64,000 nt of DNA from Bacteroidota bacterium (GTDB taxonomy: Bacteria > Bacteroidota > Bacteroidia > JABEUT01). Made by a program: the position numbers and the translations under genes. The notes beneath the pieces are model-generated. The model ran no database searches. It was not told the DNA's origin and saw only the letters and a program-made list of their open reading frames with translations. The DNA is taken from NCBI GenBank assembly GCA_013289475.1, contig JABCZW010000005.1, positions 1 to 64,000 on the forward strand, read 5' to 3'. Shown one piece after another: positions 1-64,000 of the stretch. Every line of letters begins with the position of its first letter. The stretch's first letter is position 1.

Positions 1-1
1 T

Positions 2-427
2 GTAAGCGCGGCCAAGTCGGCATTTATTAAAGGTATTCAATTATCGGAAAGCGCCATTGATACTATTATAGACTCTTATACCAGTCAGGCTGATCTTTCA
101 ACAGATTTCACTAAAAAATTCATCGATTTGATTAAGAGTGATGACTACGGCACAAAAAAAGGCACCGGGAAACTTGTTGAACTGGTGAAAGAAAATCTCG
201 ATAAAGCGAATGAACTTTCCATGAACAACATGAAGAAAACAGTTTCAGCTTATAACTGCAATATTAACCTGGCGCTGAACTTCAACAAAAAATTTGCCGA
301 TAATATTAACTCGCAAATCACCACCTTATTTACCCTGCAGAATAAAAACACAAGCAAGCTCCCCGGTATTGATATGGTAACTGAATGGTGGAAAAACATT
401 GGAGAAGAAAAGCATCATACTGTATAG
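2..427 (+). CDS. Phasin-like helical protein, C-terminal part (5' end outside window)
   Basis: The reading frame is open from base 2, so the gene starts upstream of the window and only about 141 C-terminal residues are seen. It aligns end to end with the C-terminal two thirds of the protein at 4698-5315: shared stretches include LVELVKENLDK, NLALNFNKKFADNIN and WWKNIGEEK. The visible part is predicted all-helical and amphipathic, with no signal peptide or membrane segment visible, which fits a phasin-like granule- or membrane-surface protein. That role is inferred from shape only. A strong terminator follows at 492-536. The nearby micropeptide (663-770) has a relative close to the second phasin-like gene, which suggests an old duplication of the pair. 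Confidence 0.7.
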   Translation, partial: VSAAKSAFIKGIQLSESAIDTIIDSYTSQADLSTDFTKKFIDLIKSDDYGTKKGTGKLVELVKENLDKANELSMNNMKKTVSAYNCNINLALNFNKKFADNINSQITTLFTLQNKNTSKLPGIDMVTEWWKNIGEEKHHTV

Positions 428-491
428 TAGACCTATATCAGGTTCCTCTTGACCAAGGGCGAATTGTAATGGCTATTTTGTTGATGCTTTA

Positions 492-536
492 GTGAAATTG
501 CGGGCTTTCTGCCTGCAATTTCACTCTTTTATTTTA
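492..536 (+). terminator. Rho-independent terminator after the first phasin-like gene
   Basis: A 14-bp stem (492-505 pairing with 511-524, one mismatch) has a 5-nt loop and is followed by a T-rich tract at 525-536. It lies 65 bases after the stop at 427. Confidence 0.8.
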
Positions 537-662
537 TAACCCTTTCCATCCTGTATAAAAATCAGCTTTAAACCTGACATATATCACAGACACCCGTAAT
601 TACTCATGGTAACTTGCAGGCATATAATTTAAAATAATACAAACTATTTAAATTCAACCATT

Positions 663-770
663 ATGGAACTCTCAAAGAAAAACTGGTTTAGTGGACACAT
701 TGACTTAATATGTGTTTTGGCAATGGGTATTTTTGTGGCGATGCTTGCCATTTCTATTATTAGACATTAA
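663..770 (+). CDS. Membrane micropeptide with KNWFSxH motif (35 aa)
   Basis: A 35-residue ORF starts at ATG 663. It has a short polar N-terminus containing KNWFSGH, then one hydrophobic segment (about residues 15-33) ending in IIRH. A second ORF at 3363-3479 has the same plan: KNWFSDH followed by one transmembrane helix. Conservation of the motif at the same distance from the helix in two places argues that both are real genes. Each lies close to a phasin-like gene. I recognise no family. It is probably a single-pass inner-membrane peptide, possibly a regulator or small subunit of a membrane complex, but that is a guess. Confidence 0.5.
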   Translation: MELSKKNWFSGHIDLICVLAMGIFVAMLAISIIRH

Positions 771-801
771 TTAAGGAACACTTTTGTTCGGCACTTTAAT
801 T

Positions 802-843
802 AAAAAAAAGAGCCCCCTCTGCTCCATCTTGCAGAGAGGGCTC
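802..843 (-). terminator. Terminator of the NmrA-like gene
   Basis: A 13-bp inverted repeat (810-822 and 831-843, one mismatch) is followed, read on the minus strand, by a run of T (complement of 802-809). It lies just beyond the stop at 862. Confidence 0.8.
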
Positions 844-861
844 ATAACTAGGGATAAGAAC

Positions 862-1488
862 TTATATTATAATTTCATCTTCTTCCCATATAAACTCGGT
901 TTTCTCTGCTTCCTCAAGCAAAGCATCAATAACCTTGTTTAGTTTTATTGCACTGTTTGTACCTTCAGGATTGCTCAGGTATATTTCCTTATTTACAAAA
1001 TGCTTTTCATCTTTTTTATGTGGGCTCAACTCGGGCGAGTGTAAATATTCCCACCTGAGCCAAAACTCATTCTTAAAAAGCTTCAGTGTTTCATGCTGGG
1101 CATCTGTAACAGCCTTCCATAAGTCATACGATTCTTTTGAATCATCTACTTTAAGAGATATGGGATGACCCAATGATATGATGCGGTGTATGCCATTATT
1201 TTTTGCCACTTCAATTACAGCCTTATTAGCCTTAACATGTTTTTTGGGATGAGCCAATTCAGGTTCATGCAAACACATCACCACATCGTGATATCGTGCA
1301 TGTTTACTCATTTCACTTCCGCTTGCCAGGTTACATGAAACAACGTTCAGCTTATGGTGTTTCAATTTTAAATTGGTGTTTGGCGGTATAACTGCCGTAA
1401 CACTATGGCCCCTTTTCAAGGCTTCTTCAGCCACGCGCCTTACCAATGCTTCATTGGTTCCGAACAGCGCTATTTTTTTTGTAATCAT
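862..1488 (-). CDS. NmrA/YwnB-like NAD(P)-binding Rossmann protein, atypical
   Basis: The 208-residue protein starts with a Rossmann beta-alpha-beta unit (IALFGTNEALVRRV, then ALKRGHSVTAVI). This is typical of the atypical short-chain dehydrogenase/NmrA group, which binds NAD(P) and acts as a reductase or redox sensor. The usual glycine-rich loop GATGxxG reads GTNEALV here, so two of the three glycines are missing and cofactor binding may be weak or lost. The central SLGHP segment sits where family members have a catalytic or structural strand. No signal peptide is visible, so it is cytoplasmic. It is a single-gene unit on the minus strand with its own terminator. Substrate unknown. Confidence 0.6.
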   Translation of the reverse strand: MITKKIALFGTNEALVRRVAEEALKRGHSVTAVIPPNTNLKLKHHKLNVVSCNLASGSEMSKHARYHDVVMCLHEPELAHPKKHVKANKAVIEVAKNNGIHRIISLGHPISLKVDDSKESYDLWKAVTDAQHETLKLFKNEFWLRWEYLHSPELSPHKKDEKHFVNKEIYLSNPEGTNSAIKLNKVIDALLEEAEKTEFIWEEDEIII

Positions 1489-1883
1489 GGCATTTAATTT
1501 TAAGGGTTAAACAATCTTTATACTCTTAACTTTTTTGCAAGGTAATTACCAAAACATTTCTTTGTTCCGGAATTTCTGCCAGTGCAAAAAAAAACTCTTT
1601 AAACAATCAGAATAAATCGGTAAAAGTTTCCGGTATTTTAAAACATGTAAATTATGTAAGCATCTTCAGGCTTTATGCAACTATTAAACCCATAAATACG
1701 CTCATCTTTGAAAACTAAAATTCAGGCATACAAGCATACGGAGAAATAAAACTAATATGATAAACAATAATTTCAACAATAATTTCTCATCGTTAACCTT
1801 TATTTTTAATCTGTTTAAAGAAAAATTTCAGCAATTGCCTGAGTTGCAAATAATATTGCATTAAAACCAAAACCCAATAAGCC
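1489..1883. other. 395-base intergenic region, AT-rich; possible tiny ORF
   Basis: This divergent spacer separates the NmrA-like gene (minus) from the DUF4399-like lipoprotein gene (plus), so it should hold both promoters. A 35-codon ORF (1757-1864, plus) is open and starts MINNNFNNNF. It is Asn/Phe-rich, low in complexity and has no relative in the window, so I do not call it a gene. No hairpin or repeat stood out. Confidence 0.4.
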
Positions 1884-2297
1884 ATGAAAATCAAACTTTT
1901 AATTATGCTGTTAGCATTAACATCCATAATTGCCTGCAATCAATCGCCAAAAACCGAAGCTAAAGACGGTGTTTACTTTGTAAACCTGAACGACGGAGAT
2001 AAAGTTAAATCACCACTAATAGTTGAAATGGGTGTGCGCGGTATGGCATTAGAACCTGCCGGAGATTATAACGAAGGTAAAGGGCATCATCACCTTATTA
2101 TAGACGGCAACTACGTGGAGAAAGGAGAAATGGTACCTAAAGATGAAACACACCTTCACTTTGGAAAGGGCCAAACTATAGATACACTTAAATTAAGCCC
2201 GGGAGAGCATACGCTTACTCTTCAATTTGCAGATGGGCTGCACAGGTCTTATGGTAAAGAATGGAGTTCAACCATTAAAGTAACAGTGATACAATAA
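1884..2297 (+). CDS. DUF4399-like lipoprotein
   Basis: The 137-residue protein has a lipoprotein signal with lipobox IIAC (Cys18), so it should be membrane-anchored and exported. The mature part resembles the DUF4399 family: VYFVNLNDGDKVKSP near the start, a GKGHHHLIIDG segment, THLHFGKGQT, and a C-terminal LSPGEHTLTLQFADG stretch. The histidine-rich motifs hint at metal binding or a small beta-sandwich, but the biochemical role of the family is not known to me. It is a single-gene unit followed by a two-way terminator shared with the barrel gene on the other strand. Confidence 0.7.
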   Translation: MKIKLLIMLLALTSIIACNQSPKTEAKDGVYFVNLNDGDKVKSPLIVEMGVRGMALEPAGDYNEGKGHHHLIIDGNYVEKGEMVPKDETHLHFGKGQTIDTLKLSPGEHTLTLQFADGLHRSYGKEWSSTIKVTVIQ

Positions 2298-2315
2298 CAT
2301 ACTTTAACCCACAAT

Positions 2316-2350
2316 AAAAAAAGAGGGCATTAAAAACACCCTCTTTTTTT
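2316..2350. terminator. Bidirectional terminator
   Basis: An A-run plus GAGGG pairs with CCCTC plus a T-run (2316-2327 with 2339-2350). It lies between two convergent genes ending at 2297 and 2370 and can serve both. Confidence 0.75.
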
Positions 2351-2369
2351 ATTTATTGAATCCATCTGC

Positions 2370-3167
2370 TTACCTTATCTGGTAGCCAAAACCAATAGTA
2401 AAACTCATCAGCGATATGGGTATATTACCATTCATATTTGTGTACGATTGGTTACCTACCGGATCGGTATATTGCATATTGGTGCTATACATCGGGTTGG
2501 TATACAGGTAATCGGCATTGGCCATTACGGCCCAATAACCGAAGTTATACCTTACACCTGCTCCAAGTCCGTAGGCTAATGCAGAACTGTTGCTTGGTGC
2601 AATATCCCAACTATAGGTTGATGTAGTGCCTACAGTAGGGTTGTACTGGTAAGCAGAATATCCTACTTCAGGTAAGCGGCACAATGCCACGCCAATTAAA
2701 GCTTTAAAATCGAATGAAACTTTATTAAGAGGTATAGTAAAGAACGGGCCTACCAATACACTACTGGTAACATAGTCGTCTTGTATATCAGCCGAGTAAG
2801 AACGGGCCTCATCAGTTTGCTGAACATTGGCTGCATATTTATTTTCATTGAACGGGTTACTGTAAGAACCCAGCATTAATGCAATACCAAAGTCGGAGCC
2901 TGAAACAGGTACACCTGCCGAAAGGTTAAACGCAGTACCCGGCATGGCATAACCGCGGTAAGCAGTACCCGATGTTGAAGCGAACATACCGTTTGGTTGC
3001 GCAAGTCCGAAATGAAAAGCAAGGTAACCAGGAGGGTTAAAATCACTTATTGGTTGACTATATGACGGAACAGGAGCCGGTGCAGGAGCTGGATTGTCTT
3101 GCGCTTTTGCAGAGGTAAACACGCCCGCAAGTATCAGCGCAAATAATGATGCTTTTATATTTCTCAT
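2370..3167 (-). CDS. Outer-membrane beta-barrel protein
   Basis: The 265-residue protein has a clear signal peptide (about residues 1-22, ending AKA-QD), then a short Pro/Ala-rich linker (PAPAPAPVP). The rest shows alternating aromatic/hydrophobic strands typical of a small eight-to-ten-stranded outer-membrane barrel, ending in FTIGFGYQIR with the hydrophobic/aromatic last strand expected for barrel assembly. No catalytic motif is seen. Such proteins are abundant in Bacteroidota and their individual roles are mostly unknown. The gene stands alone on the minus strand. Confidence 0.7.
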   Translation of the reverse strand: MRNIKASLFALILAGVFTSAKAQDNPAPAPAPVPSYSQPISDFNPPGYLAFHFGLAQPNGMFASTSGTAYRGYAMPGTAFNLSAGVPVSGSDFGIALMLGSYSNPFNENKYAANVQQTDEARSYSADIQDDYVTSSVLVGPFFTIPLNKVSFDFKALIGVALCRLPEVGYSAYQYNPTVGTTSTYSWDIAPSNSSALAYGLGAGVRYNFGYWAVMANADYLYTNPMYSTNMQYTDPVGNQSYTNMNGNIPISLMSFTIGFGYQIR

Positions 3168-3362
3168 GGCTATAGTTTTTTGGTTCTATCCCAAATTTAC
3201 GCCACAAAAATGAAATTGTTTCGGCACCAAACTGCTTATAACTACGGTATTATAGGTTCTACTAAGCCATTTTATTTATTTACCTACAATTTTATTTCGT
3301 TCATCGATTAATTGAAAATAAAAATGGCTTTCAGCTCTACCTTGCATAAAAAATAACACACT

Positions 3363-3479
3363 ATGCAAACCACACGTCATAATAAAAACTGGTTCAGCGA
3401 TCATGCTGAAGGAATATTTATATGGGGAATGGGGCTGCTGTTGGTAGCCATGACTATGTACCTTATCATTATTCATTGA
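3363..3479 (+). CDS. Membrane micropeptide with KNWFSxH motif (38 aa), second copy
   Basis: A 38-residue ORF starts at ATG 3363. The N-terminal part carries KNWFSDH, followed by one hydrophobic helix (about residues 17-37) ending in IIIH. It is related to the peptide at 663-770 in motif, spacing, length and end. It begins a plus-strand run continuing with a 50-residue ORF (3527), a coiled-coil lipoprotein (3683) and the intact phasin-like gene (4698). Function unknown; probably a single-pass inner-membrane peptide. Confidence 0.5.
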   Translation: MQTTRHNKNWFSDHAEGIFIWGMGLLLVAMTMYLIIIH

Positions 3480-3526
3480 AGAAGACTTTAATTGTCAATA
3501 TTAATAACCCTGTAAACTAAAAAACT

Positions 3527-3679
3527 ATGAAACTTTTATCTTACCTGGTAATATCCCTCTTTAGTTTTTTCATGGATGATGCTCAGCAGAACAATATTAT
3601 TGAAAATGACGAGAGTATAGAATTTGACGAGTATGGCAACCCGATGTATTTAGAAAACTCGTTATTAAAAAGACATTAA
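3527..3679 (+). CDS. Small exported or membrane-anchored acidic peptide (50 aa)
   Basis: The ORF starts MKLLSYLVISLFSFFM, a plausible short signal or anchor sequence, followed by an acidic tail (NIIENDESIEFDEYGNP) ending LLKRH. Its stop at 3677-3679 lies three bases before the ATG of the lipoprotein gene at 3683, which supports co-translation and hence a real gene. No known family is recognised. It could alternatively be a leader ORF for the gene behind it. Confidence 0.4.
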   Translation: MKLLSYLVISLFSFFMDDAQQNNIIENDESIEFDEYGNPMYLENSLLKRH

Positions 3680-3682
3680 TAA

Positions 3683-4525
3683 ATGAAAAAACTTGCCTGC
3701 ATAATAATAGTTGGTCTGTTTGCAATAATAAGCTGTAACAGGCAGCAAATGCCACAGCCCGGAAAACCAAATGCCGGTGATTCGCTGATGATAAGACAGG
3801 TTCAGCACAAAGACTCATCCATTATGGCCTATATCAAATCTATAAATATGATACAGGGCAGTATTGATACACTTATGAAACAGGCCCACATTTTAAAAAT
3901 GCACCGCGAGGGAGTATCGGATACAGGAATGGTGAGTGATTTCCGGGCCATTGGAGCAAAGATGCTAAACAACCAAAGAGCGCTGATGTACCTGGAAATG
4001 AAATTAAAACAAACCAATGAAAGTAATAACGAACTAGCTGATCTGGGTGAAAACCTGAGCAAAGAACTGAATGAAAAAGATTCGGAAATTGCTGCCATGC
4101 AGGTAACACTTGTTAAAACAAAAGCTTCACTTACCACTTTAACGCAACAGTTTAACGACAGCATAACTGTTATAAATCAGGAACGCGCGCAAATTGGCTT
4201 AATGACTACCGCAAGCAATACCATTTACTATATAGTAGGTACCGAAAAAGAGCTTAAAGCCAAAGGCATTATTATTGAAGAGGGCGGCGCAATAGGCTTA
4301 GGGCGCGTACCAGTGCTAAAACAAGATATGAACTCGTCGGGCTTTACTACTACTGACCTTACCAGCCTCCACGAAATACCGCTTACCGGCAGTTTTGTAA
4401 AAATGGTAACCCTTCACCCCGAAAAAGCTTACAAGCTTGCACACTCGTCTCCCGATAAAATAATTATTACTGACCCTCAAGACTTTTGGAGCAAGAGTAA
4501 ATACATGGTTGCCATTGTAAGATAA
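3683..4525 (+). CDS. Coiled-coil lipoprotein with C-terminal YYIVGT...SKY domain
   Basis: The 280-residue protein has a lipoprotein signal (lipobox IISC, Cys19). It then has a long helical, heptad-like stretch (about residues 100-175, rich in L/E/K/Q) and a C-terminal domain with YYIVGTEKELKAKGII and a final FWSKSKYMVAIV. This architecture recurs in many Bacteroidota surface proteins. Some databases label similar sequences Cbp1-family adhesin, but I cannot confirm that name here. It is probably a periplasmic or surface-facing structural lipoprotein. The preceding 50-codon ORF ends three bases upstream, so the two are likely co-translated. Confidence 0.6.
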   Translation: MKKLACIIIVGLFAIISCNRQQMPQPGKPNAGDSLMIRQVQHKDSSIMAYIKSINMIQGSIDTLMKQAHILKMHREGVSDTGMVSDFRAIGAKMLNNQRALMYLEMKLKQTNESNNELADLGENLSKELNEKDSEIAAMQVTLVKTKASLTTLTQQFNDSITVINQERAQIGLMTTASNTIYYIVGTEKELKAKGIIIEEGGAIGLGRVPVLKQDMNSSGFTTTDLTSLHEIPLTGSFVKMVTLHPEKAYKLAHSSPDKIIITDPQDFWSKSKYMVAIVR

Positions 4526-4697
4526 AAGATACCCAAAAGCCCTAATTTTTTCGCCGACAGATTATTTGCATTCATTTGTTAATTTTTATAGTTAGCAGAA
4601 TTTTCAAACACAAATTAAATTGCTGTAATACATTCGTAGCCCCGACTTTAATAAGCAAATAAAAAACAGCACACATATTAACCTAAACCCAGTAATC

Positions 4698-5315
4698 ATG
4701 AAAAACACAAATCACAAACCGGTTGAAACACTAAAAAAAAGCATCGATAATGTTTCGCAACGCTCAAAAGAGAGTATTAAAACCTTAGTTGAAACAAGCA
4801 CAAAACAGTTTGATTCGGCTATTGAGGCCAACAAAAAAACATTCGACTCACTCAGCAAAATGCTTTACGACAAAGAAATGGATACGACCATTCTCAGTTC
4901 ATTTAAAAACAACTTCGGCAAAGGCATTAAATTATCGGAAGCCACCATGGATGCCATTATTGATGCCTATACCAGGCGTATGGATTTTAATATTGATTTC
5001 GCAAACAGGTTTATGGAAACATTACGAAGCGAAGACATGAACACCAAAGAAGGAACAAACGCACTTATTGAACTTGTAAAAGAAAACCTTGATAAGTCAA
5101 GTGCCCTGTCGGCAGAAAACATGGATAAAATGGTTGCACTTTATAATGAGCACCTGAATTTCGCCCTGAACTTTAATAAGAAGTTTGCCGATAATATAAA
5201 TGCGCAGGTTGCAGCCATGTTTAAATTGCAAAAGAAATATGTAGATTCTTTTTATAGTTTAGATTCAATGTCGGACTGGTGGAAAACCATTGGCGAAGAA
5301 AAGGTTAGAGCATAA
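4698..5315 (+). CDS. Phasin-like helical protein
   Basis: The 205-residue protein lacks a signal peptide and is predicted almost entirely helical, with a Lys/Ser/Thr-rich N-terminus and repeated amphipathic helices containing FDSAIEANKKTFDSL and NLDKSSALSAENMDKM. This resembles phasin-family proteins that coat polyhydroxyalkanoate granules, although no PHA synthase is in view, so the granule link is inference. The C-terminal half is a paralogue of the partial gene at 2-427. It is followed by a strong terminator at 5334-5366 and looks monocistronic. A TACATTCG box at 4629-4636 is one base off the Bacteroidota -7 consensus and may be its promoter. Confidence 0.65.
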   Translation: MKNTNHKPVETLKKSIDNVSQRSKESIKTLVETSTKQFDSAIEANKKTFDSLSKMLYDKEMDTTILSSFKNNFGKGIKLSEATMDAIIDAYTRRMDFNIDFANRFMETLRSEDMNTKEGTNALIELVKENLDKSSALSAENMDKMVALYNEHLNFALNFNKKFADNINAQVAAMFKLQKKYVDSFYSLDSMSDWWKTIGEEKVRA

Positions 5316-5333
5316 ATAATGAACATATAAAAC

Positions 5334-5366
5334 ACCCCTGCAGTCGAATGGTTGCAGGGGTATTTT
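5334..5366 (+). terminator. Terminator after the phasin-like gene
   Basis: A perfect 9-bp stem (5334-5342 with 5353-5361) is followed by TTTTT. It insulates the phasin-like gene from the biosynthetic operon that begins at 5452. Confidence 0.8.
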
Positions 5367-5427
5367 TATGGTATTTATCCGGGTATAATTCAGGCAACAA
5401 TAAAGATGAGAAGTAGATATATGTGCC

Positions 5428-5435
5428 TATATTTG
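5428..5435 (+). promoter_or_regulatory. Candidate -7 box (TATATTTG) of the polyketide operon
   Basis: TATATTTG fits the Bacteroidota -7 consensus TAnnTTTG exactly and lies 16 bases before the ATG at 5452, giving a very short leader. A clear -33 TTTG is not visible. The terminator just upstream makes this the natural start of the five-gene operon. Confidence 0.45.
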
Positions 5436-5451
5436 CAACAAAACAGAGACA

Positions 5452-5994
5452 ATGAAAAACGCAAGAAGCGGGATAATGATTTTAGGATTAATGGTATTGG
5501 CTGCAAATGCATTTGCACAATCTGTCAACTGGAAAGTTGATACGGCCAAAGCAACAATAAAAATTGTAACAAGCGGCCCTTTTGGCGAAGTAGACGGAAG
5601 CCTTTCAGGTTTAATAGCTACAATTAATTTCGATGAAAGCAAACCTGAAACGGGTTCTATTACTGCCAGTGTTGATCCGAAAACTATATCTACCGGTATT
5701 TCATTGCGCAATACCCACCTGCGCGAAAAACAGGAGTTCTTCAATACTTCTACATACCCGCTTATTACTTTCAGGTCAGTTAAAATAAAAAAGAGCGACA
5801 CTGCCGGTTATGTGGTTACAGGGAGCTTAACAATTAAGTCAGCAACCAAACAGATAGATATACCTTTTACATTTACAAAAACAGCTACCGGAGCTTTGCT
5901 TAAAGGGCAATTTACAATAGACGCTGTTAACTATACCGTCGGCACATCAAGCAAAAGCGTTACCATATATCTTTATGTACCTGTGGTTAAGTAA
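5452..5994 (+). CDS. YceI-family lipid/isoprenoid-binding protein, exported
   Basis: The 180-residue protein has a signal peptide (about residues 1-23, ending AFAQS) and a YceI-type lipocalin-like domain: VNWKVDTAKATIKI at the start, GEVDGSLSGLIATINFDES, the TGISLRNTHLREKQEFFNT segment, FPL-like TYPLITFRS, and a C-terminal FTIDAVNYTVGTSS. YceI proteins bind long polyprenyl or lipid molecules in a hydrophobic barrel in the periplasm. It is the first gene of a tightly packed run and is followed after 15 bases by a UbiA-type membrane prenyltransferase gene. A sensible inference is that it binds or shuttles the hydrophobic product or its isoprenoid precursor. The family is also often linked to stress, so coincidence is possible. 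Confidence 0.85.
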   Translation: MKNARSGIMILGLMVLAANAFAQSVNWKVDTAKATIKIVTSGPFGEVDGSLSGLIATINFDESKPETGSITASVDPKTISTGISLRNTHLREKQEFFNTSTYPLITFRSVKIKKSDTAGYVVTGSLTIKSATKQIDIPFTFTKTATGALLKGQFTIDAVNYTVGTSSKSVTIYLYVPVVK

Positions 5995-6009
5995 TTCAAA
6001 TTAAACCAC

Positions 6010-6894
6010 ATGCCGGTTAAATTTTTGCCTGATAAGAACACCATTAAGTTAATGCGGATACCGTTCTCCTATTTTTTAATGCCGGTGTTTTTATTTGCAC
6101 TTAGCCAGGTAAAAAGTATTGATATTAAAAGTGCTATTATAAGCTTCATCGCCCTCCACCTCTTCATATACCCTGCCAGCAATGGATATAACAGCTATAT
6201 GGATAAGGATGAAACCAGCATAGGAGGATTAAAGAATCCACCAAAGCCCACTAAGAATTTATTTTACCTAACGGCACTGTTCGATATAACGGGGCTGGCA
6301 CTTTCATTAATGGTAAGTATTCAGTTTTTCTTTTGCGTACTGGCTTATATGCTGGCATCAAGGGCATATAGCTACAAAGGCATCCGCTTAAAAAAAATGC
6401 CTGTGTTGGGTTTTCTTACCGTTATCTTTTTCCAGGGTGGCTTTACCTTCTGGATGATATATACCGCTATAAGCAGCAACCCTGTTGAATACACCAGTGG
6501 CCTTGTATCTGCCATGCTTGCCTGTTCCTTTCTTATTGCGGGGGTGTACCCGCTTACGCAAGTTTACCAGCACGAGGCCGACCTGGCAAGCGGAGATATT
6601 ACCATTAGCTACAAATTGGGTTATACAGGCACTTTTGTTTTTGCAGGCACTATGTTTACCATAGCCAGCGTGCTGCTTTTTTACTACTTTTATTCTATGC
6701 AACAAACTATGCATTTTGCATTGTTCCAGCTTTTTCTATTCCCTGTAATTGTCTATTTTATATGGTGGTTCCTTAAAGTAATGAAAGATACAACTTATGC
6801 TTCGTTTCAAAATACTATGAACATGAATTTTATAGCTTCTACCTGCATGAATTTTTGTTTCATTACCATATTGCTGTTAAACCTTAAAAAATGA
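6010..6894 (+). CDS. UbiA-family membrane prenyltransferase
   Basis: The 294-residue protein has about eight to nine hydrophobic segments and the two Asp-rich motifs of UbiA enzymes. Motif one is NSYMDKDETSIGG (N61, D65, D67). Motif two is YQHEADLASGD (D191, D196). UbiA enzymes attach a prenyl chain from a prenyl diphosphate to an aromatic acceptor in the membrane, using Mg2+ held by these aspartates. The second position of motif one is Ser instead of the usual Asp. Its stop overlaps the start of the type III polyketide synthase gene (ATGA at 6891-6894), so the aromatic acceptor is plausibly the polyketide made by the next enzyme. Which prenyl donor is used cannot be told. Confidence 0.8.
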   Translation: MPVKFLPDKNTIKLMRIPFSYFLMPVFLFALSQVKSIDIKSAIISFIALHLFIYPASNGYNSYMDKDETSIGGLKNPPKPTKNLFYLTALFDITGLALSLMVSIQFFFCVLAYMLASRAYSYKGIRLKKMPVLGFLTVIFFQGGFTFWMIYTAISSNPVEYTSGLVSAMLACSFLIAGVYPLTQVYQHEADLASGDITISYKLGYTGTFVFAGTMFTIASVLLFYYFYSMQQTMHFALFQLFLFPVIVYFIWWFLKVMKDTTYASFQNTMNMNFIASTCMNFCFITILLLNLKK

Positions 6895-7988
6895 GCGTGA
6901 TAGCAAACATATCTACAGCAGTTCCGGCATATAAGCATAAGCAGGCCGATATAGCTGAATATATGAATGAACTATTTGACTTCCCCGAACAAAAAAAGAG
7001 AAGGCTACGGGCATTATATGCTACCAGTGCTATTGAAACACGGTATTCGGTATTGCCCGATTATTCTTTACCCATAAGCAAAGGCACTTTTTTCTCAAAA
7101 GCAAAGTCTTCTCCCGATGTGGAAGCACGCATGAAGATATATACCGATAATGCGCTGAGCCTTTCGGTGGAAGCAATTAACAAGTGCGTAAAAGGAAAAA
7201 TAAAACTTGCCGATATTACCCATTTGATAACGGTTTCCTGCACAGGCATGTATGCGCCCGGCTTAGATGTTGATATAGTTCAATGGCTTAAGTTGAATGC
7301 AACTATTAACCGCACATCAATAAACTTTATGGGCTGTTATGCTGCTATACATGCGTTAAAACAAGCCAATGCTATATGCAAAAGCAACCCTGATGCAATG
7401 GTGCTTATTGTTTGCATTGAATTGTGCAGCATCCATTTTCAGAAAAAAGACGATATAGATAATATTACATCGAACCTTTTATTTGCCGACGGAGCCAGTG
7501 CTGCCTTAATAGTACCTGATAAAACGGCAGCGAAAAAGAAAATGCACGGTTTTAAAATTTCAGGTTTTTACTCACAGGTTGATTTAAACGGAAAAGCCGA
7601 TATGGTTTGGCAGTTATCGTCAACCGGATTTTTGATGACGCTTAGCAAAGACATTCCGCAACTGATAGAGCAAAGCATTAAAAAACTATTTACCGAAGCT
7701 GCACGCAAATTGAAAATAAAGAAACAGGATATTACCCATTGGGCCATACACCCGGGCGGAAAGAAGATACTGAGCGTAATACAAAAAGAACTCGGCCTTG
7801 ATGCTTCTGATTTAGAAAGCTCGTATAAAACACTAAAGAACTACGGCAATATGTCATCGCCAACCATATTATTTGTACTGAAGGACATGATGGACAATAA
7901 GGTTAAAACAAAAAAGCCTGAAAAAACTTTTTGTGTTGCCTTTGGCCCCGGCCTTACTATGGAATCTGCTATATTGGAGAATGTTTAA
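6891..7988 (+). CDS. Type III polyketide synthase (chalcone/alkylresorcinol synthase-like)
   Basis: The 365-residue protein has the thiolase-fold layout of type III polyketide synthases and the Cys-His-Asn triad: Cys149 in NFMGCYAA, His287 in WAIHPGGKKIL, Asn320 in YGNMSSPT. The GFGPG-like loop reads AFGPGLTMES near the C-terminus. Such enzymes extend an acyl-CoA starter with malonyl-CoA and cyclise the chain into a pyrone, resorcinol or phloroglucinol ring. It overlaps the UbiA gene by 4 bases and the methyltransferase gene by 8, so all are co-translated. By analogy with the Streptomyces srsABC operon (synthase, methyltransferase, flavin hydroxylase), the product may be an alkylresorcinol-derived quinone. 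The ring type is not determined by what I can see. Confidence 0.9.
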   Translation: MSVIANISTAVPAYKHKQADIAEYMNELFDFPEQKKRRLRALYATSAIETRYSVLPDYSLPISKGTFFSKAKSSPDVEARMKIYTDNALSLSVEAINKCVKGKIKLADITHLITVSCTGMYAPGLDVDIVQWLKLNATINRTSINFMGCYAAIHALKQANAICKSNPDAMVLIVCIELCSIHFQKKDDIDNITSNLLFADGASAALIVPDKTAAKKKMHGFKISGFYSQVDLNGKADMVWQLSSTGFLMTLSKDIPQLIEQSIKKLFTEAARKLKIKKQDITHWAIHPGGKKILSVIQKELGLDASDLESSYKTLKNYGNMSSPTILFVLKDMMDNKVKTKKPEKTFCVAFGPGLTMESAILENV

Positions 7989-8682
7989 ACACAGGTCATA
8001 TAAAAAGGAATTATTAGATGAAGCTGTAATTGATAAGGCCGATCTTTACCAAAACCTTAAAGAGCTCGAAATAATTAACAGCAAACTGGGCGGCCACAAA
8101 ATTTCGATTGATGGCGTGGCAGCTGTTGTAACAGACAAATCAAAACAATACAACCTTATTGATATTGGCTGCGGTGGCGGCGACTCACTTAAAGCACTCG
8201 ATATATGGGCCAACAGTAATGACTACCAACTGGGTTTAAATGGCATTGACCTGTTGCCCGATTGCATTGCTTACGCGCAAAAAAATTGCGCCCCCTACCC
8301 CGAAATAACTTTTACCTGTGCCGATTTCAGAACTGTTTTTTCTATGTCAAAGAAAGTTGATATTGTTCATGCATCATTATTTTGCCATCATTTTACTGAA
8401 AAAGAAATCATTGAGTTTATATTGTTATGCAATAATAATGGCGCCATATTTGTTATTAACGACCTGGAAAGAAACCCTATCGCCTATTACAGTATTAAAA
8501 TTCTTACCGGGTTATTCTCTAAATCGGTGATGGTAAAGAATGATGCTCCGCTATCGGTATTGCGCGGATTTAAAAAAACAGAATGGCGCAGTATATTGCA
8601 GCAGGCAGGCATAAAAAAATACACCATTCAAAACAAGTGGGCCTTCAGGCATTTAATTACAATATACCCTAATGAACAATAA
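7981..8682 (+). CDS. Class I SAM-dependent methyltransferase
   Basis: The start was placed at ATG 7981, giving 233 residues; an in-frame start at 7933 would add 16 residues that only read through the polyketide synthase gene. Motif I is LIDIGCGGGDSL (residues 59-70), followed by GIDLLPDCIAYA as motif II, typical of small-molecule methyltransferases. It overlaps the polyketide synthase stop by 8 bases and the flavoprotein start by 11, which places it firmly in the pathway. The likely reaction is O- or C-methylation of the phenolic ring made by the synthase; the position is unknown. Confidence 0.85.
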   Translation: MFKHRSYKKELLDEAVIDKADLYQNLKELEIINSKLGGHKISIDGVAAVVTDKSKQYNLIDIGCGGGDSLKALDIWANSNDYQLGLNGIDLLPDCIAYAQKNCAPYPEITFTCADFRTVFSMSKKVDIVHASLFCHHFTEKEIIEFILLCNNNGAIFVINDLERNPIAYYSIKILTGLFSKSVMVKNDAPLSVLRGFKKTEWRSILQQAGIKKYTIQNKWAFRHLITIYPNEQ

Positions 8683-9796
8683 TGCATTTGATTGTGCCAT
8701 TATTGGCGGAGGGCTGGCAGGGCTTACACTTGCCATTCAGCTTGCCGATATGGGCAGGGCGGTTGTATTATTCGAAAAAGAAAAATACCCTTTTAATAAA
8801 GTATGCGGAGAATATATTTCTATGGAAAGCCATGCATTTCTGCAAAGGCTTGGTATAGATCTTTCAGGCGCACCCTATATTACTGAGCTAAAAGTTTCGG
8901 CACCAAACGGAAATTCAATATTGCGGAAGCTTGACATGGGTGGCTTTGGCATAAGCCGCTACACGTTAGATTCACAATTGGCACAATTGGCAATTAAGAA
9001 AGGTGTTGTATTATTCGAGAACACAAAAGTAAATGATGTAGTGCGGGAAGCAGATTCGTTTACTGTAAAGACCACTACACAAAACTATAGCGCCAAAATT
9101 GTTTGTGGTGCATTCGGTAAGCGCTCATCGGTTGAAAAAAGCTTAGGGCGGGCTAAGCCTCAACATAAGGGAAGAAAAAACTATGTCGCTGTAAAATATC
9201 ATGTAAAGGCAACCCTACCCGCAAACCGTATTGAACTGCACAACTTTGAAAATGGTTATTGCGGCATATCGAAGGTAGATGGCGATAAATATTGCCTCTG
9301 CTATCTTACCGATTCTGAAAACCTTGCAAAGAGCGGCAATAGCATTAAGGCAATGGAACAGAACATAGTAATGAAAAATCCGTTTCTGAAAAAGTATTTC
9401 ACGGAGTCGGAGTTTTTATACCAGGAGCCATTAACTATTTCACAGGTTAGTTTCAGTAAAAAGTCAGCAATAGAAAATGGTGTTATTATGCTGGGAGATG
9501 CTGCCGGTACCATTGCACCTTTATGCGGAAATGGTATGAGCATGGCCATGCACGCTTCTTTTATTGCAGCATCGCTCATTAACAATTTTATTAACGGCAC
9601 TATAAGCCGGGAAGAGTTGTACACACTTTACGAAAAACAGTGGAACAAAAATTTTGCACAACGTATAAAAACCGGGGCAAGCCTACAGCAACTATTCGGG
9701 AAAAATTATTTAACCAATATCTCTATCGGTATGCTAAAAGTCCTTCCGCTATTAGCAGATAAGTTAATAAGCATGACACACGGAGAAGTGTTTTAA
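8672..9796 (+). CDS. FAD-dependent oxidoreductase/aromatic hydroxylase of the polyketide operon
   Basis: The 374-residue protein carries the dinucleotide motif IIGGGLAGLTLAIQLA (residues 10-25), an acidic strand end (LFEKEKYPFNKVCGE, geranylgeranyl-reductase-like start) and the second FAD motif MLGDAAGTIAPLCGNGMS (residues 273-290). This is the p-hydroxybenzoate-hydroxylase/geranylgeranyl-reductase superfamily. In this setting it could hydroxylate the phenolic ring to a hydroquinone, or reduce double bonds of a prenyl tail; the sequence does not decide between these. It is the last gene of the operon and its stop overlaps by 4 bases the stop of the convergent gene on the minus strand. Confidence 0.85.
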   Translation: MNNNAFDCAIIGGGLAGLTLAIQLADMGRAVVLFEKEKYPFNKVCGEYISMESHAFLQRLGIDLSGAPYITELKVSAPNGNSILRKLDMGGFGISRYTLDSQLAQLAIKKGVVLFENTKVNDVVREADSFTVKTTTQNYSAKIVCGAFGKRSSVEKSLGRAKPQHKGRKNYVAVKYHVKATLPANRIELHNFENGYCGISKVDGDKYCLCYLTDSENLAKSGNSIKAMEQNIVMKNPFLKKYFTESEFLYQEPLTISQVSFSKKSAIENGVIMLGDAAGTIAPLCGNGMSMAMHASFIAASLINNFINGTISREELYTLYEKQWNKNFAQRIKTGASLQQLFGKNYLTNISIGMLKVLPLLADKLISMTHGEVF

Positions 9797-10032
9797 TTAC
9801 GTAAAGCGTTTTCTAAAACCATGCTCTTATTTACCACTGTGCCCCACATGGCAATTGTATTTATATCGCCTGTTTTAGGATTGTAGGTTACCGATACTAT
9901 TGAGTTATTGAGCAGGTAAATACCTATTTTGTATTTCTCATCCTGCTGCCATACCTGGAAAAGTTTGCCCTTATCCCATAATATTATAGCCTGTTCGCCC
10001 AATGGCAACTCATTGAATTCCTGTACTCCCAT
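9793..10032 (-). CDS. Small cytoplasmic protein, unknown function
   Basis: The start is placed at ATG 10032, giving 79 residues beginning MGVQEFNELP; a longer in-frame version to 10095 would add an unconserved-looking N-terminus across the putative operator. The protein has alternating beta strands (IILWDKGKLFQVWQQDEKYKIGIYLLNN, then SIVSVTYNPKTGDI), suggesting a small barrel or sheet. No motif is recognised. It converges on the flavoprotein gene with a 4-base overlap of stop codons. A 16-base dyad lies upstream at 10096-10111. Confidence 0.55.
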   Translation of the reverse strand: MGVQEFNELPLGEQAIILWDKGKLFQVWQQDEKYKIGIYLLNNSIVSVTYNPKTGDINTIAMWGTVVNKSMVLENALRN

Positions 10033-10095
10033 AATTTCCTCCGTGTAATTTTCTTTCACACGGGCGAAATTATACCAATTTATTTTTACAAACAA

Positions 10096-10111
10096 TACGT
10101 AAAATTACGTA
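10096..10111. promoter_or_regulatory. Perfect 7+7 bp dyad, possible operator
   Basis: TACGTAA and its reverse complement are separated by two bases, giving a 16-base two-fold symmetric site 64 bases upstream of the gene starting at 10032. It resembles a binding site for a dimeric repressor; no regulator gene is adjacent. Confidence 0.3.
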
Positions 10112-10229
10112 GTAAGCAGGAAAAATTTCGATTCGCAGCGATAAATAAATTGATTTACAACATCCTAAAACAATGTAGAAAAAAAAGCTTCTTTAATCGA
10201 AATTAATTTTGGCTTAACATTGGGCCTTT

Positions 10230-11804
10230 TTATTTCTGTATAACAAATTTCCCACTCGCAACATACTCTCCTTTTTCAGAAGTAATACGATAAAGATAAA
10301 TATCGCTTGGCTGAACGCCAAGATCAATTGTAAATTGTGCGTTGTTAATGGTGAATTGAGAATAGACCTGCTCTCCCAATACATTGTATACCTCAATTTT
10401 TAACTTTTCACTATTACCTTTTAATTGAATGGAGAAAACTCCGTTGCTTGGGTTGGGGTAAATCCTTACATCATTTTCTGGCGGTCGAATATTATTTATT
10501 CCCAGCACACTACATAAGCTACTGTCTGTTCCTCCACTACTTACTCTTCCACTGTCTTTACTTGTAATAGTACCTCCAGTGCCAACTATACCTCCGCTAC
10601 TTACTGAACCACCTGATACGATTGAGCCACCAACACCTGTTGGCACACAAATATTAAACCCAACGTCAAGTTTAAACATCAAAATATCAGAACCAAAAAT
10701 TGATGTTCCGGCTATAGCAAAACCTTTATCTTTAGTTTGGACGATTGAATTACCTTGAGTATAATACTCCACAGCAATTGCCTCGGTGCTTGCCAAATTT
10801 CCAGATGTATCAAGTTCTACAATATAAGCTGCATTTGAACTTCCTGTAGAATAAGTATATTCGCTCGTATATCCAACTGATACTATACTACCACTCAAGG
10901 TTTGGACGATTGAATTACCCTCTTCATATCCATTGCCAATAGCTTTTGCGTATTTAAGATTACTTGTACTATCTAATTTAACTATATATTCATCGAGACC
11001 TCCTCCAACATAAGAATCAGATTGCCCTGTTATGGCATATCCATTATCATTAGTTTGAATTATTGCATTACCTGCATCATCGCCAGTTCCGCCAATTGTT
11101 TTTGTCCATTTAAGGTTGCCTAGTGAATCTAATTTCACAACATAAACATCTTCTTTACCAGCACCAAATGATTGAGTCCCACCAGTAATTGCATATCCTC
11201 CATCTTTAGTCAATGTTATTGAATTACCTTCATCATCTCCTGTTCCGCCAATAGTTTTTGTCCATTTCAAATTACCTACAGAATCTAATTTCACAACATA
11301 AACATCATAACTACCAGCCCCAAAGGATCCGGTGTACCCCGAAATTACTAACCCTCCATCTTTTGCTTGAACGACAGAATTACCATAATCATATCCAGTA
11401 CCACCAACTGTCCTCGTCCATTTTACATTACCAATCGAATCTAATTTTATTAAGTAAACATCATAATTACCAGCTCCGTAAGAACCTGTGTACCCTACAA
11501 TTACATAACCACCATCACTAGTTTGAGTTATTGAATTTCCTACATCAATGTTGTTTCCACCAATAGTCTTAGTCCATTCAATGTTAAAATATGAATCCAA
11601 CTTTACCATATATACATCCCAGCTTCCAGCACCATACGAACTGGTCCACCCGGTTATTGCATATCCACCATCAGTTGTTTGTATCATAGAAGCCGCATAG
11701 GTTTCTCCACCTCCTCCTGCAATTCTAAATACCCCCTCTTTTAATTGAGCATTAGAAACTAAGGACATAAAGATTAAAAGAAATACGAGTAGTAGTTTTT
11801 TCAT
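10230..11804 (-). CDS. T9SS-exported repeat protein (beta-propeller-like) with type A sorting domain
   Basis: The 524-residue protein has a signal peptide (residues 1-19, ending SNAQ), then about seven repeats of 48-53 residues of the form GGYAITG..S.GAG..DVYVVKLDS.GNLKWTKTIGGTG.D. These resemble the SBBP/delta-60 type propeller repeats of secreted proteins. A Gly/Ser-rich linker follows (about residues 395-430), then the T9SS type A sorting domain (IYPNPSNGVFSI ... YLYRI ... GKFVIQK). It should be exported across the outer membrane and anchored or released at the surface. The sorting domain contains the repeat-encoded segment FTINNAQFTIDL. Some repeats are nearly identical at the DNA level, so repeat number may vary between strains. 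Confidence 0.85.
   Translation of the reverse strand: MKKLLLVFLLIFMSLVSNAQLKEGVFRIAGGGGETYAASMIQTTDGGYAITGWTSSYGAGSWDVYMVKLDSYFNIEWTKTIGGNNIDVGNSITQTSDGGYVIVGYTGSYGAGNYDVYLIKLDSIGNVKWTRTVGGTGYDYGNSVVQAKDGGLVISGYTGSFGAGSYDVYVVKLDSVGNLKWTKTIGGTGDDEGNSITLTKDGGYAITGGTQSFGAGKEDVYVVKLDSLGNLKWTKTIGGTGDDAGNAIIQTNDNGYAITGQSDSYVGGGLDEYIVKLDSTSNLKYAKAIGNGYEEGNSIVQTLSGSIVSVGYTSEYTYSTGSSNAAYIVELDTSGNLASTEAIAVEYYTQGNSIVQTKDKGFAIAGTSIFGSDILMFKLDVGFNICVPTGVGGSIVSGGSVSSGGIVGTGGTITSKDSGRVSSGGTDSSLCSVLGINNIRPPENDVRIYPNPSNGVFSIQLKGNSEKLKIEVYNVLGEQVYSQFTINNAQFTIDLGVQPSDIYLYRITSEKGEYVASGKFVIQK
10324..10363 (-). repeat. AT-rich repeat inside a T9SS sorting domain
   Basis: Read on the minus strand, this tract is a set of near-tandem TTCACAATT/AATTTACAATT-like words and encodes FTINNAQFTIDL between the VYNVLGEQVYS and IYLYRI strands. 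Similar words occur at the same protein position at 28420-28453 and 37414-37451. Confidence 0.6.
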
Positions 11805-11834
11805 GCTAGCGGTTTATATTATCAAATATAACAA

Positions 11835-11990
11835 TAATAACTGGCAATCAAAAACTCTGCGGCACTCTGCGTGTATTAGCTCTGCGTTCACTGCAGTAAA
11901 ATGTATTCCTCCCCCTTCCCCCTCCAGTGGGGGATATCTTGATGGCAACATTTTTGCGTTCTAGCGTCTTTGTGGTAAAAAAATAATAGT
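11835..11990. repeat. Intergenic low-complexity repeats (CTCTGCG-type and a C/G-rich hairpin)
   Basis: The spacer between the T9SS protein (minus) and the protease-like gene (plus) holds several variants of CTCTGCG (around 11850-11890), a GCGTCTTTGTGG variant (around 11963) and a CCCCC...GGGGG hairpin (around 11920-11935). These look like degenerate copies of dispersed intergenic repeats common in bacterial genomes. Confidence 0.4.
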
Positions 11991-12017
11991 AGTATCTTTA
12001 TTCCTTCATAAACAAAT

Positions 12018-13163
12018 ATGCGGAATTTACTGATAGGGGTTTTTCTTTTGTTTTCAATAACCGGCTTCGGACAAACATTTGTCGATAGCCTTAAGCAGGA
12101 AGTTAAAACAGAGATACGCGCCGGGCAATACGAAAAAGCCCTGTATACAATCGATGGCAACTTCTCGGTTGTATGCCACGATACCGCCGGTTTGTTTGAA
12201 GCGCTCATTAACCTCAGCCTTTTTGAACAGGATTGGAACACTATTATTAAAGCATATAAACTGCATAAATGTACTGCAGGTGAAGACACCACCGATCTTG
12301 TTATGGCAAGGTTCTTTATAAAACATCCTGATGAAAAGTTATCGTTGGCACAAGCTACCACCATACCATTTAAACCAAGCTCATCGGGCACACCTATGAT
12401 AAAAGTGAAGATAAACGGCAAAACATATCACTTCTGGTTCGATACCGGCGCGGGTATGACTGTGCTTTCTTCAACAACTGCTGAAGCATGTAAAGTTAAA
12501 ATGCACCGGAATGATATAGGTGTTGCATTGGCCGCCAGCGGAAATGTGGTTAATCTTTCACCTGCTATAATAGATAGTTTAGAGATCGGTAATTTAAAAG
12601 TGCGCAACCACCAATGCACTATTCTAAGTCAAAAAGATCTCGAGTTCAGGATACTGGGCATACGCGTTTTAAAAATAGATGGCATTATTGGCTGGAACCT
12701 TTTACAACAATTAGATGTAACTGTAAACAATAAGACCCGCGAAATAACTTTAGCACCGGCTGATGCTAACAAAAGCGAAAAGAACAATTTTTATTGGTTT
12801 GGCCAGCCCTTTATTGCCTGCACCGATTCAGCCGCTACGATTCCCTTTACTTTCTTTTTAGATACCGGCGCCGACAGCCCGGGTGTTTACAAAGCTTACC
12901 TTGCACGTGTAGACACCAATAAGGCAAAAAGAAAAACCATTGCCTTAGGCTCTGCCGGCGGAGTAAGAAGAATGAACACTCTCATTTTTCCGCTTATTAA
13001 ACTAAAAGCAGGCGGGCAGCAACTGGTACTGAAAAATGTATCGCAGGATCCGCATAACGAAGACACCCTGTTTGAATGTGATGGAGTTTTGGGCATAAAC
13101 CAATTTAAAGATAAAGCCATCCATTTTAACGTAAAGCAAGGCTTTTTCGAGGTGATTAACTAA
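12018..13163 (+). CDS. Exported retropepsin-like aspartic protease with two DTG motifs
   Basis: The 381-residue protein has a signal peptide (about residues 1-19, FGQ end), a helical region to about residue 110, and two pepsin/retropepsin-like halves. Each half carries a catalytic-type triad: FDTGAG (Asp142) and LDTGAD (Asp282). Downstream of the first half, DGIIGWNLLQ matches the hydrophobic-hydrophobic-Gly motif that closes the active site, and the second half has DGVLGINQF. Two such halves in one chain can form a complete active site without dimerisation. The family includes periplasmic or surface aspartyl proteases of unknown substrate in Bacteroidota. The gene stands alone. Confidence 0.75.
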   Translation: MRNLLIGVFLLFSITGFGQTFVDSLKQEVKTEIRAGQYEKALYTIDGNFSVVCHDTAGLFEALINLSLFEQDWNTIIKAYKLHKCTAGEDTTDLVMARFFIKHPDEKLSLAQATTIPFKPSSSGTPMIKVKINGKTYHFWFDTGAGMTVLSSTTAEACKVKMHRNDIGVALAASGNVVNLSPAIIDSLEIGNLKVRNHQCTILSQKDLEFRILGIRVLKIDGIIGWNLLQQLDVTVNNKTREITLAPADANKSEKNNFYWFGQPFIACTDSAATIPFTFFLDTGADSPGVYKAYLARVDTNKAKRKTIALGSAGGVRRMNTLIFPLIKLKAGGQQLVLKNVSQDPHNEDTLFECDGVLGINQFKDKAIHFNVKQGFFEVIN

Positions 13164-13280
13164 AAGCATACTTCCCCATTTCGCGGGAAACATACATATC
13201 ATATGCCCTTATGATGCTTATCATTCCAATGCTGGTAGTAAGCAGGTAGCTTTACAATACAAATCAAAAACATCAATACC

Positions 13281-13565
13281 ATGAGATCAAAACACATTTA
13301 TAGCATAGCCGTTTTAGCAATTCTATGTTTATCTATTTCTTTCGCTTTCACAAATAAGCAGGCAAGCAAAACCCCACCAACTAAAGTAGCACGCGATAGT
13401 ACCCTGTGCCCTGTATGTGGCATGAAAGTTAAAATGGGCAGTTCCTACGACTGGAAGTATGAGAAAACGACCTATTATTTTGACAACTACAATTGCAGAG
13501 AAACTTTTAAAATGGATCCTAAAAAATTCTTGAATAATGTTTGCACACCGGGTGCAAAACAGTAA
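13281..13565 (+). CDS. Exported YHS-domain protein (94 aa)
   Basis: The protein has an N-terminal hydrophobic signal or anchor (about residues 7-24) and a YHS domain: DSTLCPVCGMKV (Cys43, Cys46), then YYFDNYNCRETFKMDPKKFL (Cys72). YHS domains occur in copper transporters and metal-handling proteins and the cysteines can bind a metal ion. It is probably a periplasmic metal-binding protein. In the third position the usual aromatic-Cys pattern reads NYNCRE, so the site is complete. No transporter gene is adjacent, so the metal is not known. Confidence 0.75.
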   Translation: MRSKHIYSIAVLAILCLSISFAFTNKQASKTPPTKVARDSTLCPVCGMKVKMGSSYDWKYEKTTYYFDNYNCRETFKMDPKKFLNNVCTPGAKQ

Positions 13566-13674
13566 ATCACAAATTTGCATTCAATTAGTAGGCGCCTGAA
13601 TTACTATTACTTATAAGGATTAAGTCTATTTTCTTATTTTCATGTAATAAAGTGCTGCATTTGGGGGTTTCTTT

Positions 13675-13682
13675 TATATTTG
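13675..13682 (+). promoter_or_regulatory. Candidate -7 box TATATTTG
   Basis: This is an exact match to TAnnTTTG 25 bases before the ATG at 13708. No TTTG lies at the expected 19-base spacing. Confidence 0.4.
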
Positions 13683-13707
13683 TTGCAGAACCGCTCAATA
13701 AAACTAC

Positions 13708-14313
13708 ATGAAACCACTATTACGCTTTGCCTGCTTATTAATTTTTTTAGGCTTTAACAAAAGCTATGGGCAGTATGAATTTAACCTGGGCTTAATGGCT
13801 CCTTCAGGAGATACTAAATACCTGTTAAAACCGGCACCCAGTTTCGAATTTGTATTTAATACCGGCGATGTTGACAGTCATTATCACTTTGGGGCGAGTA
13901 TTGGTTATTGCAGACTGAGCCCGACACAGGATACATTCAAGACATACGCAGTTGGTGGTGCTGTACTTCCGGGCTACGAAGTGATACATAGCTATGAATT
14001 ATACCCGATAGGACTGAGAAATGAATTCACTTTTTTCCCCGATAAAAAATTCTCACCTATACTGGCCCTCGATCTTTACTTTTATGTTATAAGTATTAGT
14101 GATGACTACTATGCAGAAACCCTTATACAATCGAGCATAACAAATGATACCTATTGGGCACTTGCCATAATACCAAGAATAGGGCTGCAATATGAACTTA
14201 ATGATCAAATATCACTTACGGGAGGCTTTGGCAGAAGCATGAGTTTTACCGGTACTGTTGATGCTCAATCGTACTGGAAAACATATATAGGCATTAAATA
14301 TTACATAAACTAA
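13708..14313 (+). CDS. Outer-membrane beta-barrel protein
   Basis: The 201-residue protein has a signal peptide (residues 1-21, SYGQ) and the alternating-strand pattern of an eight-stranded outer-membrane barrel, ending with SYWKTYIGIKYYIN, a typical last strand. No enzymatic motif is visible. The stop is 6 bases before the next gene, a lipoprotein, so the two are probably co-transcribed and may form a surface pair. A TATATTTG box lies upstream. Confidence 0.7.
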   Translation: MKPLLRFACLLIFLGFNKSYGQYEFNLGLMAPSGDTKYLLKPAPSFEFVFNTGDVDSHYHFGASIGYCRLSPTQDTFKTYAVGGAVLPGYEVIHSYELYPIGLRNEFTFFPDKKFSPILALDLYFYVISISDDYYAETLIQSSITNDTYWALAIIPRIGLQYELNDQISLTGGFGRSMSFTGTVDAQSYWKTYIGIKYYIN

Positions 14314-14319
14314 CCACTC

Positions 14320-15096
14320 ATGAAACGCCATTTACTTATCCTGCTCGCTTTTGTTTGCTTTACCGTTAACTGGTCATGCACTAAATATACCTACGACGAA
14401 GCATTGCCTTCGGTGCAATTTGTTTCGGCAAAATTTTATGGCAACGATTCGGTATTATTAACCGGAAAAGTAACAAACACCGGTGCCAGCGGTATTGAGA
14501 ATGTTGGATTTGCATACGACGAACAACCTTCATTCGATATATTGGTTAACCAGGTTGGGGCGCCGCCTACCTCGGGGCAATTTTCGGTAGTCATAAAACT
14601 TATACCCGACAGCACATACTATATAAAATGTTTTGCAACCAATAGCTTTGGCTATGTTGTCAGCACTAACTTTAAATACACTGTCCCTTCGGCCACACCT
14701 GAATATGCACCTTGTGCAGGCACAATACCCGCTAACAGTGTAGTAGATAATAAAGTTACTTATGCAATGACTTATATCTATTACGATAACACTTCTGCAC
14801 AATATGGTAATGTTGGTATTGAAACCCAAAATGGTTCTTCTGAATTTGTGAATATTTATTTTACCGCTGCCCCGGTTAACGGTATTTATACTACTGTTTA
14901 CGATCCTACAACTCTTTCATCAGACCCTAACCCATACGATTGTACAATTTTGGTTAACAATAGCTATGCGGTTAATGCAGGTGGTAAAGTTTATGTTGCT
15001 ATAGGTACAGGCGGAACAGGAACAATAACATTTTGCTCTATTTCTTATGTGGCCTTTTCAACTACATTTTTTGTAAGTGGCAACATTACTTATTAG
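14320..15096 (+). CDS. Surface lipoprotein with fibronectin-III-like repeat
   Basis: The 258-residue protein has a lipoprotein signal (lipobox NWSC, Cys20). Residues about 30-125 resemble a fibronectin type III-like domain common in Bacteroidota lipoproteins: VLLTGKVTNTGASGIENVGFAYDEQP, then STYYIKCFATNSFGYVVS. The C-terminal half is Tyr/Thr/Asn-rich, beta-predicted and not recognised. It follows the barrel gene by 6 bases and is the second gene of that unit. Confidence 0.65.
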   Translation: MKRHLLILLAFVCFTVNWSCTKYTYDEALPSVQFVSAKFYGNDSVLLTGKVTNTGASGIENVGFAYDEQPSFDILVNQVGAPPTSGQFSVVIKLIPDSTYYIKCFATNSFGYVVSTNFKYTVPSATPEYAPCAGTIPANSVVDNKVTYAMTYIYYDNTSAQYGNVGIETQNGSSEFVNIYFTAAPVNGIYTTVYDPTTLSSDPNPYDCTILVNNSYAVNAGGKVYVAIGTGGTGTITFCSISYVAFSTTFFVSGNITY

Positions 15097-15183
15097 TTAT
15101 CTGTTATGCCCTTATTTAAGTTATAACATGTTGAAAAATGCTGAAAAGCATTAAATCTTCATATAACATTCATTTTATACTTT

Positions 15184-15191
15184 TACATTTG
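15184..15191 (+). promoter_or_regulatory. Candidate -7 box TACATTTG
   Basis: This exact TAnnTTTG match lies 41 bases before the ATG at 15233. The upstream spacer is AT-rich without a clear TTTG at -33. Confidence 0.45.
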
Positions 15192-15232
15192 TACTGTAAA
15201 TGAGTAGTTAATAGTAATTAATAACCTCCAAC

Positions 15233-16837
15233 ATGAAAACACTAAAACAGATTTTAACCGCGGTTTGCCTGCTTAGCCTGGCATCTTGCACGGTGTACGA
15301 AACTACCCCTGTAAATCCGCCGCCACCACAACCTACAGTATATGAACAGGCCCCCGCCCCTGCGCCGGCACCTGCTCCTAACTACAATACAGTTAACCAG
15401 GCGCAACCTGCACCGGCTACTACGGTAGTGGTTTACGAAAACCAAAACCAGCCTCAGCAACAGCAGCAGCAATACCAACAGCAGCAGCCTACTTACAATA
15501 CTGTAAACCAGGCTCAGGCTCAGCAACCTCAACAATATCAACAGCAACAGCCTACCTATAATACAATGAACGGAGCACAGGCTCAACAGCCTCAACCCGC
15601 TTATAATAATAGCTATAGCCAACCGGTTACAGTTCAGTCGTTCTATGACGAACTTAGCCCTTATGGCCAATGGGTAAATTATGGCGCCTACGGGTATGTA
15701 TGGATGCCTGCAGCCGGTGCCGACTTTACACCTTATTCTACCGGCGGACACTGGGTTTATACCGAATACGGTTGGACATGGGCTTCTGATTACCGTTGGG
15801 GATGGGCTCCATTCCATTATGGCCGTTGGGAATATGATGCTTACTATGGATGGTTCTGGATTCCTGACACCCAATGGGGGCCAGCATGGGTATCGTGGAG
15901 GCAATGTGACGGATATTATGGATGGGCTCCGCTGGGTTACGGTTACGGCTGGAACAACTATAATTCATACAACCCTCCTGCAGAAAGATGGTGCTTTGTT
16001 CAACAACAATACATCACATACAATAACCCAAGCCAGTATTATGCTCCAAGGCAGAACAACCACGATTATGTGACCCGTTCTACCATCATCAACACATCAT
16101 ACACCGATAATACCAGCCGTGTTACCTACGCTGCAGGACCTAACTCTGCTGAAGTAGGAAGAGCAACAGGCACAACCATTACTCCTATAAAAGTAGGAGC
16201 TGCTTCTGGCCCCGGTGCAACATCTTATGGCAACGACGGAAGCATGGTAATGTACCGCCCTGCCGTTACACGTACAGCCGCTGCAACCAATGCACCGGTA
16301 CCTGCACCTGCAAAACCGGCCGCACTTACCGAAGTACAACCATTAGCCCAGCGCACTATTACAACCAAACCTGAAGTTATGCCTGCAAGGGTGACCCCGG
16401 TTAACAACGGTAATGGCAACAATAATTCGCCACAACATATGGAACCTGTTCAGCAACAGCAACAACAGCAACCACAACGTATGCAGCCTGCACAAATGCA
16501 ACCTGTGCAGCAACAACAAGCACAGCCTCAAAAGGCAGAGCCAGCTCAAATGCAACCTGTACAACAACAACAGCCACAACGTAGCGAGCCTGTGCAGCAA
16601 CAGCCGCAACCCCAAAAGATGCAACCCGTTCAGGCGCAGCCGCAACAACAAGCTCCGCAACGTGTAGAACCGGCACAACCTCAGCATATGGAAACGGCTC
16701 CGCAACGTACCGAGCCTGCACAGCAACAGCAAGCCCAGCCTCAAAAGGCGCAACCTGCTAAAACAAACCAAACCAAGCAGGCAAAACCGGCTAAAACTAT
16801 CCAACCGATAAAGGCTAAAAAAGAAGATGCCAAGTAA
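15233..16837 (+). CDS. DUF6600-like lipoprotein with Q/P-rich tails
   Basis: The 534-residue protein has a lipoprotein signal (lipobox LASC, Cys19) and a Pro/Gln-rich low-complexity stretch to about residue 130. A Trp/Tyr/Gly-rich core follows (FYDELSPYGQWVNYG, then repeated WxPxxxGHWVYTEYGWTW and WGWAPFHYGRWEYD units, to about residue 265) that matches the DUF6600 pattern. The C-terminal 200 residues are a second Gln/Pro/Ala-rich region ending in a Lys-rich tail (KTIQPIKAKKEDAK). It is probably a surface- or periplasm-exposed lipoprotein; function unknown. The CAR/CAA repeats could change length by slippage. A perfect bidirectional terminator follows. Confidence 0.75.
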   Translation: MKTLKQILTAVCLLSLASCTVYETTPVNPPPPQPTVYEQAPAPAPAPAPNYNTVNQAQPAPATTVVVYENQNQPQQQQQQYQQQQPTYNTVNQAQAQQPQQYQQQQPTYNTMNGAQAQQPQPAYNNSYSQPVTVQSFYDELSPYGQWVNYGAYGYVWMPAAGADFTPYSTGGHWVYTEYGWTWASDYRWGWAPFHYGRWEYDAYYGWFWIPDTQWGPAWVSWRQCDGYYGWAPLGYGYGWNNYNSYNPPAERWCFVQQQYITYNNPSQYYAPRQNNHDYVTRSTIINTSYTDNTSRVTYAAGPNSAEVGRATGTTITPIKVGAASGPGATSYGNDGSMVMYRPAVTRTAAATNAPVPAPAKPAALTEVQPLAQRTITTKPEVMPARVTPVNNGNGNNNSPQHMEPVQQQQQQQPQRMQPAQMQPVQQQQAQPQKAEPAQMQPVQQQQPQRSEPVQQQPQPQKMQPVQAQPQQQAPQRVEPAQPQHMETAPQRTEPAQQQQAQPQKAQPAKTNQTKQAKPAKTIQPIKAKKEDAK

Positions 16838-16861
16838 TAAATAATTGGAACTGCTATAAAT

Positions 16862-16895
16862 AAAAAGCCCCCCGAGTACTCGGGGGGCTTTTTTT
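16862..16895. terminator. Bidirectional terminator (near-perfect palindrome)
   Basis: An A-run, CCCCCCGAG and its complement plus a T-run form a 32-base perfect palindrome between convergent genes ending at 16837 and 16894. Confidence 0.85.
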
Positions 16896-17196
16896 ATAGT
16901 GCCTTTTTCTCTTCTTTTTTGCTGGGCTTATCCTCGTTCTCCTTGTCTTTTTTAACAGGCTTGCCTATCTTCTTATACTTTGGCCTGTCATGATGAATAT
17001 ACTTATCATCTTCTTTAGCCCTGTCTTTTTTTGCCTTTTTTATCTCAGCGGCGTGCTCCTTACTTGCTTTTTTTGCATCAGCGGCTGCTTTCTTAGGGTC
17101 TTCTTTGTTTTTTTTACCCTCGATCTTCACATTATCCTGTGCCACCAATAAAAGCGGTAACAAAAACATAATTAATATGCAAGCCGGTCTTTTCAT
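16894..17196 (-). CDS. Small exported Lys-rich protein
   Basis: The 100-residue protein has a signal peptide (residues 1-19, LVAQ end) and a highly charged Lys/Asp/Glu-rich body (KKAAADAKKASKEHAAEIKK, DKYIHHDRPKYKKIGKP). No fold is recognised; it is probably disordered. It is similar in size and composition to 19111-19398, and the two flank the four-gene DUF7793-like array. The role could be DNA, polyanion or cell-wall binding, but nothing in the sequence proves this. Confidence 0.6.
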   Translation of the reverse strand: MKRPACILIMFLLPLLLVAQDNVKIEGKKNKEDPKKAAADAKKASKEHAAEIKKAKKDRAKEDDKYIHHDRPKYKKIGKPVKKDKENEDKPSKKEEKKAL

Positions 17197-17383
17197 TTCT
17201 TTTACAAAGATATAAAAGCAGGAATAATAAAAATGGTCGTCGGTTTCACTTAACCTTATAAACTAAAGGTATTCCATCATTGATTCGTCATTATATACAT
17301 AAACAGAAAAGGGATAATCGGTATCATTTTGATTGATTTTTTTATGAAATTTGCATAGTTTTCATTAAATTGGCGGAGCAAAA

Positions 17384-17824
17384 ATGGCAATAACACGCAC
17401 CAAAACCAGCGAAATGTTCGTAGACGAACACGGTATTTTTCATAAAACCGTGATCGAGAACTGCCATGTTGACCTGGAAGCCCTTAAGGAATCGGATAAA
17501 GTAACGGAAGAGGTAACTGAAGGCAAAAAAGTGCTTATGCTTTATGATGCCCGCAACCATTTTACCCTTACCGAGGATGCTATGGAATACGCTCAAAAAG
17601 ATATTTTTAATAAAAAGCGTATTGCTACTGCTATAGTTTCTGATAAAACCGGTATAAAGATCACTATCGATTATATGAACAAGGTTATGAAGCCTTCCAT
17701 CCCGATAAAGATATTCAGCACTAAAGAAGAAGCTTTGGCATGGTTGTTAACCTTTAAAAAAGTTACAGACAAAGAGAGCGCTCATTTTAGGCCCTCAAAC
17801 CTAAATGGTTTTAGCAGTAAATAA
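17384..17824 (+). CDS. DUF7793/SpoIIAA-like protein, copy 1 of 4
   Basis: The 146-residue cytoplasmic protein has the plan of a small STAS/SpoIIAA-like alpha/beta domain: EMFVDEHGIFHKTVIENCHVDL, then VLMLYDARNHFTLTEDAMEY, then KRIATAIVSDKTGIKI, and a C-terminal IKIFSTKEEALAWLLTFKK. It is the first of four tandem paralogues. It ends directly before the ATG of copy 2 (stop at 17824, start at 17825). The C-terminal extension (DKESAHFRPSNLNGFSSK) is unique to this copy. The family biochemical role is unknown; SpoIIAA-like folds often act as phosphorylation-dependent or ligand-dependent switches. Confidence 0.7.
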   Translation: MAITRTKTSEMFVDEHGIFHKTVIENCHVDLEALKESDKVTEEVTEGKKVLMLYDARNHFTLTEDAMEYAQKDIFNKKRIATAIVSDKTGIKITIDYMNKVMKPSIPIKIFSTKEEALAWLLTFKKVTDKESAHFRPSNLNGFSSK

Positions 17825-18223
17825 ATGGAAAAACTAGTCAATACCTTAGGCGAATACTGGATTACCGAGAGTGGCGTGCTTTATAAAAAGGTAAAAGAAA
17901 ACGCCCATATTAATCTTATAGAACTAAAAAAATCGCTTGCCCAGATAAAAGAATTTACCGGCAACAAAAAAATACTCATGTTTTATGATGGCCGCACTCA
18001 TTTTACTGTTACGCACGAGGCTATGGAATACTACCGTACCGAAGTGGCAGCATATAGTATAGCAAGTGCAATTGTAAGTGATAGAATAGGTATACGCATT
18101 ATGGTAGACTTTGCAGTTAAAATTATGGGAGTGCCTTCGCCCGTAAAAATGTTTGCCAATGAGGAAAAAGCTATGAAATGGCTGCTTACTTTCAAGAAAA
18201 TAAATGAACATGTGACAATATGA
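17825..18223 (+). CDS. DUF7793/SpoIIAA-like protein, copy 2 of 4
   Basis: The 132-residue protein is a paralogue of its neighbours. Conserved blocks are EYWITESGVLYKKVKENAHINL, KILMFYDGRTHFTVTHEAMEYY and SIASAIVSDRIGIRIMVDF, then VKMFANEEKAMKWLLTFKK. The start at ATG 17825 abuts the previous stop with no gap, and its end overlaps copy 3 by 4 bases (ATGA at 18220-18223), so these genes are translationally coupled. No signal peptide is seen. The same Asp in YDGR/YDAR and the conserved IVSD are candidates for functional sites. Confidence 0.7.
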   Translation: MEKLVNTLGEYWITESGVLYKKVKENAHINLIELKKSLAQIKEFTGNKKILMFYDGRTHFTVTHEAMEYYRTEVAAYSIASAIVSDRIGIRIMVDFAVKIMGVPSPVKMFANEEKAMKWLLTFKKINEHVTI

Positions 18224-18627
18224 CGGCATCCCGTAAAATAATACCATCTCAGCAAATTGTAACCAGTGCCCATAAAATAAGCCGCGAAGCAAATGGTATT
18301 ATAAAGCGCCAGGTAATTGAAGATGCCCATGTTGACGTAAATGAAATTGATGAATGTGAGAAGATGTCGTTAAAGCTTAATAACGGTAAAAAGATGCTGG
18401 TGCTTGTTGATGCCAGCAAATTCCACACACTTACACCCGAGGCTACCAATTTCCTGAGAAAGATCCAATCCAAATCGCGTATTGCAACTGCTATTGTATC
18501 GAGCAACCTGAGCCAGAAAATTATTGCAAATTTCATGAATGATAAGTCAGGAAAAACGCCTATAAAAACATTTTCTACTGAAAATGAAGCCGTTAAGTGG
18601 CTGCTTTCACTCAAACGCAAGGTTTAA
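18220..18627 (+). CDS. DUF7793/SpoIIAA-like protein, copy 3 of 4
   Basis: The 135-residue protein is the most divergent of the four by eye, with a longer polar N-terminus (MTASRKIIPSQQIVTSAHKI). It keeps VLVDASKFHTLTPEATNFL, RIATAIVSSNLSQKIIANF and IKTFSTENEAVKWLLSLKR. The usual IVSD is IVSS here, so one conserved Asp is lost, which would matter if that Asp is functional. It overlaps copy 2 by 4 bases and is separated from copy 4 by 41 bases. Confidence 0.7.
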   Translation: MTASRKIIPSQQIVTSAHKISREANGIIKRQVIEDAHVDVNEIDECEKMSLKLNNGKKMLVLVDASKFHTLTPEATNFLRKIQSKSRIATAIVSSNLSQKIIANFMNDKSGKTPIKTFSTENEAVKWLLSLKRKV

Positions 18628-18668
18628 TCTAACCCGTTTTAGAAGAAATATTACCTTCGCGTATCTTT

Positions 18669-19049
18669 ATGAAGAAAATACGCACGAAGACCGATGAGGT
18701 ATCTATTGACGAACATGGAATTATACATAAAAAAGTAATAGAAGGCGTACACATTTGCCGCGAAGAGGTACTGGAAACAGAAGAAGCATGTGCAAAACTC
18801 AGCGGACAAGATAAATACCTGGTACTGGTAGATGCTACCGCACTGCATACCATGACACCAGAAGGTGCAGAAGCACTAAAGAATACACTCGATACAAAAC
18901 GCATTGCAACTGCCATACTTTCTGATAAACTTGGCATACGTATACTGTTCAGCTACCTGTCGAACCGCGAAAATGCAAGCGCCCCGCTTGAGTTATTTAA
19001 CGACCAGGATGAAGCTATAAAATGGTTGCTGCAGTTTAAAAAGAACTGA
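18669..19049 (+). CDS. DUF7793/SpoIIAA-like protein, copy 4 of 4
   Basis: The 126-residue protein begins MKKIRTKTDEVSIDEHGI, very close to the start of copy 1, and keeps YLVLVDATALHTMTPEGAEA, KRIATAILSDKLGIRILFSY and a terminal LFNDQDEAIKWLLQFKKN. The 41-base gap to copy 3 contains a short TATC-like stretch and may hold its own promoter. It is the last member of the array. Immediately downstream lies a small Lys-rich exported protein on the other strand. Confidence 0.7.
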   Translation: MKKIRTKTDEVSIDEHGIIHKKVIEGVHICREEVLETEEACAKLSGQDKYLVLVDATALHTMTPEGAEALKNTLDTKRIATAILSDKLGIRILFSYLSNRENASAPLELFNDQDEAIKWLLQFKKN

Positions 19050-19060
19050 ATTACGTGAAT

Positions 19061-19088
19061 AAAAAAAGTCCCGCATTTCTGCAGGACT
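19061..19088 (-). terminator. Terminator of the Lys/Ala-rich gene
   Basis: A 9-bp stem (19067-19075 with 19080-19088, one mismatch) is followed on the minus strand by seven T (complement of 19061-19067). It lies between convergent genes. Confidence 0.65.
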
Positions 19089-19110
19089 CTTACAATAATT
19101 AAAAATTTTA

Positions 19111-19398
19111 TTACTTAACTGCCTTTTCGGTTTTGCCTTTGGTTGCAGTCTTTTTAGCAGGTGCAGCTTTAGGTGTACTTTCTGTTTTAGCAGCCTTGGT
19201 TTCGGTTTTCTTTTCACCGGCAGGCTTATTCTCTTTGTAACGCTTATCAGGTGTGCCATCTTTTTTCAGGTGCTGGGTAGATGCAGGGGCCTGTTTTGCA
19301 GGAGCCTCTTTCTTGGCAGCCTTATCTTGTGCGTTAACTAAACCGGCGCCAAAGCCCATCATTAATAATGCAATAAATGCAACTTTAATCTTTTTCAT
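19111..19398 (-). CDS. Small exported Lys/Ala/Pro-rich protein
   Basis: The 95-residue protein has a signal peptide (residues 1-23, VNAQ end) and a disordered, basic body with the motif HLKKDGTPDKRYKENK. That motif is common in short Bacteroidota proteins often mislabelled as basic adaptor proteins. The tail consists of KTATKGKTEKAVK-type repeats. Its partner in composition is 16894-17196. The function is unknown; binding to an acidic polymer is a guess. Confidence 0.6.
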   Translation of the reverse strand: MKKIKVAFIALLMMGFGAGLVNAQDKAAKKEAPAKQAPASTQHLKKDGTPDKRYKENKPAGEKKTETKAAKTESTPKAAPAKKTATKGKTEKAVK

Positions 19399-19580
19399 GT
19401 TGGTTATAATTGTTGGTTATTTGTTTAATAGTACAAAAATACTATGTTTTTACTTACCACTATTCTGTAAGTATGCATAATAATACCGATTATTGGATCA
19501 AACACCAAAATATTTAGCCTGCCCACCTATTATTTAACAGTGTTAACCGAATAATGGTAAAAGTCGCATCGGGCAAGGTT

Positions 19581-19588
19581 TAGCTTTG
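19581..19588 (+). promoter_or_regulatory. Candidate -7 box TAGCTTTG
   Basis: This exact TAnnTTTG match lies 50 bases before the ATG at 19639. Confidence 0.4.
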
Positions 19589-19638
19589 TTTCCAGATAGT
19601 AATGTATCAGGCCCGATAACAATCTAAATCTGAATAAC

Positions 19639-20268
19639 ATGAAAACCAATTTGAAAATATCAGCAATAGCCTTTCTGGGAGCAATTGCACTTTCTATTCT
19701 TCCAAAAGATCAAAAGGCACAATCGTCTACTACCGGTATTACTTTAGGTGCAACCACCACATCGGTAAATATTTCAAACACTGGCAATGCGTTTACCAAC
19801 ACTATTAAAGGGAACAATATTACCGGGTTTGAAGCGGGCTTATTTGAAAGGTTCAATTTAGGCCCCGTTTTTATAAAACCAACATTACTGGTTGGCTATA
19901 AAGGCGGAACTGCTACCTATTATAATAATGATGGTAGCGTTAACAGCTCAAAATTCGATTATGGAAACATCGAATTCCCTCTCCTCTTCGGATTAAGGAT
20001 ACTTGGCCCGATTCGTATAGAAGCAGGCCCGGTTTATAACTGGATTTATATGACCCAATATAACGAAGATAACTCGATAAAGGTCGATCCTTCGGGATTG
20101 GGCTACCGGGTTGGTGCCAACGTAGAACTTGGCCCAATAAACCTGGGCATGGCTTACCAGGGTCTCACTTATAATCCCGATGGAAGCACTTCTACTACAT
20201 TTAAGTCTCCTAACGAGTTAATATTTAGTGTGGCACTTTGCTTTCCGAACGGAGGAAGCGATAAATAG
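19639..20268 (+). CDS. Outer-membrane beta-barrel (PorT-like) protein
   Basis: The 209-residue protein has a signal peptide (about residues 1-28, KAQ end). Its barrel-like strands include ITGFEAGLFERFNLGPVFIKPTLLVGYKG, FPLLFGLRILGPIRIEAGPVYNWI and GYRVGANVELGPINLGMAYQG. This resembles the beta-barrel family common around PorT/OmpW-like proteins of Bacteroidota, although the exact family cannot be fixed. It is monocistronic, with a terminator shared with the convergent gene at 20321. Confidence 0.65.
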   Translation: MKTNLKISAIAFLGAIALSILPKDQKAQSSTTGITLGATTTSVNISNTGNAFTNTIKGNNITGFEAGLFERFNLGPVFIKPTLLVGYKGGTATYYNNDGSVNSSKFDYGNIEFPLLFGLRILGPIRIEAGPVYNWIYMTQYNEDNSIKVDPSGLGYRVGANVELGPINLGMAYQGLTYNPDGSTSTTFKSPNELIFSVALCFPNGGSDK

Positions 20269-20287
20269 CGAACTTGCTCTTTTCAGT

Positions 20288-20322
20288 AAAAAGCATCCTG
20301 CAGAATTGCGGGGTGCTTTTTT
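20288..20322. terminator. Bidirectional terminator
   Basis: A stem of about 15 bp (20288-20302 with 20307-20322, two mismatches) has A- and T-runs on its flanks. The T-run overlaps the stop codon of the convergent gene at 20321. Confidence 0.75.
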
Positions 20323-21634
20323 ATAATACAATAAACTTACCTGTGGCTATTTTTTCATTTGCGGGGCCAAGTACACGGTAAAAATATACACCCTGTGCGC
20401 AACCGTTAATGGCAATTTCGGTGCTGTGGCCATTCAACCCAAATTCATAAACATTTTGCCCCATTACATTATATATTTCAATTTTACTATTGGCATTTAT
20501 ACTTTCCGACGTAACCATAAAGGTGCCATAATTGGGATTGGGAGTTATTTGTACATTATAGCCATACGTAACATCGGGTATAATGGTAGAATTATATTTA
20601 GCAACATAATTACCCGGGCTGGTAAAGCCACCACCTACGTACAAATCTCCTTTAAAAGGAGCCAGTGCAAAAACTTCGTTATTTACTCCACTGCCTAATG
20701 CTGACCAATTGGTATCGTTCCAGCAAGCAATATTATTCGCCGGCTTCCCTCCTGCACTATCAAATAATCCGCCAATATATAATGCACCCCTATAAACAGT
20801 TAGGGCATTTACCGGCCCACTTGTGCCTATCCCTACTGCATCTATAATACTATCTCCGTCACACACGGCAATATTATTAGCGGGCTTGTGATTCGCCGAA
20901 TCGAATGTGCCGCCTATATATAAATTGTTATTATAAATTGCCAGGCATTCCGCATTTGTTATATTATAATTATCAGGAAACACGGCAATTTGCTTCCATT
21001 TCTTGGTAGAAGCAATATATTCATATAAATATCCTACCACAGTACCGCTCATAAAAACAGAACCCCGTTTTAAGTTACCACTTGCAGCCACGTACAAATT
21101 TCCTTTGAATACTGTCATTGCATTTACTGAATACAAACTAAACGGTGCGCCAATTCCTGGAGACCACTTTTTACCTGTCCATAAGCCTATTCCTCCTAAA
21201 TAATTATTTTCAACGCATAGGCTATTGTGAAATGTATCAATTGCGTAAACACTGTTTTTCATGCCTTGCTGCAGAGGAAACCATTGCTTACCGCTCCATC
21301 CTGCAATATTGGCTGCAGAATACCCTCCGGCGTTGCTAAAATAACCTCCGGCATACAAACTATCTTTATAAACACTCATTGCATAAACATCACCATTAAT
21401 ACCACTCCCAAGTGCCTTCCAAGTATTCCCATCCCATTGTGCAATATGGTTACCGGGGCCAATAAAAGTACCTCCTGCATAAAGCACCGAATCGAATGGA
21501 CATAATGAATACACATACCCGCCATAGGCCCCGTCTCCGACTGACGACCATGTTTGTGCATTAAGTTTATTAAAAGAAAAAAATAATGTAAGCGGAAGAA
21601 TTAGGTAAAGCAGTCTTCTAAATAACCTAATCAT
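20321..21634 (-). CDS. T9SS-exported LYxGGxF-repeat protein with type A sorting domain
   Basis: The 437-residue protein has a signal peptide (about residues 1-27), then about seven repeats of 45-50 residues built on SLYAGGYFSNAGGYSAANIAGW and WNDTNWSALGSGVNNEVFAL. These resemble kelch- or propeller-type repeats and the protein is a clear paralogue of 27214-28545. The C-terminus is a T9SS type A sorting domain (ITPNPNYGTFMV, then IEIYNVMGQNVYE, then GVYFYRV, ending GKFIVL), so it is delivered to the surface. It diverges from 21731-23086 through a short shared promoter region. Unlike its relatives, the loop of its sorting domain has no repeat-derived insertion. Confidence 0.8.
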   Translation of the reverse strand: MIRLFRRLLYLILPLTLFFSFNKLNAQTWSSVGDGAYGGYVYSLCPFDSVLYAGGTFIGPGNHIAQWDGNTWKALGSGINGDVYAMSVYKDSLYAGGYFSNAGGYSAANIAGWSGKQWFPLQQGMKNSVYAIDTFHNSLCVENNYLGGIGLWTGKKWSPGIGAPFSLYSVNAMTVFKGNLYVAASGNLKRGSVFMSGTVVGYLYEYIASTKKWKQIAVFPDNYNITNAECLAIYNNNLYIGGTFDSANHKPANNIAVCDGDSIIDAVGIGTSGPVNALTVYRGALYIGGLFDSAGGKPANNIACWNDTNWSALGSGVNNEVFALAPFKGDLYVGGGFTSPGNYVAKYNSTIIPDVTYGYNVQITPNPNYGTFMVTSESINANSKIEIYNVMGQNVYEFGLNGHSTEIAINGCAQGVYFYRVLGPANEKIATGKFIVL

Positions 21635-21730
21635 ATAGCGGTTTTAATGAAACGTAAATCTACTAATAATCTTTACATAAAAGAAATTCACAGGGTTTTG
21701 CTTATGTTTGTGCATAGAAATTACTCTTCT

Positions 21731-23086
21731 ATGACAAAGCTACAACTGTTATTAGTTGTGATGATTATCTCCTCACTGGCATCTTCGGCACAGTTTGATT
21801 GGCAGGCATTGCCATCAGCACCCACATCACCTTATCGTTTTGATGACATTTATTTTTTAAATCCTAAAATAGGATGGGCTGTTAAACCCATTGCTGCGCC
21901 GGTTATTAATTTAGGCCAAATATGGGAAACCAGAGACGGCGGCATGAACTGGAAACTGAATCACGATAGCTCACAAACTTATTATCGTTGCGTAGGCTTT
22001 GCCGATTCGCTCAATGGCTGGATTGGAAACCTTGCTGATACTACAATATCTAATGATACTATTCCACTTTACTCAACACACGACGGGGGTAAAACACTAC
22101 AACCCATTAACCTGCCATATCCAAGGCCAAAAGGTATTTGTGGTATTTCGGTAGTAACAGATTCGGTGGTATATGCTTACGGGAGATATTACGGTCCGCC
22201 GGTTTTAGCCATGACTAAAGATAAAGGCAAAACCTGGGTAACTAAAGACATGAGCCCTTATGCCTCAGTAGGATTGATTGACGGTTGGTTCTGGAGTAAA
22301 GATACCGGCTTTATAACCGGGCAAAACGGAGCCAACTCAGTTATACTGCATACGGTTGACGGAGGTAATACATGGCAAACAGTTTACCAGGCTACACGCG
22401 GTGATACTGACCATGTGTGGAAAATATTTTTCCCGAGCCGAAATATTGGCTACGGAAGTATTGAATACACAGGTAAATTGCAAGGGTATCAAACAACTTA
22501 TAAAACTTACTTTACATGTACTACCGATGGCGGCAAAACCTGGGTCGAAAAGCCTTTTATTACCGGGTACGATGAAGAAGGCTGTGGCTTTATAAATGAT
22601 TCTACCGGCTGGATCGGTGGCTGGTCGGGTATGAATTACATAACAACTAACTGGGGAAATACATGGAAAATTGACAGTAGTTTTGCATTTCAAACACTGG
22701 GCCAATATTCCCCAGAACCTTATGTTAACCGCTTCAGGCGCTTTGGTGATACAATTATGTATGCAGGCGGAAATACAATTTATAAACTTGATACACGCAT
22801 TACAGGTATTAGTGAACTAAAAAACACAAATGCATTTGTAAGCAATTACCCAAACCCATTTACCGATAAAACTACCATTACCTATATTTTACAGCGCCCC
22901 TGCCGCAATGTGATGATTGATATATACAACGCACAAGGGCAAAAAGTATCATCAAAAAACCTGGGCTTTAAAAATGTAGGGCAGAACAATTATGTTTTTA
23001 ACGAAGACCTTCCTGCTGGTATCTACTATTACACCATTACAACTTCCGACATAAAAATGAGCAAAAAAATGATCATTATAAAATAA
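21731..23086 (+). CDS. T9SS-exported YCF48/BNR-repeat protein with sorting domain
   Basis: The start at ATG 21731 puts a signal peptide (about 20 residues, SSAQ) first; in-frame upstream codons to 21647 would add residues with no signal character. The 451-residue protein has repeats of the YCF48/sialidase-BNR type (WETRDGGMNWKL, MTKDKGKTWVTKD, HTVDGGNTWQTV, TTDGGKTWVEKP, TTNWGNTWKID), forming a beta-propeller. The C-terminal sorting domain starts VSNYPNPFTDKTTITY and ends KKMIIIK. Such proteins are usually cell-surface or secreted, often of unknown ligand. It is followed after 11 bases by a TonB-like gene. Confidence 0.8.
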   Translation: MTKLQLLLVVMIISSLASSAQFDWQALPSAPTSPYRFDDIYFLNPKIGWAVKPIAAPVINLGQIWETRDGGMNWKLNHDSSQTYYRCVGFADSLNGWIGNLADTTISNDTIPLYSTHDGGKTLQPINLPYPRPKGICGISVVTDSVVYAYGRYYGPPVLAMTKDKGKTWVTKDMSPYASVGLIDGWFWSKDTGFITGQNGANSVILHTVDGGNTWQTVYQATRGDTDHVWKIFFPSRNIGYGSIEYTGKLQGYQTTYKTYFTCTTDGGKTWVEKPFITGYDEEGCGFINDSTGWIGGWSGMNYITTNWGNTWKIDSSFAFQTLGQYSPEPYVNRFRRFGDTIMYAGGNTIYKLDTRITGISELKNTNAFVSNYPNPFTDKTTITYILQRPCRNVMIDIYNAQGQKVSSKNLGFKNVGQNNYVFNEDLPAGIYYYTITTSDIKMSKKMIIIK

Positions 23087-23097
23087 AAACCATAAGT

Positions 23098-23568
23098 ATG
23101 AAAACACTTTGCCTTACCTTTTTATTTAGCCTGAGTTTTATATATACAAATGCTCAGGAACAACTGCAGACTGTACCTCATCGTAATGACGAAACGGCCC
23201 ATTATGCAAAGCCACGCATCTATTCTTCAAGACCATACCAGGCCTCCGACAGCAATTACATTTTTACTGTTGCAGAGCAAATGCCCAAATACCCCGGCGA
23301 CCTTTATAAGTTTTTAGCAGACAGCATAAAATATCCTGAAAAAGAAAGAGAAAAGAACATAACCGGCACTGTTTACGCAACTTTTGTAATTGAAAAAGAC
23401 GGTAGTGTTAGCGGCATAAAGGTATTACGCGGTGTTCCGGGAGGGCCCGGGCTCGATGCAGAAGCTGTGCGTGTATTATCCATGATGAAAAAATGGACTC
23501 CGGGAATGCAAAACGGGGTACCGGTAAGGGTGCAGTATACTATTCCTATAAGGTTCCAGTTGCAATAA
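23098..23568 (+). CDS. Secreted TonB C-terminal-domain protein
   Basis: The 156-residue protein has a signal peptide (residues 1-19, TNAQ). It carries a TonB-type C-terminal domain: FLADSIKYPEKEREKNITGT, then VYATFVIEKDGSVSGIKVLRG, then the LDAEAVRVLSMMKKWTPGMQNG motif and a last strand RVQYTIPIRFQL. The domain normally contacts the TonB box of outer-membrane transporters, but this protein lacks the inner-membrane anchor and the Pro-rich arm. It is therefore a free periplasmic relative of unknown role, a type common in Bacteroidota. It is close behind the YCF48 gene and may be co-transcribed. Confidence 0.75.
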   Translation: MKTLCLTFLFSLSFIYTNAQEQLQTVPHRNDETAHYAKPRIYSSRPYQASDSNYIFTVAEQMPKYPGDLYKFLADSIKYPEKEREKNITGTVYATFVIEKDGSVSGIKVLRGVPGGPGLDAEAVRVLSMMKKWTPGMQNGVPVRVQYTIPIRFQLQ

Positions 23569-23569
23569 T

Positions 23570-23761
23570 TTATTTCAATTCGCTTTTTAGTTCCGCCACT
23601 TCTTCCTCTACCCTTTTTATTTCCATTTTAAAACGCCTGTTCCAATAGGCTTTATTGTAAAATAGTTTAATGCCTTTTTTATCGTACACAAACTTGGCTA
23701 CGTTAAATTGCTCATAGGCGGTATATAACCATTGCAAATAGCTTTCTGAATCCTTCCACAT
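23570..23761 (-). CDS. Small unknown protein at the end of the phage-like block
   Basis: The 63-residue protein starts MWKDSESYLQWLYTAYEQF and ends in a heptad-like coiled coil (MEIKRVEEEVAELKSELK). It stops one base from the stop of the convergent TonB-like gene. No family is recognised. It is on the same strand as the replication-like genes behind it and could be the last member of that operon, or an unrelated host gene. Confidence 0.5.
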   Translation of the reverse strand: MWKDSESYLQWLYTAYEQFNVAKFVYDKKGIKLFYNKAYWNRRFKMEIKRVEEEVAELKSELK

Positions 23762-23822
23762 TTCTAACCTTTTTAAAAATCACCTTGTTTATCATTTCCA
23801 CCCCCAATTATGGACTCTTTAA

Positions 23823-24464
23823 TTATTTACTTAACACCTGTAGTATAGCTTTCGGGTATTTTTCCCTGAAATACTTTATAACCGCTTCCTTTTTTTCTCC
23901 GGCAGAAGCCTGTAACTTCATACCTGCCACTACCTGGCACAAATAATCATACACTTCATCCCATGCCCAAAAGGCCGGAATTACACTACATTCCTCAATA
24001 ACTTTCACCAATCTTTTATAATATGCTTCAGGCGTGCATTTAGGAACATCCTCAACACGCTTTTTTAATTCGTATCGGTGCTTAACACCATTTAACTTTT
24101 GCAGGTACGCACGAATTACGTTGCTCAAATACATGGGCGAAATATTATTATAATGCTCCTGTGCATCTGTTCCCAGCTCACCGGCTGCAACAAGTTCAAA
24201 TGCCTGCCCCACCTGCTTATTGGTTAGCGCGCCGTGATCTTTACGAAGGAAGGAAATGAGCACCATCTTCTTATCTTCGCCCGGCGGCCGTTCAATGCCC
24301 ACCATTAGACAGCAATAGGCAAGCATTTGTTTTAGCTCGCTGTCGTTGCAATCATATATCTTCTTCCCTTCAGTATTCTGCAAAAGAGACCGCTCTGTGG
24401 TGCTGAACCTTTTAAGTATGCTGCTATCAGCAAGTTGAATCAGCATTTGTGCTATTCCAGCCAT
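23823..24464 (-). CDS. Phage/plasmid-type protein, unknown, second of the replication block
   Basis: The 213-residue cytoplasmic protein is mostly helical: SILKRFSTTERSLLQNTEGK, LKQMLAYCCLMVGIERPPGED and LTNKQVGQAFELVAAGELGT. Its start overlaps the end of the DnaT-like gene by 13 bases, so the two are translated together. It resembles accessory replication proteins that sit behind phage initiators (often annotated only as hypothetical). I cannot assign a function; a helicase-loader-like role is a guess from position. Confidence 0.5.
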   Translation of the reverse strand: MAGIAQMLIQLADSSILKRFSTTERSLLQNTEGKKIYDCNDSELKQMLAYCCLMVGIERPPGEDKKMVLISFLRKDHGALTNKQVGQAFELVAAGELGTDAQEHYNNISPMYLSNVIRAYLQKLNGVKHRYELKKRVEDVPKCTPEAYYKRLVKVIEECSVIPAFWAWDEVYDYLCQVVAGMKLQASAGEKKEAVIKYFREKYPKAILQVLSK

Positions 24465-25093
24465 TGTTCAGTTAGTGTTTTATATTGTTTATTTTTCGAG
24501 AACTTATTTCTATTTAAAAACCAGTTGGTAACCGATGCTTTCCAATTCACCACTTTATTGCCCCGGCTGGTGGTCCAGTTTGTACCGGTATAGAATGCCA
24601 TAAACTTCAGTGTCTCATATTCGGCTTCTATAGCAGGCAACCCGCACTCTATAAACTTTGCCTTTACATGTTCAGGTAAAGGAGGAATTGAGGCCCCTCG
24701 AACGTCCGTCATTGCGAGCGGAGCGTGGCAGTCTCCGTTTTTCTCAATACTGAGATTGCTTCGTTCCTCGCAATGACGAATGGATTGCTGTTGTTTCTTC
24801 CTCCCACCTTTGCCGCCATTATTGCGCCTCGACTTTACAAACTTTTCTCTGTCATTTACTTCTTTCTCCAGTCGGACATTATACCAAAAACCATTTTCAT
24901 CTAACTTAAATTTCGCGCGTAAGGGGTTTGATATATCGCCAACCAACTGCTTTACCATTTCCTCATTAAGCCGTCCATGGCCATGCATGTAACATAACAG
25001 GGTAATATATTTACCCCTGTCATCCATAGGGAGAGTAAGCGTGCCTAAAAGGAAATCTTGCGAATAAAAAAGAAAGGCAGAAGTCTCTGACAT
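24452..25093 (-). CDS. Phage replication initiator-like protein (Lin1244/DUF7833-type) with a palindrome inserted in frame
   Basis: The start was set at ATG 25093 (213 residues, MSETSAFLFYSQDFLLGTLTL). An in-frame TTG at 25171 would add 26 residues that are only the translation of an intergenic TTTGATAATT repeat. The N-terminal part (SQDFLLGTL, then FKLDENGFWYNVRLEKEVND) and the basic GGKGGRKKQ linker match the N-terminal layout of phage initiator-type proteins. The C-terminal NWKASVTNWFLNRNKF block is also typical. Between them, residues of the type HCEERSNLS to HAPLAMTD come from a 72-base palindromic element (24707-24778) and are not part of the family. Confidence 0.65.
   Translation of the reverse strand: MSETSAFLFYSQDFLLGTLTLPMDDRGKYITLLCYMHGHGRLNEEMVKQLVGDISNPLRAKFKLDENGFWYNVRLEKEVNDREKFVKSRRNNGGKGGRKKQQQSIRHCEERSNLSIEKNGDCHAPLAMTDVRGASIPPLPEHVKAKFIECGLPAIEAEYETLKFMAFYTGTNWTTSRGNKVVNWKASVTNWFLNRNKFSKNKQYKTLTEQWLE
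24707..24778. repeat. 72-base palindromic element inside a coding sequence
   Basis: Perfect 12-bp inverted ends (CGTCATTGCGAG at 24707-24718, its complement at 24767-24778) continue inward as an imperfect palindrome with matching GCAGTCTC/GCAATCTC words. The length is a multiple of three and the host frame stays open. Translated copies of such palindromes (CEERSNL..., HAPLAMTD) are known to me from many bacterial genomes, which fits a mobile palindromic repeat of unknown mechanism. Confidence 0.8.
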
Positions 25094-25105
25094 AATTATG
25101 AATAG

Positions 25106-25227
25106 ATTAATTTGATAATTCGACCATTTGATGATTTGATAATGGCAGAAAACACCGTAGGTTCTAAGCAATAATAGAATTCACAAATAATTATCATATT
25201 ATCAAATCTGCACATCATCAAATTAAT
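25106..25227. repeat. AT-rich inverted repeat (TTTGATAATT words) before the initiator gene
   Basis: Arms at 25106-25143 and 25187-25227 are built of TTTGAT(A/G)ATT-type words in opposite orientation, with 11-bp identical ends (ATTAATTTGAT). The left arm lies just upstream of the start at 25093; the right arm covers the stop of the gene at 25223. This looks like a decayed dispersed repeat rather than a terminator. Confidence 0.55.
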
Positions 25228-25678
25228 TTAGTTGTACCTGGCACAAAAAATCCTGTATTCCCTGGCGGTAACCTTCATCCTTTCCTTCCTCAAGCCCCTG
25301 CATATAGCCTTCGCCAAAGCCTTTATTATATGATTCCTTAATATCAATTTCAATAACCATTTTTTTAGACTGTGGCAAACAGCTTTCCCACCATTTCTGT
25401 TCCTTTGTAGTATCCTCTATATTCTCATTTACGTAAAAGAAGCCTTCCGGCAACTTACATTCCATGTCACCCTGGCGCCAAACAATTAAACCGTTGCGGC
25501 TGTCCTTTAATATCTTCTCAGTATCGCCATTCTCAGATAAAGCGTCGTCGAAGAAACTAACAGGATAATGCCTGAACAGGTAAAGAGCCAACTGCCTCGA
25601 TGCGTCTTCCTTCCTGCATTCGTATCCTGTTACTTTATAAGTACCATCGGCCTTTTTCAAAAAAACACTGTATTTCAT
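25223..25678 (-). CDS. Unknown protein with GY-x-x-G tail in the phage-like block
   Basis: The 151-residue protein starts MKYSVFLKKADGTYKV and has an N-terminal mixed alpha/beta part. The C-terminal stretch is periodic (FGEGYMQGLEEGKDEGYRQG), a helix-like four-residue Gly/aromatic repeat seen at the ends of some nuclease-like and transposon proteins. No catalytic motif is recognisable. It lies between the initiator-like gene and the small gene at 25706, all on one strand, so it is probably part of the same early operon. Confidence 0.45.
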   Translation of the reverse strand: MKYSVFLKKADGTYKVTGYECRKEDASRQLALYLFRHYPVSFFDDALSENGDTEKILKDSRNGLIVWRQGDMECKLPEGFFYVNENIEDTTKEQKWWESCLPQSKKMVIEIDIKESYNKGFGEGYMQGLEEGKDEGYRQGIQDFLCQVQLN

Positions 25679-25705
25679 TTTTAACTTATTTAAATAATTT
25701 GTTTA

Positions 25706-25903
25706 CTAATTTGTTTCAATCGATTCTATTATCTCCCTTTCCCAAATGCTGTTGCCACCCGATTTTTTTGCAGCTTCATACATTCGTTTTGCAGCTTCTT
25801 CGTTTATGGTCAGGGTGCCATCTACAAACTGCCCGTCTTTTTCTATCGAAAAGCGTACCTTCCTGCTTTCGGGGTGTATTTCTTTTATTAATGATATTGT
25901 CAT
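25706..25903 (-). CDS. Small unknown early-operon protein (65 aa)
   Basis: The protein has two beta strands (RKVRFSIEKDGQFVDGTLTI) then a helix (NEEAAKRMYEAAKKSG). No family is recognised. It starts 10 bases after the preceding 30-codon ORF and ends 27 bases before the next, consistent with an operon that reads leftward from the repressor gene. Confidence 0.45.
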   Translation of the reverse strand: MTISLIKEIHPESRKVRFSIEKDGQFVDGTLTINEEAAKRMYEAAKKSGGNSIWEREIIESIETN

Positions 25904-25913
25904 AGTGGTGTGG

Positions 25914-26006
25914 TTAAAATTTATTCTTAATGAATAAGGCTATACCCTCTGCTAACAGAGGCAGCAAGAGCATAGCTGCTATTATCATAAGCGCTTTTAG
26001 TATCAT
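25914..26006 (-). CDS. Tiny hydrophobic peptide (30 aa), first ORF of the leftward operon
   Basis: The ORF starts at ATG 26006 and reads MILKALMIIAAMLLLPLLAE, then a short basic tail KNKF. It is a single hydrophobic helix with almost no polar head and is the first ORF of the operon divergent from the repressor gene. It may be a membrane peptide, or a leader peptide that senses translation: a 6-bp stem (CCTCTG/CAGAGG, 25946-25951 and 25956-25961) lies inside it. It could also be chance. Confidence 0.35.
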   Translation of the reverse strand: MILKALMIIAAMLLLPLLAEGIALFIKNKF

Positions 26007-26054
26007 GTTAGTGTTTTGTGGTTTCCGTCCCCTTTTATTGAACTAAATCTGTCA

Positions 26055-26086
26055 GGCAGAAGCCTGTTGCTTTATAGCAGCCTGCC
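26055..26086. promoter_or_regulatory. Interrupted hairpin in the divergent control region
   Basis: GGCAG and CTGCC arms enclose a GTTGC/GCAGC inner stem with a six-base bulge. It lies between the tiny ORF and the repressor gene, in the region that should hold operators of a phage-type switch. It may be an operator or a transcript structure. Confidence 0.25.
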
Positions 26087-26171
26087 GGAACAGTAAAGGG
26101 TATATGGTGGTATTGATTTTATTTTTTTTTGCGTACCTGTAATCCGCTAATGTTAATTTTTTATTTAGTGG

Positions 26172-26201
26172 TTTGTTATTTAATAATATATTTTATATTT
26201 G
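26172..26201 (+). promoter_or_regulatory. Promoter of the repressor gene (TTTG, 18 bases, TATATTTG)
   Basis: TTTG at 26172-26175 and TATATTTG at 26194-26201 fit the Bacteroidota -33/-7 pattern with 18-base spacing. The leader to ATG 26288 would be about 80 bases and is very AT-rich. Confidence 0.55.
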
Positions 26202-26287
26202 TGCAATAAATTGTTGAATGCAAACATAAACATAATATTAAATACTAATAAACATTTTAACTAAATACTTATCAACAACCCAACTCT

Positions 26288-26980
26288 ATGAAAACAGCAC
26301 CGGACACAAAAAGGCTCATTGAAGCCCTTGACACACTAAAGAAGCAGAAAGGCATAAGCATGTACCAGGTTGCAAAAAAGATCAACTATGCGCCGCAATC
26401 ATTCAGCCGTATACGCTCGGGCGGGCAGAACGCCCCGCTTAAGTGGATACACAAGATCTGCGATACTTATGGTATAAACAAAAACTACATATTCAACAAT
26501 GAGCCACCTATGTTTATGGATGAGAAGCAGGGCAAGATCATTGAACAGGCTCAGAACAAGAACAAGGGAATTAAAATGAACGTGGCCCAGAAAATACCTT
26601 ACTATGATGCACATCTAAGTGCAGGCATGATTAAGAAATTCGGCGATAACGTAGTTAACCCGGCTTATTTTATCACTATTCCATATTTTGTTGATTGTAC
26701 ACTTGCATTGCGTGTTTCGGGTGACAGTATGTACCCGCGCTACCGCAGCGGTGATATAGTAGTATGTAAACACATACAGGACAAGAACCTTATTATGCAT
26801 GGTGAACCTTATGTGGTTATTACCCCTGATTATTGCGTGGTAAAGTACATAGCCCCTCACCCTTCGGATAATAACAAACTGGTGTTAAAGAGCGAAAACC
26901 CAAAGTTTGCTCCGTCCAACATCCATAAAAAAGAGATCCTTCAGATGTACCTTGTAAGAGGTAAAATAGAGGTATTGTAA
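26288..26980 (+). CDS. LexA/CI-like repressor with S24 peptidase domain
   Basis: The 230-residue protein has an N-terminal helix-turn-helix (about residues 10-60, with ISMYQVAKKINYAPQSFSRI) and a C-terminal S24 autopeptidase domain: SGDSMYPRYRSGD with the nucleophile Ser147, and VVKYIA with the general-base Lys186. The expected cleavage site Ala-Gly is present at residues 112-113 (HLSAGM). Proteins of this type repress phage early genes or SOS genes and inactivate themselves when RecA filaments form. It diverges from a leftward operon of small phage-type genes, the usual layout of a lysogeny switch. A terminator follows at 27013. Its own promoter is recognisable. Confidence 0.85.
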   Translation: MKTAPDTKRLIEALDTLKKQKGISMYQVAKKINYAPQSFSRIRSGGQNAPLKWIHKICDTYGINKNYIFNNEPPMFMDEKQGKIIEQAQNKNKGIKMNVAQKIPYYDAHLSAGMIKKFGDNVVNPAYFITIPYFVDCTLALRVSGDSMYPRYRSGDIVVCKHIQDKNLIMHGEPYVVITPDYCVVKYIAPHPSDNNKLVLKSENPKFAPSNIHKKEILQMYLVRGKIEVL

Positions 26981-27012
26981 CAAATCACCACATTGTTTAT
27001 TATTTAACATTT

Positions 27013-27048
27013 AAACCAGGTAGCTTACCATAACTACCTGGTTTTCTT
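27013..27048 (+). terminator. Terminator after the repressor gene
   Basis: An 11-bp stem (27013-27023 with 27034-27044) is followed by a short T-rich tract, 33 bases after the stop at 26980. Confidence 0.8.
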
Positions 27049-27213
27049 ATCTATTGCCTCCATTAACATGAGTAAAATCATAGCTCAAAAGTTCTTGTTT
27101 TTCAGCTCATTAACTACTACCCGCATATCTATTTAACATTTCTTTACATAAAATGGCTGTAAAGGGTAACTTTTACCGATTTAGGTGCGTATAATATATA
27201 GATCTCAAATGTT

Positions 27214-28545
27214 ATGAAAACGCTCTATTTAAGACTAATTACCACTCTAACAATTACGGCAGCATTTTTTCTGCTATCGGCAGTAACCTATGCTCAAACA
27301 TGGGATTCAGTAGGCAGTGGTACCGATAAAACCATCAACTCATTGTACGTATCGGGCGGTAGCCTGTACGCAGGTGGTTCATTTTCTAATGCGGGCGGTG
27401 CACCGGCAGGCCGTGTAGCCCAATGGGATGGTAATATATGGCAAAGTGTTGGCGGTGGCATTTCAAATGCCGGCGTTTGGTCAATTACATCATTTAGTTC
27501 AACTTTATATGCAGGTGGCTTATTCAGCCAGGCAAATGGTAATCCTGCTAATAATGTTGCTGCGCTTAGCGGAGCCGACTGGAGCGCATTAGGCAGCGGT
27601 ACTAACCTTATTGTTTATGCCATGGCGAGCTACAAAGGCAATCTATATGTTGGTGGTGGATTTGATAGTGCAGGTGGCAAACAGGTAGGGTATATTGCAA
27701 AATGGAACGGAACAAAATGGTCTACTGTAGGTACCGGAGTTAATGGCTATGTACAATCTATGGTGGTTTTTAATAGTAACCTGTATGTAGGAGGCTCGTT
27801 TGATAGTGCCGGAGGTATTGCCGCTAATGGTATTGCCGAATGGACCGGAGGAAAATGGCAGGCCCTGGGTAAGGGAATCAACGGGTTTGTAAGTTCATTG
27901 GTTGTTTACAACAGCACTCTTTTTGCGGGTGGAAACTTTACACAGGCAGGTGGCAGCCTTGCTAATAATATTGCCGAATGGGATGGTGCCGCATGGTCGG
28001 CTGTTGGTACAGGTACTGATAATAATGTAGCTGCTATGACAAGTTTCAACGGATCATTATATATTGGTGGCCAGTTTTTAAATGCAGGCGGAAGCCCTGC
28101 AAACCACATTGCCAAATGGGATGGAACCACATGGTCGGCTTTAGGGCTTGGCATGAATGATAACGTACTTGCATTGGTAGTTTATAATTCTGCTTTATAT
28201 GCAGGTGGCCAGTTCGACAGTGCAGGTGGCGCTCCGGCAAACCATATTGCATCACTTTCAAATTTACCCACGGCTGTCAATGCAATCTCTACCTCAGCCG
28301 GCAGCGTATCTGTATTCCCAAATCCTAACAATGGCTTATTTACAATAGAGTTATCAGGTACTAGCCCAAAGTCAACAGTAGAAATTTATAATGTATTAGG
28401 AGAAAAGGTGTATTCATCTCAATTCACAATTAATAATTCACAATTAATAATTGATCTTAGCGGCCACCCTGCCGGAATATACATTTACAAAGTAATGAGC
28501 CCATCGGGCAATTTCATTTCCTGCGGAAGGGTAATTATACACTAA
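27214..28545 (+). CDS. T9SS-exported LYxGGxF-repeat protein with type A sorting domain
   Basis: The 443-residue protein has a signal peptide (about residues 1-28, TYAQ end) and about seven repeats of 46-48 residues with SLYAGGSFSNAGGAPAGRVA and WDGTTWSALGLGMNDNV motifs. It is a paralogue of 20321-21634, with which it shares the repeat pattern and the same C-terminal sorting domain. The domain reads VFPNPNNGLFTIELSG, VEIYNVLGEKVYS, IYIYKV, and ends GRVIIH. The loop after VYSS carries the repeat-encoded SQFTINNSQLIIDLS. Function unknown; presumably a cell-surface or secreted binding protein. Confidence 0.8.
   Translation: MKTLYLRLITTLTITAAFFLLSAVTYAQTWDSVGSGTDKTINSLYVSGGSLYAGGSFSNAGGAPAGRVAQWDGNIWQSVGGGISNAGVWSITSFSSTLYAGGLFSQANGNPANNVAALSGADWSALGSGTNLIVYAMASYKGNLYVGGGFDSAGGKQVGYIAKWNGTKWSTVGTGVNGYVQSMVVFNSNLYVGGSFDSAGGIAANGIAEWTGGKWQALGKGINGFVSSLVVYNSTLFAGGNFTQAGGSLANNIAEWDGAAWSAVGTGTDNNVAAMTSFNGSLYIGGQFLNAGGSPANHIAKWDGTTWSALGLGMNDNVLALVVYNSALYAGGQFDSAGGAPANHIASLSNLPTAVNAISTSAGSVSVFPNPNNGLFTIELSGTSPKSTVEIYNVLGEKVYSSQFTINNSQLIIDLSGHPAGIYIYKVMSPSGNFISCGRVIIH
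28420..28453 (+). repeat. AT-rich repeat inside a T9SS sorting domain
   Basis: Tandem-like AATTCACAATT and AATAATTCACAATT words encode QFTINNSQLIID in the loop after VYSS of the sorting domain of 27214-28545. The same kind of tract lies at the same protein position at 10324-10363 and 37414-37451. Confidence 0.6.
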
Positions 28546-28608
28546 ATCGTATAGATTCTGAGAAGCAAAACTTCACATTAAAATCACATTAAATTTCCCA
28601 GGTAACAA

Positions 28609-28639
28609 TTTGGTTTTCAATATATTATTGCTATCTTCG
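28609..28639 (+). promoter_or_regulatory. Promoter candidate (TTTG, 19 bases, TATCTTCG)
   Basis: TTTG at 28609-28612 and TATCTTCG at 28632-28639 have the ideal 19-base spacing of Bacteroidota promoters; the -7 box has one mismatch to TAnnTTTG. It lies 59 bases before ATG 28699. Confidence 0.5.
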
Positions 28640-28698
28640 TACTAAGTTATACTCTACAGGTATATCGGTGATATAATAACTTTTAAACCTCTCAACCA

Positions 28699-29475
28699 AT
28701 GGCTGAAATTAACTTAACCAGCTCGTATCAGTTCGATGCAATTACTATGGGCTTTACCGACGACAAGCAACTTTATACCAAAGTATTGTTTGTAAAAAAG
28801 ACCGCGCCACTTATAGATGTAAGCAGCATTATTTTAAAAGAGGCTGCCTTGAGCGATAAGCTGCAATTGAACATTAAAATTACCAAGAATGGTAAAGAAG
28901 GTATGTTCCAGGTGGTACAGTTCGACAGGACCGATGATAACGGGAAGAAGTTCCTGGAAGAATTAAAATTGAAGGTTCCGTCGCCATTGGTGTGGAGCAA
29001 TAAAACTGAAGAAGCAGAGCCGGCAACACAAGGCATTGGAGGTAAGCGTACCTACCCCATTCAGTTTTGGATGTTTATTACCAAAACCATGGCAGGCATG
29101 TCTCGGGGTATGCAAATTGCAATGAACTACGGGCTTTTCTGTTTGTTTATTATACCCATACCGCTCTTCATATATGTAATAGCGGCTGGTTGCTACCGCA
29201 TAACCACTACCGATGATGGTATAACTATTAAAAAACTATTCGGCAGTTTTTTTAGCTGGAACGATGTTGACAGGATAGATGTGGTACGCTACAATATTGT
29301 TATTACCAGTTACGGCGTAAAATCGAATGAAGCTTTTTTATTGGCCTGCACACTATATAGCAGCGGCGGAAAAACCAAAAACTTTATAATACGCACCAAA
29401 GAAGGTAAAGCTTTTGTACATGATATGGTGGAGCGCAAAAAAATGTCGGCCGAAGTAGAGAAGATATTTATTTAA
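28699..29475 (+). CDS. Membrane protein with PH-like C-terminal domain, unknown
   Basis: The 258-residue protein lacks a signal peptide. The N-terminal 130 residues form a polar mixed domain (LYTKVLFVKKTAPLIDVSSI, QLNIKITKNGKEGMFQVVQF). A transmembrane segment lies at about residues 146-168 (YGLFCLFIIPIPLFIYVIAAG). The C-terminal part (CYRITTTDDGITIKKLFGSF, then FSWNDVDRIDVVRYNI) resembles bacterial PH-like domains that follow a membrane helix. No further function can be given. Its 3' end overlaps the convergent LysE gene by 8 bases. Confidence 0.5.
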   Translation: MAEINLTSSYQFDAITMGFTDDKQLYTKVLFVKKTAPLIDVSSIILKEAALSDKLQLNIKITKNGKEGMFQVVQFDRTDDNGKKFLEELKLKVPSPLVWSNKTEEAEPATQGIGGKRTYPIQFWMFITKTMAGMSRGMQIAMNYGLFCLFIIPIPLFIYVIAAGCYRITTTDDGITIKKLFGSFFSWNDVDRIDVVRYNIVITSYGVKSNEAFLLACTLYSSGGKTKNFIIRTKEGKAFVHDMVERKKMSAEVEKIFI

Positions 29476-30088
29476 CAGTAGCCGCATATTCTGACCATAG
29501 TCCGAATAAAATAATTACTGCACCCGATGCCCTGTTTATCCATAACAGGGCATTGTTATTTATTTTGTAGCGCAACATACCAACAACAGTACTAAGTATT
29601 AACCACCATGCCGATGAGCCCAGAAAAACTCCGGCTACAACAGCAGTAGCAGGCATATATCCCGTTTGCCCCACTCCTGCCCCAATGGCAGAGAATATGG
29701 CTATGAAAGAAAGTATGGTAGTGGGATTAGATACGGTTAACAATAATGTAGATATGAAATTACCAAACAAGCTTTTGCTTTCTGCCTTTGCAGCCTCATC
29801 GGCAGGCTTGCTAATAAGTATGCGTATACCCAGGTAAAGCAATATCATACCGCCAATGGTGCGTATTAAAGCTTGCTGAGACATTAACAAACTTGAAATT
29901 ACAGTTAAGCCAAAGCCGGCAACAACGCCATAAAAAGTATCGGCTACGGCAGCACCCATACCAGTAACAAGGCCCGATATTCTGCCTTCGGTCAGGGTGC
30001 GCTTAATGCACAACACACCAATTGGCCCAACGGGAGCAGCTACCGAAAAGCCAATTATAATTCCTTTAATAAAATAAGAAAGAAGCAT
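29468..30088 (-). CDS. LysE/RhtB-family amino-acid exporter
   Basis: The 206-residue protein has about six hydrophobic helices and the family signature near the start (IIIGFSVAAPVGPIGVLCIKRTLTEG), followed by GLVTGMGAAVADTFYGVVA. LysE proteins export amino acids or analogues, coupled to a cation gradient, across the inner membrane. Length and motif fit a complete member; the transported substrate cannot be told. It is a monocistronic gene whose stop overlaps the convergent gene by 8 bases. Confidence 0.85.
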   Translation of the reverse strand: MLLSYFIKGIIIGFSVAAPVGPIGVLCIKRTLTEGRISGLVTGMGAAVADTFYGVVAGFGLTVISSLLMSQQALIRTIGGMILLYLGIRILISKPADEAAKAESKSLFGNFISTLLLTVSNPTTILSFIAIFSAIGAGVGQTGYMPATAVVAGVFLGSSAWWLILSTVVGMLRYKINNNALLWINRASGAVIILFGLWSEYAATVK

Positions 30089-30146
30089 ACTTATTATTTA
30101 TGATTCAAATTTAATAATAGTGCAACTACTATAATTTTTCGTTATT

Positions 30147-31454
30147 CTATTTGAAAGAATAGAGAAAACTTAAACGATAGATAATATAATTGTCGTTTTT
30201 CAAAAAATCAGATCCGTAACCATTCTTAATTCCATAATACCATATGTTGGGCATGAAATGAACTTTTTTATCATTCACAGGTGTCCAATCAAGCCCTGCA
30301 CTTATAAATGTTTCACTCCAGGTTGCACCCGGCTGCAGCCAGCTGGTGTATATTTCACCTGGAGTATATTGGTATATAGCATCTGGTTTATACATATCGT
30401 ACCGCGCAAAAACATTTAGTTTATCTGCTATAATAGTTGCATGCGCAAATACAGATATTCCGGCCTGGCTTGCGGTTACCGTATCATTTTTTACCGGGGC
30501 CGATGCATAGGTTTCTATTTCGCCATTGGTATTATTCTGCATAAAGCATTCAATACCAAACCCGAATGTTATTGTGTTATACGCTGCGTAAACTTTAAAT
30601 GTAGATGTAGCGTTTTGGTATAGCTTGCTTGTTTTATATGCTACACCGCCATAGTTAATATAGTCGGCATAAGCACCCACCGTAAGCGAGCCATTCAATG
30701 TATTTAAGAATGCATTCAATCTGAATTTTTTATCCTTATCGGTTGTACTATTTGGCGGTGTTCTTGCCCCGGTAAATACAGGCACAGGCACATTGCCCGA
30801 ATTATCGCCTATCATGGCGCTATACCCTATAAAAGAAGGTACCCGGGCAGAATCATCATGTTTATTTGTCCATAGCTTACCATCCAGTGCTATTCCCATA
30901 TCTGCCGACACGTCAACTTTATGCATATCCATTATTGTTTTTTCAATGCACCTGTAGCCCATTAGGGCCTCAGTATTATAAGCATTTGCCCATGAGTTGG
31001 TGGCTTGCTGCCCTATTTTAAGGTCACTACCTTTGAAAATGTTCTTCCATTTAAAATAAATAAACTTCAAATAAACGGTTCGGTTATTATTTACATCATA
31101 ATCACCCTGGTAATCTAACACAGCGTAGGCTGAAAATTTTTCGTTAATAGTATAATTAAAGCCTAAATAGGCTCGTCTTATTTCAATTGCATTTTGATAT
31201 TTGGTACCCGTTTGCGCACCTAGCCCTTTATATTGCATTGAGGTTCCTCTGCCTGCTGAATCGCCGTGGTATACAAAAGCGTAATCTCCAAATGCATATC
31301 CCCAAACATTGGCTCCGGTTGCCGGGCCACCACCGCCATTTGTTATTAGTGAAATAGAATTAGTTTGGTTTAATACCGGCACTATGCTCTGTGATTGTAC
31401 CTCGCCGGCAATAGTCAGCATAAGAGCAACTTTTATAAAACCATTTCTGTTCAT
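30147..31454 (-). CDS. Porin-like outer-membrane beta-barrel protein
   Basis: The start was placed at ATG 31454, which gives the best signal peptide (MNRNGFIKVALMLTIAG); ATG 31466 and TTG 31475 are in-frame alternatives. The roughly 435-residue mature protein has many amphipathic strands with aromatic girdles (GAYADYINYGGVAYKTSKLY, FAHATIIADKLNVFARYDMY, FHKVDVSADMG-type). The C-terminus ends in IYRLSFLYSFK, as in a large outer-membrane barrel. It resembles phosphate-selective or general porins of Bacteroidota. No operon partners are seen. Its promoter should lie in the 80-base spacer before the GNAT gene. Confidence 0.65.
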   Translation of the reverse strand: MNRNGFIKVALMLTIAGEVQSQSIVPVLNQTNSISLITNGGGGPATGANVWGYAFGDYAFVYHGDSAGRGTSMQYKGLGAQTGTKYQNAIEIRRAYLGFNYTINEKFSAYAVLDYQGDYDVNNNRTVYLKFIYFKWKNIFKGSDLKIGQQATNSWANAYNTEALMGYRCIEKTIMDMHKVDVSADMGIALDGKLWTNKHDDSARVPSFIGYSAMIGDNSGNVPVPVFTGARTPPNSTTDKDKKFRLNAFLNTLNGSLTVGAYADYINYGGVAYKTSKLYQNATSTFKVYAAYNTITFGFGIECFMQNNTNGEIETYASAPVKNDTVTASQAGISVFAHATIIADKLNVFARYDMYKPDAIYQYTPGEIYTSWLQPGATWSETFISAGLDWTPVNDKKVHFMPNIWYYGIKNGYGSDFLKNDNYIIYRLSFLYSFK

Positions 31455-31541
31455 AGCTATTCGCATGGCTTTCAAAGTTAAAAGTTAAATCATACCCATT
31501 AGCTTGTTTTGTATATTTACCATTCATGTTTTATACATACA

Positions 31542-32072
31542 ATGCAATTTGACAATTATATACTGCGTACGCCTGAACTTAACGACGCAACTTTATTACT
31601 CAAAATGGTTTTGCGGGATAAAGAAAGACTCGTTGATTATTTCCCTGTGTCGGTAGGTTCTATGGTTGATATTAGCTCCACAAAAAAATACATTTTAGAG
31701 AAAATACAACAAACCGAAAGAAAAGAAACATTTACTTTTATACTACACGATACTAAAACTTCAAAACCCATTGGCATAGTATTTATTAAAAGCATTGACT
31801 GGAGAACCCCCAAAGCCGAGCTTGCTTATTTTATTGACAAGGAACAGGAAGGAAAGGGAATTACGAGTAAAGCACTGAAACATATAATCGACTACAGCTT
31901 TAACAAATTAAAAATGAATAAACTGTTTTTACGCGTAGCGCCCGAAAATATTGCCAGCCAGCGCGTAGCGTTAAAAAACGGTTTTGTAAAAGAAGGCGTA
32001 CTGAGAAAAGACTTTAAAAGAGCCAACGGAAAGCTTACCGATGTATATTATTACGGACTGGTAAAAGAATAG
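31542..32072 (+). CDS. GNAT-family N-acetyltransferase (RimJ/RimL type)
   Basis: The start at ATG 31542 (176 residues, MQFDNYILRTPELNDA) removes a non-homologous in-frame extension. The sequence follows the RimJ/RimL-like GNAT layout: N-terminal LRTPELNDATLLLK, then ELAYFIDKEQEGKGITSKAL (motif A, acetyl-CoA phosphate loop), LFLRVAPENIASQRVALKNGFVKEGVLRKDF (motif B), ending DVYYYGLVK. Such enzymes acetylate N-termini of ribosomal proteins, small peptides or other amines. The substrate is unknown. The next gene starts 20 bases later. Confidence 0.8.
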   Translation: MQFDNYILRTPELNDATLLLKMVLRDKERLVDYFPVSVGSMVDISSTKKYILEKIQQTERKETFTFILHDTKTSKPIGIVFIKSIDWRTPKAELAYFIDKEQEGKGITSKALKHIIDYSFNKLKMNKLFLRVAPENIASQRVALKNGFVKEGVLRKDFKRANGKLTDVYYYGLVKE

Positions 32073-32092
32073 AGTTTGTATATTTACATACC

Positions 32093-32347
32093 ATGGCAAA
32101 GCACGAACCAAATAAGGTCATTAAAAGAATATCGCCCTTCTGGAGGGCAATATTGGAGGTTGGTTTTATCATCTTTCTCTTCTATTCAAACCTGTTGATG
32201 GGTGAGTATACGCATTCAGGTATGGGCCAAACTAAAGGGCTTTGGTGGGCAGTACAGGACATTTTCACCTTCACAAATTTCTCTATTGCTCTTGTGTTAT
32301 CACTCATTGGCTATATAGTGGTTGAGTTTTTAAGGCGCAGGTTATAA
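32093..32347 (+). CDS. Small two-helix membrane protein
   Basis: The 84-residue protein has two hydrophobic segments (about residues 18-37 and 60-80) separated by a short loop (TKGLWWAVQDIFTFTN) and ends in a basic tail, ERFLRRRL-like. No family is recognised. It lies between the acetyltransferase gene and a lipoprotein gene (3-base gap to the latter), so it is likely co-transcribed with the following genes. Confidence 0.55.
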   Translation: MAKHEPNKVIKRISPFWRAILEVGFIIFLFYSNLLMGEYTHSGMGQTKGLWWAVQDIFTFTNFSIALVLSLIGYIVVEFLRRRL

Positions 32348-32349
32348 AA

Positions 32350-33390
32350 ATGTATCATAGCCAGGGAAAATACTTCATTATTACTATTGTTTTGCTGTTC
32401 CTGGTAAGCTGCAAGCATTCCGGAGACAAAACCACCCTTGCATTTTATTACTGGAAAAGCAATTTCAACATTGACAAAACCGATATATCCTATTTAAAAG
32501 ATGCAGGCGTGCAAAAACTATACCTGCATTTTTTTGATGTGTCGTGGGATGAAACATATAACAGGGCACTGCCTGTAGCTGAAATGAAATTTGAAGCTGA
32601 ACCAACTGATAAGTTTCAATATGTGCCTGTAGTATATATAACCACCAGATCGCTCAATAATACCGATGGCGATAGTATTAACAAGCTGGCAGAACACATA
32701 TATGATGAAGTGGAGCACATAGTCACTACCAATAAAATAGCCTATAAAGAACTGCAATTCGATTGTGACTGGACCGATGCAACACGCAGCAAATACTTTG
32801 CTCTGTTATCTTTCTTTCGCAATAAATTCAAATCTACCGGGCAATTGGTTTCAGCAACCATACGCCTGCACCAAATAAAATATGCCGACAAAACAGGCGT
32901 ACCACCTGTAGACAGGGGTATGCTTATGTTCTATAATATGGGTTCAATTAATTCGGTGCCGGGCTACAATTCCATTTACAATGATAAAGATGCCGACAAG
33001 TATGTAACTTATGTATCAGCCTATACCCTACCTTTAGATGTTGCATTACCTGTATACTCGTGGGCAATCTGGGCGAGGAATGGGAAAGTGCAGGATATTA
33101 TAGAGAAAGCCCTTAACAAAGACTTTGCCGATACCGCCATGTTTCTCTCGGCAGGAAACAATATATTTGTTTCACGCGGTTCGTTCTTTTTCAGAGGGAA
33201 ATATTTTATGAAAAGTGATACCGTTAAAACAGAAGAAGTAACACCCGAAATTTGTGAAGATGCTGCCACCAATGTGGCTAAATACTTGAAGAACGAACCC
33301 CGCACGATAAGCTTATTTGAATATGATTCGTTATACCTTTCAACCTATAATAAAAAAGACCTTGAAAAAATCTACACTCTTTCCCGTTAG
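32350..33390 (+). CDS. Lipoprotein with TIM-barrel-like (DUF3142-like) domain
   Basis: The 346-residue protein has a lipoprotein signal (lipobox LVSC, Cys21) and a domain with alternating helices and strands. Conserved-looking motifs are TLAFYYWKSNF, GVQKLYLHFFDVSW, YKELQFDCDWTDATRSKYF and LMFYNMG. The QFDCDWT strand resembles the acidic strand of DUF3142/GH-like TIM barrels, which suggests a glycoside-hydrolase-type fold, but a catalytic pair is not proven. It starts 3 bases after the small membrane protein and overlaps the following lipoprotein gene. It is close to a secreted GH44 enzyme, so a role in polysaccharide handling is plausible. Confidence 0.55.
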   Translation: MYHSQGKYFIITIVLLFLVSCKHSGDKTTLAFYYWKSNFNIDKTDISYLKDAGVQKLYLHFFDVSWDETYNRALPVAEMKFEAEPTDKFQYVPVVYITTRSLNNTDGDSINKLAEHIYDEVEHIVTTNKIAYKELQFDCDWTDATRSKYFALLSFFRNKFKSTGQLVSATIRLHQIKYADKTGVPPVDRGMLMFYNMGSINSVPGYNSIYNDKDADKYVTYVSAYTLPLDVALPVYSWAIWARNGKVQDIIEKALNKDFADTAMFLSAGNNIFVSRGSFFFRGKYFMKSDTVKTEEVTPEICEDAATNVAKYLKNEPRTISLFEYDSLYLSTYNKKDLEKIYTLSR

Positions 33391-35617
33391 CCTTATAGTA
33401 CTTGTTGCGGGCATTATGTTTGCCTGTGCCGATGTGGAGATGACTTATTATCCCACCTCTTTTTTTGCACCCGAAATAACACACAATAAATCAGCATATG
33501 TATTCTTTCGTGCCTTTTACCCTTTATATGAGGATTCCTACAAGGAAAATTACCTTGCAGATTTTAAGGCCACAAATATTATTGAATGGGAAAACTACTT
33601 TAAGCAGCAAATTAAGAAGAATGACCTGAGCTATATATTATATGATGCCAGGCTGGGAGAAATTGACACACTTATACTTTCTATTAAAAAAGCGGACTAT
33701 CCTATAAGTGATGAACTAAAAGGGAATTCAATTTTAAAGGCAGCAGATACAAAGTCTGTGCTCGACTTTTTATTCTATACAGGTTTTGCGAGGCGTTGCG
33801 AAAAATATGCGGCGTATAATGTGGGCTGGTGGGATGAGGACAGAAAAAACGACAACCCGCTTGATGATAAGGAAGGTATGGCAAAACTTGCCGATGGCGG
33901 TATTAAACAAATAGGTAATGCCAACAGCGATTTTGTGCGCCAGCGTTATGCATTCCAGGTATTAAGGCTATACTACATGAGCGGTGAGAATGATAAATGC
34001 ATTCAGTTTTATACTGACAGGAAGAAGATAATTGAATCAACTAACAATAGCATTAAATACCGATCTATTGGTTACCTGGCCGGAGCCTATAACAGGAACA
34101 AACAATATGGTACTGCCAACTATTTCTATTCCTTAGCTTATGATGGCTGTGATACCATGAAGATATCGGCATACTTTAGTTTTCATCCGCAGGAAGAGGA
34201 GGACTGGCAACAAACCCTTAATATGGCAAAAAACACCAGGCAAAAAGCTGTGTTGTGGCAAATGTTAGGCATTTACAGGGATCCGTTCCGTGCCATGAAA
34301 GAAGTCTATGCCCTTGATCCGAAATCTGACCTGCTGGACCTGTTACTTGCCCGAACCATAAATGTTGAAGAAGAACATTTTCTGCACCAATACGGGCCTT
34401 ATGGCGAAGGAGAAACAGACAGCCTGGACTATATTAACACAGGCAATATAAATAAAGAACTGGTTGCTTTTTTAAAAACAACGGCAGGCAAAGAAAACAC
34501 GGCAAAGCCATACGAATGGAATCTTGCCGCCGGTTATTTATGCTGGGTTATCGGAGATAAGGATTTTCAGAAATACATTGACAAAGCAAAACAGGAAGCT
34601 GCAAAAGACACCCTTGTACAAGAGCAGATAAGGTTAATAGAATTGCTCGACCTAGTGAAACTGGGCAAAGCCGGAGATAAAAAATTTGAAGAAAAAGTTG
34701 CGCCGGAACTCGAATGGCTGAGAGGGGAAGAGCATCCCAGGGAATTCAGACGGGGCGATGCTTACAGGTGGGTAACAAAAATTCTGGAAACCAAATATGC
34801 CAAAGATATTGTTAAATCAACCTGCTTTAAGCATGAACTTAGTGATGGTGAAATGCATAACGATGATTTGCTCAATACCTTAAAGGCTTTCATGGACAAA
34901 AAAGACAAATCTGCTTTTGAAACATACGCATGGCGTGAACTTCAATATAGTAAAACTGACTTGATAGAAATTCAGGCAGTTAATTCGATATATAGCTATA
35001 AACTTAAAAATGCGATGGCGCATTTTAATGAAGATGCAGCGGCAGGAAAAGAAAAACTTACAGCCAACCCTTTCATGATACATATAAACGATTGTCACGA
35101 TTGCGACCACCAGGACAGTGAGAAAACTATTTATACTAAAAAAGAGTTCGTTCAGAAAATGATAGATATGGAAGATATAGTTCAGAAGAACCCTAAAGAT
35201 GCACAGACATATTTCCAATTGGCCAATGGTTATTATAATATGAGTTATTTTGGTAACAGCAGGGACATTTATGACGCTAAGGGGTATTACATAGGTAGTT
35301 CATTCTTTGAGTTTTGGGAATATTCCAATACATCGGGGACAGATTCATTGCCTGTTTATGTAAATTGCAGCAAAGCACTTGAATATTACAAGAAAGCCAT
35401 AGATGCATCAAAAGATCCTGAGTTTAAGGCCCAGTGCTGTTTTATGGCTGCCAAGTGCGAACAGAATTACTTCTTTTGCCATAAACCTAAAGGCTATATA
35501 GGCGATTTTAAAGCAGGTGATTATTTTGCCATGATGAAAAGCACTTACTCCAACACGAAATATTACCAGGAAGTAATTAAGGAGTGCGGTTACTTTAAAA
35601 CCTATGTAAACAAGTAG
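33362..35617 (+). CDS. Large lipoprotein of unknown function with helical repeats
   Basis: The start is TTG 33362, which gives a perfect lipoprotein signal (KKSTLFPVSLIVLVAGIMFAC). ATG codons at 33317 and 33323 are in frame but would overlap the previous gene by about 70 bases and put a long N-terminal tail before the signal. The roughly 751-residue protein is helix-rich and contains TPR-like stretches (FVRQRYAFQVLRLYYMSGEN, KDAQTYFQLANGYYNMSYFG, then SKALEYYKKAIDASKDPEFK). It also has an Asp/His/Cys-rich HINDCHDCDHQDSE segment that may bind a metal. It overlaps the preceding lipoprotein gene by 29 bases, so the two are linked. Confidence 0.6.
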   Translation: MKKSTLFPVSLIVLVAGIMFACADVEMTYYPTSFFAPEITHNKSAYVFFRAFYPLYEDSYKENYLADFKATNIIEWENYFKQQIKKNDLSYILYDARLGEIDTLILSIKKADYPISDELKGNSILKAADTKSVLDFLFYTGFARRCEKYAAYNVGWWDEDRKNDNPLDDKEGMAKLADGGIKQIGNANSDFVRQRYAFQVLRLYYMSGENDKCIQFYTDRKKIIESTNNSIKYRSIGYLAGAYNRNKQYGTANYFYSLAYDGCDTMKISAYFSFHPQEEEDWQQTLNMAKNTRQKAVLWQMLGIYRDPFRAMKEVYALDPKSDLLDLLLARTINVEEEHFLHQYGPYGEGETDSLDYINTGNINKELVAFLKTTAGKENTAKPYEWNLAAGYLCWVIGDKDFQKYIDKAKQEAAKDTLVQEQIRLIELLDLVKLGKAGDKKFEEKVAPELEWLRGEEHPREFRRGDAYRWVTKILETKYAKDIVKSTCFKHELSDGEMHNDDLLNTLKAFMDKKDKSAFETYAWRELQYSKTDLIEIQAVNSIYSYKLKNAMAHFNEDAAAGKEKLTANPFMIHINDCHDCDHQDSEKTIYTKKEFVQKMIDMEDIVQKNPKDAQTYFQLANGYYNMSYFGNSRDIYDAKGYYIGSSFFEFWEYSNTSGTDSLPVYVNCSKALEYYKKAIDASKDPEFKAQCCFMAAKCEQNYFFCHKPKGYIGDFKAGDYFAMMKSTYSNTKYYQEVIKECGYFKTYVNK

Positions 35618-35658
35618 TTTACATTTCTATTTCGTATATTTGATATATACGATTAAAC

Positions 35659-37542
35659 ATGAAAAAATATTTACTCCTCTTTGTTTGCAGCTTACCACTT
35701 TGGCTAAATGCACAGCTTACTGCTACACTCACTATTAACACCAACAAGGAGCGCCAGGCTATAAGCCCATATATATACAGTACCAACGGGCAAAGCAATG
35801 ACAGGCCCGAAAATATTACCGGCCGCCGCTTAGGTGGTAACCGCATGACTTCATACAACTGGGAAGACAATTTCTCGAACGGTGGTAATGATTATATAAA
35901 TGATAACGACAACTACTTACCATGGAACGCCGGTTTACCATCTGGCCAATATTTAACACCCAATATTGTAAACTCTGCTTTTCATGATACTTCATTGGTT
36001 ATGAATTGCAGTTCGCTTATTACATTGCCTATGGCCGGTTATGTGGCGCGCGATGGCAACGGAGTGGTGAGCAGTGCACAACAGGCTCCATCTCCGCGCT
36101 GGAGACAGGTAGTAAACAAAAAAGGCTCTGCTTTTTCTTTTAAGCCCGATACTGCCGATGGTTTTATTTATGTTGATGAATGCATGAACAACCTTATTAC
36201 ACAGTTTGGTAAATCATACACTGCTAAAGGCATTAAGAATTACGAAATGGATAATGAATGGTCGATATGGAACGGCTCGGACCCATTGATGCACCCTAAC
36301 CAGCCTACCATAGCAGAGGCCATAAGCAAATCAACCTCACTGGCTGCAACTATTAAACGCATGGACTCTGTTGCCTATGTTTTCGGCCCGGTAGATTATG
36401 GTTATAACTCCTACCTCACTTTCCAAAATGCAACCGACTGGAGCAGTTATTCATCATACAGCAATTTCGCTTATGCCTATTTGCATTTTATGAAGCATGC
36501 TTCCGATTCTATCGGGCACCGTTTGTTAGATGTTTATGATATACATTATTATTCATCGGCACAAGGGTTAGATAATAGCAGCACGCTTGAAGTAGTTGAT
36601 GGTGGCAATAACGATAAGGGCGTTGCCATAGCACGTATGGAAGCTCCACGCACCTTATGGGATTCAACGTATGTCGAAAATAGTTGGATAGGCCAGTATT
36701 ATAGCCCTGTTGCATACATACCCGCAGTTCAATATGGTATAAACAAATATTACCCCGGCACAAAAATTGCCTTTACTGAATACAGCTTCGGAGGAGAAAA
36801 TGATATTTCGGGTGGCATTGCTTTGGCAGATATGCTTGGTATTTCAGGCCGCTATGGTATTTACTGGTGTTCGGTATGGGGGCCTGTTAACCAATACTGG
36901 GGCTCAGGGTTTAAAATATTCAGGAACTATAACGGAAAGAAAGGAAGTTTTGGCGATTGGCACGTATATGGCAACACCAACAACTGGCGTACGTCATCGG
37001 TGTATGCTTCATTGCAAAGTACCGATACGGCTATGATGAACATTGTTGTAATGAACAAGGATTATGATTCTACTTTAAAAGCAACCGTTAACATTACCGC
37101 TAATACCAAATTCAACAAAGCCGATATCTATGCCCTCACCAAAACTGATACGCTTATTCATCATATTGGCAGCATTACCATTACAGGTAACAAGTTTACA
37201 TATACTCTCCCTACCCAAACTGTTTACCACTTTATACTAACAGACACAACTTCGGTAACCGGGTTCAACATTATAAACAATGACGATGGCATTGCTATTT
37301 ATCCGAATCCAAGTAACAACGGTGTATTCACCGTTCAAATTACGAATTACGAATTAGGAATTACGAATACCATTGAAGTTTATAATATGCTGGGAGAAAA
37401 AGTTTATTCTACCCCATTTACAATTTACAACTCACCATTTACAATTAATTTAAACAATCAGCCAAACGGCGTTTACTTTATCAGAATACTGAATAAAGAC
37501 AACTCTTTGATAAGCCAAAAAAAGATCATTAAAGTTCAATAA
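35659..37542 (+). CDS. T9SS-secreted GH44 glycoside hydrolase (endo-beta-glucanase/xyloglucanase type)
   Basis: The 627-residue protein has a signal peptide (about residues 1-19, LNAQ end). It then has a GH44-type TIM barrel, with ISPYIYSTNGQSNDRP at the start and MDNEWSIWNGSDPL containing the acid/base Glu200. Further on, TEYSFGGENDISGG carries the nucleophile-type Glu374. GH44 enzymes hydrolyse beta-1,4-glucan, xyloglucan or related polymers with retention. The C-terminal sorting domain (IYPNPSNNGVFTVQI ... VYFIRI ... KKIIKVQ) directs export through the T9SS. Two segments of it are repeat-derived (FTIYNSPFTINL and NYELGITN). It is followed by a TPR protein gene 21 bases downstream. Confidence 0.85.
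   Translation: MKKYLLLFVCSLPLWLNAQLTATLTINTNKERQAISPYIYSTNGQSNDRPENITGRRLGGNRMTSYNWEDNFSNGGNDYINDNDNYLPWNAGLPSGQYLTPNIVNSAFHDTSLVMNCSSLITLPMAGYVARDGNGVVSSAQQAPSPRWRQVVNKKGSAFSFKPDTADGFIYVDECMNNLITQFGKSYTAKGIKNYEMDNEWSIWNGSDPLMHPNQPTIAEAISKSTSLAATIKRMDSVAYVFGPVDYGYNSYLTFQNATDWSSYSSYSNFAYAYLHFMKHASDSIGHRLLDVYDIHYYSSAQGLDNSSTLEVVDGGNNDKGVAIARMEAPRTLWDSTYVENSWIGQYYSPVAYIPAVQYGINKYYPGTKIAFTEYSFGGENDISGGIALADMLGISGRYGIYWCSVWGPVNQYWGSGFKIFRNYNGKKGSFGDWHVYGNTNNWRTSSVYASLQSTDTAMMNIVVMNKDYDSTLKATVNITANTKFNKADIYALTKTDTLIHHIGSITITGNKFTYTLPTQTVYHFILTDTTSVTGFNIINNDDGIAIYPNPSNNGVFTVQITNYELGITNTIEVYNMLGEKVYSTPFTIYNSPFTINLNNQPNGVYFIRILNKDNSLISQKKIIKVQ
37336..37370 (+). repeat. Tandem GAATTACG-type repeat in a T9SS sorting domain
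   Basis: Four GAATTACG/GAATTAGG words in tandem encode ITNYELGITNT between the first two strands of the GH44 sorting domain. It is a different tract from the one at 37414-37451 and lies in another loop. Confidence 0.55.
37414..37451 (+). repeat. Tandem CAATTTACAACTC-type repeat in the same sorting domain
   Basis: CCATTTACAATT words recur and encode FTIYNSPFTINL in the loop after VYS. The protein position is the same as in 10324-10363 and 28420-28453. Confidence 0.55.
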
Positions 37543-37563
37543 AATTATCAACCACTTTCTTTT

Positions 37564-38952
37564 ATGAAAAAAATATTTTTACCGCTCATTTTATTGACAA
37601 GCCCTTTTATGGCATTATCGCAACAAGACATTAAGGAAATAAGTACTCCATTAATTACCAGTGAACAATACGATAGTGCCAATAAAGTGATTGACAGATT
37701 CATAAAAGCAAACCCTAAAAATCCTGACGGTTATGTAATGAAAGGCAATGTTATTTTTTACCGTTACTCCAAATCGCAGCCCGGGATAGCACTCAACAGT
37801 AATATAGATGAATCGATATATGAGGAATCAGGAGAAGTGGCAATAGAAGAAAGTAAGTTAATACTGCCTGCAGATACAGCTAACGCAGTAACGGCTTATT
37901 TAGAAAAAGCTTTATTACTTGATAAAACAAGGCAAGACATTTACGCAGGATGCTGTTATATTTATTCCATGTCGTTACAGGTTGATAAACTATCGGATAT
38001 GCTGGACAGGGCAAAGAAAAATCTAAAAACTGACTCTACCACGGCTTATAGCTGGTCAGATTATGCCCGTAATATGCTCGACAGAAATGCATTTGATGAA
38101 GGCATGAAAGTGTACCGTAAAATTGCCGACCTGTTTCCTGACCAGGGTGGCACATGGAGCGATATATCGGCGGAATATTACAGGCATGGAGATTTAAAGG
38201 AAGCCAAAGAGTGTGCCGATAAGGCATCGCATAAACCATATGTTGATGCAGTGAGCTATAGGAATGTATCGTTTATATATGGCGTATTGGAAGACTATAC
38301 AGAGGCTATTGAAACCAACCATAAAGCGTGGCAAATGGCCGGCACCAAAGATTACCTGGTGTATGAAGGGTTGTTGGCATTTATGCAGGGTAAAGACTGG
38401 AAGACACCCTTTAAAGAATATGCTGCATCAGTACAGGATAGTGGATTCGGAACACAAATTACCGGTTATATGCTCAGCAGCCAGTTCGATAATAGTATGA
38501 CATCATACAACCACCTCACCCACCTTGAACTCAGCGATGCCTATAAAATATTAATACATAAATATTACAAGGAGCATACCCCTTACTTCGGGCCTGCATT
38601 TAACTATGCAGAATGCCTTACCTATAATTTCCGTTATAATGATGCCGTAAAAGCATTCGATGAAATTAAAACTGACACCATTACTAAAAGCGAAAAAGAA
38701 GATCTTCTGTTTTATTCTGCCTGGGCATGTTATAAAGCCGATAAGCAGGAAGAAGCAAATAAAAAATGGGAGCAATTACTGAATTCTGATAACTTCTTCC
38801 ATAAAAGCGCCGCAGCTTATTTCCTGGGCATGTATTACTACCGTAAGGATAAGAACTCAACGAAGGCCAACGATTACTTTAGACTTGTTGCCGACGACAG
38901 CGATAAATCAAAATACGCAGGCTGGAGCAAAGAGATGCTGGATAGAAAGTAA
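37564..38952 (+). CDS. Secreted tetratricopeptide-repeat protein
   Basis: The 462-residue protein has a signal peptide (about residues 1-19, LSQ end), then TPR-like helix pairs over most of its length (RQDIYAGCCYIYSMSLQVDK, AYSWSDYARNMLDRNAFDEGMKVYRKIA, YHKAWQMAGTKDYLVYEGLL-type, HPAFNYAECLTYNFRYNDAVKAF). TPR proteins of this sort act as periplasmic scaffolds. It follows the GH44 gene by 21 bases and is probably its co-transcribed partner, but no direct functional link is shown by the sequence. Confidence 0.7.
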   Translation: MKKIFLPLILLTSPFMALSQQDIKEISTPLITSEQYDSANKVIDRFIKANPKNPDGYVMKGNVIFYRYSKSQPGIALNSNIDESIYEESGEVAIEESKLILPADTANAVTAYLEKALLLDKTRQDIYAGCCYIYSMSLQVDKLSDMLDRAKKNLKTDSTTAYSWSDYARNMLDRNAFDEGMKVYRKIADLFPDQGGTWSDISAEYYRHGDLKEAKECADKASHKPYVDAVSYRNVSFIYGVLEDYTEAIETNHKAWQMAGTKDYLVYEGLLAFMQGKDWKTPFKEYAASVQDSGFGTQITGYMLSSQFDNSMTSYNHLTHLELSDAYKILIHKYYKEHTPYFGPAFNYAECLTYNFRYNDAVKAFDEIKTDTITKSEKEDLLFYSAWACYKADKQEEANKKWEQLLNSDNFFHKSAAAYFLGMYYYRKDKNSTKANDYFRLVADDSDKSKYAGWSKEMLDRK

Positions 38953-38979
38953 TTCCGCCCACTAACAACTACAGATTAC

Positions 38980-39414
38980 TTAATGCTTATTCGTCTGCAC
39001 TATGCCTAAAAACACCCAGGTGCCCCAGCCATCGGGATTGGCAGAAAAGTAGAGAAACATTTTATGGTTGCGCATCATTTGCCTGAAAGTCTTACCAGGA
39101 AAGCGGAATGGGTTGCCTGAACCAAAACCTTTTTTCTCTAATGTTGCCATTGCTTTACCATCTTCATCCCTGAACTGTAAACGACTCTGGCATTTTTCAC
39201 AGGGCTGTTCGGTGTAATAATCAACCGTAATCCAACTACTATCAGCTATAGTATCAATCAGGTATGTTTGCACACTATTTATTTTAAAAGCTAAAATCTC
39301 TTTACCATTATAAGTTACCGACCATGAATCAGTAATACTGTCGTGTTTCACAACACCCGCCTTTGCTCCTGCAAATAGCATTACAAGTAATATTAATAAA
39401 TAAGCCTTTTTCAT
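38980..39414 (-). CDS. Small secreted protein, unknown function
   Basis: The 144-residue protein has a signal peptide (residues 1-19, AKA end) and a beta-rich body. It contains a Cys pair in TEQPCEKCQSRLQF, a motif suggestive of a metal or disulfide site, and an aromatic C-terminus (MFLYFSANPDGWGTWVFLG). No family is recognised. It is convergent with the TPR gene and monocistronic. Confidence 0.55.
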   Translation of the reverse strand: MKKAYLLILLVMLFAGAKAGVVKHDSITDSWSVTYNGKEILAFKINSVQTYLIDTIADSSWITVDYYTEQPCEKCQSRLQFRDEDGKAMATLEKKGFGSGNPFRFPGKTFRQMMRNHKMFLYFSANPDGWGTWVFLGIVQTNKH

Positions 39415-39448
39415 TTTTATAGGTGCTGCGAAGATACTGGTTTTAATG

Positions 39449-39456
39449 TACTTTTG
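39449..39456 (+). promoter_or_regulatory. Candidate -7 box TACTTTTG
   Basis: This exact TAnnTTTG match lies 17 bases before ATG 39474; no TTTG is found at -33. Confidence 0.4.
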
Positions 39457-39473
39457 TACTGATTAGTAGAGGG

Positions 39474-40199
39474 ATGAAAAGACTGTGCATTTTACTTTTG
39501 GTAATCTATTCGCTTTCAGGTTGTAAAGGACCCAAAGGCCTGCAACAAAGCCAACAGGATAAAGCGGTACAGGTAACCCTATCCGGCGATACAGCCAAAA
39601 TAAAGCAGATAGTTAAACTACCAGTATTCATACCCGCTACCGAATTACAAAACCAGCTTTACCAGCAATTCTTTGCACCTACTTACGGCAAATACTATCC
39701 CTGCCAGGACCACGATTGCGGTGATGCTTATAAGGACCTGTATGTAGAAAGCCCTTTTATACATATAAAGGATAGCATGATAACTATTAAAATGCATCTT
39801 GCGGGCCAGGCACACATGCTGTTCAGTTTTGGTGTTTCGGGCGATATAACACTTACAGCTAACCCTATGGTGCGGAACGATACCTTATATTTTAAGAATG
39901 TGCAAATGCAACCATCATCGCAAAGCATTTTAATGGCTATTACTACATCCCTGTTCGGGCAAAAAATTGTAGATAAGATACAGGAGAAAGCATGGTATTC
40001 CTTCCGTCCAAAGCTCGATGCTACTGCGGCAGATATGAGAAAAAAATTCCCGCTTAAATGGGGTAATATTTGTCTGCTGCTGAATCTTAGCCGTATTTAC
40101 CTGAACGATGTAACCACACGCACTAAGCCGGTTGAGGGCATTATTGCCAACTTTGCAGCCGAAATGACCATAGAAAGCGGAGATTTTTGCGGTAACTAA
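39474..40199 (+). CDS. Lipoprotein with DUF4403/lipid-binding-like domain
   Basis: The 241-residue protein has a lipoprotein signal (lipobox LSGC, Cys17) and a beta-rich body with KLPVFIPATELQNQLYQQFF, SPFIHIKDSMITIKMHLAGQAHM and FSFGVSGDITLTANPM. It looks like half of a DUF4403 protein (TULIP-like, possibly lipid binding), although the family match is by eye only. A conserved-looking PCQDHDCGDAY segment has two cysteines. It ends five bases before the GT87-type gene and is probably co-transcribed with it. Confidence 0.5.
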   Translation: MKRLCILLLVIYSLSGCKGPKGLQQSQQDKAVQVTLSGDTAKIKQIVKLPVFIPATELQNQLYQQFFAPTYGKYYPCQDHDCGDAYKDLYVESPFIHIKDSMITIKMHLAGQAHMLFSFGVSGDITLTANPMVRNDTLYFKNVQMQPSSQSILMAITTSLFGQKIVDKIQEKAWYSFRPKLDATAADMRKKFPLKWGNICLLLNLSRIYLNDVTTRTKPVEGIIANFAAEMTIESGDFCGN

Positions 40200-40204
40200 A
40201 CGCC

Positions 40205-41464
40205 ATGATTGAAAATGCAAGCGTAATAGACAAGCTGAAGAACAAGTATGTTATTCTTGTTGCCGTTTTGGTTGTGCTTGCCTATTTAGTTTATGCGGCA
40301 ATTCCCAAACACGATTTTTACATTTACCTGCTTGCGGCGCAAGATATGTTTGCAGGTAAAAATATGTACCAGGCAACTTATGTTGATGGTTATCATTATT
40401 TCTATTCCACGCTCTTCACCTGCATTATATACCCCTTTTCTTTCCTGCCATTTTTTGCTGCGGCACTCATTTGGCTTTTGTTGAACATCGTTTGCCTTAT
40501 ACGCATTATAAAAATTGCAAGTAATTACTTTAACATACGCGTATTGCCTGCAAAGCAGCAATGGATATTTTTAGCCATGTGCACCCTTGCCTGCATAAAG
40601 TTTGTAATGTCGAATATAGAGGCCCAACAGATAACCATTATTATCCTCTGGATGGTGTTGGAAGGATTAGAAAAAATATGGAAAGGGAAAATTGTATTGG
40701 GCGCACTGCTTATTGCATTGGCAATAAACTTTAAGCTGTTACCTATCCTGCTTCTACCCTATTTAATTTATCGCAGAGAGTTTCTTGCAACACTTCTCAT
40801 CGTTCTCTTTTATGGAATATCACTCGAGCTTCCAGTACTGATAATAGGAACAGAAAGAAATAAATTCCTGTTATCGGAATGGTGGAATCTCATAAATCCT
40901 ACTAACCAGCGCCATGTAGTCGATACCGATGAGGGTGGCTTTGCCAGCATTACTACATGGCTCTCTACCTTATTGGTTTATCAGGCGCCTAAAGCGAACG
41001 AATTGCAAATGAAACGAAACATTGCTGACATAAGCATTACCCAATTAGGATACGTAATAAATATTACCCGGCTATTATTCCTTGCTTTCTCTCTCTACTT
41101 CCTGCGTACCATGCCTTTTGTAAAAAAGGCTGGCAAAACACATAGGTTTTGGGAGCTATCATACTTCCTGCTCATTACTCCCCTGCTCTTTCCGCATCAG
41201 CAATACTATTCGTTTTTATTCGCTGCACCTGCTTTGTGTTATATCTATTACCGGTTTATGACGCATTACACAACCATGTCGAAATTGAGATACAGGTTAA
41301 TGATAATATTCATGACCCTGTCGTTCATTGTCTGCAACCTAAGTTTCCTTTTGGGAGAATTCAATGCCTATTACGGATATTTTAAAACACTTACCTATGG
41401 CGTACTTATGATAGTACCATTGTTAGCGGTAAGTATACCGGAGGAAGTGAAAAGTGAGGCATAA
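40205..41464 (+). CDS. GT87-type (DUF2029) membrane glycosyltransferase
   Basis: The 419-residue protein has about nine to eleven hydrophobic helices and the layout of GT-C glycosyltransferases. The conserved PKHDFYIYLLAAQDMFAGKNMY loop after the first helix contains the Asp/Tyr residues that in this family bind the lipid-linked sugar. LLFPHQQYYSFLFAAPALCYIYYR near the C-terminus is a further conserved stretch. GT87 enzymes use polyprenyl-phosphate mannose or similar donors to glycosylate membrane lipids or surface polymers outside the inner membrane. Donor and acceptor are unknown. Its stop is followed by a decayed sigma-factor gene fragment. Confidence 0.75.
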   Translation: MIENASVIDKLKNKYVILVAVLVVLAYLVYAAIPKHDFYIYLLAAQDMFAGKNMYQATYVDGYHYFYSTLFTCIIYPFSFLPFFAAALIWLLLNIVCLIRIIKIASNYFNIRVLPAKQQWIFLAMCTLACIKFVMSNIEAQQITIIILWMVLEGLEKIWKGKIVLGALLIALAINFKLLPILLLPYLIYRREFLATLLIVLFYGISLELPVLIIGTERNKFLLSEWWNLINPTNQRHVVDTDEGGFASITTWLSTLLVYQAPKANELQMKRNIADISITQLGYVINITRLLFLAFSLYFLRTMPFVKKAGKTHRFWELSYFLLITPLLFPHQQYYSFLFAAPALCYIYYRFMTHYTTMSKLRYRLMIIFMTLSFIVCNLSFLLGEFNAYYGYFKTLTYGVLMIVPLLAVSIPEEVKSEA

Positions 41465-41523
41465 TTCATCTGTTTAAAAAACATTTCCTTGTTTTTGTGC
41501 AAATCCCAAGGGTTCATTTGAAA

Positions 41524-41693
41524 TTACAAGAAGCGATTAAGGAAGCTGAGAAACTTCAGTTAAACAACAATCATTATTATTTTACACTGGGATAGGCACT
41601 AATAAAGTCTATAAGAATTTAGAGTTGGCTTTATCATTTGCCAGAACAAAAACAGATAAGCAGACATTAAAGAAGAAGATTGAGCGATTATAA
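41524..41693 (+). pseudogene. Decayed C-terminal fragment of an ECF sigma factor (DUF6596 type)
   Basis: The frame from 41524 reads LQEAIKEAEKLQLNNNHYYF and meets a stop at about 41593. A shifted frame then reads NKVYKNLELALSFARTKTDKQTLKKKIERL to the stop at 41691. Together these two pieces match the tail typical of DUF6596-containing ECF sigma factors (a TPR-like helical extension). The upstream part of such a gene is not present, so this is a frameshifted remnant. It may come from a partial duplication or a decayed element. Confidence 0.65.
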
Positions 41694-41711
41694 TGCCTAT
41701 CTTTATTGGGC

Positions 41712-42221
41712 ATGAAAACAAAAATGACAATTCTTGTTCTCTCTATTGGTATAATAATCTCATCTTGTCATAAATATACAATAGCAGGTTTTTGGTTAGA
41801 TTATAATAATAAGAACATAACAGATAAAATAAGTGATCAAGGGCCCAGGGGCGGCTACAGAGCAATTCACTGGAAGTTTTCAAACCCAAATGAGCTAAAT
41901 ACGAATTCAACTTTACAGTTCGCTTCATTAAATGGATGGAAGCTTGTAGACAGTATAAAATACTCAACCGATAGTATTATCAAATTAAGTATCAACGATG
42001 GCTATGTTTTTTCTTCACCAAAAAACCTCTCTGATAGTATTATAAAGACATTCTTCAAAGAGCCTATTTGGATAAAATCAGACCTAACTTTATATCGCTT
42101 CAAAACAGCGTGGGAACTTATGCAACCAGGTGATGACACCAAAAGCACCGAGATAAATGGCTTTATAATAGTTAGCCATGATAATACAGAAATGTGCATC
42201 TATCATTATTGGGGAGAATAA
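41712..42221 (+). CDS. Lipoprotein, unknown function
   Basis: ATG 41712 was chosen over an in-frame TTG at 41706. The 169-residue protein has a lipoprotein signal (lipobox SSC, Cys19 from ATG) and a Ser/Asp/Ile-rich beta body (GYRAIHWKFSNPNELNTN, SIIKLSINDGYVFSSPKNLS, STEINGFIIVSHDNTEMCIY). No family is recognised. It is unusually AT-rich in codon use compared with its neighbours and lies behind the sigma-factor remnant, which may indicate recent acquisition. It converges on the oxoacid oxidoreductase operon. Confidence 0.5.
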   Translation: MKTKMTILVLSIGIIISSCHKYTIAGFWLDYNNKNITDKISDQGPRGGYRAIHWKFSNPNELNTNSTLQFASLNGWKLVDSIKYSTDSIIKLSINDGYVFSSPKNLSDSIIKTFFKEPIWIKSDLTLYRFKTAWELMQPGDDTKSTEINGFIIVSHDNTEMCIYHYWGE

Positions 42222-42235
42222 TACCCTTTGGCATG

Positions 42236-43288
42236 CTATCTCAAGCCTGCATTAACGTCCTTCAGTTTTTCAGAACCGGGACATAATACAGATTCAGGAA
42301 GTGTGTTCAGTGGAATATTGGTGCTGCCCATCAGGTCATGCAAATTTTTTGACTCTTCGTTGATATAGAGTAAGCCTGTAAGTATCTCACCTTTTGCTTT
42401 GGCATGTTGCACTGCGTTAATAGCCGAGAGCCTGTCCTGCGGATCCCATTCCGGTGCAAGTTTATGTAATTGTATTACCGAGCCATCATGCATTTTAACA
42501 CCTTTCACTGTACCTTCCTCGTAGCTTGTGGTAATGGTTTTCATTTCAGGTACAAAGTCTACCGTTGAGGTGGCTTCCACGTGCTCGCGAACGTAGTCGT
42601 ATGATTTGGTTGAGCCCACATTATTATTAAAAGTAACGCAAGGCGAAATAACATTAATGAATGCAAAGCCATTATGCTTCATAGCAGCTTTAATAAGCGG
42701 AACTAATTGTGTTTTATCGCCCGAGAAACTCTGAGCCACAAATGTTGCGCCCAGTTCAATCGCTAAACTCGAAAGATCAATAGCGCCAAAATGATTTACC
42801 GAACCGGCCTTGTTCTTAGACCCCTCATCAGCAGTTGCAGAATCTTGTCCTTTTGTTAAACCGTAGCAACCGTTATTCATAACTATATAAACCATTTTCA
42901 GGTTACGGCGGATAACGTGCACAAACTGTCCCATTCCTATGGAAGCGCTGTCGCCATCACCCGAAACACCGAAGTACATCAAATCTCTGTTTGCCAAATT
43001 AGCGCCCGTAGCAACCGATGGCATACGTCCGTGTACGGAATTAAAGCCATGCGAGTTAACCAAAAAGTAAGCCGGTGTTTTTGATGAACAACCAATACCC
43101 GAAAGCTTGGCAACCTTATGCGGTTCAATGTTCAGCTCATAACAAGCTTGTACAATACCGGCGCTTATAGAATCATGGCCACAGCCTGCACACAAGGTAG
43201 ACAAGCTACCCTCGTAATGATCGATAGTATAACCTAATTCATTTTTAGGCAGACCTGGGTGGCGGAATTTTGGGCGTATGTATGACAT
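42236..43288 (-). CDS. korB: 2-oxoacid:ferredoxin oxidoreductase, beta subunit
   Basis: The 350-residue protein has the TPP-binding layout of the family: CAGCGHDS (Cys33, Cys36) and a third Cys in SGIGCSSKT (Cys67). It also has GDGDSASIGMG (residues 110-120) and NNGCYGLTKGQ, the TPP and Mg motif, with a conserved ISPCVTFNN segment. The beta subunit binds TPP and one 4Fe-4S cluster and carries out decarboxylation of a 2-oxoacid such as 2-oxoglutarate, transferring electrons to ferredoxin. It is the last gene of a three-gene operon and starts one base after the alpha subunit stop. The exact oxoacid cannot be read from the sequence. Confidence 0.9.
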   Translation of the reverse strand: MSYIRPKFRHPGLPKNELGYTIDHYEGSLSTLCAGCGHDSISAGIVQACYELNIEPHKVAKLSGIGCSSKTPAYFLVNSHGFNSVHGRMPSVATGANLANRDLMYFGVSGDGDSASIGMGQFVHVIRRNLKMVYIVMNNGCYGLTKGQDSATADEGSKNKAGSVNHFGAIDLSSLAIELGATFVAQSFSGDKTQLVPLIKAAMKHNGFAFINVISPCVTFNNNVGSTKSYDYVREHVEATSTVDFVPEMKTITTSYEEGTVKGVKMHDGSVIQLHKLAPEWDPQDRLSAINAVQHAKAKGEILTGLLYINEESKNLHDLMGSTNIPLNTLPESVLCPGSEKLKDVNAGLR

Positions 43289-43289
43289 A

Positions 43290-45128
43290 TTAACTTACCT
43301 TTTTAAGTTGGGGTGCAGGTGATAAAACTCCTAACACTTGTTTAATAATATTATCTGCTGTTATAGGCATTCCGTTGTAATTAAGAACAGGGATAAGTTT
43401 GTTGGCATCTGTCCCTAATTCAATCATCATTAGGCTGCGTAATTGTGCATCACGGTTTTGCTCTACTACAAATATCCTGTCGTGCGAATTGATAAATGCT
43501 TCAACCGTTTTGTTGAAAGGGAAAGATTTCAGGCGAAGTGCATCAACCGATACTTTCTTTTCTTTCAATATATCCATTGCTTCTTCAGCAGCATACGTTG
43601 ATGTGCCAAAGAAAATAATACCCGACGATGATTCATTCTTCTTCTGGTATATCTGCGGTGCAGGAACCATATCTTTTGCGGTATGCCATTTCTTAATCAG
43701 CCTGTCCATATTGCGGGCGTACGCATCTCCGTCTTCGGTATATACTGCATATTCATCGCGCGATGTGCCACGTGTAACAAATGCACCCTTAGTTGGATGT
43801 GTACCCGGCAATGTACGGTAAGGTATACCATCACCATCCTTATCCAAGTAACGGCCAAATCTTTCAATCTTGTCAAGTTCTTCAGCGTTCAATACTTTAC
43901 CTCTTTTATACACACGCTTGTCATCCCATTCAAAAGGAGGAGAAACGTGATCGTTCATGCCAAGGTCAAGGTCGGTCATAAGCATTATCGGTGTCTGAAG
44001 CTCTTCTGCAAGGTCAAAAGCATCGGCAGTCATATCAAAACATTCCTTAGGAGTGCTTGGGAACAATAACACATGCTTGGTATCGCCATGCGAAGCATAA
44101 GCTGCTTCCATAATATCAGATTGCTGTGTGCGTGTCGGCATACCTGTCGAAGGGCCTGTACGCTGTACATCAATCAACACAGCAGGTATCTCTGCAAAAT
44201 AAGCCAGGCCTAAAAATTCATTCATTAAGGAAACACCAGGGCCGCTGGTAGCAGTAAATGAACGTGCACCGTTCCAGCCTGCGCCAATAACCATACCCAT
44301 AGCAGCAAGCTCATCTTCGGCCTGTACAATAGCATAGTTCTTTTTGCCTGTTTCTTTATCTATTCTAAATTCAGATGCATAATTATCAAAAGCTTCGGCA
44401 ACTGATGTAGATGGTGTAATTGGGTACCATGCCACAACTGTTGCACCTGCATATACTGCACCTAAACCACAAGCTGAATTGCCATCAACCAAAATTGCAT
44501 CCTTAAGTAAGTCTCGTCTTTCTAAACGAATATCGAGCGGGCATTTAAAATTGGCTTTTACATAATCAACACCCATGTTCAGGGCTTTCATATTTGGTGC
44601 CACCAGTTTTTCTTTGCCTGCAAACTGTTCTTTAAAAAGCTGTTCGAATACGCCCAGTTCAATATCTAACAATGCAGCAAGCGCACCTACATAAACAATG
44701 TTCTTAAATAACTGGCGCTGGCGCGGATCAGTAAATTCCTTGTTGCACATTTCCATTAATGGAATGCCAATGTAATTTATATCGCTACGGATATATTCGG
44801 CATGGAGCATTTTACTGCTGTCGTATAAAAAGTAACCGCCCGGCATTACACTTGCAACATCGCCCTTCATACTTTGCGGATTAACTGCCACCACTAAATC
44901 AATTCCTTCCCTGCGACCCAGATATCCTTTTTCGCTCACACGCACTTCGTACCATGTAGGCAAGCCCTGTATGTTCGATGGGAAAATGTTCTTGGGGGTA
45001 ACGGGTATCCCCATGCGGAAAATGGATTTGGTGAACAAAAAATTGGCGCTGGCAGAGCCTGTGCCGTTTACGTTCGCAAAACGTACTACAAAGTCGTTTA
45101 CTTTACTATTACCAGTTCTTCCTGCCAT
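43290..45128 (-). CDS. korA: 2-oxoacid:ferredoxin oxidoreductase, alpha subunit (gamma-alpha fusion)
   Basis: The 612-residue protein combines a gamma-type domain (residues about 10-185, beginning FVVRFANVNGTGSASANFLF) and an alpha-type domain (from about 215, GNSACGLGAVYAGATVVAWYPITPSTSVAE, then SFTATSGPGVSLMNEFLGLA). This is typical for the KorA form. It forms the active site with KorB and helps bind CoA and the oxoacid. Its start overlaps the end of the flavoprotein gene by 31 bases and its stop is one base from the KorB start, so all three are translated in a chain. Confidence 0.9.
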   Translation of the reverse strand: MAGRTGNSKVNDFVVRFANVNGTGSASANFLFTKSIFRMGIPVTPKNIFPSNIQGLPTWYEVRVSEKGYLGRREGIDLVVAVNPQSMKGDVASVMPGGYFLYDSSKMLHAEYIRSDINYIGIPLMEMCNKEFTDPRQRQLFKNIVYVGALAALLDIELGVFEQLFKEQFAGKEKLVAPNMKALNMGVDYVKANFKCPLDIRLERRDLLKDAILVDGNSACGLGAVYAGATVVAWYPITPSTSVAEAFDNYASEFRIDKETGKKNYAIVQAEDELAAMGMVIGAGWNGARSFTATSGPGVSLMNEFLGLAYFAEIPAVLIDVQRTGPSTGMPTRTQQSDIMEAAYASHGDTKHVLLFPSTPKECFDMTADAFDLAEELQTPIMLMTDLDLGMNDHVSPPFEWDDKRVYKRGKVLNAEELDKIERFGRYLDKDGDGIPYRTLPGTHPTKGAFVTRGTSRDEYAVYTEDGDAYARNMDRLIKKWHTAKDMVPAPQIYQKKNESSSGIIFFGTSTYAAEEAMDILKEKKVSVDALRLKSFPFNKTVEAFINSHDRIFVVEQNRDAQLRSLMMIELGTDANKLIPVLNYNGMPITADNIIKQVLGVLSPAPQLKKVS

Positions 45129-46939
45129 ATCTTTCCGGCTTTTGTTACGTTATAAAAGAATTGTTGCATATCCCAGGCCGATGTAGGGCAGCGCTCTGCG
45201 CAAAGGCCGCAGTGCAGGCATACATCTTCGTCCTTTGCCATTATACGCCCGGTAGGCAATATATCTGACACATATATATCTTGTGTTTTATTTGTTGCAG
45301 GCGCTTTTAAGCGTTCGCGCAAATCGGTTTCTTCGCCATTGCTTGTAAATGTAATACACGATGTAGGGCAAACATCTACGCAGGCATCACACTCAATGCA
45401 CTTGCTTTCCGAGAATACTGTTTGTATATCGCAGTTAAGACAGCGTTCAGCTTCTTTAAATCCGGTAGCTATATCAAAACCAAGTTCTACTTCTTTCTTA
45501 CGGTTGGTAAGCGTTACCTTTTTATCGGCTTGCGGAACAACATAACGTAAGTCATCTACAACAGCGCTATCGTAACCCCATTCGTGAATACCCATTTTCA
45601 TACTGTGCAGGTTCACCATTGGGTCAGGGCGGTCGTTCATAATATCTTTACCTATGCAACTTAAGTGCATTGATATGGCAGCCTGGTGCCCATGCGCAAC
45701 TGCTGTAATTACGTTCTTAGGGCCGAATGCAGCATCACCACCAAAGAATACTTTTTTATTGCTCGATACAAAACTCCTGTCGTTAACTACCGGCATGTTC
45801 CATTTGTCGAATTCAAGCAAATCGCGCTCAATCCATGGGAAGCTATTTTCCTGCCCCACTGCAATCAATACATCATCGGCTTCAATAAACACATCGGGTT
45901 CTCCGGTAGGCACTAACGTACGCTTTCCTTTATCATCTTTTACTGCCTTAACTTTCTGAAAGGTCATACCGGTTAACTTGCCATTCTCCACTACAAAAGA
46001 TACAGGTACATGGTTATCGATAATTGGAATATCTTCATGTTGTGCGTCTTCCTTTTCCCAAGGCGAAGCTTTCATTTCAGCAAAAGGGCTGCGCACTATT
46101 ACCTTTACCTGTTCACCACCCAGGCGGCGCGAAGTACGGCAGCAGTCCATAGCGGTGTTACCACCACCCAAAACAATTACCTTTTTACCAATTTTGCTGG
46201 TATGCTCAAATGCCACGCTGGAAAGCCAGTCGATACCAATATGGATATTTGCAGCACCTTCCTTACGGCCTTTTAAGTCAGGCAGATCACGGCCACGGGG
46301 TGCGCCTGTACCGACAAATACAGCATCGTAATGTTTATCTAATATTTCTTTTAAGCTCTTAACATAAGTATTAAAGTGCTGGTGTATGCCAAGGTCGAGG
46401 ATATAATCTACTTCTTCGTTCAATACACTTTCCGGCAAGCGGAAAGAAGGAATCTGGCTGCGCATAAAACCGCCGCCAAGTTTCTGTTCGTCGTATAAAT
46501 GAATTTCGTAACCCAATGGTGCAAGATCTCGTGCAACAGCCAATGAAGCAGGGCCTGCACCTATTAAGGCAACCTTTTTACCGTTTGGTTTAAAAGGGCC
46601 TTTGGGCATAAACTTGGTTACATCGCCTTTGTTATCGGCAGCTACACGCTTCAGGCGGCAAATAGCCACCGGTTCTTTCTCAACACGGCCACGGCGGCAT
46701 GCAGGCTCACAAGGGCGGTCGCAAGTACGGCCCAATACTCCCGGAAACACATTCGAATCCCAGTTTATCATATAGGCCTCGTCGTACTTTTGTTCGGCTA
46801 TAAGCCTGATGTATTCGGGTACCGGGGTATGCGCAGGACAAGCGTACTGGCAATCTACTACCTTATGGAAGTATTCCGGGTTTTTAATATCTGTTGGTTT
46901 CACGCGCTGGGATTCTTTCGTTAATTGTTTATCCTCCAA
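45098..46939 (-). CDS. NfnB/GltD-like FAD-NAD(P) oxidoreductase with 2x 4Fe-4S tail, partner of KorAB
   Basis: The 613-residue protein has an N-terminal Fe-S-binding region (CQYACPAHTPVPEY, TCDRPCEPACRRG), an FAD motif (VALIGAGPASLAVARDLA) and an NAD(P) motif (KVIVLGGGNTAMDCCRTSRR). The C-terminal ferredoxin-like domain has two clusters (CIECDACVDVCP at about 514 and CLHCGLCAERCP at about 574). It resembles the small subunit of glutamate synthase and NfnB. As the first gene of the operon with KorAB, it probably passes electrons between ferredoxin or the oxoacid enzyme and NAD(P)H; the direction is not determined by sequence. Confidence 0.85.
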   Translation of the reverse strand: MEDKQLTKESQRVKPTDIKNPEYFHKVVDCQYACPAHTPVPEYIRLIAEQKYDEAYMINWDSNVFPGVLGRTCDRPCEPACRRGRVEKEPVAICRLKRVAADNKGDVTKFMPKGPFKPNGKKVALIGAGPASLAVARDLAPLGYEIHLYDEQKLGGGFMRSQIPSFRLPESVLNEEVDYILDLGIHQHFNTYVKSLKEILDKHYDAVFVGTGAPRGRDLPDLKGRKEGAANIHIGIDWLSSVAFEHTSKIGKKVIVLGGGNTAMDCCRTSRRLGGEQVKVIVRSPFAEMKASPWEKEDAQHEDIPIIDNHVPVSFVVENGKLTGMTFQKVKAVKDDKGKRTLVPTGEPDVFIEADDVLIAVGQENSFPWIERDLLEFDKWNMPVVNDRSFVSSNKKVFFGGDAAFGPKNVITAVAHGHQAAISMHLSCIGKDIMNDRPDPMVNLHSMKMGIHEWGYDSAVVDDLRYVVPQADKKVTLTNRKKEVELGFDIATGFKEAERCLNCDIQTVFSESKCIECDACVDVCPTSCITFTSNGEETDLRERLKAPATNKTQDIYVSDILPTGRIMAKDEDVCLHCGLCAERCPTSAWDMQQFFYNVTKAGKIWQEELVIVK

Positions 46940-47032
46940 AAAATGATAGTGGCAAATGTAGTAATTTGTACATAGTATTACCTATTGAATAAGGGGAAAT
47001 TGCAAACAGGATATTGACCGTACTCCTTGTTT

Positions 47033-47108
47033 GCCCGAAACCCCTAAAGGGGCTTGGAAACAATAACACTAAAACTAAACAGTTAAAGCCCCTTTAGGGG
47101 TTTGGGGC
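47033..47108. repeat. Inverted GC-rich repeat pair (CCCCTAAAGGGG type)
   Basis: Two 23-base arms (47033-47055 and 47086-47108, one mismatch) are separated by 30 AT-rich bases. Each arm itself holds the palindrome CCCCTAAAGGGG. It lies between divergent operons, in the spacer upstream of the KorAB operon and the TPR gene. A third, coding copy is at 48936-48959. Confidence 0.75.
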
Positions 47109-47173
47109 TGAATTGAGTAATAACTGGTAGTATTATTTTTTTACTAAATTCGTCACTCTAAAATTCATCTGTC

Positions 47174-47680
47174 ATGGAAGAAACAGTAAGGATACGACTG
47201 GAAAGCATGTTCCAGGAAGCTGACCGCCTCTTGAACGAGAAGGCTATTGCCGAAGGGTTTAACATGTTACAATCTATTATACAGGAAGCCCCTGGATTTG
47301 GTAAAGCGTACAACCACCTCGGGTGGATATATGAATCACAGTACAAGGATTATGTAAATGCTGAAAAGCAATACAAACTGGCATTAGAAAATGCACCCGA
47401 ATACCATGCTACTTATTATAACTATGCCATTGTATTGTCTATACTCCAGCGTTGGGATGACCTTACAAACCTGTTGAATAAAGGACTCACCGTACCCGGT
47501 GTAAACAAAGGCACATTGCACAATGAGTTTGGTATTATGTACGAAACACAGGGCAAGTTCCAGCAAGCTATTGAAGCTTATAAGAAATACGCCCAAACTA
47601 CTTTAGTAAATAAGCAGTTAGATACAGCCAAGGAATCTATTGAGCGCTGCAAGAAGAAGCTGGAGATACAGAACCTGTAG
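47174..47680 (+). CDS. Cytoplasmic tetratricopeptide-repeat protein
   Basis: The 168-residue protein contains three to four TPR motifs (AIAEGFNMLQSIIQEAPGFG, AYNHLGWIYESQYKDYVNAE, ATYYNYAIVLSILQRWDDLT, GKFQQAIEAYKKYAQTTLVN). No signal peptide is present. TPR domains mediate protein contacts; the partner is unknown. The next gene starts 38 bases later and codes for an exported T9SS protein, so the TPR protein is not clearly linked to it. Confidence 0.75.
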   Translation: MEETVRIRLESMFQEADRLLNEKAIAEGFNMLQSIIQEAPGFGKAYNHLGWIYESQYKDYVNAEKQYKLALENAPEYHATYYNYAIVLSILQRWDDLTNLLNKGLTVPGVNKGTLHNEFGIMYETQGKFQQAIEAYKKYAQTTLVNKQLDTAKESIERCKKKLEIQNL

Positions 47681-47718
47681 TATTCACTTTGGCCCAAATT
47701 TTGCTTACATTTACCACT

Positions 47719-49065
47719 ATGAAGCAAGTAAACAAAGTCTGTTTAAGCCTATTAGTTTTACTTCCTTTATCTATTGCCGCTAATGCGCAGTGGTATAGGT
47801 TAAAAAACTATCCTAATCTCAATTCGGGTGGTGATACTAATATTTATACAAGTTCCCCCTACTTACCTTATGTGGCAGGTAATGGAGTTATTTTATATGG
47901 AGCCATTGCGCATTCCGTTTACTTTGGTCATAGTGGTGATGAAACACTTATGGAATCAAAGAATGATTTGGATTCTTGTAAATATGTTTATAGTAATGGA
48001 GGTATAGGTCCTGGCAATATTTATTCTATAGCTTCAAAAAACGATTCAACCATCTGTTTTGTTTATACCAATTCCGATTATATAGGGACTTTGCTTGTAC
48101 ACTCAAACACAAATTTCCACCCCACTCCTAAACGTATTGAAATAAATCAACCTGCCGGTGGTTACGGTAGTACAATGCCTTCTTGTTTTTCAGATAATTA
48201 TATATACATGTCAACCTTAATTAGTTACTTACCTATTGATAGTATCGTTCTATACCGTATCACTATAGCAAATGATTCTATTAAAAGATATGTAACAATG
48301 AAATATAGAAGCCCTGTTCAATTACATTTCACGTCTGATAGTACCGGTTTTATGCTTTGCACTTATGTAACTGACTCAGCCAAAAGTGCTTTAGTCAAAA
48401 CATCAGATTCAGGAAAAACATGGAGAAATAGTTTTTTAGATTCTTCGCACATTATTAAAGGATTCTGTTTCCCTACCCCAAGTATTGGCTACCTGACCGA
48501 GAATAATGGCAATATTTATAAGACTATAGATGCAGGGAATACCTGGATTCAACTAACAAGTCCAACTACTATGACTTTAAACTGTGTAAGCTTTAGCAAT
48601 GGTACAAATGGGTACATAGGTGGGAAAGCCGGTATACTATATAAAACTACTGATGGCGGTACCAGTTGGACCAAGGAAATAAGTGGCGACCCAAACTCCA
48701 TTACTTCGCTTTATACATTTGATACTGTTGCCTATTTTATAGATACCAATTACAATATCTATAAAAATGAGAAGCCAATGAGCATTGAAAGTATACAAGC
48801 AAATAGAATTGAGGCAAGGGCTTTCCCGAATCCGAACAACAATGGAGTATTCTCCATTGAGTTAAAAGTGAATAGTGAAAAGTTTAAAGTGGAGGTGTAT
48901 ACTGTATTAGGGGAAGAAGTTTATTCAGCCTCTTTGCCCCAAACCCCTAAAGAGGCTTTGCGCAAGATTGATTTAGGCAGTCAGCCTACAGGCATTTATT
49001 TGTACAGAATTATTTCAGAAAAAGGAGATTTTATTGCAAGCGGCAAGCTGATAATTCAGAAATAG
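47719..49065 (+). CDS. T9SS-exported YCF48-like protein with sorting domain
   Basis: ATG 47719 gives a signal peptide (about 23 residues, NAQW), and the upstream in-frame codons to 47689 add nothing recognisable. The 448-residue protein has YCF48/BNR-like repeats in its second half (TSDSGKTWRNSFLDSS, TIDAGNTWIQLTS, TTDGGTSWTKEISGD), forming part of a propeller. The sorting domain (AFPNPNNNGVFSIEL, VEVYTVLGEEVYS, GIYLYRI, ending GKLIIQK) follows. Between VYS and IDL it holds SLPQTPKEALRK, which is the translation of a GC-rich repeat shared with the intergenic pair at 47033-47108. Confidence 0.8.
   Translation: MKQVNKVCLSLLVLLPLSIAANAQWYRLKNYPNLNSGGDTNIYTSSPYLPYVAGNGVILYGAIAHSVYFGHSGDETLMESKNDLDSCKYVYSNGGIGPGNIYSIASKNDSTICFVYTNSDYIGTLLVHSNTNFHPTPKRIEINQPAGGYGSTMPSCFSDNYIYMSTLISYLPIDSIVLYRITIANDSIKRYVTMKYRSPVQLHFTSDSTGFMLCTYVTDSAKSALVKTSDSGKTWRNSFLDSSHIIKGFCFPTPSIGYLTENNGNIYKTIDAGNTWIQLTSPTTMTLNCVSFSNGTNGYIGGKAGILYKTTDGGTSWTKEISGDPNSITSLYTFDTVAYFIDTNYNIYKNEKPMSIESIQANRIEARAFPNPNNNGVFSIELKVNSEKFKVEVYTVLGEEVYSASLPQTPKEALRKIDLGSQPTGIYLYRIISEKGDFIASGKLIIQK
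48936..48959 (+). repeat. Coding copy of the CCCCTAAAGGGG-type repeat
   Basis: The 24 bases match one arm of the 47033-47108 pair with one substitution (GGGG to GAGG in the palindrome) and encode the LPQTPKEAL segment inside a T9SS sorting domain, in the loop where relatives carry AT-rich repeats. Confidence 0.7.
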
Positions 49066-49159
49066 CCGCATAAGTACACACCCAATTAACGTAACCTTAA
49101 CACTGGGGTTCCTTATTTTCAGGGCATTGAAGGGATATTTGCAGCAAAAATAATTCCCT

Positions 49160-50173
49160 ATGAAAAAAATTTACTTATTACTTTCCTTTACTGCATTTAC
49201 GCTAGCAGCTAATGCACAGGCACCTACACCTTATGTATTGTCAGGTACCACTTACACACAAAATTTCGACACCATTGGAACTGCCCTACCTAAAGGATGG
49301 GCTTGTTACTATAGTGCAACAAGCGCAAGCCTTGGAACTGCCTTTACCTGGTCAGGCTCGCCCAATTTTGGCGCTTATTTCGATACTACAGATTGTCCTT
49401 CGGATGTTTTCGGCCATGGCTTTAAAAACAGCGCTTCCGCCGATAACGGTATTGCAAACGCTACCGCTACCTGTACAGCACAAGCTGCTTTAACAAACAG
49501 GGCATTTGGTGTTCGCCAGTCTTCTGCCGCCGGTTATGATCCTGGCATTTCGTTTGTATTTGAATTAGCCAATACAACAAACATATCTAACATTGCTTTG
49601 GGTTTTAAACTGCAGGGCTTAGATATAAGAAGTACCCGTACTACTGCATGGACAGTAGATTATGGAATTGGTGCTTCTCCCACATCTTTCATTGTTCAAG
49701 CCCCTGTTACAGGTTATATGTCTACCGGTAATGCCAAGTTTACCGATACTACCGTTGCTTTTCTTTTAGATGCAGGTGCAAGCAACCAAAGCCAACCGGT
49801 TTGGATACGCATTTCGAGCCTTGCCAAAACATCGGGCTCGGGCAGCCGCACAACATCTGCGATTGATGATTTTAACATGACATATACCAATGTAAACAGT
49901 GTTCTTTCCGTTAACGGACCAGTATTGGGACTTAAGGTTATGGGTGCTGCAACATCTAATAATATTACTTTAGCCTACAATGTTGCAAAAGAAGGCCAAT
50001 ACAGTTTAAACATTTGCGATATTACCGGCCGTATAGTGCTCAGCAAACAAGTTGAACTTGCACCCGGTGGCAGTAATATTGTTTTAAATGGATTGAACCT
50101 TAATTCAGGTATTTATATTGCCAGGATAACAAACAATTCTTCTTCAGGTACTGCTAAGGTTGTAGTTCAATAA
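49160..50173 (+). CDS. T9SS-secreted jelly-roll-like protein
   Basis: The 337-residue protein has a signal peptide (about residues 1-19, ANAQ) and a beta-sandwich region with the pattern seen in secreted Bacteroidota proteins that begin with an ectodomain of the form YTQNFDTIGTALPKGWACYY. It continues with a second half containing GISFVFELANTTNISNIALG and WIRISSLAKTSGSGS. The C-terminal 80 residues are a T9SS sorting domain (SNNITLAYNVAKEGQYSLNI, then GIYIARITNNSSSGT, ending KVVVQ). The N-terminus resembles the start of the giant adhesin at 52270. No enzyme motif is seen. Confidence 0.75.
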   Translation: MKKIYLLLSFTAFTLAANAQAPTPYVLSGTTYTQNFDTIGTALPKGWACYYSATSASLGTAFTWSGSPNFGAYFDTTDCPSDVFGHGFKNSASADNGIANATATCTAQAALTNRAFGVRQSSAAGYDPGISFVFELANTTNISNIALGFKLQGLDIRSTRTTAWTVDYGIGASPTSFIVQAPVTGYMSTGNAKFTDTTVAFLLDAGASNQSQPVWIRISSLAKTSGSGSRTTSAIDDFNMTYTNVNSVLSVNGPVLGLKVMGAATSNNITLAYNVAKEGQYSLNICDITGRIVLSKQVELAPGGSNIVLNGLNLNSGIYIARITNNSSSGTAKVVVQ

Positions 50174-50201
50174 AACTATTTTTATAGATAGTGTACTTTT
50201 G

Positions 50202-50233
50202 ACAAAAGCGGGTTTAGGCCCGCTTTTGTTTTA
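50202..50233 (+). terminator. Terminator after the jelly-roll-like gene
   Basis: An 11-bp perfect stem (50202-50212 with 50219-50229) is followed by TTTT, 29 bases after the stop. Confidence 0.8.
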
Positions 50234-50373
50234 AACAATTGCATCAATAGTAATGATACAATGCATTGGTTTTCAAAACAATTAACCATACAGCATTTTA
50301 ATTTAACACTCTGTTAATATTGCTTTGGATTGATTTTCCAATCTTAGTAGGAAGAAACCCTAAAACCTGCAGC

Positions 50374-50571
50374 ATGAAAACTCACGAATTCATAGACAAG
50401 CTTTCTACTATGCCATTAGAAACAGATAAAAACCGGGTTTACGTAGAAAGAGGCATACAATTAATAGAATGGGAAAAGCCTGAGTTGTCGGCAGAAGAAA
50501 AAAACAAACTAGAGCAACTTAAAACATCCATTGCTAATAGTGGCAAAAGTGGTACGCCCCTGAAGAGCTAA
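50374..50571 (+). CDS. Small cytoplasmic protein (65 aa), unknown
   Basis: ATG 50374 gives MKTHEFIDKLSTMPLETDKN, a plausible small cytoplasmic protein with an amphipathic helix in its second half (ELSAEEKNKLEQLKTSIANS). An in-frame TTG/ATG at 50320 would prepend residues with no evident function. No family is recognised. It stands alone between a terminator and a convergent phospholipase D-like gene. Confidence 0.45.
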   Translation: MKTHEFIDKLSTMPLETDKNRVYVERGIQLIEWEKPELSAEEKNKLEQLKTSIANSGKSGTPLKS

Positions 50572-50583
50572 TCTCCTCCCAAA

Positions 50584-52086
50584 TTACTGTTTTATAAATT
50601 TACCGGTAAACTCCCTGTTATTATTAGTAGTAACACGAATTAAATATATACCGGAAGGTAAAGTATTAAGATCAATTGTATTAACATACTGCGCATCGAG
50701 CATGCCCGATAAAAGCATTTGTCCCATTGCACTATAAATGCCATACTTTTCTTCGGTACCGGGTGTATTAAGTATAACTTTCAAACTATTACTTGCAGGA
50801 TTAGGGAATAAGGTCACCTGTTCTTTACTTACTGCTTCGTTTATTCCCAAGGGGGCCGATTTACAAACCTGTGTAAGATTAATAGCCGAACCGGCCGCAG
50901 TAGACACTGCTAAAAAATCGGCATGAAATGCCTGGTAATACTGGTTGGCAACAGATGAGTCGTGAACAATTACAGTGTTTTCATCGTTTACAGTTTCAGC
51001 AGAAGAGCTCCAGTTATGTGAACCCGTTAAAACAATAGGATCGGCTGCCATATCACAAGGGTCAACAAGCATGTATTTACTGTGGCATATACCATTAGAG
51101 TAATACCCGGGCAGGCCTTTATAAACTAAAAGATTAGAACCCATAGTGCCGCTTAATGTAGTATAGGGCGAATAGCTTGTGCTTGCCTGGTCCATTATGC
51201 CATATACTTTAATGCTTCCACTTTTTGCATCGGTAGATAATTGGGCATCATCGGTTGCGTAAGTAAAAGTGAACATTTCAAAATCAATCTCTGTTTTTGC
51301 CAGTTTTTCAACTGAAACTATATGATTACTTGTTGAATCATCTGCCTGCGGGCTAAACCACAACTCAACCAAATGCCCATCTATAAGAAAGCCATGTTTT
51401 GACTTATTATGTTTCTTAGCTCCAAATACTGCTTTAGATGAATTGGCCGAACCACCCTCAACTGTATCACCCCACATCTGGTTAAACTCTGCAAGGTAAC
51501 CATGTGCCAATGCAGAGTCCTGGAAAATAATTACGTTGTTAATGTCTTTATCAATCTGGCCGGGCTCCCAGTTCATACACCCTGTCCATACAATAGGGTC
51601 GCTTACTTTTGTAGAACGCCCATCAATAACCATAAATTTATCATGCATAATACCACTAACATCGGTTCTGGCAAAAGTTGGTATAGCTTTATTTATCAAT
51701 GCCAATCCATAGTTTGGTGTAATGGCATTTACAAATCCTTTCGATGAGTCGGTAGGGTTACTTAGCCACCTTATTTTTACGCCACGGGTATGCGCATTAT
51801 TAATTGCAGTGTGTATTGGAGGAACGTAACCGCCTTCATACCAAGTGCTATCTTCAACATAGTCATATAAAGCTATATCAATACTGTATTTTGCCCTGTT
51901 AATGTAAGCAATCAGGGTATCGCCTGCAGCACGTATAAGTGCCTTTGCCTTGTTGTTCGGCCTTGCAAAAGTAGTATCTACCGGGTGGGTAGAATATACT
52001 ACAATATGATGATTGGGGCCAAAGACCTGTGCGCCGGCAACCAGGTAAATAAAAAACGCCAGAAGGAGTGTAACTGTTTTTTTCAT
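50584..52086 (-). CDS. T9SS-secreted phospholipase D/nuclease-like protein
   Basis: The 500-residue protein has a signal peptide (about residues 1-20, GAQ) and two HKD motifs: GIMHDKFMVIDG (His148, Lys150, Asp155) and ICHSKYMLVD (His335, Lys337, Asp342), each followed by a conserved Gly/Ser/Asn patch (TGCMNWEPG and TGSHNWSS). Two HKD half-sites build the active site of the phospholipase D superfamily, which includes lipases and non-specific nucleases. The C-terminal T9SS sorting domain (LFPNPASNSLKVIL, YGIYSAMGQMLLSG, GIYLIRVTTNN, ending GKFIKQ) sends it outside the cell. The substrate is lipid or nucleic acid; the sequence does not decide. Confidence 0.85.
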   Translation of the reverse strand: MKKTVTLLLAFFIYLVAGAQVFGPNHHIVVYSTHPVDTTFARPNNKAKALIRAAGDTLIAYINRAKYSIDIALYDYVEDSTWYEGGYVPPIHTAINNAHTRGVKIRWLSNPTDSSKGFVNAITPNYGLALINKAIPTFARTDVSGIMHDKFMVIDGRSTKVSDPIVWTGCMNWEPGQIDKDINNVIIFQDSALAHGYLAEFNQMWGDTVEGGSANSSKAVFGAKKHNKSKHGFLIDGHLVELWFSPQADDSTSNHIVSVEKLAKTEIDFEMFTFTYATDDAQLSTDAKSGSIKVYGIMDQASTSYSPYTTLSGTMGSNLLVYKGLPGYYSNGICHSKYMLVDPCDMAADPIVLTGSHNWSSSAETVNDENTVIVHDSSVANQYYQAFHADFLAVSTAAGSAINLTQVCKSAPLGINEAVSKEQVTLFPNPASNSLKVILNTPGTEEKYGIYSAMGQMLLSGMLDAQYVNTIDLNTLPSGIYLIRVTTNNNREFTGKFIKQ

Positions 52087-52269
52087 AAAAGTAGAATTAA
52101 TGTTACCCTTTACTATGCAACAAATTCAGAGCAGGGGCTACAATTTTACTTAGAAAAAAACAAAGAAATCGTTTTCCAACTTTACTAAATTATTAATTAT
52201 ACGGAGGGAAAAGCATACCCCCTGGCCATTCTATATTGCAGGGCTTACATTATCTTCAATGCCAGTCAC

Positions 52270-55200
52270 TTAGTTCCTGATCAACTGCACATAACCATTC
52301 TGGTTGAATGGCTTACCTTTATAATCGGTTGCTCTGATAATATAATAGTAATCACCATCCGATTCCTGAACACCTGTAGTGCTTCTTCCGTCCCAATCAA
52401 TATCAGGAGAATTAGAAATAAACACTCTTTCTCCCCAACGGTTAAATATCTCTATGCTGAATGTCTTTAATCCTGCTGCGCTTACATGGAACCCGTCGTT
52501 CATACCATCACCATTGGGTGTAAATACATTGGGTACAAACAGGCCCTCGGTAACATAAACGGTATCACGGGAAGTATCTGAGCATCCCAAAGCATTCGAT
52601 ACAACCAGTGTTACCAGGTAATTACCCTGTTCGAGGTATTGATAAAAAGGAAACGCATTAGTTGAATTGCCGCCATCACCAAATGTCCAGTACCACGATG
52701 TGGCATTTTTACTGCTATCAACAAACGCTACATACTGCCCACCCAATACACTATCAGGAGTTGGGTAAAATATAGCTTTAGGAGAAGGGAATACAATTAC
52801 AGGTATGCTGCCCGTAGCAATACTTCCGCAACCATCGGTTACCTGGCAACTATAAGTAGTCGAGCTTGCAGGGTTCACCACGTAAGGTCCGGGACCACTG
52901 CCCAATGAAGGTATCCAACTATAAGCATATCCCTGTTTACCGCCACTTGCACTTACACTAACTGAAGCAATCCTTCCTGCACATATTGTATCGGGGGTAG
53001 CAATAACCACAAGTGGTTGATAGAGATAGATGGTTTGTTTTGCACTGTCAGAACATGTTCCGTTTGAACCCACTACGGTATATACAACAGGACTGGTTGT
53101 AGGGCTAACAGTAACTGATGCCCCATTGGTTGAGCTCAGGCCAGTTGCAGGAGACCATGCATAAGTCGTAGCACCATTGCCAGTCATAATAACCGTTTGG
53201 CCGGGGCAAAGCGTATCGCCACCCGATAAATTAATACTTACCGAAGGGCTTGAATTAACATGTATTGTTACCTGCGCTGTACTTGAACAGCCAGTGGCAC
53301 TGGTTCCGGTTACGGTATAAGTTTGAGTAGATGGCGGATTAGCAACCACTACTGCACCTGTTGATGGGGTAAGGCCGGTTGCAGGAAGCCACGTATAGGT
53401 GCTTGCTCCGCTGGCTGTTATAGTAGCTGAATTGCCTGTACATAAATTGGTATCAGTTGCACTGACACTTACCACCGGTAAAGAGTTAACGGTTACAATA
53501 ACTTTTATGGTATCGGTACAGCCTGCAACTGAAGCGCCCACCAGTGTATAGGTTGTTGTTGTTGCAGGAATCGCAGTTACCGAAGAACCGGTAGTTGCAC
53601 TGAGGCCCGTAGAAGGGAACCATGTGTAGCTTGCACCGCCCGATGCATTAATAACAGTAGAATCGCCGGTACAAAGTGCAGGCTTAACAGGAGTGCCGGT
53701 TACATTTATATTGCCCACTGTTACAGTTACCATTGATATTGAACTGCAACCACCGGTTAAGCCACTTACGGTATATGTCGTAGTACTGCCTGGCGAAGCA
53801 TTCGGGTTCGGGCAAGAAGTGCATGATAAACCTGTCGTGGGTGTCCATGAATAAGTAGTTGCACCACCAGCTGATAGCGCAATAGAATCGCCTGCACATA
53901 ATAAAGGGCTTATTGGTGAAATGGATACTGTTGGTGTTGGATTTACAGTAATGTTTACTGTATTACTATCAGCACAACCTCCACCCGATGAACCCACAAC
54001 AGTATATGTAACACTGGTTGTTGGAGTTGCTGTTACTGAGGTGCCTGTAGTTGCGCTTAATCCGGTAGCAGGTTTCCACACATAGGTCACAGCTCCGCTT
54101 GCAGTAAGTGTTGATGAATTACCTGAACAAATTGTTGTACTACTCGCATTTACTGTTACTGTTAACGTACCCACACTTATTGAAACAGATGTATTCGAAA
54201 TACAACCATTTATATCAGTTCCGGTAACACTATAGGTAGATGTTCCGGCTGGTTTTGCTGTTACGTTTGCGCCGGTTGTACTGCTTAAACCTGTTGATGG
54301 CGACCAAACGTAAGTAGCGCCGCCACCGGCAGCAAGCATAATTGAATCACCACTGCATATGGCAGGTGTGGGAGGCGTAACAGTTATAACCGGCAATGGG
54401 TTTACAGTTACGGTTGTTGTTATAGTATCGTTACATCCGCCTGCGCTTTTGCCTATTACAGTGTAAGTAGACGTTGCGCCCGGGAATGCGGTAGTGGCAC
54501 TTCCGGCAGTATTAGTTAAGCCTGTTGAAGGAGACCATGTGTAGCTTGCTGCACCATTGGCAGTAAGCACAACCGAGTCGCCTTTGCAGACCGCAGGTAT
54601 TGGCGGCGTTACCGTAACATTTGGTTTAGGTAATACGGTTATAACGACACTATCCTTTGCAGGGCAGCCGCCTACTCCTTTAGCATTTACTGTATATGTT
54701 GCAGTAATTGAAGGATTGGCAATTACTATTGCCCCTATAGTTGTATTCAATCCCGTGCCTGGTGCCCATGTATACGTCGCTCCCCCACTTGCGTTGAGTT
54801 GCACCGTATCGCCCTGGCAAATGGTTGATTTAGCCAGGCTTATACTTATTACAGGTTGAGGATAAACTGTAATCACCATTGTTGCAATAGAACTACATCC
54901 GCCGGCAGAATTTCCCGTAACGGTATATGTTGTTGTAACAGCAGGTGACGCAATTACATGAACACCAGTTGTTACATTCAGCCCTGCCGAAGGGCTCCAT
55001 GTGTAACTTGTGGCTCCACTGGCAACCATTCCCATTGTATCAGTTGGGCATATAGATGAAGATATACCTGTAATTGATATGGACACCGTCGGTGTTGGGT
55101 TAACCACAAGTGTTACATTGGCAGAATCGGTACAAGCACCGCTGGCTCCGTTAACAGTATATGTTACAGTAGTACCGGGCAAAGCTGTTGGGTTAGGGCA

Positions 55201-58200
55201 ATTGGTACAGCTTAACCCCGTGCCGGGTTTCCAGGTATAAGTTGCTGCACCCGATGCATTTAGTATTATACTATCGCCCGAACATATGCTTGGCGTACCG
55301 GGCGTTACTGATACATTTAATGTAGAAGCTACTTTAACAACAACCGTTTGCGGTGCACTTGGGCAACCTGCGGCCGAAGTACCTGTTACTGTATAAGTAG
55401 CAGTAATGGTTGGCGTAGCATTAACTGTGGCTCCGGTTGTTGCACTCAAATCGGTTGCCGGAGACCATGTATACGTAGTTGCACCTATGACAGTAAGGTT
55501 AACATTGCCACCGGGACATATTGTAGGTGCCAAAGGCGATATACTGATAGTTGGCGTAGGGTTTACCGTTACTATAACCGTTTGCGGTGTGCTCGGGCAA
55601 CCTGCAGATGTACCTGTTACTGTATAAGTAGTTGTGCCACCGGGATTCACAGTTATAGCTGACGTAGTTGCACCTGTGTTCCATAAATATGTTGTTGCAC
55701 CATTGGCAGTTAATGTGCTTGAACTACCCGAACAAATAGTTGGAGGCAAAGCCGACGCTGTTACAGTTGGTGTTGGATTTACTGTTACCACAATGGTCTT
55801 GGGCGCACTTGGGCAACCTGTTGTAGTTCCGGTTACGGTATAGGTAGTTGTTACACCCGGGTTTACAAGTATACTCGATGTGGTTGCACCCGTACTCCAC
55901 GAATAAGTCGTTCCGCCACTGGCGGTAATTGTTGTTGAATTACCCGAACATATTGTTGGCGGAGCCGATGTTGTAACTGTTGGTGTAGGGTTTACAGTAA
56001 CCACTACCATTTGCGGTGCACTGGTACAAGCTCCCGTACTTCCTGTTACAGTATAAGTAGTGGTTACAGGCGGGCTTGCTGTTACACTTGCACCCGTAGT
56101 GGCACTAAGATTTGCATTTGGCGACCAATTATATGTAGTTGCTCCGCTTGCATTTAATGATGTTGAGTTACCTGAACAAATAGTAGGCGAAGAAGCCGAT
56201 GCACTGATTGTTGGTGTTGGGTTTACTGTTACTACTACAGGAACAGTATCCTTACACCCTGATCCGTTTTTACCTACAACAGAATAAGTTTGAGTTACGC
56301 CGGGGTTTGCATTTACAGTAGCGCCTGTTGTAGCACTAAGCCCTCCGCCGGGTGCCCATGTATACGATATTCCCCCGCTGGCAGTCAATGAAGTTGAATT
56401 GCCTGAACATATGGTTGCCGACGAAGGGGTAACGGTAACTGAAGGAACAGGGTTAACCGTTATCTGCTGTGAGGCATTTCCCGTGCAGCCTCCCGCAGCG
56501 GTTCCTGTTACAGTATATGTTTGTGTTGTACCTGGCTTTGCAATAACATATGCACCGGTAGTAATATTCAAGCCTGTTGAAGGGCTCCAGGTGTATGTAG
56601 TAGCGCCACTGGCTATCATTCCAATAGTATCACCCGCGCATATTGTAGGCGATATTCCGGTAAGCGCAATTGAAACAGTGGGTGTAGTATTTACAGTTAC
56701 CACCACAGTTTGTGGTGCACTCGGGCAAGCTAGTGTTGTTCCTGTTACAGTATACGTTATAGTACTCCCAGGATTTGCCGTTACCGGAGAGCCTGTAGTA
56801 GCGCTCAAGTTTGTATTCGGCGACCAGGTATATGATGCTGCACCACTGGCTGTTAATGTGGTGGAATTGCCGGAACATATTGCAGGCGGTGCTGCTGAAG
56901 CTATTACAGTGGGCGTTGCATTAACTGTTACAATAACCGTTTGTGCAGCACTTGTGCAGCCTGTTGTTGTTCCGGTTACTGTATAGGTTATAGTGCTGCC
57001 CGGACTCGCCGTTACACTCGCACCGGTAGTAGCGCTAAGGTTGGTATTTGGTGACCAGTTATAGGTTGTGGCTCCGCTTGCATTTAAAGAAGTTGAATTA
57101 CCGGAACAAATGGTTGGCGATGCTGCTGAGGCCGATATAGTTGGTGTTGGATTTACGTTTACAACAACAGTTTGCGGTGCACTCGGGCACCCGAGTGTTG
57201 TTCCGGTTACTGTATAAGTTGTTGTTGAATTAGGGCTGGCAGTTACACTTACCCCGGTTGTAGCACTCAGGTTGGTATTGGGTGACCAGGTATATGTTGC
57301 TGCCCCACTTGAACTCAAGGTTGTGGAAGTACCCGAACAAATAGTTGGCGGTACTGCTGATGCAGTTACAGTGGGAGTTGTATTTACTGTTACAGAAACA
57401 GTAAAGGGCGGACTTGTACATCCTGCTGTAGTTCCGGTTATTGTATAGGTAATATTGGCAGTAGGGCTGGCGGTTATGCTTGCACCTGTAGTTGCGCTTA
57501 ATGCAGTTCCGGGCGACCAAGCATAGGTAGTTGCACCGCTGGCATTCAACGTAGTGGAATTGCCTGAACATATAGTTGGCGAAGATGCTGATGCAGACAC
57601 TGTAGGTGTTGTGTTTACAGTAATTACAAGAGTTTGTGGTGCGCTGGTACAGCCTGCCGTCGTTCCGGTTACTGTATATGTAATAGTAGAAGAAGGAGTT
57701 GCTGTTACACCGGCACCGGTTGTAGCACTTAAATTAGTATTAGGTGACCAGGTGTATGATGTTGCACCTATTGCATTTAATCCATCAGAATTACCCGAAC
57801 ATATTGCCGGAGACGTAGACGATGCAGTAATGGATGGCGTTGGATTAACCGTTACAACTACTGTTTGCGGTGCGCTGGTACACCCACCTGCATCACCCGT
57901 AACTGTATAAGTAATAGTTGAAGATGGATTAGCTGTTACACTTGAGCCTGTGGTAGCACTTAGATTAGTATTAGGAGACCAGGTATATGTGGTTGCTCCA
58001 CTTGCATTTAAAGATGTTGAGTTGCTCGAACAAATTGTGGGCGATGCAGCCGAAGCACTTACCGTAGGAGTAGCATTAACAGTAACAACAACTGTTTGCG
58101 TGGCATTGCAACCACCGGGGAATGCACCGGTTATAGTATAGGTGGTACTGGCAGCAGGGCTTGCAGTAACCGAAGAGCCTGTAGTTGCGCTTAATCCGGT

Positions 58201-59052
58201 ACCGGGTGCCCATGTATAACTTGTTGCACCGCCACTTGCTGTAAGCGTAGTTGAATTACCTGAACAAATAGTTGGAGAAGAACTTAATATGGACACAGTA
58301 TTAACGGTAACCGATACATTATCTATGGCCATGTGCGGATCGTTGTGGTCATTATTGGGGTCTGTCCAGCGCAGCATTATCTCCTGGCCGGGCAGTATGG
58401 GTGTGCCGCTTAAATCAATACAAGTTGAATTATTTCCGGTCATGTTACAGGGGTCGCCCTGTATTTGCGCACAGCAACCCGAACCATATACATCAGGGCC
58501 TGTAAAATCGAGTGCAGCCACGTGGGTCCACCCGGCAGCAGCGGCAACATTGTTTTCCACTGCTCCCACCTGGTATTCAAAAAAATTGGTATTGATTACG
58601 CCGCCGTCCTCAGATTCAGAAAGCTGGAACCAGTCGAAACTAACTGTAATACTGTTTATAGTTGTACCCGTATTATTCTGCAACTCCAAACCAAAGAAGA
58701 AACAATCGGCGGGTGGTGGTGGGTAATTGCATGGTGGAGGACAAAATGTACCGCTTGTTACCTTTGAATCAGAAGGACGCGTTCCAAGTTTTATATCATT
58801 ATTGCCATTGCACATATAGGTATAAATACCGCCCGTATTTGTTGGCGCAGCAGCCGTTATATTTACCGTATTATTTACAAAAACACTTGTGGGATATATA
58901 TACCATCCGGTGTATGTCGAATTATCTGTCCACGAAGGAATATTAGCAGTTCCAAAATCCTGGGTATAAACACCTGCAGAAAATGTTGCCTGGGCAAACA
59001 GATTGTTGCCAAGCAAAATAATACATATTATAGTGTATAAATATCTCTTCAC
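52270..59052 (-). CDS. Giant Ig-like repeat adhesin with gliding-motility C-terminal domain (T9SS type B)
   Basis: The 2260-residue protein has a signal peptide (residues 1-21, LFAQ) and an N-terminal jelly-roll-like module (to about residue 250). About 23 Ig-like repeats of roughly 75-80 residues follow, built on SPTICSGNSTSLNASGATTY, TWSPNTNLSATTG and ITYTVTGTTAGC. A SprB-like repeat (SVSASGGKQGYAYSWIP), a PKD domain (WYWTFGDGGNSTN) and a terminal gliding-motility-associated domain (FVPNVFTPNGDGMNDGFHV, IFNRWGERVFISN, YVQLIRN) complete it. It is probably a surface filament or adhesin exported by the T9SS. Adjacent repeats are near-identical in DNA, which favours recombination. It is followed by a second giant paralogue upstream. 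Confidence 0.9.
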   Translation of the reverse strand: MKRYLYTIICIILLGNNLFAQATFSAGVYTQDFGTANIPSWTDNSTYTGWYIYPTSVFVNNTVNITAAAPTNTGGIYTYMCNGNNDIKLGTRPSDSKVTSGTFCPPPCNYPPPPADCFFFGLELQNNTGTTINSITVSFDWFQLSESEDGGVINTNFFEYQVGAVENNVAAAAGWTHVAALDFTGPDVYGSGCCAQIQGDPCNMTGNNSTCIDLSGTPILPGQEIMLRWTDPNNDHNDPHMAIDNVSVTVNTVSILSSSPTICSGNSTTLTASGGATSYTWAPGTGLSATTGSSVTASPAASTTYTITGAFPGGCNATQTVVVTVNATPTVSASAASPTICSSNSTSLNASGATTYTWSPNTNLSATTGSSVTANPSSTITYTVTGDAGGCTSAPQTVVVTVNPTPSITASSTSPAICSGNSDGLNAIGATSYTWSPNTNLSATTGAGVTATPSSTITYTVTGTTAGCTSAPQTLVITVNTTPTVSASASSPTICSGNSTTLNASGATTYAWSPGTALSATTGASITASPTANITYTITGTTAGCTSPPFTVSVTVNTTPTVTASAVPPTICSGTSTTLSSSGAATYTWSPNTNLSATTGVSVTASPNSTTTYTVTGTTLGCPSAPQTVVVNVNPTPTISASAASPTICSGNSTSLNASGATTYNWSPNTNLSATTGASVTASPGSTITYTVTGTTTGCTSAAQTVIVTVNATPTVIASAAPPAICSGNSTTLTASGAASYTWSPNTNLSATTGSPVTANPGSTITYTVTGTTLACPSAPQTVVVTVNTTPTVSIALTGISPTICAGDTIGMIASGATTYTWSPSTGLNITTGAYVIAKPGTTQTYTVTGTAAGGCTGNASQQITVNPVPSVTVTPSSATICSGNSTSLTASGGISYTWAPGGGLSATTGATVNANPGVTQTYSVVGKNGSGCKDTVPVVVTVNPTPTISASASSPTICSGNSTSLNASGATTYNWSPNANLSATTGASVTASPPVTTTYTVTGSTGACTSAPQMVVVTVNPTPTVTTSAPPTICSGNSTTITASGGTTYSWSTGATTSSILVNPGVTTTYTVTGTTTGCPSAPKTIVVTVNPTPTVTASALPPTICSGSSSTLTANGATTYLWNTGATTSAITVNPGGTTTYTVTGTSAGCPSTPQTVIVTVNPTPTISISPLAPTICPGGNVNLTVIGATTYTWSPATDLSATTGATVNATPTITATYTVTGTSAAGCPSAPQTVVVKVASTLNVSVTPGTPSICSGDSIILNASGAATYTWKPGTGLSCTNCPNPTALPGTTVTYTVNGASGACTDSANVTLVVNPTPTVSISITGISSSICPTDTMGMVASGATSYTWSPSAGLNVTTGVHVIASPAVTTTYTVTGNSAGGCSSIATMVITVYPQPVISISLAKSTICQGDTVQLNASGGATYTWAPGTGLNTTIGAIVIANPSITATYTVNAKGVGGCPAKDSVVITVLPKPNVTVTPPIPAVCKGDSVVLTANGAASYTWSPSTGLTNTAGSATTAFPGATSTYTVIGKSAGGCNDTITTTVTVNPLPVITVTPPTPAICSGDSIMLAAGGGATYVWSPSTGLSSTTGANVTAKPAGTSTYSVTGTDINGCISNTSVSISVGTLTVTVNASSTTICSGNSSTLTASGAVTYVWKPATGLSATTGTSVTATPTTSVTYTVVGSSGGGCADSNTVNITVNPTPTVSISPISPLLCAGDSIALSAGGATTYSWTPTTGLSCTSCPNPNASPGSTTTYTVSGLTGGCSSISMVTVTVGNINVTGTPVKPALCTGDSTVINASGGASYTWFPSTGLSATTGSSVTAIPATTTTYTLVGASVAGCTDTIKVIVTVNSLPVVSVSATDTNLCTGNSATITASGASTYTWLPATGLTPSTGAVVVANPPSTQTYTVTGTSATGCSSTAQVTIHVNSSPSVSINLSGGDTLCPGQTVIMTGNGATTYAWSPATGLSSTNGASVTVSPTTSPVVYTVVGSNGTCSDSAKQTIYLYQPLVVIATPDTICAGRIASVSVSASGGKQGYAYSWIPSLGSGPGPYVVNPASSTTYSCQVTDGCGSIATGSIPVIVFPSPKAIFYPTPDSVLGGQYVAFVDSSKNATSWYWTFGDGGNSTNAFPFYQYLEQGNYLVTLVVSNALGCSDTSRDTVYVTEGLFVPNVFTPNGDGMNDGFHVSAAGLKTFSIEIFNRWGERVFISNSPDIDWDGRSTTGVQESDGDYYYIIRATDYKGKPFNQNGYVQLIRN

Positions 59053-59240
59053 AGGGTTATTAAATATTATACCAGTTCATTTCAATCAAATATACTTAAA
59101 CACAACTATAACTAAATACAAACCGGGCAACAATTTATTATTCGCATAATAAAGAAAGCATCTGATTTTTAAATACATATTACGCGTATATTAAATATAA
59201 CGCGGTGAATAGAAATTATGTTTCAAAAACATTTCAACCA

Positions 59241-59269
59241 AAATAAAAATCCCGCATTACTGCGGGATT
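59241..59269 (-). terminator. Terminator of the second giant adhesin
   Basis: A 9-bp perfect stem (59248-59256 with 59261-59269) is followed on the minus strand by a T-rich tract (complement of 59241-59247). It is 27 bases after the stop at 59297 and separates the two giant genes. Confidence 0.75.
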
Positions 59270-59296
59270 ATTATTTGATCTTATTGAGGTTGTGTT

Positions 59297-62200
59297 TTAG
59301 TTTCTTATCAATTGTACGTAACCGTTTTGGTTGAATGGCTTGCCTTTATAATCAGAAGCCCTTATAATGTAGTAGTAATCACCATCCGATTCCTGAACAC
59401 CCGTCATACTTCTTCCGTCCCAATCAATTTCAGGAGAATCAGCCTGGAACACCTTCTCGCCCCAACGGTTAAATATTTCTATATGATATTCCTTCATACC
59501 ACCCGCTTTAACATGGAACACATCATTTTGTCCATCATTATTAGGAGTAAATACGTTGGGAATAAATATGCCTTCTGTTACATATACTGTATCCGATGCA
59601 GTATCCCAGCAACCAAATCCATTTGATGTTACCAATGTTACCAGGTATTTTCCGGTAGCCAAATACTGGTATAATGGATATACTGTAGTTGAGTTGCCAC
59701 CATCACCAAATGTCCAGTACCACGATGTAGCATTTGTACTGCTATCAACAAACGAAACATATTGTCCGCCCGCAATTGTATCCGGCGTTGGGAAGAATAT
59801 TGACTTAGGTGAAGGCTTGGTGTATACCAACGCTGAGCCTGTTGCTGTGCTTCCGCAACCATCAGTTACTATGCAGGAATAGGTTGTTGTAGTACCCGGA
59901 TTTACTACATAAGGGCCCGAGCCTGTACCAACAGGAGGTGTCCATGCATATGTATAACCCGGATTACCACCTGAAGCTGTAACACTTACAGTAGTATTTC
60001 TGCTGGCGCAAATTGTATCAGTGCTTGAAGTTGCTGTTAATGCAGGATACAAGGTTAATGTTTGGGTTGCACTGTCAGAACATGCTCCGTTTACACCAAC
60101 CACCTTATATGTCATTGGGCTTGTAGGCGGAGTAGCTGAAACCGATGCACCTGTTGTAGTACTTAATCCGGTAGAAGGTGACCAAGTATATACCGCAGCA
60201 CCACTGGCTGTCATAGTAACCGACTGGCCAGGGCATAAAACACTTCCACCCGAAAGCAAAATACTTATTACAGGGCTTGAATTTACTGTTATTGTAATTG
60301 GAGCAGAGCTTGAACAGCCGGCAGCACTTGTACCGGTTACAGTATATGTTACCGTACCTGAAGGTGTTGCAGTTACCACGGCACCTGTTGAAGGCACAAG
60401 ACCCGTTACAGGCAACCATGTATAATTATTTGCACCGCCTGCTGTAATAATAGCCGAGTTACCGGTACATAAACTGGTATCGTTAGCAGAAACCGTTATA
60501 ACAGGTAAAGAGTTTACAGTTATGGCAACATTGGCAGAATCGGCACAACCCAGTGCATCAACACCAACTACTTTGTATGATAATGATGAATCAGGGTTTG
60601 CAGTTACGGAAGAGCCTGTTGTTGCACTTAATCCTACAGCAGGTGTCCATATATAATTGCTGGCGCCCGATGCATTAATACTTGTTCCGGTGCTGCCAAA
60701 GCATATGGAAGGAGAAGATGCAGATGCGGTAACTTTAGGCTGATCGACAGCTATAGTAACCGTTGAACTCGAAGGGCAGCCCAACGATGAAGTTCCTGTA
60801 ACAGTATATGTTTGCGTACTGCCTGCATTGGCATTTACAATTGAATCGGTAGTAGAGCTTAACCCGGTACCAGGGCTCCAACTATATGTGGTAGCGCCAC
60901 TTGCCGTAATTGTTGTTCCGCTTGCACCAAAACATATTGTAGGTGAGCCTGCCATAACTGACAGTGTAGGTGTAGCATTTACTGTAATGGCAACTGTATT
61001 ACTATCCGAACAACCGCCACCTGATGAACCGATTACTGTATAAGTAATACTGGTTACAGGATTCGCAGTTACCGAAGTACCTGTAGTCGCACTTAATCCT
61101 GTACCGGGTTTCCATGTATATGTTACGGCTCCGCTTGCTGTTAATGTTGAAGAGGTACCCGAACATATTGTTGAACTGCTTGCATTTGCAGTTACTGTTA
61201 ATGTACCTACACTAATAGCTACTGAACCAGATGAAGTACATCCGTTGCCATCAGTACCCGTTACGGTATATGTTGATGTGCTTCCGGGAGATGCATTTAC
61301 CGATGTACCCACTGTTGTATTCAATCCTATTGAAGGTGACCACACATATGTTGTGGCGCCAAAGGCAGTAAGTGTAACAGAATCACTCTTACATATAGCT
61401 GGTGTTGGAGGATTAACACTTATAACCGGTAATGGATTTACTTTTACTATTGTAGTTATAGTGTCATTACATCCGCCTGCACTTGTTCCAATTACTGTGT
61501 AGGTTGAAGTAGATCCGGGGAATGCCGTTGTTATATTTCCTGTAGTAACAGTAAGTCCTGTTGAAGGTGACCATACATAATTTGCTGCTCCGTTAGCCGT
61601 AAGCGCAATTGAATCGCCCTTACATACTGCCGGTGTTGGCGGTGTAACTGTAACAACCGGTTTAGGCAAAACGGTTATTATAACGCTGTCCTTTGCCGGG
61701 CAGCCTCCTACTCCTTTTGCACTTACCGTATAGGTTGCAGTTGTTGAAGGATTAGCAATTACTGATGCACCCACTGTAGTATTTAAACCAGTGCCCGGAG
61801 CCCATGTATAAGATGCGCCTCCGCTTGCATTCAGGTAGACAGTATCGCCCGCGCAAATAGTTGGCTTGGTTAAACTTACCGATATTACCGGTTTCGGATA
61901 TACGGTTACTACTTGCGTTGCAGTTGAAGAACAACCGCCTGCATTTGTTCCGGTAAGTGTATAGGTAGTTGTTACAGCAGGGCTCACATTTGTAGTAGCG
62001 CAACTGGTACATGCTACACCTGTGGCAGGTGTCCATGCATACGTTGAAGCTCCGCTACCTATTAATCCAAGGCTATCGCCCGGGCATATAGCAGCCGAAA
62101 TACCCGTAATATTTATATTTACTGTAGGAGTTGGGTTTACTGTTACGGTAACTTTTGCAGAGTCAGAACAGCCTCCGCTGGCACCATATACGGTATAGGT

Positions 62201-64000
62201 TGTTGTGGTTAACGGGTTAGCTATAGTGCTTGCACAATTAGTACAACTCAAGCCTGCTGATGCTTTCCATGTATAAGTTGCAGCTCCGTTTCCATTAAGT
62301 GTTACACCTGCGCCACCGGTACAAATACTTGGCGTTATGGGATTAATAGTTACAGCTAATGAAGCGGCTACGTTTACCACAACACTTACAGGAGCACTTG
62401 GGCAACCTGCTGATGTACCGGTAACTGTATATGTAGTAGTAGAACCAGGGCTTGCGTTAACCACTGCTCCTGTAGTTGCACTTAAATTAGTTGCAGGACT
62501 CCATGTATAAGTACTCGCACCCGAGCCGGTTAGGTTTACATTACCACCCGGACATATTGTAGGTGATGCAGGGCTTACCGTTAATGTTGGTATTGGGTTG
62601 ACAACTACCGTTATCGTTCCTACAGGGCTGGTACAACCTGCCGCTTTTGCAGTTACAGTATATGTACCCGATGCAGCCGTTGTTGCACCTGCTATAGAAG
62701 GATTTTGCACAGCCGAGACAAAGGCATTCGGGCCTGTCCAGCTATAACTGGTAGCGCCCGCTGATGTGGCTGTTAAGTTTAATGTTGAGCCAGCGCATAT
62801 TGGGCTGTTGCTACCTGTTGTTGGTGCTGCTGGTATAGGGTTCACAGTTACTACTATTGTCGCTATAGCACTACTACATCCGCCCGGGCCGGTTGCAGTA
62901 CAAGTATATGTACCCGATGCTGCTGTAGTTGCTCCCGGTATAGATGGGTTTTGCGCAGCCGATACAAAAGCATTCGGGCCTGTCCAGCTATAACCGGTTG
63001 CTCCTGCTGATGTGGCAGTTAAATTCAATGTTGAACCTGCGCATATTGGGCTGTTGCTGCCTAATGTTGGTGCAGGTGGCACAGGGTTTACCACTACTGT
63101 TATAGTAGCCTGCGGACTGGTACAACCTGCTTTGTTTGCTGTTACTGTATATGTTCCTGAAGCTGCTGTTGTTGCACCCACTATACTTGGATTTTGTACA
63201 CCCGATGCGAAGGCATTAGGGCCTGTCCAACTGTAACCTGTTGCACCGGCTGATGTAGCAGTTAAATTTAATGTTGCACCAGCACATATAGGACTATTGC
63301 TGCCCGTTGTAGGAGCAGCAGGTATTGCGTTAACAGTTATCGCTATTGTTGCTATGGCACTGGTACATCCACCCGGACCCGTTGCAGTACAAGTATAAGT
63401 ACCCGTAGCTGCTGTTGTTGCTCCGGCAATACTTGGGTTTTGTGAACCCGATACAAATGCGTTAGGGCCTGTCCAGCTATAACTGGTTGCACCCGCTGAT
63501 GTGGCTGTAAGATTTAATGTTGAACCTGCACATATTGGACTATTACTACCCAATGTTGGCGCAGGCGGTGTAGCGTTAACTACAACCGCTATTGTAGCTT
63601 GCGAACTGGTACAACCTGCCGCTGATGCTGTTACTGTATATGTTCCTGAAGCTGCTGTTGTAGCACCAACTATACTTGGATTTTGTACACCCGATGCAAA
63701 CGCATTAGGGCCTGTCCAGCTATAACCTGTTGCGCCTGCTGATGTGGCTGTAAGATTTAATGTTGCACCGGCGCATATTGGGCTGTTACTACCCACTGTA
63801 GGGGCAGGTGGCACAGGGTTTACAACTACTGTTATGGTAGCTTGCGGACTGGTACAACCGGCTTTGGTTGCTGTTACCGAATAGGTACCAGAGGCTGCTG
63901 TTGTGGCGCCAATTATGCTTGGATTTTGAACACCTGATGCAAATGCATTCGGGCCTGTCCAGGTATAACCCGTTGCTCCAGCTGATGTAGCAGTTAAGTT
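59297..64000 (-). CDS. Second giant Ig-like repeat adhesin (5' end outside window)
   Basis: The frame stays open to base 64000, so the start is outside; at least 1567 residues are visible. The upstream part consists of at least six repeats of about 81 residues (SNSPICAGATLNLTATSAGA, YSWTGPNAFASGVQNPSI) of a class not found in the neighbour. It is followed by about eleven Ig-like repeats of the same class as in 52270-59052. A PKD domain (WYWTFGDGGNSTT) and the gliding-motility C-terminal domain (NVFTPNNDGQNDVFHV, ending YVQLIRN) follow. The last 250 residues are almost the same as in the neighbouring gene, so the two arose by duplication and may exchange repeats. It is a T9SS-exported surface protein. 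Confidence 0.9.
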   Translation of the reverse strand, partial: NLTATSAGATGYTWTGPNAFASGVQNPSIIGATTAASGTYSVTATKAGCTSPQATITVVVNPVPPAPTVGSNSPICAGATLNLTATSAGATGYSWTGPNAFASGVQNPSIVGATTAASGTYTVTASAAGCTSSQATIAVVVNATPPAPTLGSNSPICAGSTLNLTATSAGATSYSWTGPNAFVSGSQNPSIAGATTAATGTYTCTATGPGGCTSAIATIAITVNAIPAAPTTGSNSPICAGATLNLTATSAGATGYSWTGPNAFASGVQNPSIVGATTAASGTYTVTANKAGCTSPQATITVVVNPVPPAPTLGSNSPICAGSTLNLTATSAGATGYSWTGPNAFVSAAQNPSIPGATTAASGTYTCTATGPGGCSSAIATIVVTVNPIPAAPTTGSNSPICAGSTLNLTATSAGATSYSWTGPNAFVSAVQNPSIAGATTAASGTYTVTAKAAGCTSPVGTITVVVNPIPTLTVSPASPTICPGGNVNLTGSGASTYTWSPATNLSATTGAVVNASPGSTTTYTVTGTSAGCPSAPVSVVVNVAASLAVTINPITPSICTGGAGVTLNGNGAATYTWKASAGLSCTNCASTIANPLTTTTYTVYGASGGCSDSAKVTVTVNPTPTVNINITGISAAICPGDSLGLIGSGASTYAWTPATGVACTSCATTNVSPAVTTTYTLTGTNAGGCSSTATQVVTVYPKPVISVSLTKPTICAGDTVYLNASGGASYTWAPGTGLNTTVGASVIANPSTTATYTVSAKGVGGCPAKDSVIITVLPKPVVTVTPPTPAVCKGDSIALTANGAANYVWSPSTGLTVTTGNITTAFPGSTSTYTVIGTSAGGCNDTITTIVKVNPLPVISVNPPTPAICKSDSVTLTAFGATTYVWSPSIGLNTTVGTSVNASPGSTSTYTVTGTDGNGCTSSGSVAISVGTLTVTANASSSTICSGTSSTLTASGAVTYTWKPGTGLSATTGTSVTANPVTSITYTVIGSSGGGCSDSNTVAITVNATPTLSVMAGSPTICFGASGTTITASGATTYSWSPGTGLSSTTDSIVNANAGSTQTYTVTGTSSLGCPSSSTVTIAVDQPKVTASASSPSICFGSTGTSINASGASNYIWTPAVGLSATTGSSVTANPDSSLSYKVVGVDALGCADSANVAITVNSLPVITVSANDTSLCTGNSAIITAGGANNYTWLPVTGLVPSTGAVVTATPSGTVTYTVTGTSAAGCSSSAPITITVNSSPVISILLSGGSVLCPGQSVTMTASGAAVYTWSPSTGLSTTTGASVSATPPTSPMTYKVVGVNGACSDSATQTLTLYPALTATSSTDTICASRNTTVSVTASGGNPGYTYAWTPPVGTGSGPYVVNPGTTTTYSCIVTDGCGSTATGSALVYTKPSPKSIFFPTPDTIAGGQYVSFVDSSTNATSWYWTFGDGGNSTTVYPLYQYLATGKYLVTLVTSNGFGCWDTASDTVYVTEGIFIPNVFTPNNDGQNDVFHVKAGGMKEYHIEIFNRWGEKVFQADSPEIDWDGRSMTGVQESDGDYYYIIRASDYKGKPFNQNGYVQLIRN
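62760..64000 (-). repeat. 489-base higher-order tandem repeat within the second adhesin
   Basis: The 81-residue repeats alternate between two variants (VTASAAGCTS... and CTATGPGGCTS...). The DNA matches best at a spacing of 489 bases, i.e. two repeat units: blocks near 63012, 63501 and 63990, and near 62761 and 63250, correspond. The array runs off the window edge. Confidence 0.7.

Follow-up and report, generated by a model that had tools for sequence, protein, structure and literature searches.

The window, a stretch of 64,000 nucleotides from contig C5 of a Bacteroidota genome assembly that is 57% complete, carries a five-gene operon which would direct, with a probability of roughly 60%, the formation of a methylated, hydroxylated and prenylated membrane phenolic lipid (a meroterpenoid), which may be handled by a YceI-family protein where one is present. 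The genes for a UbiA-superfamily prenyltransferase, a type III polyketide synthase (PKS), a methyltransferase (MT) and an FAD enzyme form a conserved block. Since the operon closely resembles a known actinobacterial pathway, it most likely represents a new version of an established type of pathway and not a new type; this version is conserved in Bacteroidota, uses a UbiA subfamily of its own and is joined by YceI in some cases only.

Organization of the operon and conservation of its genes

The operon and the elements in front of it comprise the following features:

5334–5361, plus strand: terminator-like stem-loop of 12 pairs with a T tail, between a phasin-like gene and the operon
5428–5435, plus strand: TAtaTTTG, Bacteroidota-type -7 box, 16 bases 5′ of the YceI start codon, without a recognizable -33 partner
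5452–5994, plus strand: YceI-family protein, 180 aa, N-terminus with a signal-like stretch (Pfam, YceI structures); optional operon member
6010–6894, plus strand: UbiA-superfamily membrane prenyltransferase of its own subfamily, 294 aa, motifs NSYMDKD and QHEAD
6891–7988, plus strand: type III PKS, 365 aa, Cys149-His287-Asn320
7981–8682, plus strand: class I SAM-dependent MT, PRK06202-like, 233 aa (Pfam, NCBIfam)
8672–9796, plus strand: FAD enzyme of the group A monooxygenase/halogenase/geranylgeranyl-reductase superfamily, 374 aa; probable ring hydroxylase

All five reading frames are intact from ATG to stop, the start codon of the MT gene being the ATG at 7981. The YceI and UbiA genes are separated by a 15-base gap, and the successive neighbours that follow overlap by 4, 8 and 11 bases; the five genes and these spacings, reported in the initial annotation, are borne out to the base. 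The -7 box it had placed in front of the operon is also there (TATATTTG at 5428–5435). No TTTG was seen by eye at the matching -33 position, the search for the -33/-7 pattern returned no site at this box, and the strict form of the pattern gave fewer matches than chance. The stem-loop at 5334–5361 is only suggestive of a terminator ahead of the operon; the stem-loop search found 3 such structures versus 4.8 expected in shuffled sequences. The Pfam scores of the proteins were 92 bits for YceI (cut-off 23.7), 52.5 for UbiA, 98 and 100 for the N- and C-terminal Chal_sti_synt domains, 36 for the methyltransferase and 48 for FAD_binding_3.

The profiles used for comparison were built from 80 loci obtained in a scan of genome contigs. 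Of 60 related loci with enough flanking sequence, 56 have the whole UbiA-PKS-MT-FAD block, and in 54 loci the UbiA and PKS genes share 8 or 4 bases. In several lineages the block sits in varying surroundings. Such recurrence shows that the arrangement is not due to chance; the neighbourhood of the synthase, on whose conservation the initial annotation had made its proposal depend, is thus conserved. Cultured type strains of Niastella, Flavihumibacter, Longitalea, Pinibacter and Chitinophaga costaii are among the carriers, along with many MAGs.

Among 393 Bacteroidota genomes, the PKS profile matches 179 and the UbiA profile 63, and all 63 genomes with the UbiA gene also have a type III PKS (hypergeometric value 2e-25, a calculation that ignores shared ancestry). 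In the class to which the window belongs, UbiA matches and PKS matches with E below 1e-100 occur in one and the same set of 23 genomes; six of these have the two genes unlinked or placed on separate contigs, and in several the genes are divergent. Roughly one in four of the genomes with a strong UbiA match has an unlinked UbiA gene. Family f25 has a less closely related UbiA, which forms the sister group of the operon clade; it co-occurs with the PKS gene in unlinked form and, at the one locus checked, lies near a thioredoxin-like gene; for both reasons its role may differ.

The YceI gene behaves differently from the block. Its product is related to solved YceI proteins, and the gene adjoins the block in 7 of the 60 loci, three times in the opposite orientation; the window, a genome of the same genus (L087) and two loci of family f5 (taken to be Flavobacteriaceae) have it as a neighbour. 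The block-adjacent YceI genes do not form one clade, and at least four changes are needed on their tree. YceI thus looks to have been recruited repeatedly, although the well-supported branches alone are also compatible with one origin. YceI is therefore an optional partner of the block; a fixed place in the operon is ruled out by its scatter on the tree and its rarity next to the block. The YceI of the window shares 64% identity with the L087 copy, above the values for the neighbouring core genes (40–45%).

The same counts and the same tree would fit a YceI gene that is a transcription unit of its own, unrelated to the lipid. We consider this possible, though the less probable case: in the loci concerned the strong YceI matches all lie just upstream of the block, YceI also stands beside the Flavobacteriaceae-type FAD-MT-PKS operon in two genomes, the gap to UbiA in the window is as short as noted above, and a gene for an isoprenoid-binding protein belongs to the operon of 'Saltatorellus ferox' (PMC10896814).

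The core enzymes and their relatives

The Cys149, His287 and Asn320 residues of the PKS, correctly recognized as a triad beforehand, are among the invariant columns of an alignment of 21 homologues and mark the protein as a type III PKS of the chalcone synthase family. In the PKS tree, the enzymes of UbiA-carrying Bacteroidia fall into one clade (93/84), which also holds a plasmid copy from Psychrobacter. A separate clade contains the f5 type together with PKS genes that lack accompanying MT and FAD genes; two of the latter adjoin ICMT-family methyltransferase genes. Homologous PKS, MT and FAD genes are adjacent in other phyla, as in modules of the srs/hid type, and blocks of this composition were found on plasmids of Deinococcus, Roseomonas, Paludisphaera and Psychrobacter, with identities to the operon proteins of 34–46% (PKS), 22–29% (MT) and 21–24% (FAD), the FAD protein of Deinococcus radiodurans being the weakest homologue. 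PKS-MT-FAD is a widespread alkylresorcinol module.

The nearest solved relatives of the PKS are PKS18, a long-chain alpha-pyrone synthase (the best, 178 bits), and a chalcone synthase-like protein (7cb3). With PKS18 as the nearest relative in the PDB, the ring could be a pyrone: the enzyme would make a long-chain alkyl-alpha-pyrone of the PKS18/PKS11/BpsA type, which would be methylated and otherwise modified, and the UbiA enzyme would prenylate the pyrone or a related enol. Resorcinol and pyrone formation are inseparable by sequence alone. We nevertheless regard a pyrone as unlikely, since the homologous blocks of planctomycetes (MT-FAD-PKS operons) and of Cyanobium (hidABC) make alkylresorcinols (PMC10896814), and a phenol is the more plausible substrate for an FAD ring hydroxylase.

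The MT resembles PRK06202. The model of the FAD enzyme (pLDDT 89.7) has flavin halogenases and group A monooxygenases as its closest folds, and is as similar to halogenases and reductases as to hydroxylases. The best Foldseek matches include the halogenases FasV, PltA and PltM and a geranylgeranyl reductase-like protein, and the aromatic monooxygenases PqsL and 3-hydroxybenzoate 6-hydroxylase are among the top matches as well. The best NCBIfam model is GG-red-SF (TIGR02032), at 116 bits versus a cut-off of 158.8, so that membership in the geranylgeranyl reductase family is not reached by this model. These likenesses allow for a halogenase or a prenyl-chain reductase, with a product that is halogenated or has a reduced prenyl chain (cf. 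the dihydrogeranyl group of the agq product), but we judge this a rather remote prospect. In f5 genomes the FAD, MT and PKS genes are followed by SDR, FabA-like and ketoacyl-synthase genes, and an operon-type UbiA is missing. The occurrence of the FAD and MT genes in these operons is in keeping with enzymes that act on the ring and not on the prenyl chain, and it disfavours prenyl reduction as the general role of the FAD family. Ring hydroxylation is the likelier function.

The UbiA model (pLDDT 93.6) has the UbiA fold, and both metal/diphosphate motifs of the superfamily are present in variant form. The two Asp-rich motifs of the initial annotation are in the expected positions, but their sequence is not canonical: the first reads N61xxxD65xD67 versus NxxxDxxxD, and in the second, Q187xxxD191 versus DxxxD, Gln replaces the first Asp. 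Due to these differences, the predicted activity and substrate are not certain. The PKS-associated UbiA proteins share NSYxDKDE and YPxxQxxQxxxD with small variations. Phmmer gave no sequence match to a solved structure up to E = 1, and no relatives were detected on plasmids at E 1e-3. In a tree with paralogues of the same genomes, the PKS-associated proteins form their own clade (100/98), apart from MenA, MqnP/UbiA-like proteins, heme O synthase and PRK12872 proteins; how the clades are placed relative to one another is uncertain, and branches are long. The operon protein neither clusters with MenA, MqnP or UbiA nor passes their NCBIfam cut-offs, which answers in the negative the earlier question of a grouping with the enzymes of respiratory quinones; on tree and NCBIfam evidence we reject MenA, UbiA/MqnP and heme O synthase. 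Some members weakly match PRK06080 (MenA) or PRK12875/PRK13105-type prenyltransferase models, yet a housekeeping enzyme of menaquinone, heme O or carotenoid elongation beside the PKS genes by chance is highly improbable, as MenA, MqnP/UbiA-like, heme O synthase and PRK12872 genes occur separately in the same genomes and fall into the other clades, and the presence of this UbiA goes with that of the PKS in 63 of 63 genomes.

Proposed pathway and comparison with known systems

The reactions and their order, the length of the prenyl chain and the role of the product we infer from the genes, their conservation, the co-occurrence of UbiA and PKS, and the families and folds of the UbiA and FAD enzymes. 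The PKS would extend a fatty acyl thioester with malonyl-CoA and cyclise it to an alkylresorcinol-type phenol. The MT would methylate the ring or a hydroxyl, and the FAD enzyme would hydroxylate the ring to a hydroquinone, which may in turn oxidise to a quinone. The UbiA enzyme would attach an isoprenoid chain. Where present, YceI would be exported and bind lipid, and may serve to retain or transport the product.

In the plant cannabinoid route, too, a type III PKS makes the alkylresorcinol core and a UbiA-family membrane enzyme prenylates it; the route differs in its plant enzymes, separate cyclase and lack of an operon, and serves as an analogy only.

A closer counterpart is agqABCD of Actinoplanes missouriensis, described as a cluster for an alkyl-O-dihydrogeranyl-methoxyhydroquinone (PMC10896814, PMC3227686, PMC7692728). 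According to the passages on this cluster, the products of the type III PKS AgqA are prenylated and hydroxylated (PMC10896814), and AgqD, a UbiA-like prenyltransferase, O-prenylates the alkyl-methoxyhydroquinone (PMC3227686). Phytohabitans has agqB-D orthologues alongside agqA (PMC7692728). As described there, agqABCD combines a type III PKS with a methyltransferase, a ring-hydroxylating activity and a UbiA-like prenyltransferase of the membrane, and the operon likewise clusters genes for a type III PKS, a methyltransferase, a flavin enzyme and a UbiA-superfamily protein; agqABCD differs in its phylum and, in those passages, in the absence of a reported YceI. The likeness to agqABCD is one of described activities, and it would be premature to class the operon as an agq member.

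The operons srsABC (Streptomyces griseus) and hidABC and the planctomycetal operons share the PKS, MT and FAD module, with alkylresorcinols and derived quinones as products, and unlike the operon of the window have no reported UbiA gene. The loseolamycin region of Micromonospora endolithica lists UbiA-family and methyltransferase genes near the type III PKS gene losA, but an acyl-CoA dehydrogenase gene intervenes, and the gene set and order differ (PMC7587189). In the type III PKS operon of 'Saltatorellus ferox', a lipid/isoprenoid-binding gene precedes methyltransferase and PKS genes; in contrast to our operon, it has two methyltransferases and a lipoprotein, and its description includes neither a UbiA nor an FAD gene (PMC10896814).

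The initial annotation held that known srsABC-type operons contain neither UbiA nor YceI. AgqD and the losA region contradict the former, and the lipid/isoprenoid-binding gene of 'S. ferox' the latter. Its claim of novelty was too strong in view of agqABCD and 'S. ferox', and the gene combination has precedent outside Bacteroidota in the agq, planctomycetal/hidABC and 'S. ferox' literature. Its general scheme, taken as phenol synthesis followed by methylation, hydroxylation and prenylation, stands as the best reading, given the conserved block and the separate UbiA clade: the operon would encode a Bacteroidota pathway resembling that of agq, with a UbiA subfamily of its own and a prenylated lipid of the alkylphenol or hydroquinone type as product. 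Within Bacteroidota, we found no paper describing the UbiA-PKS-MT-FAD gene set, and literature searches on Bacteroidetes yielded nothing on UbiA, YceI and type III PKS together. A bolder proposal, that the UbiA clade is a new prenyltransferase subfamily, marked by its changed metal motifs, which C- or O-prenylates an alkylresorcinol, leading to an undescribed meroterpenoid quinone of the membrane that is handled by YceI in the periplasm and acts as a redox carrier or envelope lipid, is speculative and seems improbable to us.

As the genome counts indicate, clusters with a type III PKS are frequent in Bacteroidota; they make up 10.7% of Flavobacteriaceae clusters (PMC10734526). Because the UbiA subfamily tracks the PKS also where the two genes are unlinked, it offers a well-defined target in the search for a new aromatic prenyltransferase, and the product of the operon can be sought directly, since cultured type strains carry the gene set. 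A redox role of this lipid is conceivable, as mycobacterial polyketide quinones are mentioned as electron carriers in work cited in PMC10896814.

Genes around the operon

Two phasin-like coiled proteins are encoded upstream of the operon of YceI, UbiA, type III polyketide synthase (PKS), methyltransferase (MT) and FAD genes, the second directly before it. They are related (55% identity over 94 aa), and a Pfam search with the second returned no family above the cut-off. The window also encodes a GH44 enzyme and two giant proteins.

128-427: phasin-like coiled protein, first
4698-5315: phasin-like coiled protein, second
35659-37542: GH44 enzyme, type IX secretion tail
52270-59052: giant Ig_7/PKD/CHU_C protein, 2260 aa
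59297-63814: giant Ig_7/PKD/CHU_C protein, 1505 aa

Other PKS arrangements and the sister UbiA subfamily

A second type of Bacteroidota type III PKS operon occurs in two genomes of family f5, G236 (locus L162) and G208 (L163), with the gene order YceI-FAD-MT-PKS-SDR-FabA-like-ketoacyl synthase and without a UbiA of the window's type. In a third type, which resembles the Bacillus bpsAB pair, an ICMT-family methyltransferase gene adjoins the PKS gene at two loci.

L169, 5953-7526: PKS and ICMT-family methyltransferase genes
L170, 5489-7074: PKS and ICMT-family methyltransferase genes

The UbiA subfamily sister to that of the operon, found in genomes of families f25 and f57 (L125-L132), carries the same motif signature as the operon clade (NSYxDKDE and YPxxQxxQxxxD there, with small variations) and is unlinked to PKS; at the single locus checked, its gene lies near that of a Thioredoxin_9 protein.

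History of the operon genes

At L087, in genome G007 of the same genus, YceI shares 64% identity with its counterpart in the window, whereas the four core genes share only 40-45%; YceI and the core may therefore have separate histories. The PKS of the Psychrobacter urativorans plasmid NZ_CP012711.1 (L095), where MT and FAD lie on the strand opposite to PKS, is 46% identical to that of the window. In the PKS tree it falls within the Bacteroidota UbiA-associated clade, which suggests transfer between phyla.
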